A stretch of DNA of 38,526 nucleotides from Sneathiella sp. (GTDB lineage Bacteria > Pseudomonadota > Alphaproteobacteria > Sneathiellales > Sneathiellaceae), in contig NZ_NZMB01000010.1 of the NCBI RefSeq assembly GCF_002694385.1, forward strand, positions 141,694 to 180,219, in the 5' to 3' direction. Positions 1 through 38,526 of the stretch are shown piece after piece; the first letter of the stretch is position 1; every line of letters begins with the position of its first letter. Position numbers and translations under genes: made by a program. A model generated the notes under the pieces. That model was not told the origin of the DNA, ran no database searches, and saw only the letters and a program-made list of their open reading frames with translations.

Positions 1-45
1 CCGCTGCTGGTCAACTGGCGGCGCTAGGCGGTCCTTGCCAGGCTA

Positions 46-3000
46 TCAGGCTTCATTGGCGGCGAGCAGGCGGGTATTGCCGCCCGACGCCGTCGTATCA
101 ATGCACAGCGCCCGCTCGGCAACATAAGCCTCCCACATCTCCGCACCGACAATCAGCGGCACAATCGCCCCCTCCCGGCCTGCCAGCGCCCGGCGATAGG
201 CGCCGAGATCATACTGCCCCGGCGTCAGTGCGAGGGCGGCAAGATGCGGCATCTCCTGCGCCAGGGCCGGGGTGAGTGCCGCATCAAGGCGGGTGACCAG
301 CCCCGACAGGCCCTTTTCTTTCGCCAATTCCGTGACAAGCGCGTCCAGTGAGGCCGCAACATCGGCGAGCAGAACGGCATTGCCCGTCAGCAGCGCCATA
401 GCGGCCAGCCGCACTGCCCCCTCCCCCGCGCAGAGGATGACGCCCCGGCCATGCAGGCTGAGGCGGTTACTCTCCCCCGTTGGTCCCGTCAGATCGGTAG
501 GCTGCGGGCTGTAGTCCGCCGCCCCCTCCAGCGTTGCGGTGAAAGCTGCGGCCGCGTCCTTTTCCAGCCGCGCGGCCAGCTTTTTCAACACCTCCCGGCG
601 ATCCTCCCGCCGGTCCCAGATCCCTTGCGCCGCCCGCGCCGCCTTGAGCGTTCCCGCCGGAAGCATAATCTCCGTGCCGCTGTCCGAAGATGCGGCCTTG
701 TCCACTCCGCATAGGCGCGGCGCCGTCTCCCCTGACCTTCTCATAAACCGGCGCAGGTAAAGCGGGCCGCCCGCCTTGGGGCCGGTGCCGGACAGCCCTT
801 CCCCGCCGAACGGCTGCACGCCGACAACCGCGCCGATCTGGTTGCGATTGACATAGAGATTGCCGACATGGGCCCGATCACAAACCTCCTGCACGCGGGT
901 ATCGACACGGGTATGCAGCCCCATGGTCAGGCCATAGCCGGTCGCATTGATGCGGCCGACCACCTCATTCACCTCTTCCGCCCGGAACGGGACGACATGC
1001 AGGATGGGGCCGAAGATCTCCCGCTCCAGCGCGTCGATCCCGTCGATGCGATAGGCGGCGGGCGCAACAAAGCAGCCGTCATCCGCCGCCGCCGGAAGCG
1101 GCAGCTTGCGGATCAACTGGCCCGCCGCCTCCAGCCTGGCGGAATGGGCCTCAATAACCTCTTTCGCCTCCGCGTCAATAACCGGGCCGACATCGACGGA
1201 GATATCCCACGGATTACCGATTTTAAGCTCGCTCATGGCGCCGTCCAGCATGCGGATCACCTTATCGGCCACATCCTCCTGCACATACAGAACCCGGAGG
1301 GCCGAACAGCGCTGCCCCGCCGACTGGAAGGCCGACGCGACAATATCCCGCACCGCCTGCTCGGGCAGGGCGCTCGAATCAACGATCATGGCGTTGAGCC
1401 CGCCCGTCTCGGCGATCAGCGGAGCCTCCGGATCGGCGTTGTCTGCCATGGCGCGGGCAATGCGCTGCGCCGTCTCGGTCGAGCCGGTAAAACAGACCCC
1501 GGCAATCTCCGGATGGGACACCAGGCCTGCGCCAACCACCGCGCCGTCGCCGGGCAGCAGTTGCAGCACCTCATCCGGAATACCGGCCTCCCGCATCAAC
1601 GCCACCGCGCGGGCGGCGATCAGCGGCGTCTGCTCCGCCGGTTTGGCGATGACCGTATTGCCGCCGACCAGCGCCGCCGCGATCTGCCCGGTAAAAATGG
1701 CAAGCGGGAAATTCCATGGCGAGATGCAGATAAAAACGCCCCGCCCTTCCTGCCCGGCAAGCCGCGGGTCTGTTCGCATTTGATGCGCATAATAACGGCA
1801 GAAGTCCGCCGCCTCCCGCACCTCGGAAATTCCATCCAGCAGGGATTTCCCGGCTTCACGTGACAACAGCGCCATCAATTCAACCCGGTTTTCCTCATAC
1901 AGATCGGCGACCCGTTCCAGCAGGGCGGCCCGCTCTTCCCCCGGGGTTTTCCGCCAGGCCGGGCTCGCGGCAACCGCATTCCGCACTGCCTCCGCCACCT
2001 GCTCCGCCGTGGCGTCAACGCAACTGCCGACAATATCCCGGCGATCCGACGGGTTCCGCACGTCATGGGCCTTGCCTTTGGCCGCCTTGCCGCCGATCAG
2101 CGGCGCGGCCTGCCAGCCTGCCGTTGCAAAGGGTTGGCGCGCCTTGTCAAACGCCTTCAGCACAGACGGGTTCGGGAAATTGATCCCGGCGGAGTTCCGC
2201 CGCACCGGCGCATACAGATCGGCGGGCAGCGGGATGCGGTCATTCCTGATAGCGGGATAGCCGAGAAGGGTGCTGACCGGATCGCGCACCACCTGCTCAG
2301 GCGGGACTTTTTCGTCCAGCACCTGATTGACAAAAGAACTGTTGGCGCCGTTTTCCAGCAGGCGGCGCACCAGATAGGCCAGCAAATCCTCATGCACGCC
2401 AACGGGCGCATAGATGCGGCAGCGGTTGCGATGCCGTTTCATGACAAGATCATGCAGCCCCTCCCCCATGCCATGCAGGCGCTGAAATTCGAAATCCTCC
2501 ACCCCGTCGGCCATTTGCAGGACGGCGGCGATGGAATGGGCGTTATGGGTCGCGAACTGCGGGTAGATGTGATCCGTCATATTGAGCAGCTTTTTCGCGC
2601 AGGCGAGATAGCTCACATCCGTCGCCGCCTTGCGGGTGAAGACGGGATATCCCTCATACCCCATGACCTGCGCCAGCTTGATCTCCGTATCCCAATAGGC
2701 GCCCTTGACCAGCCGCACCATGATCTTGCGGTTATGCTTGCGGGCCAGCGCATAAAGCCAGTCCAGCACATAAGACGCGCGCGGGCCATAGGCCTGCACC
2801 ACGACGCCGAAGCCGTCCCAGCCTTTGAGGTCCGGGCTTGCCAGCACGGCTTCGATTATATCGAGGGAGAGATCGAGACGGTCCGCCTCCTCCGCGTCGA
2901 TGTTGAAGCCCATATTGGCGTTTTTCGCCTGAAAGACGAGCGAGGAAAGCCGCGGCACCAGCTCATGCAGGACGCGGTCCCGCTGCGCATATTCATAGCG

Positions 3001-3753
3001 CGGATGCAGGGCCGACAGCTTGACGGAAATGCCGGGATTCATGCGGATATCGGTGCTTTGGCTGTGTTCGGAGATACTGGAAATCGCCTTTGAATAGGCC
3101 ATGAAATAGCGTTGTGCATCCGCTGCGGTCCGCGCGGCTTCCCCCAGCATGTCATAGGAGTAGCTGTAGCCCTTCGCCTCCATCCCCCGGGCGCGGGCCA
3201 TGGCTTCCTGAATATTCCGGCCGAGCACGAACTGATGGCCGAGAATCTTCATCGACTGGGCAACGGCGGTCCGGATGACCGGTTCCCCGACCCGCTTCAC
3301 CAGCCGGCGCAGCTGTCCCACGACATCGAGCGCGGCGTCCCCCCGCGGATGCACAACCTTGCCCGTCAGCATCAGCCCCCATGTCGATGCATTGACGAGC
3401 GGAGAAGCGGAATGCCCGAGATGCTTGCTCCAGTCCGCAGGCGCGATCTTGTCGCTGATCAGGGCATCCATGGTGGTTTCGTCCGGCACGCGCAGCAGCG
3501 CCTCCGCCAGACACATCAGCGCCACCCCCTCATCGGTGGAGAGGCCATATTCGCTGAGGAAGGTTTCCATCACCCCGGGGCTGTCGGCCCGGCGTAACTC
3601 GCTGACCAGCGCTGCCGCCGATGCGGCAATGGCGGCGCGCTCCGCATCCGGCAGATCGAGAAAATCAATGAGGCGGTGCACCGCCGCCGCTTCATTGGTT
3701 ATGTAATGAAGCCTGATATCGTCGCGCAGACGCTGAAGCGATTTAACGGCCAT
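46..3753 (-). CDS. putA: Bifunctional proline dehydrogenase / L-glutamate-gamma-semialdehyde dehydrogenase PutA
   Basis: This enzyme oxidises proline to glutamate in two steps: a FAD-dependent proline dehydrogenase, then an NAD-dependent aldehyde dehydrogenase. The protein is 1235 residues. The PRODH barrel spans roughly residues 190-480, with motifs such as SVKLSALHPRYE, RLVKGAYWDTEIK, FATHNAHS and EFQRLHGMGE. The P5C dehydrogenase domain spans about 560-1010, with ISPWNFPLAIFTGQ, the general-base region ETGG at Glu782, and the nucleophile in SAGQRCSALR at Cys816. A C-terminal region of about 200 residues (GPTGESN, the end motif TTASGGNTRLL) resembles the degenerate ALDH-like domain of long 'type B' PutAs. 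The N-terminus starts directly in the helical region with no ribbon-helix-helix domain, so self-repression as in E. coli is not expected. A perfect inverted repeat lies 23 bases upstream of the start. The gene stands apart from the next minus-strand gene by 192 bases. Confidence 0.97.
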   Translation of the reverse strand: MAVKSLQRLRDDIRLHYITNEAAAVHRLIDFLDLPDAERAAIAASAAALVSELRRADSPGVMETFLSEYGLSTDEGVALMCLAEALLRVPDETTMDALISDKIAPADWSKHLGHSASPLVNASTWGLMLTGKVVHPRGDAALDVVGQLRRLVKRVGEPVIRTAVAQSMKILGHQFVLGRNIQEAMARARGMEAKGYSYSYDMLGEAARTAADAQRYFMAYSKAISSISEHSQSTDIRMNPGISVKLSALHPRYEYAQRDRVLHELVPRLSSLVFQAKNANMGFNIDAEEADRLDLSLDIIEAVLASPDLKGWDGFGVVVQAYGPRASYVLDWLYALARKHNRKIMVRLVKGAYWDTEIKLAQVMGYEGYPVFTRKAATDVSYLACAKKLLNMTDHIYPQFATHNAHSIAAVLQMADGVEDFEFQRLHGMGEGLHDLVMKRHRNRCRIYAPVGVHEDLLAYLVRRLLENGANSSFVNQVLDEKVPPEQVVRDPVSTLLGYPAIRNDRIPLPADLYAPVRRNSAGINFPNPSVLKAFDKARQPFATAGWQAAPLIGGKAAKGKAHDVRNPSDRRDIVGSCVDATAEQVAEAVRNAVAASPAWRKTPGEERAALLERVADLYEENRVELMALLSREAGKSLLDGISEVREAADFCRYYAHQMRTDPRLAGQEGRGVFICISPWNFPLAIFTGQIAAALVGGNTVIAKPAEQTPLIAARAVALMREAGIPDEVLQLLPGDGAVVGAGLVSHPEIAGVCFTGSTETAQRIARAMADNADPEAPLIAETGGLNAMIVDSSALPEQAVRDIVASAFQSAGQRCSALRVLYVQEDVADKVIRMLDGAMSELKIGNPWDISVDVGPVIDAEAKEVIEAHSARLEAAGQLIRKLPLPAAADDGCFVAPAAYRIDGIDALEREIFGPILHVVPFRAEEVNEVVGRINATGYGLTMGLHTRVDTRVQEVCDRAHVGNLYVNRNQIGAVVGVQPFGGEGLSGTGPKAGGPLYLRRFMRRSGETAPRLCGVDKAASSDSGTEIMLPAGTLKAARAAQGIWDRREDRREVLKKLAARLEKDAAAAFTATLEGAADYSPQPTDLTGPTGESNRLSLHGRGVILCAGEGAVRLAAMALLTGNAVLLADVAASLDALVTELAKEKGLSGLVTRLDAALTPALAQEMPHLAALALTPGQYDLGAYRRALAGREGAIVPLIVGAEMWEAYVAERALCIDTTASGGNTRLLAANEA

Positions 3754-3776
3754 GGCAGCCCTGATCCCTGACTGGA

Positions 3777-3802
3777 GTAAGATGGAATTGATCCCATCTT
3801 AC
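3777..3802 (-). promoter_or_regulatory. Perfect 9-bp inverted repeat in the putA leader
   Basis: The arms GTAAGATGG and CCATCTTAC are separated by 8 bases. The dyad ends 23 bases before the putA ATG. In alphaproteobacteria, PutA proteins without a DNA-binding domain are often controlled by the Lrp-type activator PutR, so an operator is one reading. A hairpin in the 5' untranslated RNA is the other. No regulator gene is nearby, and no clear promoter hexamers were found next to it. Confidence 0.4.
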
Positions 3803-3872
3803 CCGCAATCCGGCAGGCCATGTGACTAAAGAAATACCTCCAATCACGCCAAAGTCGCGCAGGAGAGATCAA

Positions 3873-3916
3873 ATATTGCCCTTTCTCCTTCCGGCTGGAA
3901 AAATAGCAGGCAATAT
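3873..3916 (-). terminator. Possible long hairpin after the carboxyltransferase gene
   Basis: The 8-base arms ATATTGCC and GGCAATAT match perfectly across a 28-base gap, about 30 bases past the carboxyltransferase stop codon. On the minus strand the second arm runs into a short T-rich stretch (TTTGATC). This could end transcription before putA, but the large gap and weak T-run make it uncertain. Confidence 0.3.
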
Positions 3917-3945
3917 GACTAGCGTCTGTTTCTCACCGTCACGCG

Positions 3946-5493
3946 TCAGGGACGCACGCCGAAGCGCGGCTCTCCCACCTCACGGAGCGGCGCCGCCATA
4001 TCGGCAAAATCGCAGAGCAGGCGGCGTGTCTCGCGGGGGTCGATGATTTCCTCCACCATGAAGCGTTCCGCCGTGCGGAAGGGGGAGCGGAGGCGGTTGA
4101 GCCGCGCCTCGATCTCCTCCAGCTTCGCCTTGGGATCCTCCGCCGCCTCGATTTCCGATTTATACGCGGCTTCCAGCCCGCCGGCGATGGGCAGCGAGCC
4201 CCAGTCGCCGGACGGCCAGGCGTAACGCAGATTGAAACGCCCGGCGTTCATATGCGCAGCGCCCGCCACACCATAGGTCTTGCGCAGGATGACGGCGCAC
4301 CAGGGAACGGTGGCCTGGGCCACGGCGGCAAAGGCGCGCACCCCATGGCGGATCGTCGCCTGCTCTTCCGCCTGCCGCCCGATCAGGAAGCCCGGTACAT
4401 CGACAAGATGCACGACCGGCAGATGGAAGGTCTGCGCCAGATCGACAAAGCGGATCACCTTCTGCGCCGTGTCGGCCGTCCAGGCGCCGCCGAACTGATA
4501 CGGATCACTCGCCATCAGGGCAACGGGCCAGCCATCCAGACGGGCAAAACCGGTGATGCAGGAACGGCCCCATTTGCGGCCGATCTCGAAAAAGCTGTCC
4601 TTGTCGACGACCGCATTGATAATGTTGCGCATCTTGTAGACCTTGCGGGAATCGCGCGGGATCGCCTCGATCAGCCATTCGTCGCGGCGCGCCGGATCAT
4701 CGGTCGGCGTTGTCCGCTCCGGCAGTTCATAGACCGACTGCGGCAGATAGGACAGAAACCTGCGCGCCATTTCAAAGGCTTCTTCCTCTGATTCCGCCTC
4801 GTCATCGACCGCGCCGTTACGGGTATGGATATTGGAACCGCCGAGCTCGTTCTTCGACAGATTCTGCCCGGTGCGCGCGACAACCGGCGGCCCGGCCACA
4901 AACATCTGCGAGGTTTCCTTCACCATCACCGAATAATGGCTGGCGGCCACCCGCGCCGCGCCAAGACCGGCGGTGGAACCGAGCGCCAGCGCGACCACCG
5001 GAATTTTCGACAGGCTGTCCGTCACCAGATCCCAGCCGCGCACGGCCGGAATATAGGTTCTGCCGTCATCTTCGATATTCTTGACGGAGCCGCCGCCACC
5101 CGTGCCATCGACAAGGCGGATCATCGGCAGGCGCAGCGAATTCGCCATATTCTCCACATGCACCAGCTTTTCCCGGATGCCCGCATCGTTGGCGCCGCCG
5201 CGCACGGTGAAATCATCGCCCGCGATGACCACCCGCCTGCCATTGACCCGCCCGCGCCCGGTGATCAGATTGGCGGGCTGCAGACTGGTGATGTTGCCCT
5301 GATCATCATATTCGACCTTGCCAGTGACCGAACCAACCTCTTCGAAGGAGTCCTTGTCCAGCATTCTGTCAATGCGATCGCGAACCGTCAGCTTTCCGGC
5401 ATTGACATGGCGGGCGACCTTTTCCTCACCGCCCATATTCAGGGCCAGCTCTTTACGTTTCTTCAGCTCTTCGACTTCTTTTTCCCAACTCAT
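3946..5493 (-). CDS. Acyl-CoA carboxyltransferase (propionyl-CoA carboxylase beta-like)
   Basis: The 515-residue protein is a carboxyltransferase of the crotonase-like family that includes propionyl-/methylcrotonyl-CoA carboxylase beta chains and methylmalonyl-CoA decarboxylase alpha. It would move carboxyl groups between biotin and an acyl-CoA. Family landmarks are the N-terminal helix with KLTVRDRIDRMLD, DFTVRGGAND, the glycine-rich loop LGSTAGLGAARVAASH in the N-lobe, and LVDVPGFLIG and RKTYGVAGAAHM in the C-lobe. The start at 5493 is preferred over an in-frame ATG at 5628: AAGGAC lies 8 bases upstream, and a good promoter (5579-5607) falls inside the longer frame. No biotin carboxylase or biotin carrier gene is visible here, so its partner and substrate are unknown. 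It follows pirin and 3-hydroxybutyrate dehydrogenase on the same strand. Confidence 0.85.
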   Translation of the reverse strand: MSWEKEVEELKKRKELALNMGGEEKVARHVNAGKLTVRDRIDRMLDKDSFEEVGSVTGKVEYDDQGNITSLQPANLITGRGRVNGRRVVIAGDDFTVRGGANDAGIREKLVHVENMANSLRLPMIRLVDGTGGGGSVKNIEDDGRTYIPAVRGWDLVTDSLSKIPVVALALGSTAGLGAARVAASHYSVMVKETSQMFVAGPPVVARTGQNLSKNELGGSNIHTRNGAVDDEAESEEEAFEMARRFLSYLPQSVYELPERTTPTDDPARRDEWLIEAIPRDSRKVYKMRNIINAVVDKDSFFEIGRKWGRSCITGFARLDGWPVALMASDPYQFGGAWTADTAQKVIRFVDLAQTFHLPVVHLVDVPGFLIGRQAEEQATIRHGVRAFAAVAQATVPWCAVILRKTYGVAGAAHMNAGRFNLRYAWPSGDWGSLPIAGGLEAAYKSEIEAAEDPKAKLEEIEARLNRLRSPFRTAERFMVEEIIDPRETRRLLCDFADMAAPLREVGEPRFGVRP

Positions 5494-5578
5494 GTTCGGT
5501 GTCCTTGTTATTGTTGTTATTCGGGCGCCTGACAGATTAGGAATGCCCTCAGAAATACGCCGGTGACTGGCCGGCAAC

Positions 5579-5607
5579 ATCAAACCTTTCCCGGCAGGGA
5601 CTGTCAA
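5579..5607 (-). promoter_or_regulatory. Sigma-70-like promoter for the carboxyltransferase gene
   Basis: On the minus strand a perfect -35 TTGACA (5602-5607) is followed after 17 bases by the -10-like TTTGAT (5579-5584, four of six matches). Transcription would begin near 5572, giving a leader of about 80 bases before the start at 5493. This argues that the longer reading frame starting at 5628 is not the true gene. Confidence 0.5.
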
Positions 5608-5637
5608 CTGCTTGTGCGCAAGATTCAATCCTGACGA

Positions 5638-6513
5638 TCAGTCCGGCAGCGGGGTGAAGCTGTCATCCCCCGGAACCCCGGCAAAGCGCTGCGCTTTCCA
5701 GTCTGCTTTCGCCTGTTCGATCCGCTCCCGACTGGTGGAGACAAAATTCCAGTAGATAAACCGCGGCTCCGGCATTGTATCGCCACCCAGCACCGCGATG
5801 ATGGAATTTTCCCGCGCCGTCAGGGTTACCGCCGGATTTTTACGCAAAACGGCGCATGTCCCGGCTTCCACGAGCTCGCCGTCCACCTCGATCTCGCCCT
5901 CCACCACATAAAGGGCCGCCTCGTCATAGTCCGGTGCGAATTGGACGCAGGCACCGGCCGCGCAGCGGATATCGGCGAAAAAATAGCGGCTCAATGTTTT
6001 GACCGGCGATGTTTCCCCGAACAGCGATCCCGCGACCAGCCGTCCCTGCCAGCCATCGCCAGAAATGGCGGGCAGGCCGGATTGCGGCGTATGGCTGAAG
6101 GCAGGCGCGGTTTCTTCATGCTCTTTCGGCAACGCGACCCACATCTGCAACCCGTTGACGGCGCGTTCCGTCTTGCGGGCCTCCTCACTGCTTCTTTCGG
6201 AATGGACAATGCCCCGCCCGGCGGTCATCAGATTGACATCGCCGGGGCATATCTCCTGCACCCAGCCAAGGCTGTCACGATGCATGATGGACCCATCATA
6301 AAGATAGGTCACCGTCGCCAAACCGATATGTGGATGCGGCAGGACATCCATTCCCTCCCCCACCTTCAGCATGGCCGGACCCATGTGATCGAGAAACACG
6401 AAAGAGCCGACGGCGCGGCACTCTGCCACCGGGATGATCCGGCGCACGCCAAACCCGCCGATATCCCGCTTCTTGCCGGTCAGCCGCAGGGCAATACTGC
6501 TGTTATTTTCCAT
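5638..6513 (-). CDS. Pirin family protein
   Basis: A 291-residue bicupin of the pirin family. The N-terminal cupin carries the expected metal ligands: HPHIGLATVTYLYDG (two histidines) and, further on, TAGRGIVHSE (His and Glu). The C-terminal cupin is present from about residue 170 (YFFADIRCAAGA, AALYVVEGEIEVDGE). Bacterial pirins bind Fe or Ni; some have quercetin-dioxygenase activity and others regulate enzymes such as pyruvate dehydrogenase, so the role here cannot be fixed from sequence. AAGGAC lies 7 bases before the ATG. The gene begins 31 bases after the 3-hydroxybutyrate dehydrogenase stop codon, which suggests co-transcription. Confidence 0.88.
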   Translation of the reverse strand: MENNSSIALRLTGKKRDIGGFGVRRIIPVAECRAVGSFVFLDHMGPAMLKVGEGMDVLPHPHIGLATVTYLYDGSIMHRDSLGWVQEICPGDVNLMTAGRGIVHSERSSEEARKTERAVNGLQMWVALPKEHEETAPAFSHTPQSGLPAISGDGWQGRLVAGSLFGETSPVKTLSRYFFADIRCAAGACVQFAPDYDEAALYVVEGEIEVDGELVEAGTCAVLRKNPAVTLTARENSIIAVLGGDTMPEPRFIYWNFVSTSRERIEQAKADWKAQRFAGVPGDDSFTPLPD

Positions 6514-6544
6514 TCATTCTGTCCTTCCGGATACGCGATACCGG

Positions 6545-7327
6545 TTACTGCGCGGTCCAGCCGCCGTCAATGGAATGCAGGGCGCCGGTAATATTCTCCG
6601 CCGCATCGCTGCACAGGAATACCGCAAAGGCGGCAATCTGCTCAATCGTCGTGAATTTCTTCGTGGCGGCGGCGGCCAGCATGACCTCGTTGATCACCTG
6701 TTCTTCCGTCATGCCGCGGGTGCGCGCCGTGTCGGGGATCTGCCGTTCCACCAGCGGCGTCCAGACATATCCGGGGCAGATGGCATTGACGGTGATGTTA
6801 TCGCGCGCCACTTCCAGCGCCGCCGTCTTGGTCAGACCGGCGATACCATGTTTCGCCGCCACATAGGCCGCCTTGTTGGGGGAGGCGACAAGCGCATGGG
6901 CGGACGCGGTATTGATAATCCGCCCCCAGCCCCGTTTTGTCATGATCGGGATGGCGTGACGCATGGTGTGAAAGGCGGAGGACAGGTTGATGGCAATGAT
7001 CGCATCCCATTTTTCAACCGGGAAGTCCGCAATCGGCGAAACATGCTGGATCCCCGCATTGTTGATGAGGATATCCATCCCGCCAAATTCCCGGACCGTC
7101 ATGTCGAACATTTCGGCAATGTCATCCGGTTTTGTCATATCGGCGGAGCTATACAGGCATTTGATGCCATGTTCCTGTTCGATGGAGGTTCTCAGGGTTT
7201 CAATCTCTTGTGCATCGCCGAAACCGTTGATCACAAGATGACATCCCTCCTTGGCCAGCGCCCGCGCATAGCCTTCACCGATACCGGAGGTTGATCCCGT
7301 GATAACCGCAATCTTTCCTGATAGCAT
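6545..7327 (-). CDS. bdhA: 3-hydroxybutyrate dehydrogenase (SDR family)
   Basis: This NAD-dependent cytoplasmic enzyme interconverts 3-hydroxybutyrate and acetoacetate and is typical of bacteria that use polyhydroxybutyrate or ketone bodies. The 260-residue protein shows the SDR nucleotide motif TGSTSGIGEGYA near the N-terminus, NNAGIQHV, the active-site serine region NTASAHALVAS, the catalytic YVAAKHG, and the C-terminal SIDGGWTAQ. HVSPIADFPVEKWD, VNAICPGYVWTPLVERQIPD and the NITGALHSIDGG end fit the 3-hydroxybutyrate dehydrogenase branch better than generic SDRs. A ribosome site (AAAGG) precedes the ATG. Upstream is an anion permease, downstream a pirin, all on the same strand with short gaps. 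Confidence 0.88.
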   Translation of the reverse strand: MLSGKIAVITGSTSGIGEGYARALAKEGCHLVINGFGDAQEIETLRTSIEQEHGIKCLYSSADMTKPDDIAEMFDMTVREFGGMDILINNAGIQHVSPIADFPVEKWDAIIAINLSSAFHTMRHAIPIMTKRGWGRIINTASAHALVASPNKAAYVAAKHGIAGLTKTAALEVARDNITVNAICPGYVWTPLVERQIPDTARTRGMTEEQVINEVMLAAAATKKFTTIEQIAAFAVFLCSDAAENITGALHSIDGGWTAQ

Positions 7328-7383
7328 ATCGCGCCTTTCCCTTGATGAATGAAGCCGGTCAGCAACCGCAGCAGGCCCACTCC

Positions 7384-9159
7384 TCAGAGCGGCCAGAAAA
7401 ACAGGATGGCCGGAATGGAAACCGCAATGACAATGATTTCAAGCGGCAGGCCCATCCGCCAGTAATCCCCGAATTTATATCCGCCGGGGCCCATAATCAA
7501 CGTGTTATTCTTATGCCCGATCGGTGTCAGAAAGGCGCAGGACGCCGCCACGGCGACAACCATCAGAAAGGCGTCCGGGTTGACATTCAGGCGACCCGCG
7601 ATATCCACCGCGATCGGGGCGCTGACAACCGCCGTCGCCGTATTGTTCAGAACATCCGAAAGCGTCATGACGATAACCATAAGGACTGTCATCACGATCA
7701 CAATCGGCAACCCCTCGGTCAGATCGACGATACTTCCGGCAATGAGGGCCGTTCCCCCTGTCGTCTCAAGGGCGGTGCCGAGCGGGATCATGGATCCCAG
7801 CAGGACAATGACCGGCCATTCGATATGGCTGTAGACTTCCTGTATGGGCACGATATCGAGCACCACATAGGCAATCACGACCACCGCGAGCGCAACCGCC
7901 AGATAGAGCCAGCCGAAACTCGCCATCGCGACGGCCGCGGCAAAGATACCGGTGGCCAGCCCGGCGCGGCGATACTGGGTCACGGACAGCCCGCGTTCGG
8001 CGAGCGGCAGGACGCCAAGCCATTGCGCCACCTCCGGCACCCGGTCAACCGGGCCGAGCAGCAGCAGGATGTCCCCCGCCTCGATATCCAGCTTGCGAAC
8101 GCGGTCACGGAATTTCTGCCCCTGCCGCGACACGCCGAGCAGCGTGACCCCGTGGCGCGTCATCAAGCGCAGGGACATGGCGGAGCGGCCTTCGATGCGG
8201 GCCAGGCGCGGCACGACGAATTCCATCAGAATCATGCCGCCGGAGGCCGCTTTCTCATGGCGCTTCTCACCATCGAATTCCAGCTTCATGGCGCCGCGGA
8301 ACTGGTCTATGCCTTTCGCCCCGGCATCCACAACCAGCAGATCCCCCTCGCGGATTTCCACATTGCGCGCCATTCCGGCAAGCCGTTTGTTATTGCGGAC
8401 AAGGCCGACGACAGTCGCATCGCTGTCATCTGCGGGCTCATCCAGCTCGCGCACCAGCATGCCGATGGCGGGCGACCCCTCCGGCACCAGAAGCTCGGCG
8501 AGATAGCCTTCCTGATCCAGCAGATCGACAGACGGGGTATCGCTGTCGCGCGATCCGGGAATCAGCCGCCAGCCGATGAACATGATAAACAGAATGCCGA
8601 CAACCGCGCAGGTGAGCCCGACCGGCGCGAAATCGAACATACCAAAGGGCGCGCCCATCGCATTTTCGCGATAGGCCGCGATAATGATATTCGGCGGCGT
8701 CCCGATCAGGGTGATCAAACCGCCGAGGATGGTGGCGAAGGCCAGCGGCATCAGCGAAACGCGCGGCGAGCGCTTGGCTTTCGCGGCGGCCTGCAAATCC
8801 ACCGGCATCAGCATGGCCAGCGCGGCCACATTGTTCATAAAGGCGGAGAAAATGGCGCCCAGCCCACCCATCGCCGCGATATGCGACGGCAGCTTGAGCT
8901 CCATCGAGGTGAGCTTGCGTGTAATGAGGTCAACGGCGCCCGAATTCAGCAGCCCGCGCGAGACAACCAGCACCAGCGCAATAATCACCGTCGCCGGATG
9001 GCCGAATCCCGAAAAGGCCTGCTCCGTCGGCACCAGCCCCAGAATGAGCGCCACCACCAGCGCCGCAAACGCCACCATGTCATAACGCCAGCGCCCCCAG
9101 ATCAGCAAAATGAAGACAATGACAAAGAGGCCGAACAGCAGGATTTGATCTGTGGTCAT
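7384..9159 (-). CDS. SLC13/DASS-type permease with RCK-C (TrkA-C) domains
   Basis: This 591-residue inner-membrane protein resembles the YfbS/TrkA-C type of SLC13 (divalent anion:Na+ symporter) permeases. Hydrophobic segments occupy about residues 1-190 and 400-591. The two halves carry the characteristic NN motifs (FMNNVAALAMLMP and LNNTATAVVSAPIA). Between them lies a soluble block of about 200 residues with two RCK-C-like repeats, each ending in a hydrophilic 'gD.Ll' pattern (REGDLLVVDAG and IEAGDILLLLGP). These domains usually sense a ligand. The substrate cannot be read from sequence; carboxylates, sulfate or other anions are possible. The gene sits 47 bases after an NTF2-like gene and 56 before 3-hydroxybutyrate dehydrogenase, so a shared transcript and a role in short organic-acid uptake are reasonable inferences. 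Confidence 0.85.
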   Translation of the reverse strand: MTTDQILLFGLFVIVFILLIWGRWRYDMVAFAALVVALILGLVPTEQAFSGFGHPATVIIALVLVVSRGLLNSGAVDLITRKLTSMELKLPSHIAAMGGLGAIFSAFMNNVAALAMLMPVDLQAAAKAKRSPRVSLMPLAFATILGGLITLIGTPPNIIIAAYRENAMGAPFGMFDFAPVGLTCAVVGILFIMFIGWRLIPGSRDSDTPSVDLLDQEGYLAELLVPEGSPAIGMLVRELDEPADDSDATVVGLVRNNKRLAGMARNVEIREGDLLVVDAGAKGIDQFRGAMKLEFDGEKRHEKAASGGMILMEFVVPRLARIEGRSAMSLRLMTRHGVTLLGVSRQGQKFRDRVRKLDIEAGDILLLLGPVDRVPEVAQWLGVLPLAERGLSVTQYRRAGLATGIFAAAVAMASFGWLYLAVALAVVVIAYVVLDIVPIQEVYSHIEWPVIVLLGSMIPLGTALETTGGTALIAGSIVDLTEGLPIVIVMTVLMVIVMTLSDVLNNTATAVVSAPIAVDIAGRLNVNPDAFLMVVAVAASCAFLTPIGHKNNTLIMGPGGYKFGDYWRMGLPLEIIVIAVSIPAILFFWPL

Positions 9160-9206
9160 GTTTTTCTCTCGGTTACCAGTACTCTTATCCAGGGGCGATG
9201 ATCACA

Positions 9207-9596
9207 TCAGCGTTGCTTCGCCAGCATTGCCGCCATTTTCTGATGCACAAGGTTGATCGCCTTTAATGGCCGTATCATGACCTTGAAATCAATAATACGA
9301 CCATCCTCCCCCCAACGGATAATATCAACACCATTGATGAGAATGCCGTCAAGAGTTGTCGTAAATTCAAGCATCGCCTCCCGCGCGCCCGCAATTTCCC
9401 GGACATAGGTAAACTCATCGCCGTTCAGAACCTTGAAGGCCGACATCAGATATTTATGGGTGACCTCCCGCCCCTGCTGCGGTGTGTGCACAACGGGGCT
9501 GTGAAAAACCGCCTCTTCATGCAGCAGGGCATGAAGTTTTTCCGCATTCTTTGTCTCCACACAGTCATGCCAGGCTGCGAGCGTATCCTTGATCAT
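9207..9596 (-). CDS. NTF2-like (SnoaL-type) protein
   Basis: A small protein of 129 residues with the compact alpha+beta barrel pattern of NTF2/SnoaL proteins: an N-terminal helix (DTLAAWHDCVETKNAEKLHALL), the segment EEAVFHSPVV, and a C-terminal sheet with GVDIIRWGEDGRIIDFKVMIRP. Such proteins may be small isomerases or hydrolases, or may only bind ligands, and the reaction is not deducible. A strong ribosome site (GAGGGGGA) precedes the ATG. It is divergent from an MFS permease and upstream of the SLC13-type permease. A second NTF2-like gene occurs next to another MFS permease at 31111-31620. Confidence 0.75.
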   Translation of the reverse strand: MIKDTLAAWHDCVETKNAEKLHALLHEEAVFHSPVVHTPQQGREVTHKYLMSAFKVLNGDEFTYVREIAGAREAMLEFTTTLDGILINGVDIIRWGEDGRIIDFKVMIRPLKAINLVHQKMAAMLAKQR

Positions 9597-9613
9597 GCTT
9601 CCCCCTCTGTTTT

Positions 9614-9634
9614 AGAGGTGAATCTTAAACCTCT
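9614..9634. promoter_or_regulatory. Small inverted repeat in the NTF2/MFS divergent region
   Basis: AGAGGT and ACCTCT form a perfect 6-base dyad with a 9-base spacer, 18 bases upstream of the NTF2-like start. It could be an operator shared by the divergent genes. It is short enough to arise by chance. Confidence 0.2.
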
Positions 9635-9693
9635 CGCGTCCGAATTCAAACCGCGATTGTCGTCTTTACATCATTCTCCTTTATTCAATAAAT

Positions 9694-9723
9694 TTGATAC
9701 GGAACACGGCATAGCTGTGATAA
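9694..9723 (+). promoter_or_regulatory. Possible promoter for the MFS gene
   Basis: TTGATA (9694-9699) and TGATAA (9718-9723) are separated by 18 bases. Both elements are imperfect. The position, about 55 bases ahead of the proposed TTG start at 9780, is sensible. Confidence 0.3.
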
Positions 9724-9779
9724 GGTTGTTGAAAAGCAAACAATTCAATGCTCATCGCTCAGCGGGAAAGGGCGGTTTC

Positions 9780-11027
9780 TTGTCTTCGGTTCATTCTCCG
9801 GGTGGTGCGGATACGGCTTACCTTGACAGCGGCTATTCATGGACCCGGCTTGCCATTTCCATGCTCATCGCCGTTGTCGGCAGCGCGGGCATGTGGGCGG
9901 TGGTTGTGGTGCTGCCGTCCGTCGAGGCGGATTTCGCCATTGCCCGCTCCGAGGCCTCCATTCCCTATACGGCGACCATGATCGGCTTTGCGCTCGGCAA
10001 TTTCGTCTATGGGCGATTGATCGACCGTTACGGCATTGTGTATCCCCTGATTTCCGCCGCCATCCTGCAAGCCGCCGGATTTGCCCTTGGCTCCATGACG
10101 ACAAATGTATGGATGTTCGCGCTGATGCAGGGCGGCCTGATCGGCCTTGGCTCGGCCATTACCTTTGGCCCGCTGATCGCCGACATCTCCCACTGGTTTT
10201 CCCGCAACCGCGGCATTGCGGTCGCGGCAACGGCGAGCGGGAATTATCTCGCCGGTTCCATCTGGCCGCTCATCCTCAAGGAAATTATCGCCGCCGGTGG
10301 CTGGCGGGACGCCTATATGCTGGTCGCCATCGTCTCCATCACCGCGATGATACCGCTTGCCTTTCTGCTGCGACGGCGCCTGCCGGTCCAGGTTCCGGAT
10401 GTGACACCCACTGACGCGGGCATTTCCATCACGCGCCAGAAAGTCGATATCTCTCCCCGTCTGCTGCAACTCCTGCTGTGCATCGCCGGGATAAGCTGCT
10501 GCGTCGCCATGTCCATGCCGCAGGTTCATATCGTCGCCTATTGCGCCGACCTCGGCTTCGGCGTTGTCGCCGGGGCGGAAATGCTTTCCGTCATGCTGGC
10601 CGGGGGAATTGTCAGCCGCCTGCTGTCCGGCTTTCTGGCCGACCGCATTGGCGGCGTCCGCACTGTGCTGCTCGGCTCCTTCCTGCAATGCCTGGCGCTA
10701 TTCCTGTATATTCCGTTCAACGGGCTGGCCTCCCTTTACATGGTGTCGCTGATCTTCGGCCTGTCCCAGGGCGGCATTGTGCCGAGTTACGCCATCATTG
10801 TCCGGGAGTATCTGCCCGCGCGGGAGGCGGGAGAGCGCGTTGGCCTTGTCATCATGATGACCGTTATCGGCATGGCGCTTGGCGGCTGGCTGTCGGGGCT
10901 TATCTACGACCTGACCGGCTCCTATCAGGCCGCCTTCGTCAATGGCATTGCCTGGAACATGCTGAATATCGGGATTATGGCCCTGCTGCTGTGGCGCAGC
11001 CGGGAGAGAGATCCCGCCCCCGCATAA
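9780..11027 (+). CDS. MFS transporter
   Basis: A major facilitator permease of about 415 residues with twelve predicted membrane segments. The first begins at RLAISMLIAVVGSAGMW, and a motif-A-like loop, GRLIDRYG, follows the second segment; the second half repeats the pattern with ADRIGG. The overall pattern resembles monocarboxylate/OFA-like carriers, but the substrate is unknown. The frame stays open back to an ATG at 9456, which would overlap the divergent NTF2-like gene by about 140 bases and add an unlikely soluble N-terminus. No ATG precedes the first membrane helix, so TTG at 9780 with GGGAAAGGG upstream is the best start. A TTG start implies modest translation. Confidence 0.82.
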   Translation: MSSVHSPGGADTAYLDSGYSWTRLAISMLIAVVGSAGMWAVVVVLPSVEADFAIARSEASIPYTATMIGFALGNFVYGRLIDRYGIVYPLISAAILQAAGFALGSMTTNVWMFALMQGGLIGLGSAITFGPLIADISHWFSRNRGIAVAATASGNYLAGSIWPLILKEIIAAGGWRDAYMLVAIVSITAMIPLAFLLRRRLPVQVPDVTPTDAGISITRQKVDISPRLLQLLLCIAGISCCVAMSMPQVHIVAYCADLGFGVVAGAEMLSVMLAGGIVSRLLSGFLADRIGGVRTVLLGSFLQCLALFLYIPFNGLASLYMVSLIFGLSQGGIVPSYAIIVREYLPAREAGERVGLVIMMTVIGMALGGWLSGLIYDLTGSYQAAFVNGIAWNMLNIGIMALLLWRSRERDPAPA

Positions 11028-11108
11028 TCTATCCTGACCTCTGATGTGACGGCGTTTCCCGTTGCCCGATAATGTTGTTTCATCAGCCTTTCGAATCGCG
11101 CTATCGTT

Positions 11109-11137
11109 TTGACAGCGGCGGCGGGAACGTTTATTCT
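11109..11137 (+). promoter_or_regulatory. Sigma-70-like promoter of the first RND efflux operon
   Basis: A perfect TTGACA (11109-11114) is followed after exactly 17 bases by TATTCT (11132-11137, four of six matches). The expected transcript start near 11144 gives a leader of about 35 bases before the GTG at 11179. It serves the three genes ending at 17309. No operator-like dyad was seen over it. Confidence 0.6.
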
Positions 11138-11178
11138 CCGCTTGTCATTATCAGGCTTGTTCAAGGGGGACTGTCGGG

Positions 11179-12513
11179 GTGGAATTGCGTCCGGTCATCG
11201 CTGCCGTTCTTCTCTCGCTCGCATTATCGCCGGGCCCTGCCTTTGCGGATGAAGTGCCGCTTCTCACCCTCGAAGATGCCATCCACATGGCGAAGGCGCA
11301 GAATTACCAGCTTAAAAACGCCGGGCTACAGATTGATGTGGTGGACGCCCAGAAAAAGGCGGTCGCCGCGAAACGCTATCCGCAGCTAAGCGCGCAGGTT
11401 CACGGGTTGCGCAATTTTGAAGATAATGAATATACCTTCGAGGAAGGATCCCTCGGCACTGTCGCAGGCAGCCCGGTTCCCTCCAGCAATGTGGCCATCG
11501 GCACCAGCTCCGGCTTCACGACCCATTATTCCCTGACGGCGACACAGCCGCTTGTCGGGCTGTATGAGATCAATCTCAATGTGGACAAGCTGGAAACCGA
11601 AAAGGAAATCGCCCGCCAGCAATCCCGGCAGGCGGAACAGTCCATCGCCCTGCAGGTGAAACAGCTCTATTATCATATCCTCAGCAGCGAAAGCACGATT
11701 GCCGCCGCCACGGCCTCTGTCCGCTTCAATGAAGAGCTGGTGAAAATCCTGGGCGATAATGTGGCGGCAAAAACTGAACTGGAATATCAGCTTCTGAATG
11801 GAGAGGCGCAGCTCGCCGCGGCGCGGCATCAACTTTTCGCCGATGAAAATGACATGCTGACCAGCAAGCAGCAGCTCAACGCCCTTCTCGGCCGTAATAT
11901 CGCGACGGCCTTCCGGGTCACGCCGCAGGGCGCCGAGCCAGAAGCGACTTATGATACCGCCGTGGCCGCGGATCAGGCTCTCGCCAACCGCCCGGAAACG
12001 CAAGAGGCGCGGCTGCAGGTAAAGGCGGCCGAAACGGACCTTGAGATCAACAAGAGCGGATATCTTCCGGAAGTGAATCTCGTGGCCAGCTATGGCCGAT
12101 CTGAAAAGACCCGGCTTCTCCCCGATGAAAGCCTGTATGTCGGCGTTCTCGCCAAGTGGGATTTCTTTACCTGGGGCGCCAATGAAAACAAAGTGTCGGG
12201 GGCCCGCCTTGCCCTGCTACAGGCGCAGAACGCCCTGCGCGACAATGAAGACCAGATCCGCGCCGAAGTCAGCCAGAATATTCGCAATCTTGAAGTGGCG
12301 CGCGCCCTTGTCCCCGTGACGGAACTGGCCAAAAAGGCCGCGGAAGAGGCGCTGCGGGTGAGTTTCAATCAATATAAGGAAAAAGCCATTCTGCTGAGTG
12401 ATCTGCTGAACGCCCAGTCGGAACTGGAAGACGCCAACGACAATTATCATCAGGCATTGCTCGGCGTCTGGAATGCCAGCGCCGCGCTGGAACAGGCCTT
12501 GGGAGCGGAATGA
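11179..12513 (+). CDS. TolC-family outer-membrane efflux channel
   Basis: This protein of 444 residues is the outer-membrane exit duct of a tripartite pump. It has a signal peptide cleaved near AFA|D (residues 21-24) and two OEP repeats. The first begins LTLEDAIHMAKAQNYQLKN, and the second half contains the long coiled helices (LLQAQNALRDNEDQIRAEV, FNQYKEKAILLSDLLNAQ). The GTG start at 11179 has AAGGGGGA 8 bases upstream. The gene comes first in its operon and overlaps the adaptor gene by 4 bases, so translation is probably coupled. Most RND operons place the channel gene last; a channel-first order also exists in some systems such as cusCFBA. Confidence 0.9.
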   Translation: MELRPVIAAVLLSLALSPGPAFADEVPLLTLEDAIHMAKAQNYQLKNAGLQIDVVDAQKKAVAAKRYPQLSAQVHGLRNFEDNEYTFEEGSLGTVAGSPVPSSNVAIGTSSGFTTHYSLTATQPLVGLYEINLNVDKLETEKEIARQQSRQAEQSIALQVKQLYYHILSSESTIAAATASVRFNEELVKILGDNVAAKTELEYQLLNGEAQLAAARHQLFADENDMLTSKQQLNALLGRNIATAFRVTPQGAEPEATYDTAVAADQALANRPETQEARLQVKAAETDLEINKSGYLPEVNLVASYGRSEKTRLLPDESLYVGVLAKWDFFTWGANENKVSGARLALLQAQNALRDNEDQIRAEVSQNIRNLEVARALVPVTELAKKAAEEALRVSFNQYKEKAILLSDLLNAQSELEDANDNYHQALLGVWNASAALEQALGAE

Positions 12514-13643
12514 TCATGAACCGGTTTGCCCTCACCGCATGCGCCCTGATCGCCCTTGGCGCCCTTGCAGCCTGTGATTCCGAAACCGACCAGCCAGCAG
12601 CGCCCCTGCAACCGGTGCGAGCGGAACTGCCGACGCATGATTCCGGTATCGGCAATATCCACTATTCCGCCAATATCGAGGCAAATACGCAGATCAATGC
12701 AACCTTCAAGGTGACGGGCTATGTCACCTCCCTGTTGCAGGTCAAGGACAGCGGCAGCACGGATCGCGCTGTTCAGGCCGGGGATCCTGTTGCCAAGGGC
12801 GCCGTTCTGGCGACGGTCGATTCCAAGGATATCCGCGACAGCCTTACCCAGGCCAACAGCCAGGTCGCCGCGGCCGGGGCCAACCTCAACAAGGGCAAGC
12901 AGGATTTTGACCGGGCGACATCACTGTTCAATTCCGGCAGCATGACCGCGCCCAATTATGACGCGGCGAAACAGGAATATGAAAACGCCGTGGCGCAGAT
13001 GGAAAATGCCCGCGCCGCCCAGAAAATCGCCCAGAATAATATTGCCGACTTCAATCTGACATCGCCGCTTGACGGGGTGGTGCTTCAGCGCAACGTCGAT
13101 GTGGGAACACTGGCGTCGCCGCAGGTGGTGGCCTTTGTGATTGCCGATACCGCCACGGTGAAAGCTGTCTTCGGTGTGCCGGACAGCGCAGTGCAATCCC
13201 TCAAACTCGGGGATGAGATCCGCCTGACCACGCAGTCCCTGCCGGACCGCCAGCTGACCGGGCGGATTTCCGAAATTGCCCCCTCCGCAGATACCAGCAG
13301 CCGCGTTTTTAACGTCAAGGTCACGCTTGATAACAGCGACAGCCTGCTCAAGGTCGGCATGATTGCCGCCCTCAACCTGCCGAAAGGCGCGCCGACGGCA
13401 ACGCTGCCGCCGCTGATCCCGCTGTCCGCCGTTGTTCGCGCCGCCACAGACCCCAAGGGCTATGCCGTGTTCATTCTCAACGATGGCGGCGACACGACGA
13501 CCGTCCGGCTGACGGATGTCCGTCTCGGTGATGTGCATGGCAACCGGATTGCCGTTCTCGGCGGGCTGGATGAAAAGGCGCGGGTTGTTGTCAATGGCGC
13601 CTCCTTCCTCCGGGATGGGCAGCAGGTCGCGGTCATTCCGTGA
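12510..13643 (+). CDS. RND efflux periplasmic adaptor lipoprotein (membrane fusion protein)
   Basis: A protein of 377 residues linking the inner-membrane permease to the outer channel. It has a lipoprotein signal with lipobox LAAC (Cys22). The residue after the cysteine is Asp, the classic inner-membrane retention signal, as expected for an adaptor. The lipoyl/barrel-sandwich halves flank a coiled hairpin (residues about 105-165), followed by FNLTSPLDGVVLQRNVDVGT and the beta-barrel. The start overlaps the channel gene as ATGA; a second ATG two codons later is an equal alternative. The permease gene begins 33 bases downstream behind GGGGAGG. Confidence 0.92.
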   Translation: MIMNRFALTACALIALGALAACDSETDQPAAPLQPVRAELPTHDSGIGNIHYSANIEANTQINATFKVTGYVTSLLQVKDSGSTDRAVQAGDPVAKGAVLATVDSKDIRDSLTQANSQVAAAGANLNKGKQDFDRATSLFNSGSMTAPNYDAAKQEYENAVAQMENARAAQKIAQNNIADFNLTSPLDGVVLQRNVDVGTLASPQVVAFVIADTATVKAVFGVPDSAVQSLKLGDEIRLTTQSLPDRQLTGRISEIAPSADTSSRVFNVKVTLDNSDSLLKVGMIAALNLPKGAPTATLPPLIPLSAVVRAATDPKGYAVFILNDGGDTTTVRLTDVRLGDVHGNRIAVLGGLDEKARVVVNGASFLRDGQQVAVIP

Positions 13644-13676
13644 TGAGTTCGTGTTAATCTGACGGGGAGGCCGCCG

Positions 13677-16600
13677 GTGAAGGATATTACGGAAACCCGC
13701 AATACTGCACGCTATTTTACCGAAAACAGGAATATCGCCTGGGTCTTGCTGCTGGCGGTGCTGATGTGGGGCGCCTATGGCTATCTAGCCATGCCCAAAG
13801 CCAAGGATCCCGCCATTCAGGTGCGCGTCGCTTCCGTTATCACAAGCTGGCCCGGCGCCGAGGCAACAAAGATCGAACAGCTTGTTACCCGCCCGATCGA
13901 GCGCCAGATCGCCCTCAGCTCCGCGCTGCATCCCGTCACGCCAACGAAATTCGCTGTCAAATCGATGACATTGCCCAGCCTGTCCATTGTGCAGATACAG
14001 CTTGACGAAGACCTGAAAGACACCAAATCCGCCTTCAATGAGATAAACCTCAACCTTCAGTCCCTCAGCCTGCCTGCGGGGGCGGGCCCGATCCAGTTCA
14101 ATGACGGTTTCGGCGATACGGCGGCGATCCTGATGACCATCGCAAGCCCGACGGAAAGCCCGATTGAAATCTCCCTTCGCGCCCGCGATATCGCGCGGGA
14201 GATCACCGCCGCCCGGCAAAGCGCGACGGGCACGGACAGCAACAGACGTTCGCTTATTGTCGTGATGCCCCGTGATATCTCCCTTGCCACCCCGGCCCGG
14301 CATATGGAGATGTTCAAGGATTTCCTGCGGGCAAGCGGCGCCATCGCCGATCCCGTCACGGTGAGCGGCGCAGGCTTTATCGGCCTTGATTTCACCTCCG
14401 GCCTTGCGGATACGGAGATATTGCAGGAGCTGGATCAGTTTCTTGAAACGAAACTCGCGCAGGCAAGTTTTCATGAAGACGCCTGGCCCGCCATCATGAT
14501 TGATGATCCGGCTACGACGGAAGCCCGGTTGCTGGCCTCTCCCGGTGGCAAATACAGCTATCGGGAGCTCGATAATTTCAGCGACCTGATCATCCGCCAC
14601 TTGCAAACCATTCCGCTGGTGACGGTGATCAACACCTCCGGTACGGTGGATGAGCGGATCTATCTTGAATATTCGCAGGATCTGCTTGCTTCCTACGGCC
14701 TGACGCCCGGCGATGTCAGCAACGCCATTGCCGCCCGTAACAGCGATATTTCCGGCGGCGAGTTTCATGCCGGTGGATCAAATGTTCTGGTGCAGCCCGT
14801 TGGCAAATATAAAAGCCCCGAAGAAATCGGCGATACCGCTTTCACCAAATCGTCGACCGGCGCGCCCGTTTATCTCCGCGATATCGGCGCGGTCGTACCG
14901 GGCTATGTCTCCCCGCCGAATTTCCTGAATTTCTACAACTGGCGGGATGAAAACGGCAATTGGCAGCGCGGCAAGGCCATCTCGCTGGCCATCCAGATGC
15001 GCGAGGGCGGACAGATCGGCAAATTCGGCGAGGCCGTCGATGCGGTCTTGCAGGAAATCCGTCCGCATCTGCCCGATGATCTGGTGATCGAGCGGGTATC
15101 GGACCAGCCCTCCCAGGTTGCGGAGAATATCGACCTGTTCATGACCGCCCTGATCGAGGCGATCGTGCTTGTCGTCGCCATTTCCTTCCTCGGATTCTGG
15201 GAGTGGCGGTCGGCCATTCTGATGATGGTTTCCATTCCGATTACATTGGCCATGACCTTCGGCATTATCGACACCCTCGGGATCGAGCTGCAACAGGTTT
15301 CCATCGCGACATTGATCATTGCCCTCGGCCTGCTGGTTGATGATCCGGTTGTCGCCGGCGACGCCATCAAGCGGGGCCTTGCCGAAGGCCAGCCGCGCAC
15401 GCTGGCCTCCTGGCTGGGCCCGACGAAGCTGGCCCATGCCATCATGTTTGCGACGATTACCAATGTGGTCGCCTATCTGCCGTTCCTGATGCTGAGCGGG
15501 AATACCGGCGAATTTCTCTACAGCCTGCCCATTGTCATGACAACGGCGTTGGTCTGTTCGCGGATTGTGTCGATGACCTTCCTGCCATTGCTGGGCTATT
15601 ACCTGCTGCGTCCGCGCAACCGGGCGGAACCCACCATCGAGGAACGGCGCCAGCGCGGCTTCAGCGGCCTTTATTTCAGGGTGGGCAGCTTTCTGATCAA
15701 TCACCGGAAAAAAGCCCTGCTGGCGTCCTTGCTGTTCATCGCGCTGGCCATTCCGCTCGGCAAGACGCTGAAGTCTTCCTTCTTCCCCGATGATGTCCAG
15801 TACATCTTCTATGCGGATGTCGCATTGCGCAACAATGCCACAATCTATGAAACCCGGAAGGTGACCGAACAGGCCGTCGCCATCATCCAAAAGGTCGCGC
15901 AGGATTTCGGTGCCAGCCTTGATGCGGAGAGCAAGGGCGATCCGCTTGAGTCTATTGCCAGCTTTATTGGCGGGGGCGCGCCGCGTTTCTGGTTTTCCGT
16001 CACGCCCCAGCTGCATCAGCGCAACTATGCGCAGCTCGTCATGCAGGTCAATGACAAGGAACTGACCGGCGAGATTATTCCGCATATCCAGAAAGCGTTG
16101 AGCGCAGGCATACCCGAAGCCATCATTGATGTGCGCCAGCTCCAGACCAACCCGGTCCCCTACCCGATTGAAATACGTCTGTCGGCAAGATCCGCCGTGC
16201 AGTCGGAGGGGCCGGAATCGGAAGCGGAAATTGCGACCCTGCGTCGTCTTTCGGCTGAGCTTGTCACACTTCTCGCCAATGCCCCGACTGCCGCCCGGGC
16301 GCGGGATGACTGGGGCGGGGAGTCCCTGCAACTGCGAATCGACATTGACCCTGACAGGGCCTTTCTCGCGGGTGTCAGTAATGAGAATATTGCCGCCTCA
16401 TCTTCCGCCGGGCTCAACGGCAACCAGGTCACGACTCTGCAGCGCGGCGACAAGAATATTCCCGTCGTCACCATTCTGACGCCATCGGAGCGGGCGCAGC
16501 TTTCCGATCTCGAAAATCTCTATGTTTTTCCATCCGTCGGCACGACCAAGGTGCCGCTTGGCCAGATTGCAACGGTGGAGTATCAGCTGCATACCGAACG

Positions 16601-17309
16601 CCTGCTTCGCGAGGAGCATTTCAGGACCGTCAATGTCCGCGCCTTCCCGCTTGACGGCGTTCTTCCTTCCGAAGTGATGGCGGAGATCAGGAGCGACCTT
16701 GAGGCCTTTGAAAAACGCCTGCCGCCCGGATTTTCCATGGCCATCACCGGCGAGGAAGCCAATGCGAAGAATGGATTCCAGCAGCTCATCATGGTGCTCG
16801 GCGTGTCGGTTGCGCTGATCTTCATCGCGCTTGTCTTCCAATTCAAAAGCACCGTGAAACCCTTCATTGTCCTTGCCGCCGTTCCCTATGGCGTGATCGG
16901 CGCGCTGATCGCGCTCGCCCTCACCGACAGTCCGTTCGGTTTCATGGCATTTCTCGGCATTGTCGCCCTGATCGGCGTGATCGTCAGCCATATCATCGTA
17001 CTGTTCGATTTTATCGAGGAAATGCACAAAAAAGGCGAGCCCTTGCGGGAGGCGCTTCTGGATGCGGGAATTGTCCGTCTGCGCCCGGTTCTGATTACCG
17101 TCGGGGCGACCGTTTTCGGGCTTATCCCGCTTGCCGTGCATGGCGGGCCGCTCTGGCAGCCGCTCTGCTATGCGCAAATCGGCGGACTGACCATCGCCAC
17201 CTTTACAACCTTGCTGCTGGTGCCCGTCATCTATTCCATATTCGTCCTGGATCTGAAGGCCGTGAAGTGGGAGGACAGGGAATCTTACCGAGTGCAAGCG
17301 AATGCGTGA
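13677..17309 (+). CDS. RND efflux permease with an enlarged periplasmic domain
   Basis: A proton-driven inner-membrane pump subunit of the AcrB-like superfamily, 1210 residues against about 1030-1050 usually. The GTG start has a good ribosome site. The first membrane helix is at about 20-38. The second begins near residue 487, whereas in AcrB and in the other permease of this window it is near 340. The extra length (about 130-145 residues) falls around residues 157-288 in the first periplasmic loop and includes MPRDISLATPARHMEMFKDF. The transmembrane Asp pair is kept (LGLLVDDPVVAGDA, Asp555-Asp556). At the site of the essential AcrB Lys940 the sequence reads GVIVSHIIVLFDF, with Ser1104 replacing lysine. 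The downstream RLRPVLIT motif is intact. Substrate unknown. Confidence 0.92.
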   Translation: MKDITETRNTARYFTENRNIAWVLLLAVLMWGAYGYLAMPKAKDPAIQVRVASVITSWPGAEATKIEQLVTRPIERQIALSSALHPVTPTKFAVKSMTLPSLSIVQIQLDEDLKDTKSAFNEINLNLQSLSLPAGAGPIQFNDGFGDTAAILMTIASPTESPIEISLRARDIAREITAARQSATGTDSNRRSLIVVMPRDISLATPARHMEMFKDFLRASGAIADPVTVSGAGFIGLDFTSGLADTEILQELDQFLETKLAQASFHEDAWPAIMIDDPATTEARLLASPGGKYSYRELDNFSDLIIRHLQTIPLVTVINTSGTVDERIYLEYSQDLLASYGLTPGDVSNAIAARNSDISGGEFHAGGSNVLVQPVGKYKSPEEIGDTAFTKSSTGAPVYLRDIGAVVPGYVSPPNFLNFYNWRDENGNWQRGKAISLAIQMREGGQIGKFGEAVDAVLQEIRPHLPDDLVIERVSDQPSQVAENIDLFMTALIEAIVLVVAISFLGFWEWRSAILMMVSIPITLAMTFGIIDTLGIELQQVSIATLIIALGLLVDDPVVAGDAIKRGLAEGQPRTLASWLGPTKLAHAIMFATITNVVAYLPFLMLSGNTGEFLYSLPIVMTTALVCSRIVSMTFLPLLGYYLLRPRNRAEPTIEERRQRGFSGLYFRVGSFLINHRKKALLASLLFIALAIPLGKTLKSSFFPDDVQYIFYADVALRNNATIYETRKVTEQAVAIIQKVAQDFGASLDAESKGDPLESIASFIGGGAPRFWFSVTPQLHQRNYAQLVMQVNDKELTGEIIPHIQKALSAGIPEAIIDVRQLQTNPVPYPIEIRLSARSAVQSEGPESEAEIATLRRLSAELVTLLANAPTAARARDDWGGESLQLRIDIDPDRAFLAGVSNENIAASSSAGLNGNQVTTLQRGDKNIPVVTILTPSERAQLSDLENLYVFPSVGTTKVPLGQIATVEYQLHTERLLREEHFRTVNVRAFPLDGVLPSEVMAEIRSDLEAFEKRLPPGFSMAITGEEANAKNGFQQLIMVLGVSVALIFIALVFQFKSTVKPFIVLAAVPYGVIGALIALALTDSPFGFMAFLGIVALIGVIVSHIIVLFDFIEEMHKKGEPLREALLDAGIVRLRPVLITVGATVFGLIPLAVHGGPLWQPLCYAQIGGLTIATFTTLLLVPVIYSIFVLDLKAVKWEDRESYRVQANA

Positions 17310-17335
17310 CAAATACGGTGCGGTATCAGTATAGT
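17306..17335 (+). promoter_or_regulatory. Likely promoter of the TRAP binding-protein gene
   Basis: GTGACA (17306-17311) and TATAGT (17330-17335, five of six matches) are 18 bases apart. The -35 overlaps the stop codon of the RND permease, so the next gene can be expressed independently of the pump operon. Confidence 0.45.
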
Positions 17336-17371
17336 CTGCGGCGATATCTTCATCGGCTCCGGCCGTAAGGA

Positions 17372-18415
17372 ATGGTGCATCAGCAGATCGTTAAAAAAAT
17401 GTTCAAAATAAAGTATATGTTCGCAGTCCTGCTCGGCCTGTTTCTTGCTGTTGGAAGCGGTTATAACGCCGATGCCGCCCAGCTCATGCGATGCAGCCAT
17501 CAGCTTCCGCCTGGTAGTCATATTGCAAAAGTCATTGATCAATGGGCGACAGAAATTGAAACACTGACCGACGGCAAGCTCGATGTTCAGATCAATGGGG
17601 CCAACAGCCTGGTTCTGGCGCCCCGCAACGCCGCCGCCGTTCGCGCCGGAGAGATCGAATGCGCCTTTTCCATGAACAGTGAGTGGGCCGAAAGCCTGCC
17701 CCTGATGGATGTGACGCTGGAACCCTTCGCCCTTCGCAATGTCGAGATATTGAAACGCTGGGACGGATCGCCACCCGCTGAGCTGCTTGAGCGGGAGATC
17801 CAGAAAACCGGCCTGACCAATCTGGTCTGGCTGTTTACCACCTGGCGGACCGCCATCACCTCGAACGATCAGTTTCTGATCAAGCCTGACGATTTCAAGG
17901 GTGTCCGCATCCAGGGTCTTGGCCCCCACTCGAATGCCGCTTTTGCAGCGCTGGGCGCCACGCCTGTTGAAATGGCCGACATGGCCGCTGTCGAGGCGTT
18001 ACGGGAGGGAAAGCTCGACGCGGGGCTGACAAATCTCTCCTCCGCCCTGTCCAGCCGCTATTACACGGTACAGGATCATGTGACCATTCTGCCTCTTTTT
18101 GCGGTTTATTATAACGGCTACATCAATACAGAATGGTTTGCTGCCTTGCCGCTGAATTATCAGGAGGCCATCCGGGAGGCCAGCCGCAAGGCGGCTCTCT
18201 GGGCCATCGAAGCAAGTGAGATTTCCGCCGCCGCCGCGCCCGGATTGCTGCGGGAGGAGGGCATGAAAATCCATGTCGCCACGGAACAGGAAATCGAGGC
18301 ACTGCAAAATATCATGCGCCCCGCCTTTAACCGGGCCTTTCTCGGTCAGACCGGTGAAAATGGCCGCAGGCTGCTGGAATACATGGACAGATATGTAACG
18401 GGGGCAACGCCATAA
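17372..18415 (+). CDS. Orphan TRAP-transporter solute-binding protein (DctP family)
   Basis: A secreted periplasmic binding protein of up to 347 residues. A signal peptide covers MFKIKYMFAVLLGLFLAVGS and ends near ADA|AQ. The DctP fold is shown by CSHQLPPGSHIAKVIDQW, NGANSLV and the ligand-anchoring segment FKGVRIQGLGPHSNAAFAALGATPVEM followed by REGKLDAG, where the conserved Arg would bind a carboxylate. The exact start is uncertain: ATG at 17372 has AAGG too close, the adjacent GTG at 17375 has better spacing, and internal ATGs exist. Neither DctQ nor DctM membrane genes are present; the neighbours are an RND permease and pgi. It may serve a distant transporter or act as a sensor ligand-binding protein. 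Confidence 0.87.
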   Translation: MVHQQIVKKMFKIKYMFAVLLGLFLAVGSGYNADAAQLMRCSHQLPPGSHIAKVIDQWATEIETLTDGKLDVQINGANSLVLAPRNAAAVRAGEIECAFSMNSEWAESLPLMDVTLEPFALRNVEILKRWDGSPPAELLEREIQKTGLTNLVWLFTTWRTAITSNDQFLIKPDDFKGVRIQGLGPHSNAAFAALGATPVEMADMAAVEALREGKLDAGLTNLSSALSSRYYTVQDHVTILPLFAVYYNGYINTEWFAALPLNYQEAIREASRKAALWAIEASEISAAAAPGLLREEGMKIHVATEQEIEALQNIMRPAFNRAFLGQTGENGRRLLEYMDRYVTGATP

Positions 18416-18524
18416 ATTCGCCTTTTAGGCAAATTATCTGCATTTTGAAGAGTTCCTTAACCCGTCGCGGAATATGTTTGCCGAAACCGCTGGCGGCGGA
18501 ATGCAGATTGGCAGGAGAGAAGGC

Positions 18525-20150
18525 ATGCAAGAAGATATTTGGTCGGACCTGACCGGATATTACGAAACAGTACGCGACCTGCCTCTGACCGGGCTGTTTG
18601 AGCGCGATAGTGCGCGGTTCGACCACTTCTCCGTCATCTTTGATGACATGCTGCTGGATTATTCCAAAACCGCCATCGACAGGCGGGCCCGTGACCTGCT
18701 TCTCCGCCTCGCAGACGCGGCAGATGTGGAAGGCAAGCGCGATGCCATGATGCGCGGCGGCATTGTCAACCGGACGGAAGGGCGCGCCGCCCTGCACACC
18801 GCCCTTCGAAACCGCAGCAATCACCCTGTCACTGTCGGCGGTGAGGATATCATGCCCGGTATCAATGCCAATTTGGTGCGGCTCGCCGCCTTCGCCGACG
18901 GCATTCGCAGCGGCCGGATCACGGCGGCGGACGGCGGACCTTTCACGGATGTCGTCAACATCGGCATTGGCGGATCGGACCTTGGTCCGGCCATGGCGAC
19001 CTTTGCCCTCTCCCCCTATCATGATGGTCCGCGTCTGCATTTCGTCTCCAATATCGACGGGGCGGAGATAGGCGACCTCCTGAAGCGGCTGGACCCGCAG
19101 CGCACGCTTTTCATTGTCGCTTCCAAGACCTTCACCACGATCGAAACCATGACGAACGCCGAAACAGCCCGGCGCTGGATGCAATCGGCGCTTGGTGAGC
19201 GCGCCGCCGATCATTTCGCCGCCGTCTCCACGGCGCTTGAAAAAACCACCGCCTTTGGCATACCGCCGGAACGGGTTTTCGGATTTGCCGACTGGGTTGG
19301 CGGGCGTTATTCCCTCTGGGGCCCAATCGGACTGCCCCTGATGATCGCCATCGGACCCGAGCGATTTGACGAATTCCTGTCCGGCGGGCATGAGATGGAC
19401 CGGCATTTCTGCACCGCAGCGGGGGCACAGAACATGCCGCTCATGCTCGCCCTTGTCGGCATCTGGCACAATAACATCTGTGGTTTCAGCAGCCGCGCCA
19501 TTCTGCCGTATGATCAGCGGCTTGCCCGCCTTCCGGCTTATTTGCAGCAGCTCGACATGGAAAGCAACGGCAAACGCATCACCCTTGATGGAGAGTTGAT
19601 CCTCCGCGATAGCGGACCCATTGTCTGGGGTGAACCCGGCACCAACGGCCAGCATGCCTTTTACCAGCTTCTGCATCAGGGCAGCCGCATTATCCCGTGC
19701 GAATTTCTGGTGGCCGCGCAATCCCATGAAGCGCATTTGCAGAACCATCACCGGCTGCTCCTCGCCAATTGCCTGGCCCAGTCCGAAGCCCTGATGAAGG
19801 GCCGAAGCTATGAGGAAGCCTCAGCGCGCCTTGCCGAGGAAGGCAAGACAGCCGCCGTGCTTGACCTGGCGCGCCACAAGAGTTTTCCGGGCAACCGGCC
19901 CTCCACCACCCTGCTGTATCGCAAGCTGGATCCGCGCACCCTTGGCCGGATTATCGCCCTTTATGAGCATCGCGTTTTCGTCGAAGGCGCGATCTGGAAC
20001 GTCAACAGTTTCGACCAATGGGGCGTTGAACTTGGCAAGGAGCTGGCCGCCCTCCTGCAACCGATGATCGGAGAAGACGGGCAGTACGCGGGCCGTGACG
20101 GCTCCACCCACGGTCTTCTGACGGCCATTGCCCGGCTCCGCCGCGACTGA
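18525..20150 (+). CDS. pgi: Glucose-6-phosphate isomerase
   Basis: This cytoplasmic enzyme interconverts glucose 6-phosphate and fructose 6-phosphate. The protein has 541 residues, the usual length for the long bacterial form. Both family signatures are present: [15 protein letters not shown] and [14 protein letters not shown]. So are the sugar-phosphate loop [24 protein letters not shown] and the active-site [15 protein letters not shown]. The start at 18525 is supported by AGGAG 7 bases upstream; in-frame ATGs at 18474 and 18501 lack ribosome sites. It stands alone between an orphan binding protein and an efflux adaptor, with no other sugar gene nearby. Confidence 0.97.
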
Positions 20151-20202
20151 TCCCATATCCGGCGCTTTCCGCTGCCGTTTCAGGAAATTTTACATCTCCA
20201 AC

Positions 20203-20225
20203 TGACCGTTTTGTTGAATTGGTCA
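20203..20225. promoter_or_regulatory. Dyad upstream of the second RND operon
   Basis: TGACC and GGTCA form an inverted repeat with 13 bases between them, about 110 bases before the adaptor start. This layout would suit a dimeric repressor. No regulator gene is linked, and promoter hexamers here are unclear, so this is only a candidate. Confidence 0.2.
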
Positions 20226-20332
20226 CACTTTTGGCGGAAATCCTCCCGTTACATACGAACCTGTGGTTTACGGATCGCGGCAGAAATGAAAGAATGCCGC
20301 TTCGGTTGTTGTCCCCCATCAGGAGAAGTTTT

Positions 20333-21472
20333 ATGCGGCGGGTTTCCGGTTCCTTTTGTTCCCTCATTCTGGTTCTGGCGGCCATCGTCGTGGCCATTAT
20401 TCCCACCGGACAGGCCGCCGCACAAGGCGCCCCCAACGGCGCGCCGCCCGTGCCTGCGGTACTGGTTTCAAAGGCCGCGGAGATGGATATTTCTGATGAA
20501 GCCATCTTTTTTGGTCGCGTCGAGGCGACGGCCCGTGTCGATATCAACGCGCGGATCGACGGCTATCTTGCCGAAGTTGCTTTCACCGAAGGCAGTATGG
20601 TGCAGGCAGGCGATCTGCTGTTCCGGATTGAAAGCGGCGTCTATGAGGCCAATGTGGCGCAGGCGCGCGCCAACCTGGCAAGCGCCAATGCCGCTGAAAA
20701 GCTCACAAAGCTGAGCTATGAACGCTCCCGCGAACTGGTCAGCCGCAAAACTGTCTCTCAGGCCCAGCTTGATCAGGACCTTGCCAAATATGAGGAGGCG
20801 CAGGCGAATGTCGCCGCCCGCCGGGCTGAACTCACGCTGGCGGAAATCAATCTCGGCTATACGGAAATCCGCGCGCCCATCACGGGCCGCATCGGCAAGG
20901 CGAACCAGTCCAAAGGCTCGCTTGTCGGCCCGGCGAGCGGCTCCCTCGCCCTGCTGGTGGCGCAGGATCCCATTCATGTCGCCTGGCCGGTATCCGACAA
21001 GCTGTTTACGGAAATCAGCAAAACCCGCCCCGATACAAAGAATGTGACGGTGCGCCTCAGGCTGCCCGATGACAGCATCTATGAACATACGGGACATATC
21101 ATCTATGCGGAGCCGAGCGCGAACAGCACGACCAACACGATTACCGTTCGCGCCGAATTTCCAAATCCCGACCAGCTGCTGGTGGACCGTCAGCTCGTCA
21201 ATGTCCTGATTGCCAGTAACGATACGCAGAAATATCTTGTCATCCCGCAGGATGCGCTGCTGCTCGATCAACAGGGCGCCTATGTCTTTGTCGTCAACGA
21301 TGAAAACAAGGTGGAAATACGGCGGATCACAACTGGCCCACAGCGGGGCCTGTCGCTCGTCGTTGAACTGGGGCTGAAAACCGGTGATCGCGTGATTACC
21401 GCCGGGCAACAGAAAGTGCAACCGGGCATGACCGTTAACGCGACACTTGCGCCTGAAGCTGCGGGGAACTGA
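20333..21472 (+). CDS. RND efflux periplasmic adaptor (membrane fusion protein)
   Basis: An adaptor of 379 residues with a cleavable signal (RRVSGSFCSLILVLAAIVV, cleavage near AAAQ) and no lipobox, unlike the adaptor of the first system. Landmarks are INARIDGYLAEVAFTEGSMV, an alpha-hairpin at about residues 100-160, and YTEIRAPITGRIGKANQSKG, then a beta-barrel. The start at 20333 has AGGAGA 7 bases upstream. The frame extends back to 20219 without a better site. The stop codon overlaps the permease start by one base (TGATG), so the two are translationally coupled. Confidence 0.92.
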   Translation: MRRVSGSFCSLILVLAAIVVAIIPTGQAAAQGAPNGAPPVPAVLVSKAAEMDISDEAIFFGRVEATARVDINARIDGYLAEVAFTEGSMVQAGDLLFRIESGVYEANVAQARANLASANAAEKLTKLSYERSRELVSRKTVSQAQLDQDLAKYEEAQANVAARRAELTLAEINLGYTEIRAPITGRIGKANQSKGSLVGPASGSLALLVAQDPIHVAWPVSDKLFTEISKTRPDTKNVTVRLRLPDDSIYEHTGHIIYAEPSANSTTNTITVRAEFPNPDQLLVDRQLVNVLIASNDTQKYLVIPQDALLLDQQGAYVFVVNDENKVEIRRITTGPQRGLSLVVELGLKTGDRVITAGQQKVQPGMTVNATLAPEAAGN

Positions 21473-24400
21473 TGATCTACGATTTCTTTATCCGCCGGCC
21501 GAAATTCGCGCTGGTGCTTTCCATCGTCATCACCCTGGCCGGCATTCTGTCCATGTATGTCATTCCGGTGTCGCAATATCCGGAGATTACCCCGCCGACG
21601 GTTCAGGTCTCCACCAGCTACGCCGGGGCCAATGCCAAGGTTGTCGCCGATACGGTTGCGCAACCGATTGAAAGCGCGGTCAATGGCGTTGACAACATGC
21701 TCTATATGAAGTCCGTCAGCAATTCCGACGGCAGCTATGCCCTGACCATTTCCTTTGCTGTCGGAACAGATCCGGACCTTGCTACCGTGAACACGCAGAC
21801 ACGGGTCAGCCAGGCCCTGTCCCTGCTTCCCGATACGGTGCAGCAGAACGGTGTGACGGTCCGCAAGCAGTCCAATTCGATATTGCAGATTTTCGGCTTT
21901 TATTCCGATGACGCCAGCCTCGATCAACTGCTGATCAGCAACTATCTGACCATCAATGTCATTGACCAGTTAAAACGCATCCCGGGGGTTGGCGATGCGT
22001 CTGTCCTCGGCGCCTCCACATATGCCATGCGCATCTGGATCGACAACCCGACGCTGATGTCCAATCTGAGCCTGACCAATCAGGACATCATCAACGCCAT
22101 CCAGCGGCAGAATATTCAGGCCCCCGCCGGTCGGTTGGGGGCGCCGCCCGTTTCCGATAACCAGAGCCTGCAACTCATCGTCACCACCAAGGGGCGGCTG
22201 TCCTCGGCGGAAGAGTTCGGCAATATCATCCTGCGGGCGCAGGCGGACGGCTCCATTGTCAGGCTGCGCGATGTCGCACGGGTTGAGCTTGGCGCCCAGA
22301 GCGCGCAACAGGAAGTCAAGCTCGGCGACGCGGAAACCGCAGGCGTTGCCATCTATCTGGCGCCCGGCGCCAATGCCGTGGTCACCGCCAAGGCCGTGGA
22401 TGAGAAGATTGCAGAACTTTCCGAACGTTTCCCGGCCAGCATGACTTATCGGAAATTCGTCGACAGCGCCGAATTTGTCGATGACATGATCACAAAAGTC
22501 ATTGAGACCCTGCTGGAGGCCTTTGCGCTCGTCGCTATTGTCGTCTTTGTCTTTCTCGGGCGCTTCCGCGCGACCATTATTCCGCTGTTTGCCGTTCCCG
22601 TTGCCATCATCGGTGCCATAGCGGTGATCTATCTTTTTGGCTATACGGCCAATATCATCTCACTTCTCGCCCTTGTGCTGGCCATCGGTATTGTCGTCGA
22701 TGACGCCATTATCGTCGTTGAAAATGTCGAGCGGGTGATGGAGGAAGACCCTCACCTCACCCCCGCGCAAGCGGCCAAAAAGGCAATGAACGAAATTGCC
22801 GGATCGATTATCGCCATCACTTTCGTGCTGCTCGCCGTTTTTGTCCCGGTCGCCATTCTGCCCGGCTCCTCCGGCGTGCTGTTCCGGCAGTTCGCCATTG
22901 CCATATCGGCCGCCATGGTGATTTCGGCCATCAATGCCCTGACCCTGTCTCCGGCGCTGTGCGCCCTCTTTCTGCGCCCCGGCAAGCCGATTGTCTTCAT
23001 GCGCCCCGTCACCGGCTTTATCAACCGGATCGGCGATGGCTATGCCGGTCTGATCAAGAAGCTGGTGCGGGTTTCCGTCCTCTCTATCGTTGTCGCCATC
23101 GGCTTTGGCGCGATTGCGGGATACGGCGTGAAGACGACCCCGGCCGGGTTTGTCCCCGAGGAGGACAAGGGCTATGTCATGATCATCTTCCAGCTACCTG
23201 CGGGCGCGTCATTCAATCGCACCATCAAGGTCGCGGAAATGACAAGCAAGGCCCTGGAAGGCGATCCGGCCGTCAATGTGGTGGGCCGGGTGACCGGCCT
23301 CGACCTTCTGAGCGGAAGTATCGCGTCCAACGCCGGTGTCGTCTTCATCAACCTGAAGCCCTATGCAGAGCGCACAACGCCCGAGATGAGCTCCACCGCC
23401 GTGCTGATGCGGGCGATGCAGAAACTTTCCGGCATTGCCGAAGCCACCTTCATCCCCATTAATCCGCCCGCCATTGACGGCCTTGGCAATGCGGGCGGCT
23501 TCGAATATGTGCTGCAAGCCCTGCAAGGGCAGGAGCCCTCGGAAATGGGCGCGGTGCTGCGTAATCTGCTGGTTGCCTCCAATCAGAATCCGCATATCGC
23601 CGCCGCCTTTTCAACCTTTGAAGCCAACACGCCGCAAGTCTCTCTTGATATCGACCGGGACAAGGCAATGACTCTCGGGGTTGAGATCGCCGATGTGTTC
23701 GGCGCGCTGCAAAGTCAGCTTGGCGGCTATTATGTCAACGACTTCAATCTGTTCGGACGGACATGGACCGTCTATGTTCAGGGCAGCGAGGAGTATCGCT
23801 CCAGTATCGACGATATCTACGATATCCAGATCCGCAATTCGGACGGCGAAATGGTCCCCGTCTCCAGCTTCACCGAAGCAAAGCTGATCAGCGGGCCGCG
23901 CCAGATAACGCGTTATAACAACTATGAAGCCGCCTCCGTCATCGGCAATCCGGCGCCAGACAGCGGCATCGGCGTTGCCATGACAGAGATGGAGGCGATT
24001 TCAGCGGAAAGCCTGCCCTCAGGCTACGCTTACGAGTGGACGGGGCTCGCCCTGCAACAGGTGGAGGCGGCGGGAAAAACCTCTCTGGTGATCGGTCTCG
24101 CCTTCGTTTTTGCCTATCTGTTCCTCGTCGCGCTTTATGAAAGCTGGAGCATTCCTGTCGCCATTCTGGCCTCTGTCATTGTCGCCGTGGTGGGGGCTGT
24201 GGCCGGGATTCGCATCGCCGGATTGTCGTTCGATCTCTACGCCCAGATCGGTATCGTGGTGCTGATCGCGCTGGCCGCGAAAAACGCCATTCTGATCAAT
24301 ACCTTTGCGCTGGAGCAACGCAATCTCGGGCATCCGCTGGCCCAATCGGCATCAGATGGCGCCCGGCTTCGCTTCCGTCCCGTCATGATGACCAGCTTTG

Positions 24401-24594
24401 CCTTCATCATGGGGCTGGTGCCGCTGGTCATCGCCAAAGGGGCCGGGGCCGGGGCGATGGTGGCGCTCGGCATCCCCGTCTTCGCCGGCATGCTGGCCGC
24501 CGCAACTGTTGGCATGATCCTCATCCCGATGCTATATGTATCCTTCCAGTGGCTGCGCGAGAAGGCGGGCTGGAGACCCATCGTCGAAAGGTAA
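21472..24594 (+). CDS. RND multidrug efflux permease (AcrB/HAE-1 type)
   Basis: An inner-membrane proton-driven pump of 1040 residues, standard length. All key relay residues are visible: Asp410-Asp411 in GIVVDDAIIVVENVERVM and Lys937 in LAAKNAILINTF, then RLRFRPVMMTSFAFIMG. The first periplasmic loop has the normal size, with helix 2 near 340-360. The N-terminal start IYDFFIRRPKFALVLSIVI matches the AcrB family. It forms a two-gene unit with the preceding adaptor. No outer-membrane channel gene is attached, so it presumably shares a TolC-like protein, perhaps the one at 11179-12513. A copper-type P-ATPase follows after 18 bases, probably on the same transcript. Confidence 0.95.
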   Translation: MIYDFFIRRPKFALVLSIVITLAGILSMYVIPVSQYPEITPPTVQVSTSYAGANAKVVADTVAQPIESAVNGVDNMLYMKSVSNSDGSYALTISFAVGTDPDLATVNTQTRVSQALSLLPDTVQQNGVTVRKQSNSILQIFGFYSDDASLDQLLISNYLTINVIDQLKRIPGVGDASVLGASTYAMRIWIDNPTLMSNLSLTNQDIINAIQRQNIQAPAGRLGAPPVSDNQSLQLIVTTKGRLSSAEEFGNIILRAQADGSIVRLRDVARVELGAQSAQQEVKLGDAETAGVAIYLAPGANAVVTAKAVDEKIAELSERFPASMTYRKFVDSAEFVDDMITKVIETLLEAFALVAIVVFVFLGRFRATIIPLFAVPVAIIGAIAVIYLFGYTANIISLLALVLAIGIVVDDAIIVVENVERVMEEDPHLTPAQAAKKAMNEIAGSIIAITFVLLAVFVPVAILPGSSGVLFRQFAIAISAAMVISAINALTLSPALCALFLRPGKPIVFMRPVTGFINRIGDGYAGLIKKLVRVSVLSIVVAIGFGAIAGYGVKTTPAGFVPEEDKGYVMIIFQLPAGASFNRTIKVAEMTSKALEGDPAVNVVGRVTGLDLLSGSIASNAGVVFINLKPYAERTTPEMSSTAVLMRAMQKLSGIAEATFIPINPPAIDGLGNAGGFEYVLQALQGQEPSEMGAVLRNLLVASNQNPHIAAAFSTFEANTPQVSLDIDRDKAMTLGVEIADVFGALQSQLGGYYVNDFNLFGRTWTVYVQGSEEYRSSIDDIYDIQIRNSDGEMVPVSSFTEAKLISGPRQITRYNNYEAASVIGNPAPDSGIGVAMTEMEAISAESLPSGYAYEWTGLALQQVEAAGKTSLVIGLAFVFAYLFLVALYESWSIPVAILASVIVAVVGAVAGIRIAGLSFDLYAQIGIVVLIALAAKNAILINTFALEQRNLGHPLAQSASDGARLRFRPVMMTSFAFIMGLVPLVIAKGAGAGAMVALGIPVFAGMLAAATVGMILIPMLYVSFQWLREKAGWRPIVER

Positions 24595-24612
24595 CATAGC
24601 AGGATTATCCTC

Positions 24613-26934
24613 ATGACCAGTACAGGCGCGGAAACGGCGATTGATCCGGTCTGCGGCATGACCGTCAGATTGGACGCGGGCAAGCCGACCCACACCCATA
24701 ATGAGGAGACCTTTCACTTTTGCAGCCAGAAATGCTGCAATCGCTTTGCCGCCGACCCCTATTTTTATCTAAGCGGTGGCCACAAGAAGCGCCAGAAATC
24801 CGCGCCGAAAGCCGCGCAATACACCTGCCCCATGCATCCGGAAGTCATCAGCGATCATTTCGGGGACTGTCCGAAATGCGGCATGGCACTGGAACCCATG
24901 GGCGCGCCGACGGCGGATGACGGGCCAAATCCTGAACTGACAGACTTCACCCGCCGTTTTTGGGTCAGCCTGGTGCTTGCCATACCGCTGATGATTGTCA
25001 GCATGGGCGAAATGGTCGGCCTGCCGATTGAAAACTGGCTTGGCGCCCATCTTGCCAACTGGCTGCAGCTTGCGCTCGCCACCCCTGTTGTGCTGTGGGC
25101 CGCTCTTCCGTTTTTCAAACGCGGCTGGTCCTCGATCGTCAATAAAAGCCCCAACATGTGGACTCTCATCATGCTGGGGGTCGCCGCGGCTTATGGCTTC
25201 AGTGTTATTGCGACCCTGCTGCCCGGCAGTTTCCCCCCTTCCTTCCAGACCGCCGCGGGTGTTGTGCCCGTCTATTTCGAAGCCGCCGCCGTCATTATCG
25301 CGCTTGTCTTTCTCGGGCAGGTGCTGGAGCTGCGGGCGCGGGAACAGACAGGCTCGGCCATTCGGGCATTGCTCAATCTCTCCCCCAAGACCGCGCGGCG
25401 GATCAACCCCGATGGATCGGAATATGACGCGCCGCTTGAAAATATTCTGGCCGGGGATCTTATTCGTGTGCGGCCCGGCGAGAGCATCCCGGTTGATGGT
25501 GTCGTGACCGATGGATATTCCGCCGTTGATGAAAGCATGATCACCGGCGAGCCGGTTCCTATCGAAAAGATTGCCGGGGATAAGGTAACCGGTGGCACGT
25601 TGAACGGTACCGGATCCCTCGTCATGCGCGCCGAACTTGTCGGTGCCGATACCATGCTGTCCAAGATTGTCGATATGGTGGCCAGTGCGCAACGCTCCCG
25701 CGCCCCCATACAGGGCATGGCGGACAAGGTGGCGGCCTGGTTCGTACCGACGGTGGTGATTGTCGCCGTAATCGCCTTCATTGCCTGGAGCCTGGTCGGA
25801 CCCTCTCCCGCCCTGATCCATGCCATTGTCGCCGCTGTCTCGGTTTTGATCATTGCCTGCCCCTGCGCCCTTGGCCTTGCCACACCGATGTCGATCATGA
25901 CCGCCACGGGGCGCGGCGCCTCTGTTGGCGTGCTGGTCCGCGATGCCGAAGCACTGGAACGCTTTGCCGGGGTTGACGTACTGGTGGTTGATAAAACCGG
26001 CACACTGACCGAAGGCCGCCCGCAGCTAACCGATGTCATCACTGCAAAACCGGGGGAGGAGGATATGCTTCTCACCCTTGCGGCCGCTCTTGAAAAAGGC
26101 TCAGAGCATCCGCTGGCCGAGGCAATTGTCGCGAGCGCGACCGAACGCGGCCTCCGTCTTCCCGCGGCCACTGAATTCAATGCGGTGACCGGCATGGGGG
26201 TTGTAGGTCAGGTTGACGGGCAACGTATCATACTTGGCAACCGGGCGATGATGGCGCGCCATGCTATTCAGCTGGACGATTTCGAAGGCCACGCGATCAA
26301 ACTACAGGAAGACGGCAAAACGGCCATGTATGTGGCGCGTGAAAAGTCCCTTGTCGGCATTGTTGCTGTCGCGGATCCCATCAAAAAAACGACGGAACAG
26401 GCCATCGCCAAGCTGCATGAGCTTGGCCTGAGCATCATCATGGCGACCGGTGATAATGAACGGACGGCGAAAGCCGTCGCCGCCCGCCTCCATATTGACG
26501 ATGTCCGCGCCGATGTGCTGCCCGCAGACAAACAGAAGTTGATCGAGACATTGCGCGCAAAAGGCCATCGCATCGCCATGGCGGGGGACGGGGTCAACGA
26601 CGCCCCCGCCCTTGCCGCCGCAGATGTCGGCATCGCCATGGGCACCGGTGCGGATGTCGCCATGGAAAGCGCCGGGATCACTCTGGTGAAAGGGGATCTG
26701 ACCGGTATTGTCCGGGCCCGCAAGCTGGCCATCTCCACCTTACGTAACATCAAACAGAATCTCTTCTTCGCCTTTGCCTATAACGGCGCCGGTATTCCGA
26801 TTGCCGCCGGCATTCTGTATCCGTTCACCGGCAGCCTGCTCTCGCCGATGATTGCCGCCGCGGCGATGAGCCTGTCTTCCGTTTCGGTTATTTCGAACGC
26901 CCTGCGGCTTCGCACCCTCACGCTTGACGAGTGA
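24613..26934 (+). CDS. copA: Cu(+)-type P1B ATPase with N-terminal YHS and CxxC metal-binding modules
   Basis: An ATP-driven membrane exporter of 773 residues. Instead of HMA domains it starts with a YHS-type module (DPVCGMTV, Cys14; FCSQKCC, Cys37, Cys41 and Cys42). A heavy-metal-binding module follows, YTCPMHPEV...DCPKCGM (Cys72, Cys86, Cys89). The core is complete: CPC in [12 protein letters not shown] (Cys416, Cys418), phosphorylated Asp460 in [18 protein letters not shown] in the nucleotide domain, and [20 protein letters not shown] (Asp659, Asp663). [11 protein letters not shown] and [16 protein letters not shown] in the last helices fit the Cu(+)/Ag(+) subgroup. It follows the RND permease by 18 bases with AGGA before the ATG. 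Confidence 0.93.
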
Positions 26935-26956
26935 TGCGATCCGCAAAATTCCGCTT

Positions 26957-26984
26957 TTGATTTATAGCACTCTGGTTTTATAGT
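26957..26984 (+). promoter_or_regulatory. Promoter of the HdeD-like gene
   Basis: TTGATT (26957-26962) and TATAGT (26979-26984, five of six matches) are 16 bases apart. The transcript start near 26991 gives a leader of about 27 bases before the ATG at 27018, which makes the ATG at 26991 unlikely. Confidence 0.5.
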
Positions 26985-27017
26985 TCCCGTATGCCCTTGA
27001 CTTCTCGGGAGCCTGCC

Positions 27018-27602
27018 ATGAGTGAAATCACACCGCCCAGTCTCGACGATCTGAGACAGAAAATGTCCATTGAACTCGCCAAACACTGGAAACTGATTAT
27101 GTTCCAGGGGCTGCTGATCGCCCTGCTCGGCGCCGGGGCCATTCTGCTGCCGCAATTTGCAACGCTGGTTGTTAATATCTTCATCGGCTGGCTGCTGATC
27201 ATTGGCGGTATTTTCCGGGCGCTGACCCTGTTCCAGTCTCCCCGCATGCCGGGCATGGCATGGTCCGCTCTGGCCGCCTTGCTCGCGATTGTGCTCGGCG
27301 TGCTGCTGGTCGCCAAACCAGTTGAGGGCATGATGACCCTGACCATGATCATGGTTGCCTTCTTTATTATTCAGGGCGTTCTCTCCATCCTGCTTTCCCT
27401 GCATTTTCGCCGCATAGTCCGCAGTTGGGGCTGGACATTGCTGAGCGGCATTGTCGATCTCATCCTTGCCTACCTGATCTGGCAGGGCTGGCCGGACACC
27501 GCTACATGGGCCATCGGCCTGCTGGTGGGTATCAATATGCTGTTTGCGGGGATGGCGTTGATCACTGCAGCAATCTCATTGCGAAACACGGGAGGTAGCT
27601 AA
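27018..27602 (+). CDS. HdeD-like (DUF308) membrane protein
   Basis: An inner-membrane protein of 194 residues with six hydrophobic helices in pairs, after a short soluble N-terminus (SLDDLRQKMSIELAKHWKL). Landmarks such as FQGLLIALLGAGAILLPQF, IGWLLIIGGIFRA and WTLLSGIVDLILAYLIWQGWP match the HdeD/DUF308 family. E. coli HdeD takes part in acid resistance at high cell density, but the biochemical role is unknown. The start at 27018 is chosen for GGGAG 6 bases upstream and for the promoter position. It follows the copper ATPase and is closed by a strong terminator. Confidence 0.85.
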   Translation: MSEITPPSLDDLRQKMSIELAKHWKLIMFQGLLIALLGAGAILLPQFATLVVNIFIGWLLIIGGIFRALTLFQSPRMPGMAWSALAALLAIVLGVLLVAKPVEGMMTLTMIMVAFFIIQGVLSILLSLHFRRIVRSWGWTLLSGIVDLILAYLIWQGWPDTATWAIGLLVGINMLFAGMALITAAISLRNTGGS

Positions 27603-27626
27603 ACCATCCCAACCTCAGCTACTCCG

Positions 27627-27655
27627 AAGCCCCGCCGATTTTCAGCGGGGCTTTT
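27627..27655 (+). terminator. Rho-independent terminator after the HdeD-like gene
   Basis: A perfect 9-base stem (AAGCCCCGC / GCGGGGCTT) with a 9-base loop, the second arm running into a T stretch, 24 bases past the stop codon. Confidence 0.85.
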
Positions 27656-27760
27656 CACTTATATGGAACAGACGCACCGCGCAGGGGATTATGCAACTAA
27701 TGCTTTACTCCCGCCTCCTCTCGCCTCTAGACTTCAAGAAAATAAAAAGGGAGATTAAGC

Positions 27761-28495
27761 GTGAAAGACCTCGACTTTTCCAACAAAACAGCCCTCGTCG
27801 TCGGCGGATCCAGCGGGATCGGAAACGGCATCGCCCACGCGCTGAAAGACCGGGGCGCAACCGTTCATGTCTGGGGCACGCGCGATGCCGCCAAAGATTA
27901 CGATGGCGTCGAAGGGTCGGATTTACGCGGGCTGCATTATGACAAGATGGATGTCGCGGATTTTGACGCGATTGAGAATTATACTTCGCCTTTTGACACG
28001 CTGGACATTCTGGTGCTCTCGCAAGGCACAGTCGTTTATAACCGGGGCGAGTTCGAGATGCCCGGCTGGCTGAAGGTTATGGATGTCAATCTCAACAGCC
28101 TGATGGCCTGCGCCGCCAAGTTTGACGACATGCTGGAAGCCTCGAAAGGCTCCCTCGTCATCATCAGCTCCACCGCCGGATATCACGCGACAAAAGGCAA
28201 CCCCTCCTATAACGCCTCTAAAACCGGCGCGATCGGTCTTGTCCGCACGCTCGGACAGGCATGGGCCGGGCGGGGCATCCGGGTCAATGGCGTGGCGCCG
28301 GGACTTGTCGATACCAAGCTCACCAAGGTCACTACGGACAATCCCACACGCCGGGAAGCCGCCATTTCCCACATCCCGGCCAAACGTCTTGGTACGCCGG
28401 AGGATATTGCCGGGGCGGTGCTGTATCTCGCCTCTCCGCTCGCAAGCTATGTCTGCGGTCAGACCATTCCGGTCGATGGCGGGCTGATCCTTTAA
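27761..28495 (+). CDS. SDR family oxidoreductase
   Basis: A short-chain dehydrogenase of 244 residues: VVGGSSGIGNGIA (nucleotide-binding glycine motif), the serine region ISSTAGYHA, the catalytic pattern YNASKTG, VNGVAPGLVDTKL and the C-terminal VDGGLIL. The NNAG motif is replaced by LVLSQGTVVYN, a less common variant. The GTG start has AAGGGAG upstream. It lies 37 bases ahead of a second SDR gene in the same direction, so the two probably form an operon. The substrate is not deducible; the context suggests a hydroxyacyl-CoA or related alcohol. Confidence 0.86.
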   Translation: MKDLDFSNKTALVVGGSSGIGNGIAHALKDRGATVHVWGTRDAAKDYDGVEGSDLRGLHYDKMDVADFDAIENYTSPFDTLDILVLSQGTVVYNRGEFEMPGWLKVMDVNLNSLMACAAKFDDMLEASKGSLVIISSTAGYHATKGNPSYNASKTGAIGLVRTLGQAWAGRGIRVNGVAPGLVDTKLTKVTTDNPTRREAAISHIPAKRLGTPEDIAGAVLYLASPLASYVCGQTIPVDGGLIL

Positions 28496-28532
28496 CAGAC
28501 CGGATAACAGGGAACAGAAAAGGGAGCCGACA

Positions 28533-29312
28533 ATGGCGCGACTATCAAAACTGAGCCGGTCCATCGCGGGCAAAACCGCCCTCATCACCGGGGCGGCGAG
28601 CGGCATGGGGCGGGCGACGGCGCATCTGTTTGCCGATGAAGGCGCAAAAGTCGCCGTTATTGACCTGAATGCGGAGGGGGTGGAAAAGGTCGTCTCGGAA
28701 ATTCGCGATGCAGGTGGCAATGCACGGGGCTGGCAGCTTGACGTGGCCGATAAGGCGGAGATTGAAAAGGTTGTGCAGGAGGTTGCCGATCATTTCGGCG
28801 GGCTGGATATCCTGATCAACAATGCCGGTTTTTCCCACCACATGTCCGTTGAGCATGACGAGTTTGAAGCCAACTGGGCGCGGCATATGGATGTCATGCT
28901 CACCGCCCATGTCCGGATGGTGCGCGCGGCGTTGCCTTATCTCAAAAAATCCGGCGCAGGCCGGATTGTCAATATCGCCTCAACCGAAGGCCTCGGCGCA
29001 ACGCCGGGTATCTCTCCCTATACGTCCGCCAAACACGGGGTGATCGGTCTGACCCGGTCCCTGGCCGTGGAGCTGCCGAAATACGGCATTACCGTCAACT
29101 GCATCTGCCCCGGCGCTATTCATACCGGCATCACGGCCCGCATCAAGGATGAGCATAAGCAGATTTTCTCCCGCCGCCGGATCCCGCTCAACCGCTACGG
29201 AGAGCCGGAGGAGGTCGCGCATGCGACGCTCAGCCTTGTCCTGCCGGCCGCATCCTATATCAATGGCGTGGCCCTGCCCGTTGATGCGGGACTGACGATC
29301 AAGAACGCCTGA
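28533..29312 (+). CDS. SDR family oxidoreductase
   Basis: A classical SDR of 259 residues with TGAASGMGRATAHLF, LINNAGFSH, NIASTEGLGATPG, the catalytic YTSAKHG and VNCICPGAIHTGI, ending SYINGVALPVDAG. It resembles 3-oxoacyl-ACP reductase and hydroxyacyl dehydrogenase types, but the exact substrate is open. A good ribosome site (AAAAGGGAG) precedes the ATG. The paired SDR upstream and the acyl-CoA genes beyond suggest a redox step in degradation of a carboxylic acid. It converges with the MaoC-like gene, 36 bases away. Confidence 0.88.
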   Translation: MARLSKLSRSIAGKTALITGAASGMGRATAHLFADEGAKVAVIDLNAEGVEKVVSEIRDAGGNARGWQLDVADKAEIEKVVQEVADHFGGLDILINNAGFSHHMSVEHDEFEANWARHMDVMLTAHVRMVRAALPYLKKSGAGRIVNIASTEGLGATPGISPYTSAKHGVIGLTRSLAVELPKYGITVNCICPGAIHTGITARIKDEHKQIFSRRRIPLNRYGEPEEVAHATLSLVLPAASYINGVALPVDAGLTIKNA

Positions 29313-29348
29313 CGCAGGGCGCGAATAGCGGGCAGGATCGCCGAAAAT

Positions 29349-29813
29349 TCAGTTGCCGTTCCGGCATTTCATCATGCGCAGCGGTGTGTATTCGATCACC
29401 GTTTCTCCCCGCTGATTGACAATGCGATTGCGGGTGCGGACCAACCCGCGGCCGCGCTTCGAGGTCAGTCGTGCCTCGACCACTTCGCATTCCACATGAA
29501 TGGTATCTCCGGCCACGACGGGCCCGAGAATATTCAGCTCCATCCCGAGAAAGGCAACGCCGGTATGCTGAAGCGTGGCGACAAGAACCAGCCCTTCGGC
29601 CATGGAAAAGACCAGCGAACCCGGCGCCACACGCCCGCCCTTGATATCGGAATGCTGGGCAACATATTCCATATCCGTGAACAGGACTTCCGTCATGCCC
29701 GTCGCGCCGACGAAGTTGACGATATCCGGCTCTGTAATGGTTCGCCCTACCGTGCGAAAGGTCCGGCCAACGGGCAGATCCTCAAAATGCAGTCCCAGTC
29801 CGATCGTTTCCAT
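29349..29813 (-). CDS. MaoC-like hotdog protein lacking the hydratase Asp/His pair
   Basis: A hotdog-fold protein of 154 residues in the MaoC/acyl dehydratase family, as seen in FEDLPVGRTFRTVGRTIT, GGRVAPGSLVFSMAEGL and GDTIHVECEVVEAR. True (R)-enoyl-CoA hydratases carry a D-x-N-P-x-H motif. Aligned without gaps, this protein reads ATGMTEVLFTDMEYV, with Met40 in place of the Asp and Phe45 in place of the His. It is therefore unlikely to hydrate enoyl-CoA in the known way. It might be a thioesterase-like, binding or differently catalytic member. It is followed by an MFS permease on the other side, on the same strand (58-base gap). Confidence 0.83.
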   Translation of the reverse strand: METIGLGLHFEDLPVGRTFRTVGRTITEPDIVNFVGATGMTEVLFTDMEYVAQHSDIKGGRVAPGSLVFSMAEGLVLVATLQHTGVAFLGMELNILGPVVAGDTIHVECEVVEARLTSKRGRGLVRTRNRIVNQRGETVIEYTPLRMMKCRNGN

Positions 29814-29871
29814 GAAGCTGTTTTCCTTTGCTTGTTTTCATTTTTGCCGATACCGGCTTCTTTTTTGCAGC

Positions 29872-31107
29872 TTACGTCCCCGTTCGCGGGCTGGCAAGCA
29901 TCAGCCAGAGTCCAACCGCCCCGACCATAAGGGCGCAAACGCCATAGGCAGGCCAGTATTCACCGGTCTGCCCGACAATAAAACCGAACATTGTCGGCAG
30001 CATCAGGACACCCAGCGCCATCGTACTTGCGCCGAGGGCTGTTGCTTCGGTTCGGTACTCTCCGCCATAGGCCGCAAAGGCGGCATATCCGATGCCTGTG
30101 AACCCGCTTGCCGTTGAGCCGGCAAGGGATGCAATAAACAGAATGAGCCAGATAGACCAGTCTTCCGAGATTTGGCCCGCCGCGAGAGCGGCGACCGCCA
30201 TCACTAACCCGAGAATACCGAGCAGCCGGACGGAAGTGATAAATTTATCCGCCACCCAGCCCCAGAGCGGCCGACTGGCAACGCCCGATATCTGATACAC
30301 CGCCAGCACCTGCCCTGCCATAATCAGATCGACCCCGGCCCGCTCCGTCAGATGCAGGGCCATAAAACCGATAAAACAGAGCTGAACTCCGGCATAGAAA
30401 AAACAGGTCAGCGACAATCGCCTAAGCAACACGCTATCCCGCAAAAGATAGAAGGGGCGCCAGAATTCCGTCTTGAAAAGCTGATGCGCCGGTTTGCGGT
30501 CGACATCCCAGTCTTTGCGATATATCTGCAAAATAAAGATGACCAGCAGGATCGGCAAAATCTGTGCCCAGAACGCATGCTGCCAGCCGATCATCTGCGC
30601 CAGCCCGGGCATGATCAGCGCCGCCAACACACCGCCAAGCGGCACGCCGATCTGACGGATCGAGAAAACGAGATTAAGCGTTTTCGGATTTGTGCGCGGT
30701 ATCAGCAAATGTGTGGAAATCGGCGCAATCGCACCATATCCCACGGCCATAACAAAGGCACAGATCGCCATTGCGCTAAAACTGCCAATCCCGGCAATCA
30801 TCAACATCGATATGGCGCACAACATGGTAAACTGTGCAACCCGGACGCCGCCGAATTTCTGGATGAAATCCGGTGAAAAAAGCGCCGAGAACATGCTGAG
30901 GCCATATATGGTAGAGACAAAATAGCCGATCAGATGGCCATCCACTTCAAGATCACGAACAATGTCGGGAGCAAGCGTGGGCACCGCAAAAATTGCCATT
31001 GTCGCGAGTGCCTGCATGGCCGTCGTCATGACAAGCGGACCAAGAGGAAAGCCGGTCGGTGGATGGCTGTTATTCCCGGTTTCGCCCGGGTTATTATTAT
31101 TGGACAT
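29872..31107 (-). CDS. MFS transporter
   Basis: A permease of 411 residues with a hydrophilic N-terminus (MSNNNNPGETGNN) and twelve hydrophobic segments. Landmarks are FVSTIYGLSMFSALFSPDF, the loop FIQKFGGVR after helix 2, and WGWVADKF in the second half. The overall pattern resembles cyanate/NimT-type or sugar-acid MFS carriers, and the substrate is unknown. The start lies only 3 bases after the stop codon of an NTF2-like gene, so the two are co-translated. The MaoC-like gene is downstream on the same strand. Confidence 0.85.
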   Translation of the reverse strand: MSNNNNPGETGNNSHPPTGFPLGPLVMTTAMQALATMAIFAVPTLAPDIVRDLEVDGHLIGYFVSTIYGLSMFSALFSPDFIQKFGGVRVAQFTMLCAISMLMIAGIGSFSAMAICAFVMAVGYGAIAPISTHLLIPRTNPKTLNLVFSIRQIGVPLGGVLAALIMPGLAQMIGWQHAFWAQILPILLVIFILQIYRKDWDVDRKPAHQLFKTEFWRPFYLLRDSVLLRRLSLTCFFYAGVQLCFIGFMALHLTERAGVDLIMAGQVLAVYQISGVASRPLWGWVADKFITSVRLLGILGLVMAVAALAAGQISEDWSIWLILFIASLAGSTASGFTGIGYAAFAAYGGEYRTEATALGASTMALGVLMLPTMFGFIVGQTGEYWPAYGVCALMVGAVGLWLMLASPRTGT

Positions 31108-31110
31108 ATG

Positions 31111-31620
31111 TTAGGATCCGTTTCCCCGCGATCCCTTTTCCCGTGCGAGAAAGTCTTGCGTTTCCGGCGTCGCAATCAACATCTTCGCCCATTTGGCGCA
31201 AACTTTCGCAAGGCGTTCCGGCTGTACGCCGAGTTGCGCCATCGCGACCCCGCCATTTACGGATTCGCGATAATCAGCGATCAGGCCGCCCCTGAGTTCA
31301 AACCGGCTCATGCCGTCAATCACGACGCGGCGGCCCGCGAATTCCGGAACCGTCGATGTGAAGCTGGAAAGCGACCAGGCATAGGCGAGATCACCGTTAC
31401 AGACAGGATCAAACATCTCCCAACGGTAATCATCGCCCGCATCCCGGTGAAAAAGGTCCGACATCATATGGGAGATATCGGCCCGTCCCGTATGATCGCC
31501 ATAGACATAATCATGATAAACGGCATCCTCTGTAAAGCAGGCGGCGAAGGCATCCCCGTCCCCAGCCTCCGCCGCGGCGGAGAATCGTGCAAGCAATTCC
31601 GTGAATTCAGCAGTATTCAT
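31111..31620 (-). CDS. NTF2-like (SnoaL-type) protein
   Basis: A protein of 169 residues with an NTF2-like fold: helix FTELLARFSAAAEAGDGDAF, the strand CFTEDAVYHDYVYGD, and the curved sheet with GDLAYAWSLSSF, VVIDGMSRFELRGGLIADYRE. Acidic and aromatic residues line the presumed pocket. Function is unknown; family members act as small isomerases, dehydratases or binding proteins. It is directly upstream of an MFS gene (3-base gap) and divergent from the crotonase-like gene, with AGAGACAGGG before the ATG. Confidence 0.75.
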   Translation of the reverse strand: MNTAEFTELLARFSAAAEAGDGDAFAACFTEDAVYHDYVYGDHTGRADISHMMSDLFHRDAGDDYRWEMFDPVCNGDLAYAWSLSSFTSTVPEFAGRRVVIDGMSRFELRGGLIADYRESVNGGVAMAQLGVQPERLAKVCAKWAKMLIATPETQDFLAREKGSRGNGS

Positions 31621-31707
31621 CCCTGTCTCTTTTTATTGTTTTTCTGGCAACAGCATGCGATACGAATTTGATTCAATCCAGAGAATACTGAAAGAAACGA
31701 AATAAAA

Positions 31708-32490
31708 ATGCACGAATTCTCCCTGCTTCACTACACTGTAGAAGATGGCATTGCGGAAATCATTCTCGATAATCCGCCAGCCAATGTCATCAACCCGGAA
31801 ATGACGGCGGAATATTTTACCGCCCTTGATCTGGCGAACACAGACCCGGATGTGAAGATCATTCTCATCTCTGGCAAGGGCAAGGGGTTATCCGGAGGTG
31901 TCGACCTTAAATTGCTCGATACCTATGGCCCGACCGACATGAAGATCTTTCTGTCTAAATTCTATGTGGAAATGATCGAAAAAGTACGTAGCCTGTCCAA
32001 GCCCATTATGGCTGCGGTCCACGGTTATGCCATGGAAGGCGCCTGCACTCTTGCCTTCGCCTGCGACATGGTGATCGCATCTTCGGATGCAAAGTTCGGC
32101 TATCCGGGCGTTCCCAATCTTGCCGCCCCGCCCGGTATGCATGTCTGGTTCTTGCAGCGCTTGATCGGCCGCATGAAAGCTGCCGAGCTGATTTATACGG
32201 GCGACAGCATCTCCGCTGTGGAAGCGGAACGGCTCGGGATGATCACCCGTGTTGTCCCGCCGGAAGAGCTGATGTCAGAAAGCCGGAAGCTGGCGACAAA
32301 GGTTGCATCGATGTCTCCTGTCGGCTTGAAAGCGGCGCGGGAACTGATCTATCGGATGGAAAATATGGATTTCAAAACCGTCCCGGGTACGGCCCTTGAT
32401 GCGGTCGCGCTCGCCTTCGCATCAGAGGACAGCAAGGAAGCCAGAAGGGCCTTTGTTGAGAAGCGCAAGCCCGTCTGGACAGGGAAATAG
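31708..32490 (+). CDS. Crotonase-fold protein without the hydratase glutamates
   Basis: A crotonase-family protein of 260 residues. The CoA-binding and oxyanion-hole features are kept (GKGKGLSGGVDLKLL, KPIMAAVHGYAMEGAC). In enoyl-CoA hydratases two glutamates act on water. Aligned to the rat enzyme, the first is Thr114 (EGACTLAFACDM) and the second is Gly134 (FGYPGVPNL). Simple hydration is therefore improbable. The fold also supports isomerases, decarboxylases, hydrolases and C-C bond cleavage. The C-terminus (ARRAFVEKRKPVW) is normal. The ATG has only a weak ribosome site. The gene is divergent from the NTF2-like gene and ends in a hairpin. Confidence 0.86.
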   Translation: MHEFSLLHYTVEDGIAEIILDNPPANVINPEMTAEYFTALDLANTDPDVKIILISGKGKGLSGGVDLKLLDTYGPTDMKIFLSKFYVEMIEKVRSLSKPIMAAVHGYAMEGACTLAFACDMVIASSDAKFGYPGVPNLAAPPGMHVWFLQRLIGRMKAAELIYTGDSISAVEAERLGMITRVVPPEELMSESRKLATKVASMSPVGLKAARELIYRMENMDFKTVPGTALDAVALAFASEDSKEARRAFVEKRKPVWTGK

Positions 32491-32517
32491 GGCTGAAAGT
32501 TGGAATACTTTCAGCCC
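32490..32517. terminator. Hairpin between convergent genes
   Basis: A perfect 10-base stem, GGGCTGAAAG / CTTTCAGCCC, with an 8-base loop. Its first base is the last base of the crotonase-like stop codon, and the nitronate-monooxygenase-like gene ends 15 bases beyond. There is no T-run, so it may act as a bidirectional pause or as protection for transcript ends. Confidence 0.55.
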
Positions 32518-32532
32518 GGAAGATAAGCGCTA

Positions 32533-33510
32533 TTAAGCGGACAGCATCTTTGCCAGACGCCCCTGGATGATCTCTTCCGCATCCCCCATGATCCGGTCGA
32601 TCAGTTCCTTGCAGCTGGGCACGTCATGAATAAGGCCCGCAACCATGCCGCAACTCCAGGCACCGACATCCACGTCGCCCTTCTGCATCACCTTCGGATA
32701 AACGCCGCCCACCAGATCGACAATATCCTCGATCTTTGTATTGGCGCCTTTCTCCCGCTCGATCTCGATTACCTTTTCAACAGCCGGGTTGTTCAGCACC
32801 CGCTCGGTATTGCGCAAGGGGCGCATGATGAGGCGGGTGTCCAACTCGCTCGCCTTGACGATGGCATCCTTGACATTCTGATGAACCGGGGCTTCTTTCG
32901 TAACCATGAAACGGGTGCCCATGTTGATGCCGTCCGCGCCAAGCGCGAGAGACGCCGCAAGCTGCTGACCATTGCCGATACCGCCGGAGGCAACGAAAGG
33001 CACCGTCAATTCCTCCGCTGCGCGGGGCAGCAGGATCATGTTGGGGATATCATCTTCACCCGGATGGCCACCGCATTCAAACCCGTCCACACTCACCGCA
33101 TCACATCCGATTTTCTCGGCCTTCAGGGAATGGCGAACAGAGGTGCATTTGTGAATAACCTTGATCCCGGCATCTTTCAAAAGCGGCATATAGGCTTCGG
33201 GGCTGCGGCCCGCAGTTTCAACGATTTTCACCCCGCCTTTCACGATGGCGTCGATATACTCCGGATAGGGCGGCGCGCTGAAGGTCGGCAGGAAGGTCAG
33301 GTTAACGCCGATCGGCTTGTCCGTCATATCCTTGCAACGCGCGATCTCGTTGGCGAGGTCCTTCGGCGTTTTCTGAGTGAGCGCCGTAATGATGCCAAGA
33401 CCGCCCGCATTTGACACGGCCGCCGCCAGTTCGGCCAGCCCGACAAAATGCATGCCGCCCTGAATGATCGGATGCTCGATGCCAAAAAGTTCCGTGATTC
33501 TCGTTTTCAT
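32533..33510 (-). CDS. Nitronate monooxygenase-like FMN oxidoreductase
   Basis: A TIM-barrel flavoprotein of 325 residues from the nitronate monooxygenase / 2-nitropropane dioxygenase family, which also contains FabK-type enoyl reductases. Motifs include IEHPIIQGGM near the N-terminus, VSNAGGLGIITALT, GFECGGHPGED (the family's GGH region), VASGGIGNGQQLAASLALGADG and GTRFMVTKEA. Related proteins are often found beside acyl-CoA genes, where the real substrate is probably not a nitroalkane. The ATG has GGAG 7 bases upstream, and a promoter-like pair lies at 33540-33567. Confidence 0.87.
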   Translation of the reverse strand: MKTRITELFGIEHPIIQGGMHFVGLAELAAAVSNAGGLGIITALTQKTPKDLANEIARCKDMTDKPIGVNLTFLPTFSAPPYPEYIDAIVKGGVKIVETAGRSPEAYMPLLKDAGIKVIHKCTSVRHSLKAEKIGCDAVSVDGFECGGHPGEDDIPNMILLPRAAEELTVPFVASGGIGNGQQLAASLALGADGINMGTRFMVTKEAPVHQNVKDAIVKASELDTRLIMRPLRNTERVLNNPAVEKVIEIEREKGANTKIEDIVDLVGGVYPKVMQKGDVDVGAWSCGMVAGLIHDVPSCKELIDRIMGDAEEIIQGRLAKMLSA

Positions 33511-33539
33511 GGATGTCTCCAGTTGTTGTCATTCTTGAT

Positions 33540-33567
33540 TTTATAGAAAGGATCACCCGTACCGCAA
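33540..33567 (-). promoter_or_regulatory. Possible promoter of the nitronate-monooxygenase-like gene
   Basis: On the minus strand, TTGCGG (33562-33567) and TATAAA (33540-33545, five of six matches) are 16 bases apart, about 30 bases before the start at 33510. The -35 is weak. Confidence 0.35.
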
Positions 33568-33598
33568 TAGACCGTCGCATGGGGTAACCGTCAGGATA

Positions 33599-33627
33599 TG
33601 ATTCCGGATTGATCGCTTCCGGAATCA
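33599..33627 (-). terminator. Hairpin after the acyl-CoA dehydrogenase gene
   Basis: A perfect 10-base inverted repeat (TGATTCCGGA / TCCGGAATCA) with a 9-base loop, starting 32 bases past the dehydrogenase stop codon. On the minus strand no T-run follows; on the plus strand T-rich sequence follows after a few bases. It probably separates the ligase-dehydrogenase operon from the next gene. Confidence 0.5.
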
Positions 33628-33659
33628 GGCGTGTTTTTATTGCTTATTTCTCTCCCTTG

Positions 33660-35330
33660 TTACATCGGCGCCCCAGCCCGTTCCAGTATACTATTGAAAT
33701 CCGCCGTGTCCGCAAGCGTTCCATACGCACCGGACCAGTGATTGCCAAGACGCGAGGCACAAAACGCATCGGAGACCGCCTCAGGCGCATGCTGCACCAG
33801 CAGCGCCGCTTGCCAGGCGAGCGCCATCATTTCGGTAATACGGCGCGCTTTCGCTTCAAAATTGCCGCTCTCCCACACCATTGCTTTCAGAGAATCAAGA
33901 TGGGCGTCCAAAAGGCTGTTGCCTCCCCTCGCCTGCTCGATTTCCTGAAGAAACGCCGGCAGCGCTCCCTCATCGCGGTACAGCGCTCGCAGCACATCGA
34001 GGCAGATGACATTGCCCGACCCCTCCCAGATGCTGTTGACCGGCGCTTCCCGATAGAGGCGCGGAAGAATGCTTTCCTCGATATATCCGGGGCCACCATG
34101 GCATTCCATCGCCTCATAAACAAATCCGGGAGTTCGCTTGCATATCCAGTATTTTCCAATGGCCGTCCCGATCCTTGCCAGCGCCGCCTCCGCCGGATCC
34201 GTCTCAGCCGCGCCGATCGCCCGGCCAAGGCGCAGGAAAAGTGCCGTCGCCGCCTCGGATTCCAGCGCCAGGTCAGAAAGCACATTCTGCATCAGCGGCT
34301 GCTGGATCAGCTTTTTCTGAAAGGCGGACCGGTGGGATGTGTGGTGGAGGGCCTGTGTCAGAGCCTGCCGCATTAGCGACGCTGATCCGATGGCGCAATA
34401 ATAGCGGGTCCCCTGCACCATCTCGATAATTGTCCGGACACCGCGCCCTTCTTCGCCCAGCATCAGCCCCCAGCAATCGACAAGCTCCATCTCGCTCGAC
34501 GCATTGGATTTGTTGCCAAGCTTGTCCTTCAGCCGCTGGATATAAAGGCCGTTTCGCCCCCCATCCGGACGCCAGCGCGGCAGCAGGAAGCAGCTCAGAC
34601 CATTTTCCGTATAGGCAAGCGACAGAAATGCATCCGACATGGGGGCGGAGCAGAAAAATTTGTGTCCGGTCAGGAGATACGGCGCACCGGGGCCGGTCGC
34701 CGCCCCCTCGGGCCGCGCTGTCGTGGCGTTGGCGCGCACATCGGAGCCGCCCTGCTTTTCCGTCATGAACATGCCCATGGTGATGCTTTTCTTCTCGGCG
34801 GCCGGAATATCACGCGGGTCATAATCGGTTCTCAACAGGCGCGGAATCCATACATCGGCAATCTCCGGCGTCGCCTTCAATGCCGGAACCACCGCATAGC
34901 TCATCGCCATGGGACAGAGAACGCCCCCCTCAATCTGGTTGAGCAGATAGGAAAGGGCCCCATGGGCCACATGATTGCCCGGCCGCGGATTGTTCCAGGC
35001 AAAACTCGGGAGGTCATTCTCAATCGCCAGCGCCATCAGGCTATGGTAGGCGGGATGAAAGGTCACCTGATTGACCCGCATGCCATTCCGGTCAAAGGCC
35101 TTCATTTCCGGCGGATACCGGTTGGCCTGATTGGCCCATTCCATCACCTCTTCCGCCCCGGCCTTTCTGGCGAAATCGGCAACTTCCTGCATGGCCCAGC
35201 CCGCACCTTCCCGCGCCAGCCCTTCCTGCAGCGGTTTATCCACGCCCCACAGATCCTGATCCCCGAGGATGGGCGGAACATTTGTCACTTCGTGGGTAGG
35301 CAGGTTGGAAATCGGGCTTCGGGCGGTCAT
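33660..35330 (-). CDS. AidB-like acyl-CoA dehydrogenase
   Basis: An FAD enzyme of 556 residues of the AidB branch of acyl-CoA dehydrogenases. Characteristic segments are VTFHPAYHSLM, LCPMAMSYAVVPAL, the flavin loop MTEKQGGSDVRANAT, GHKFFCSAPMSDAFL, KDKLGNKSNASSEMEL, and YREAPVNSIWEGSGNVICLD. Glu436 in the last segment lies where the MCAD catalytic base is found. The start at 35330 (MTARSPISNLP) has AAGGAG 6 bases upstream; an ATG at 35390 overlaps the ligase gene and has no such site. It follows the ligase by 47 bases, so it probably oxidises the acyl-CoA made there. E. coli AidB is instead linked to alkylation response, so an adaptive role cannot be excluded. Confidence 0.88.
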   Translation of the reverse strand: MTARSPISNLPTHEVTNVPPILGDQDLWGVDKPLQEGLAREGAGWAMQEVADFARKAGAEEVMEWANQANRYPPEMKAFDRNGMRVNQVTFHPAYHSLMALAIENDLPSFAWNNPRPGNHVAHGALSYLLNQIEGGVLCPMAMSYAVVPALKATPEIADVWIPRLLRTDYDPRDIPAAEKKSITMGMFMTEKQGGSDVRANATTARPEGAATGPGAPYLLTGHKFFCSAPMSDAFLSLAYTENGLSCFLLPRWRPDGGRNGLYIQRLKDKLGNKSNASSEMELVDCWGLMLGEEGRGVRTIIEMVQGTRYYCAIGSASLMRQALTQALHHTSHRSAFQKKLIQQPLMQNVLSDLALESEAATALFLRLGRAIGAAETDPAEAALARIGTAIGKYWICKRTPGFVYEAMECHGGPGYIEESILPRLYREAPVNSIWEGSGNVICLDVLRALYRDEGALPAFLQEIEQARGGNSLLDAHLDSLKAMVWESGNFEAKARRITEMMALAWQAALLVQHAPEAVSDAFCASRLGNHWSGAYGTLADTADFNSILERAGAPM

Positions 35331-35377
35331 GATGAACTCCTTGGCAAGGCGCGATCCCTCTTTATACATCCATCCTT

Positions 35378-37264
35378 TCAACTCTGCCAAACAACTTCAT
35401 GACGCAGGGTATAAGGGCCCAGCTTCTCGGCAATGATCGGGGCCAGCGATGCCTGATCTCCCCCCTTGACCGTGACGGTCGCCAGGCTGCCATGCACAGG
35501 GTGATTGTCCACATTCACGGAAATATCGACACCCTTTCCTGAAAGGGAGGCCAGATCCGCCATAAAAACCTTTATCGCCGCATCATGGCGCAGCGCCGGC
35601 TTGAAAATCTTGCCAACGCCGGTCAGCGGCATCGTTTCGATCAGGGTCATGTCAACCGGATTGGCCGCCCGCTCGGGGATCCGCGCCCGCGCAAAATCCT
35701 TAAGCTCATCCGCCGTCGCTTTCGCGCCGGGCTTCAACTGCACATAGGCCACCGGCAATTCGCCCGCATAGGAATCAGGCCGCCCCACCGCCGCCGCCAG
35801 CTCAACTGCCGGATGTTCATGCAAGGCCTCCTCAATGATGGATGGATCAATATTATGGCCGCCCCGGATAATGACATCCTTGGCCCGCCCGGTCAGCCAG
35901 ATATACCCGTCCGCATCAATCCGGCCCAAATCACCGGAGCGCAACCAGCCATCTTTTGTGAAGGCCTTCCGGTTATAATCCGTCTGCACATAGCCCGGCA
36001 TGATCGAAACGCCCCGCATGATGATTTCACCGATTTCGTCCGGATCCGCAAATCGTTCGATTTGCCCCTCCTCATCCACATGCGCCGCGGCAATATCGGC
36101 ATAGGGAAGCCGCAACCCGACAGACCCGGGACGAGCCTCTCCGTTTTGCGGCTGCATGGTGATAAAGCATGTGGTCTCCGTCATGCCATACCCTTCAAGA
36201 ATAGGCGCCCGCGCATAGCCCGTCATTGCCTTCAGCACCTCTACCGGCGCAGCGGAACCCCCTGTCAAACCCGCGCGGAGTGTGCTGATATCCGCCTCCC
36301 CAACCGGAATATTCAACAGCGCCGACAGCATGGTCGGCACCCCGCCAAGAACGGTGATCCCGTATTTTTCCACCAGCCGCCAGTAATTGCCGACAATCAA
36401 CGGGTCGCGAAACCCCTGCGGACTGGTAATCACCAGCGTCGCGCCGTTCATGATGGGCACAATGCCGACAACAATGGAACCGCTGATATGAAACATCGGC
36501 AGGCCGGCAAGCAGACAATCCTTATCGGAATAGCCGAGCCCGAAGCCGCTTGACGCAATCTGTGCAAGCTGCATCCGGTTTGTATGCGGGGCGAGCTTGG
36601 GCACTCCGGTCGTCCCCCCCGTATGATAGTAGCCGACGATATCATCCGGTTCCTCGTTGATCGGCCCGTTAATCCGCGTCGCATCCTGCTGCATGATCAT
36701 GTCATCAAGGGGAAAAATCTTCTTCCCGTCGCATTCCGACCCACCGCCGAGAACATACACCGCCTTTAGGTTCGGCATCCGCTCCATCACATAGACGGCT
36801 TTGTTCCAAAGCTCTTCACTTAGGGCGCGCCCCGTGGCGATCAGAATGGTGGCATTCGCCGCCTCGGCAATCCCGAGAATATGCTCCGGCTCCAGCAATG
36901 GATTGACGGCATTCACCGTCCCCACCGCTTCCGCGCCGAACATCGTGAAATAAGCCTGCGGACATAAGGGAATGAGATAGGTAACGGTTTCCCCCTTCCG
37001 CAATCCTGCGGACAGGAACAGATTGGCCGTCTGATGGACCCTCGCCAATAACTCGCGATAGGTAATGACCCTGGGCTCTCCCATCGGATCCCCCGGCGGC
37101 AGGGCGATCAGCGATGGCTTGTCACCATATTGTTCCACAACCCCTTTGAGGGCGTCATAAATATTCCGGTACGGCACCCATTGTTCAACCGGAGTCTGTT
37201 CGAATTTTTCGACATCCTTGAGGGTAACAAAGGGCAAATTGAATTTTTTGAAGGCTTCCGCCAT
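35378..37264 (-). CDS. Acyl-CoA synthetase (AMP-dependent ligase)
   Basis: An adenylate-forming ligase of 628 residues that would activate a carboxylic acid to its CoA thioester. Motifs occur in order: YHTGGTTGVPKLAPHTN (phosphate loop), ILEGYGMTETTCF, LRSGDLGRIDADGYIWLTGR, KDVIIRGGHNIDPSIIEEAL and the catalytic lysine in PLTGVGKIFKP. An extra C-terminal segment of about 60 residues (SGKGVDISVNVDNHPVHGS) follows. The chain preference is unknown. The start at 37264 is preferred because GGGAGGA lies just upstream; the frame runs back to 37408 without support. An inverted repeat sits 24 bases before the start. Confidence 0.92.
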   Translation of the reverse strand: MAEAFKKFNLPFVTLKDVEKFEQTPVEQWVPYRNIYDALKGVVEQYGDKPSLIALPPGDPMGEPRVITYRELLARVHQTANLFLSAGLRKGETVTYLIPLCPQAYFTMFGAEAVGTVNAVNPLLEPEHILGIAEAANATILIATGRALSEELWNKAVYVMERMPNLKAVYVLGGGSECDGKKIFPLDDMIMQQDATRINGPINEEPDDIVGYYHTGGTTGVPKLAPHTNRMQLAQIASSGFGLGYSDKDCLLAGLPMFHISGSIVVGIVPIMNGATLVITSPQGFRDPLIVGNYWRLVEKYGITVLGGVPTMLSALLNIPVGEADISTLRAGLTGGSAAPVEVLKAMTGYARAPILEGYGMTETTCFITMQPQNGEARPGSVGLRLPYADIAAAHVDEEGQIERFADPDEIGEIIMRGVSIMPGYVQTDYNRKAFTKDGWLRSGDLGRIDADGYIWLTGRAKDVIIRGGHNIDPSIIEEALHEHPAVELAAAVGRPDSYAGELPVAYVQLKPGAKATADELKDFARARIPERAANPVDMTLIETMPLTGVGKIFKPALRHDAAIKVFMADLASLSGKGVDISVNVDNHPVHGSLATVTVKGGDQASLAPIIAEKLGPYTLRHEVVWQS

Positions 37265-37288
37265 CCTGTTCCTCCCATTCAGTGCCTG

Positions 37289-37306
37289 AGGATGGTTCAC
37301 CATCCT
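37289..37306 (-). promoter_or_regulatory. Inverted repeat upstream of the acyl-CoA ligase
   Basis: AGGATGG and CCATCCT form a perfect 7-base dyad around four bases, 24 bases before the ligase ATG. It may be an operator or an RNA hairpin. The core GATGG...CCATC also occurs in the putA leader dyad at nearly the same distance. The rest of the 248-base gap to metE is AT-rich around 37345-37375, with no convincing promoter. Confidence 0.35.
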
Positions 37307-37512
37307 TCTGTTGGCGTTCATGATGCCAGATACCGAACAGGATACAACCAAAAATAATATCAGATTACGCGCAAGTGAATGGCAAGGAGAGTCCGCATTA
37401 TCCCTCAATCGGGTGTCTTTGGGACATCGGCTAGAAAGCCGGAAAAAGAAGGAGTTTCCATTTCGATGGAGTCAGGCTGCGATGTCCAGACCGCCGCCTG
37501 ATACATGAAACC

Positions 37513-38526
37513 TCAAACCCGGTCAGCCCGCAGCGCTTTCGCCGCCGCCACCATATTGACGAGCGCCGGGCGCACCTCTTCCCAACGCCGGGTTTTCAAT
37601 CCGCAATCCGGATTGACCCAGAGCTGTTCCGGCGTAAGACGCTGTTTCGCAAGTTTAATCAGCGCCGACATGTCGTCAGCACCGGGAATACGCGGCGAGT
37701 GAATGTCATAGACACCCGGTCCGATTTCATTCGGATATTGATAGTTCAGGAAGGCATCCAGCAATTCCATCTTGGATCTGGATGTTTCAATGGAAATTAC
37801 ATCCGCATCCATATCTGCGATCGCCGCGATGATATCATTGAACTCCGAATAACACATATGCGTATGAATTTGGGTCGCATCCGCGACGCCGGACGCGCAG
37901 AGGCGGAAGCTGTCAACGGCCCAGTCAAGATAGCTTTTCCATTCCGATGTTTTAAGCGGCAGCCCTTCACGCAGCGCGGCTTCATCAATCTGGATCATTT
38001 TTGCCCCCGCCTTTTCAAGGTCGGCCACCTCATCCCGGATGGCCAGTGCAATCTGGCGGCAGCTTTCACGCCGCGGAATATCATCCCGCACAAACGACCA
38101 GTTCAAGATCGTCACTGGGCCGGTCAGCATCCCCTTGACAGGCTTTTCCGTGCATGACTGCGCAAAGTTCCACCAGTCAACGGTCATTGCATGGGGGCGG
38201 GAAACATCTCCAAACAAAATCGGAGGCCGGACATATCGGGAACCATAGCTTTGCACCCACCCGTGTTTCGTAAAGGCAAAGCCGGACAGCTTCTCCCCAA
38301 AATACTGCACCATGTCATTGCGTTCAAATTCGCCATGGACCAGCACATCGAGGCCGATTTCCTCCTGCCAGTGAATTGCCGCTTCGGTCTCGTTTCGAAG
38401 GAAGCTTGCATACTCCGTATCACTCAATTGCTGCTTTGTATGCGCGGCGCGCGCCTTCCTCACCTCAGCAGTCTGCGGGAAAGAGCCAATCGTCGTCGTT
38501 GGAAAAAGCGGCAGCTTCAGTATATC
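37513..38526 (-). CDS. metE: Cobalamin-independent methionine synthase, C-terminal part (cut by window edge)
   Basis: The visible 337 residues are the catalytic barrel of MetE, which transfers a methyl group from 5-methyltetrahydropteroyl-polyglutamate to homocysteine. The frame is open to the right edge and begins in the family sequence [20 protein letters not shown], so the N-terminal half lies outside the window. A GTG at 38463 inside this conserved segment is not the start. The zinc-site residues are visible: His and Cys in [14 protein letters not shown], Glu in [10 protein letters not shown] and Cys in [13 protein letters not shown]. Other family marks are [30 protein letters not shown] and [13 protein letters not shown]. 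The substrate and zinc ligands appear intact. Confidence 0.96.

What the first reader, a model, noticed from the sequence alone, without database searches (positions are those of the whole stretch)
27761..37264. Possible undescribed CoA-thioester degradation route
The set contains an acyl-CoA ligase plus AidB-like dehydrogenase operon, a nitronate-monooxygenase-like flavoprotein, a crotonase-fold protein, a MaoC-like protein, two SDRs, an MFS permease and an NTF2-like protein. This covers uptake, activation, oxidation and further conversion. The lack of a thiolase and of catalytically normal hydratases argues against plain beta-oxidation of a fatty acid.
Basis: inference. Interest (0 to 1): 0.6.

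Follow-up and report, generated by a model that had tools for sequence, protein, structure and literature searches.

The report
Sneathiella acyl-CoA breakdown gene island
A block of nine genes in a marine bacterium (Sneathiella) looks like the trimmed form of a larger gene island for taking up and breaking down an unknown carboxylic acid; most of its parts are known enzyme types, but two of them have lost the usual active-site residues and probably do something other than their names suggest.

Summary
Both hydratase-like proteins lack the hydratase catalytic residues, and the loss is conserved (9 of 9 crotonase, 12 of 12 MaoC-like orthologues read in the genus). The block occurs in 12-13 of 24 Sneathiella genomes; carriers lie on one side of a fully supported rpoB branch. 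It was not seen whole outside the genus (8 of 80 AidB loci, all eight from genus genomes). In G020 and G022 the locus is larger (aldehyde dehydrogenase, TcuA-like flavoprotein, TauD dioxygenase, second crotonase, EmrB efflux, HxlR regulator), so the window copy is probably a trimmed form. SDR1, SDR2 and the NMO-like flavoprotein recur together in some other families. The closest known scheme is IpdF/IpdC/EchA20 of steroid-ring catabolism (PMC5380842), but no IpdAB was seen in the island and the dehydrogenase and flavoprotein types differ. The "no thiolase" argument fails: 12 thiolase domains lie elsewhere in the genome. Substrate unknown. Verdict: a real, lineage-specific acyl-CoA island, a new variant of a known kind; the MaoC-like family with invariant Glu/Phe in place of the dyad is its most novel element.

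The parts
27761..28495 (+). SDR1, short-chain dehydrogenase/reductase with YxxxK present
   Evidence: same 12 of 24 genus genomes as the close AidB orthologue
28533..29312 (+). SDR2, short-chain dehydrogenase, over the cut-off of NF005559 (named 'glucose 1-dehydrogenase')
   Evidence: 224.7 vs 215 bits; linked with SDR1 and/or NMO in some other families
29349..29813 (-). MaoC-like protein without the hydratase Asp/His dyad (TGMTEVLF)
29872..31107 (-). MFS permease
   Evidence: 13 of 24 genus genomes
31111..31620 (-). NTF2/SnoaL-like protein
   Evidence: conserved in the carriers
31621..31707 (.). divergent intergenic region between the NTF2-like and crotonase genes, with a mostly conserved TATGAT-like box (weak)
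   Evidence: alignment of 10 copies
31708..32490 (+). crotonase-fold protein with both hydratase Glu lost (GACTLAF, YPGVPN)
   Evidence: missing from the locus in G001, G003, G019
32533..33510 (-). NMO-family flavoprotein of the PA1024 type
   Evidence: conserved well beyond the cluster
33660..35390 (-). AidB-type acyl-CoA dehydrogenase with the WEGSGN glutamate; probable start at 35330
35378..37264 (-). acyl-CoA ligase of subfamily NF005714 (PRK07529)
   Evidence: 670.2 vs 632 bits

Best explanation
A lineage-specific catabolic island for an exogenous carboxylic acid, probably branched or alicyclic, working through CoA thioesters. Inferred steps: the MFS permease imports the acid; the ligase makes the CoA thioester; the AidB-type dehydrogenase desaturates it; SDR1 and SDR2 oxidise hydroxyl groups to ketones; the NMO-family flavoprotein moves electrons between NAD(H), the substrate or quinones; the crotonase-fold and MaoC-like proteins act on the resulting 3-oxo or enoyl thioester as C-C hydrolase, isomerase or binding protein rather than as hydratases; thiolysis is done by thiolases encoded elsewhere. 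It would thus work like the IpdF (SDR) + IpdC (NMO-fold flavoprotein) + EchA20 (ring-opening crotonase) module of steroid-ring catabolism, without being that pathway. Shown here: gene identities, loss of hydratase residues, restriction to one group of the genus, a larger locus in relatives, recurrent SDR1/SDR2/NMO linkage in some other families. Inferred: every reaction, the order of steps, the substrate class, and that the larger locus is the older state.
For: Gene content; WEGSGN glutamate and SDR YxxxK present, ligase over its subfamily cut-off. Same-strand sets NTF2-MFS-MaoC (gaps 3 and 58 bases) and ligase-AidB-NMO (gaps about 47 and 149 bases). Close AidB (74% or more) and SDR1 in the same 12 of 24 genomes, MFS in those plus G010, which is 65% complete. 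SDR1 and/or SDR2 with NMO or with each other in other families: G072, G188, G273 (one family), G322 (SDR1-crotonase-NMO in a row), G356 and G197 (SDR1-SDR2); this is 5 of 14 SDR1 loci fetched outside the genus (two of the 14 picked as relatives of G072) plus G072. Ligase-AidB proximity recurs with distant ligases in 7 of 80 loci. G020 and G022 add oxidative genes, EmrB and HxlR. The MaoC-like family sits among acyl-CoA dehydrogenases and CoA-transferases in 4 of 4 plasmid regions read, of 40 records matched. Precedent: PMC5380842 (abstract and passages).
Against: The crotonase gene is missing from the locus in 3 of 13 carriers (G001, G003, G019), and G003 has no match at E<=1e-52 among its scored candidates, so a ring-opening role for it cannot be essential. 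No IpdAB-like gene was seen in the island. NMO stands without the other close partners in six cluster-free Sneathiella loci and in many other families, and an HxlR-family gene lies within about 2 kb of it in 11 of 33 loci, which suggests an independent quinone or electrophile module. 9 of 14 SDR1 loci fetched outside the genus show neither SDR2 nor NMO. In cluster-free G005, G012 and G014, ligase (57-61%), crotonase (65-68%) and MaoC-like (65-68%) relatives are scattered. Carriers are one group, so co-occurrence counts as one event.
Confidence: 0.4

Rival explanations
1. Not one pathway: a ligase-AidB unit, a quinone-detoxification flavoprotein, an SDR pair and an NTF2-MFS-MaoC operon happen to be neighbours in one group of species.
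For: NMO conserved and apart from the rest in many genomes; HxlR-family gene near NMO in 11 of 33 loci; background gene order is high, including unrelated copper-ATPase and DUF308 genes; relatives of the parts are scattered in cluster-free genomes; 9 of 14 outside SDR1 loci show no link.
Against: SDR1, SDR2 and NMO are linked again in some other families; close AidB, MFS and SDR1 are all missing from the same 11 of 24 genomes, though five of these have a 54-60% AidB relative elsewhere.
Confidence: 0.25
2. Ordinary beta-oxidation of a long or branched fatty acid: ligase and dehydrogenase are local; hydratase, 3-hydroxyacyl-CoA dehydrogenase and thiolase come from elsewhere in the genome; the odd crotonase and MaoC-like proteins are accessory.
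For: 12 thiolase domains over cut-off and 43 ligase-like matches, the query included, in the genome; the crotonase can be lost.
Against: Ligase subfamily, AidB-type dehydrogenase, NMO and SDRs are not the usual fad set (recalled); the larger locus carries TauD, TcuA-like and aldehyde dehydrogenase genes, unusual for fatty acids.
Confidence: 0.2
3. A biosynthetic or export locus: SnoaL-like protein, SDRs, ligase and EmrB pump make and export a secondary metabolite.
For: SnoaL-like domain and DHA2/EmrB efflux genes beside MaoC in G001, G008, G010, G015, G020, G022.
Against: No synthase or carrier-protein gene among the ten window proteins scanned; no EmrB gene in the gap beside MaoC in the window (36 bases).
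Confidence: 0.1
4. The steroid HIP (C/D-ring) pathway itself.
For: Same enzyme classes: ligase, acyl-CoA dehydrogenase, SDR, NMO-fold flavoprotein, non-hydratase crotonase.
Against: No IpdAB pair among the genes scanned or mapped; the dehydrogenase is AidB-type and the flavoprotein PA1024-type.
Confidence: 0.05

Closest known systems
IpdF/IpdC/EchA20 module of steroid C/D-ring (HIP) catabolism (PMC5380842)
   Same: SDR plus FabK-like flavoprotein acting together on a CoA thioester, then a crotonase-superfamily member that opens a ring; a ligase and acyl-CoA dehydrogenases belong to the pathway
   Different: No IpdAB seen in the island; AidB-type dehydrogenase; PA1024-type flavoprotein; crotonase can be lost
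PA1024 NADH:quinone oxidoreductase (2GJL, 6E2A; PMC10033279)
   Same: Best solved relative of the NMO-like protein (390 bits; its own score in a genome search is 720); the paper says genome context suggests quinone detoxification and an NAD+/NADH ratio favourable for fatty-acid catabolism
   Different: Gate residues Q80 and Y261 align with Phe77 and Ile260 here
ChsH1-ChsH2 and Shy, MaoC steroid hydratases (PMC11321319, passages)
   Same: The ChsH2 MaoC domain lacks the catalytic residues and binds the bulky substrate
   Different: No second MaoC gene among the genes scanned in the island; Asp/His replaced by Met/Phe with an invariant Glu between them
AidB-type acyl-CoA dehydrogenases (E. coli AidB 3DJL; 5EZ3)
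   Same: AidB N-terminal domain and acyl-CoA dehydrogenase domains
   Different: Next to a CoA ligase; below the curated cut-off of NCBIfam NF008594

Membership tests
Crotonase-type enoyl-CoA hydratase | two catalytic Glu (rat E144, E164; numbers recalled) | tested here: not met
   Thr and Gly in the alignments to two solved hydratases; conserved in 9 of 9 orthologues read
MaoC-type (R)-hydratase | Asp/His dyad | tested here: not met
   Met and Phe; 12 of 12 in the genus; in 38 of 38 distinct rows over 120 bits in the loci held, the motif has Glu and Phe and no dyad
PA1024-type NADH:quinone oxidoreductase | close full-length similarity | tested here: met
   E 1e-115 over residues 2-324
PA1024-type NADH:quinone oxidoreductase | Q80-Y261 gate | tested here: not met
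   Phe and Ile at the aligned places; Q80 mutants of PA1024 keep a similar kcat, so this limits rather than excludes the activity
PA1024-type NADH:quinone oxidoreductase | class motifs of Ball et al. 2016 (recalled that motifs are given) | not tested
   paper not held
NCBIfam NF008594 (PRK11561, matched by AidB-type proteins) | score over the curated cut-off | tested here: not met
   497.6 vs 545 bits; Pfam AidB_N is matched at 188 bits
Acyl-CoA ligase subfamily NF005714 | score over the curated cut-off | tested here: met
   670.2 vs 632 bits
HIP (IpdABCF/EchA20) pathway | IpdAB pair | tested here: inconclusive
   none among the ten window proteins scanned or the genes scanned or mapped in relatives' loci; the rest of the window and genome was not searched for it
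HIP (IpdABCF/EchA20) pathway | FabK-like IpdC | tested here: inconclusive
   FabK model TIGR03151 matched at 266 bits, cut-off 453; no IpdC sequence at hand

The most novel reading that the evidence does not exclude
The MaoC-like family seen here (xTG[MFIL]xE..F: Asp and His replaced, an invariant Glu in between) is an undescribed non-hydratase enzyme with its own catalytic Glu, found in many alpha- and some betaproteobacterial acyl-CoA islands, and the Sneathiella island is a new route for an alicyclic or terpenoid acid in which this enzyme, the Glu-less crotonase and the SDR/NMO trio replace standard hydration and thiolysis.
Probability: 0.15. Interest if true: 0.7.

Novelty: new variant of a known kind. 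Interest (0 to 1): 0.4.

Why it matters
If the reading holds, it ties proteins that databases name as hydratases and nitronate monooxygenases to other chemistry in marine carbon turnover, and it marks the MaoC-like family and the SDR1/SDR2/NMO trio as testable targets in Sneathiella isolates. If it does not hold, the case still shows that the label 'MaoC dehydratase' is doubtful for a whole conserved family.

Tried and rejected
Rejected: 'no thiolase, therefore not beta-oxidation' (12 thiolase domains elsewhere). Rejected: the methionine synthase piece at the right edge as a broken gene; the window cuts a MetE ORF that is 780 aa long in the genome, with ambiguous bases. Rejected: gene-order conservation within the genus as strong proof of function, since unrelated neighbours are kept too.

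Led nowhere: structure models of the MaoC-like and NTF2-like proteins had mean pLDDT 56.6 and 45.9 from nine-row alignments and were not used; no fold search was run. Plasmid search with the crotonase: no match at E<=1e-50. Ligase matches on two plasmids: the one region read has an NTF2-family gene about 3 kb off that does not match the window's, and no other partner. The divergent intergenic region has conserved boxes but no clear operator. NTF2-like neighbourhoods in 14 loci: no close partner, only 27-29% crotonase relatives near three (neighbours of nine of the 14 printed). My simple ORF caller can pick antisense ORFs in GC-rich loci: eight of ten L284 ORFs had no NCBIfam match and several were replaced when re-called by codon-position GC; the re-called ORFs were not scanned and no function is claimed for them.
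Full report
What is there. The window lies in a 3.6 Mb genome (G000:C23). Its genus is Sneathiella by inference: named Sneathiella records carry contigs of the same lengths as same-genus G genomes (271400, 1075515, 1292871 and 1080291 bases). On the minus strand, ligase, AidB and NMO form one set and NTF2-like, MFS and MaoC-like another; the crotonase gene diverges from the second set across 87 bases, and the SDR pair is on the plus strand. G+C is 0.53-0.60 in the region; the 30-32 kb bin (0.534) is the lowest of the window, a mild dip.

The odd enzymes. Against two solved hydratases the crotonase has Thr and Gly at the two catalytic Glu, in all nine orthologues read. Relatives in two other families keep GACTLAF and FGYPGVPN where the match covers them; one of these, in G207, is split over two frames. 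The MaoC-like protein has Met and Phe for the Asp/His dyad, in 12 of 12 genus copies. In 20 of 20 loci fetched elsewhere, three of them from cluster-free genomes of the same genus, and in 38 of 38 distinct rows the motif keeps a Glu and a Phe. So this is a stable family, not decay. A MaoC domain without the dyad and with a binding role is known in ChsH2 (PMC11321319, passages). The SDR YxxxK and the WEGSGN glutamate of the AidB-type protein are present.

The flavoprotein. Its best solved relative is PA1024, described as an NADH:quinone oxidoreductase; the paper says genome context suggests quinone detoxification and an NAD+/NADH ratio favourable for fatty-acid catabolism (PMC10033279, passages). 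The gate pair Q80/Y261 aligns with Phe77 and Ile260 here. An HxlR-family gene lies within about 2 kb of NMO in 11 of 33 NMO loci, four of them in other genera. That HxlR regulators can sense quinones is recalled. In four of the six cluster-free Sneathiella loci a 31-33% crotonase relative lies within about 3 kb of NMO (L043-L046).

Distribution. Close AidB orthologues (74% or more) and SDR1 occur in the same 12 of 24 genus genomes, and MFS in those 12 plus G010, which is 65% complete. Five of the others have a 54-60% AidB relative whose fetched surroundings, in four of them, show none of the other parts. On an rpoB tree of 18 of the 24 genomes the carriers (10 rows, G010 counted as one) lie on one side of a branch with support 100/100; the tree is midpoint-rooted, so a clade is not proven. 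Co-occurrence is therefore one event and argues for inheritance more than for function. Of 137 AidB relatives found in named genomes by two peptide patterns, 80 loci were kept; 9 have the close ligase and 8 have NMO, MaoC, MFS and NTF2 as well. One other locus (L071) has a 44% NMO relative nearby. In 386 class genomes the MaoC-like family is found in 56 and the NTF2-like in 44; in 337, the crotonase in 7, the ligase in 27 and SDR1 in 34, each at its own E-value limit and with only the best candidates scored.

A larger locus in relatives. In G020 and G022 the SDR pair is followed by an aldehyde dehydrogenase, an HIBDH-like gene, a TcuA-like flavoprotein (583 bits, cut-off 369), a TauD dioxygenase and a second crotonase, then EmrB efflux, MaoC, MFS, NTF2, crotonase, NMO, HxlR, AidB, a DHDPS-family gene, ligase, polysaccharide deacetylase, a saccharopine-dehydrogenase-like gene and, in G022, a PfkB kinase. 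The aldehyde dehydrogenase is read from its match to the PutA protein and the HIBDH-like gene from its N-terminal sequence; neither was scanned. G002, G010, G013 and others have parts of this. G022 and G010 lie outside the other carriers on the rpoB tree (G020 and G013 are not on it), so the larger locus is probably older and the window copy a trimmed form with MetE next to the ligase; gains in those lineages are not excluded. The crotonase is missing from the locus in G001, G003 and G019, which counts against its being essential.

Linkage outside the genus. NMO, SDR2 and SDR1 lie in one same-strand run in G072 with a Rieske oxygenase, an Fe-alcohol dehydrogenase and an HSL-type esterase; a P450, a monooxygenase distantly like pentalenolactone D synthase and a ligase lie nearby. 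G188 and G273 of the same family repeat the trio. G322 has SDR1, a crotonase (PRK07509, over cut-off) and NMO in a row, with a thiolase about 4 kb on. G356 and G197 have SDR1 beside SDR2; G075 has NMO and SDR2 about 8 kb apart. Of 14 SDR1 loci fetched from the 32 matched genomes outside the genus, 5 show such a link and 9 do not. Ligase-AidB proximity recurs with distant ligases in 7 of 80 loci. On plasmids the MaoC-like family lies among acyl-CoA dehydrogenases and CoA-transferases in 4 of 4 regions read, of 40 records matched; one also holds a 38% NMO relative.

How it most likely works. Import, CoA activation and desaturation follow from the families. The recurrent SDR/NMO link and the Glu-less crotonase recall IpdF, IpdC and EchA20, where the SDR and the FabK-like flavoprotein did not act on their substrate without each other and the crotonase-superfamily member opens a ring (PMC5380842, abstract and passages). 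I take that as the working model for what it works like. It is not membership: no IpdAB was seen in the island, and the dehydrogenase and flavoprotein types differ. Thiolysis can be supplied by the 12 thiolases elsewhere. The substrate, the order of steps and all reactions are inference.

Literature. The listings of searches (8 of 32 papers listed in the last) show no paper on this cluster, and that of one search none on this MaoC-like family; the library is open-licence only. PMC12543098 (passages) reports an AidB homologue whose disruption was beneficial on adipate.

Noticed in passing
L057 (G072:C2:1-17200), also L296 and L297: A compact island in a 1.4 Mb genome with P450, Rieske oxygenase, a monooxygenase distantly like pentalenolactone D synthase, HSL-type esterase, Fe-alcohol dehydrogenase, several SDRs, NMO and a CoA ligase (annotated in L057 only): looks like a terpenoid or cyclic-ketone route.
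   Followed up: partly
NMO loci L036, L038-L042, L048, L050, L054, L056, L060: An HxlR-family regulator gene lies near the PA1024-type flavoprotein gene in 11 of 33 loci; a possible quinone- or electrophile-responsive module.
   Followed up: partly
L059 (G009:C11:552426-553387): The close NMO copy of G009 is split over two frames with a stop, as if broken or mis-assembled.
   Followed up: no
window 37513-38526; L234:3207-5549: MetE is cut by the window edge; in the genome it is a 780 aa ORF with ambiguous bases.
   Followed up: yes
L033:6836-8251: The EmrB-type gene beside MaoC in G015 is split into two ORFs, in line with erosion of the locus.
   Followed up: no
L269 (Pseudosulfitobacter plasmid) and L270 (Paraburkholderia sprentiae plasmid): The MaoC-like gene lies near a thiolase plus OB-fold partner, several acyl-CoA dehydrogenases and CoA-transferases; the thiolase/OB-fold pair resembles retro-aldol lyases of steroid side chains (recalled).
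   Followed up: no
L043-L046 (G014, G005, G018, G023): In cluster-free Sneathiella genomes a different crotonase (31-33% to the window's) lies within about 3 kb of NMO.
   Followed up: no
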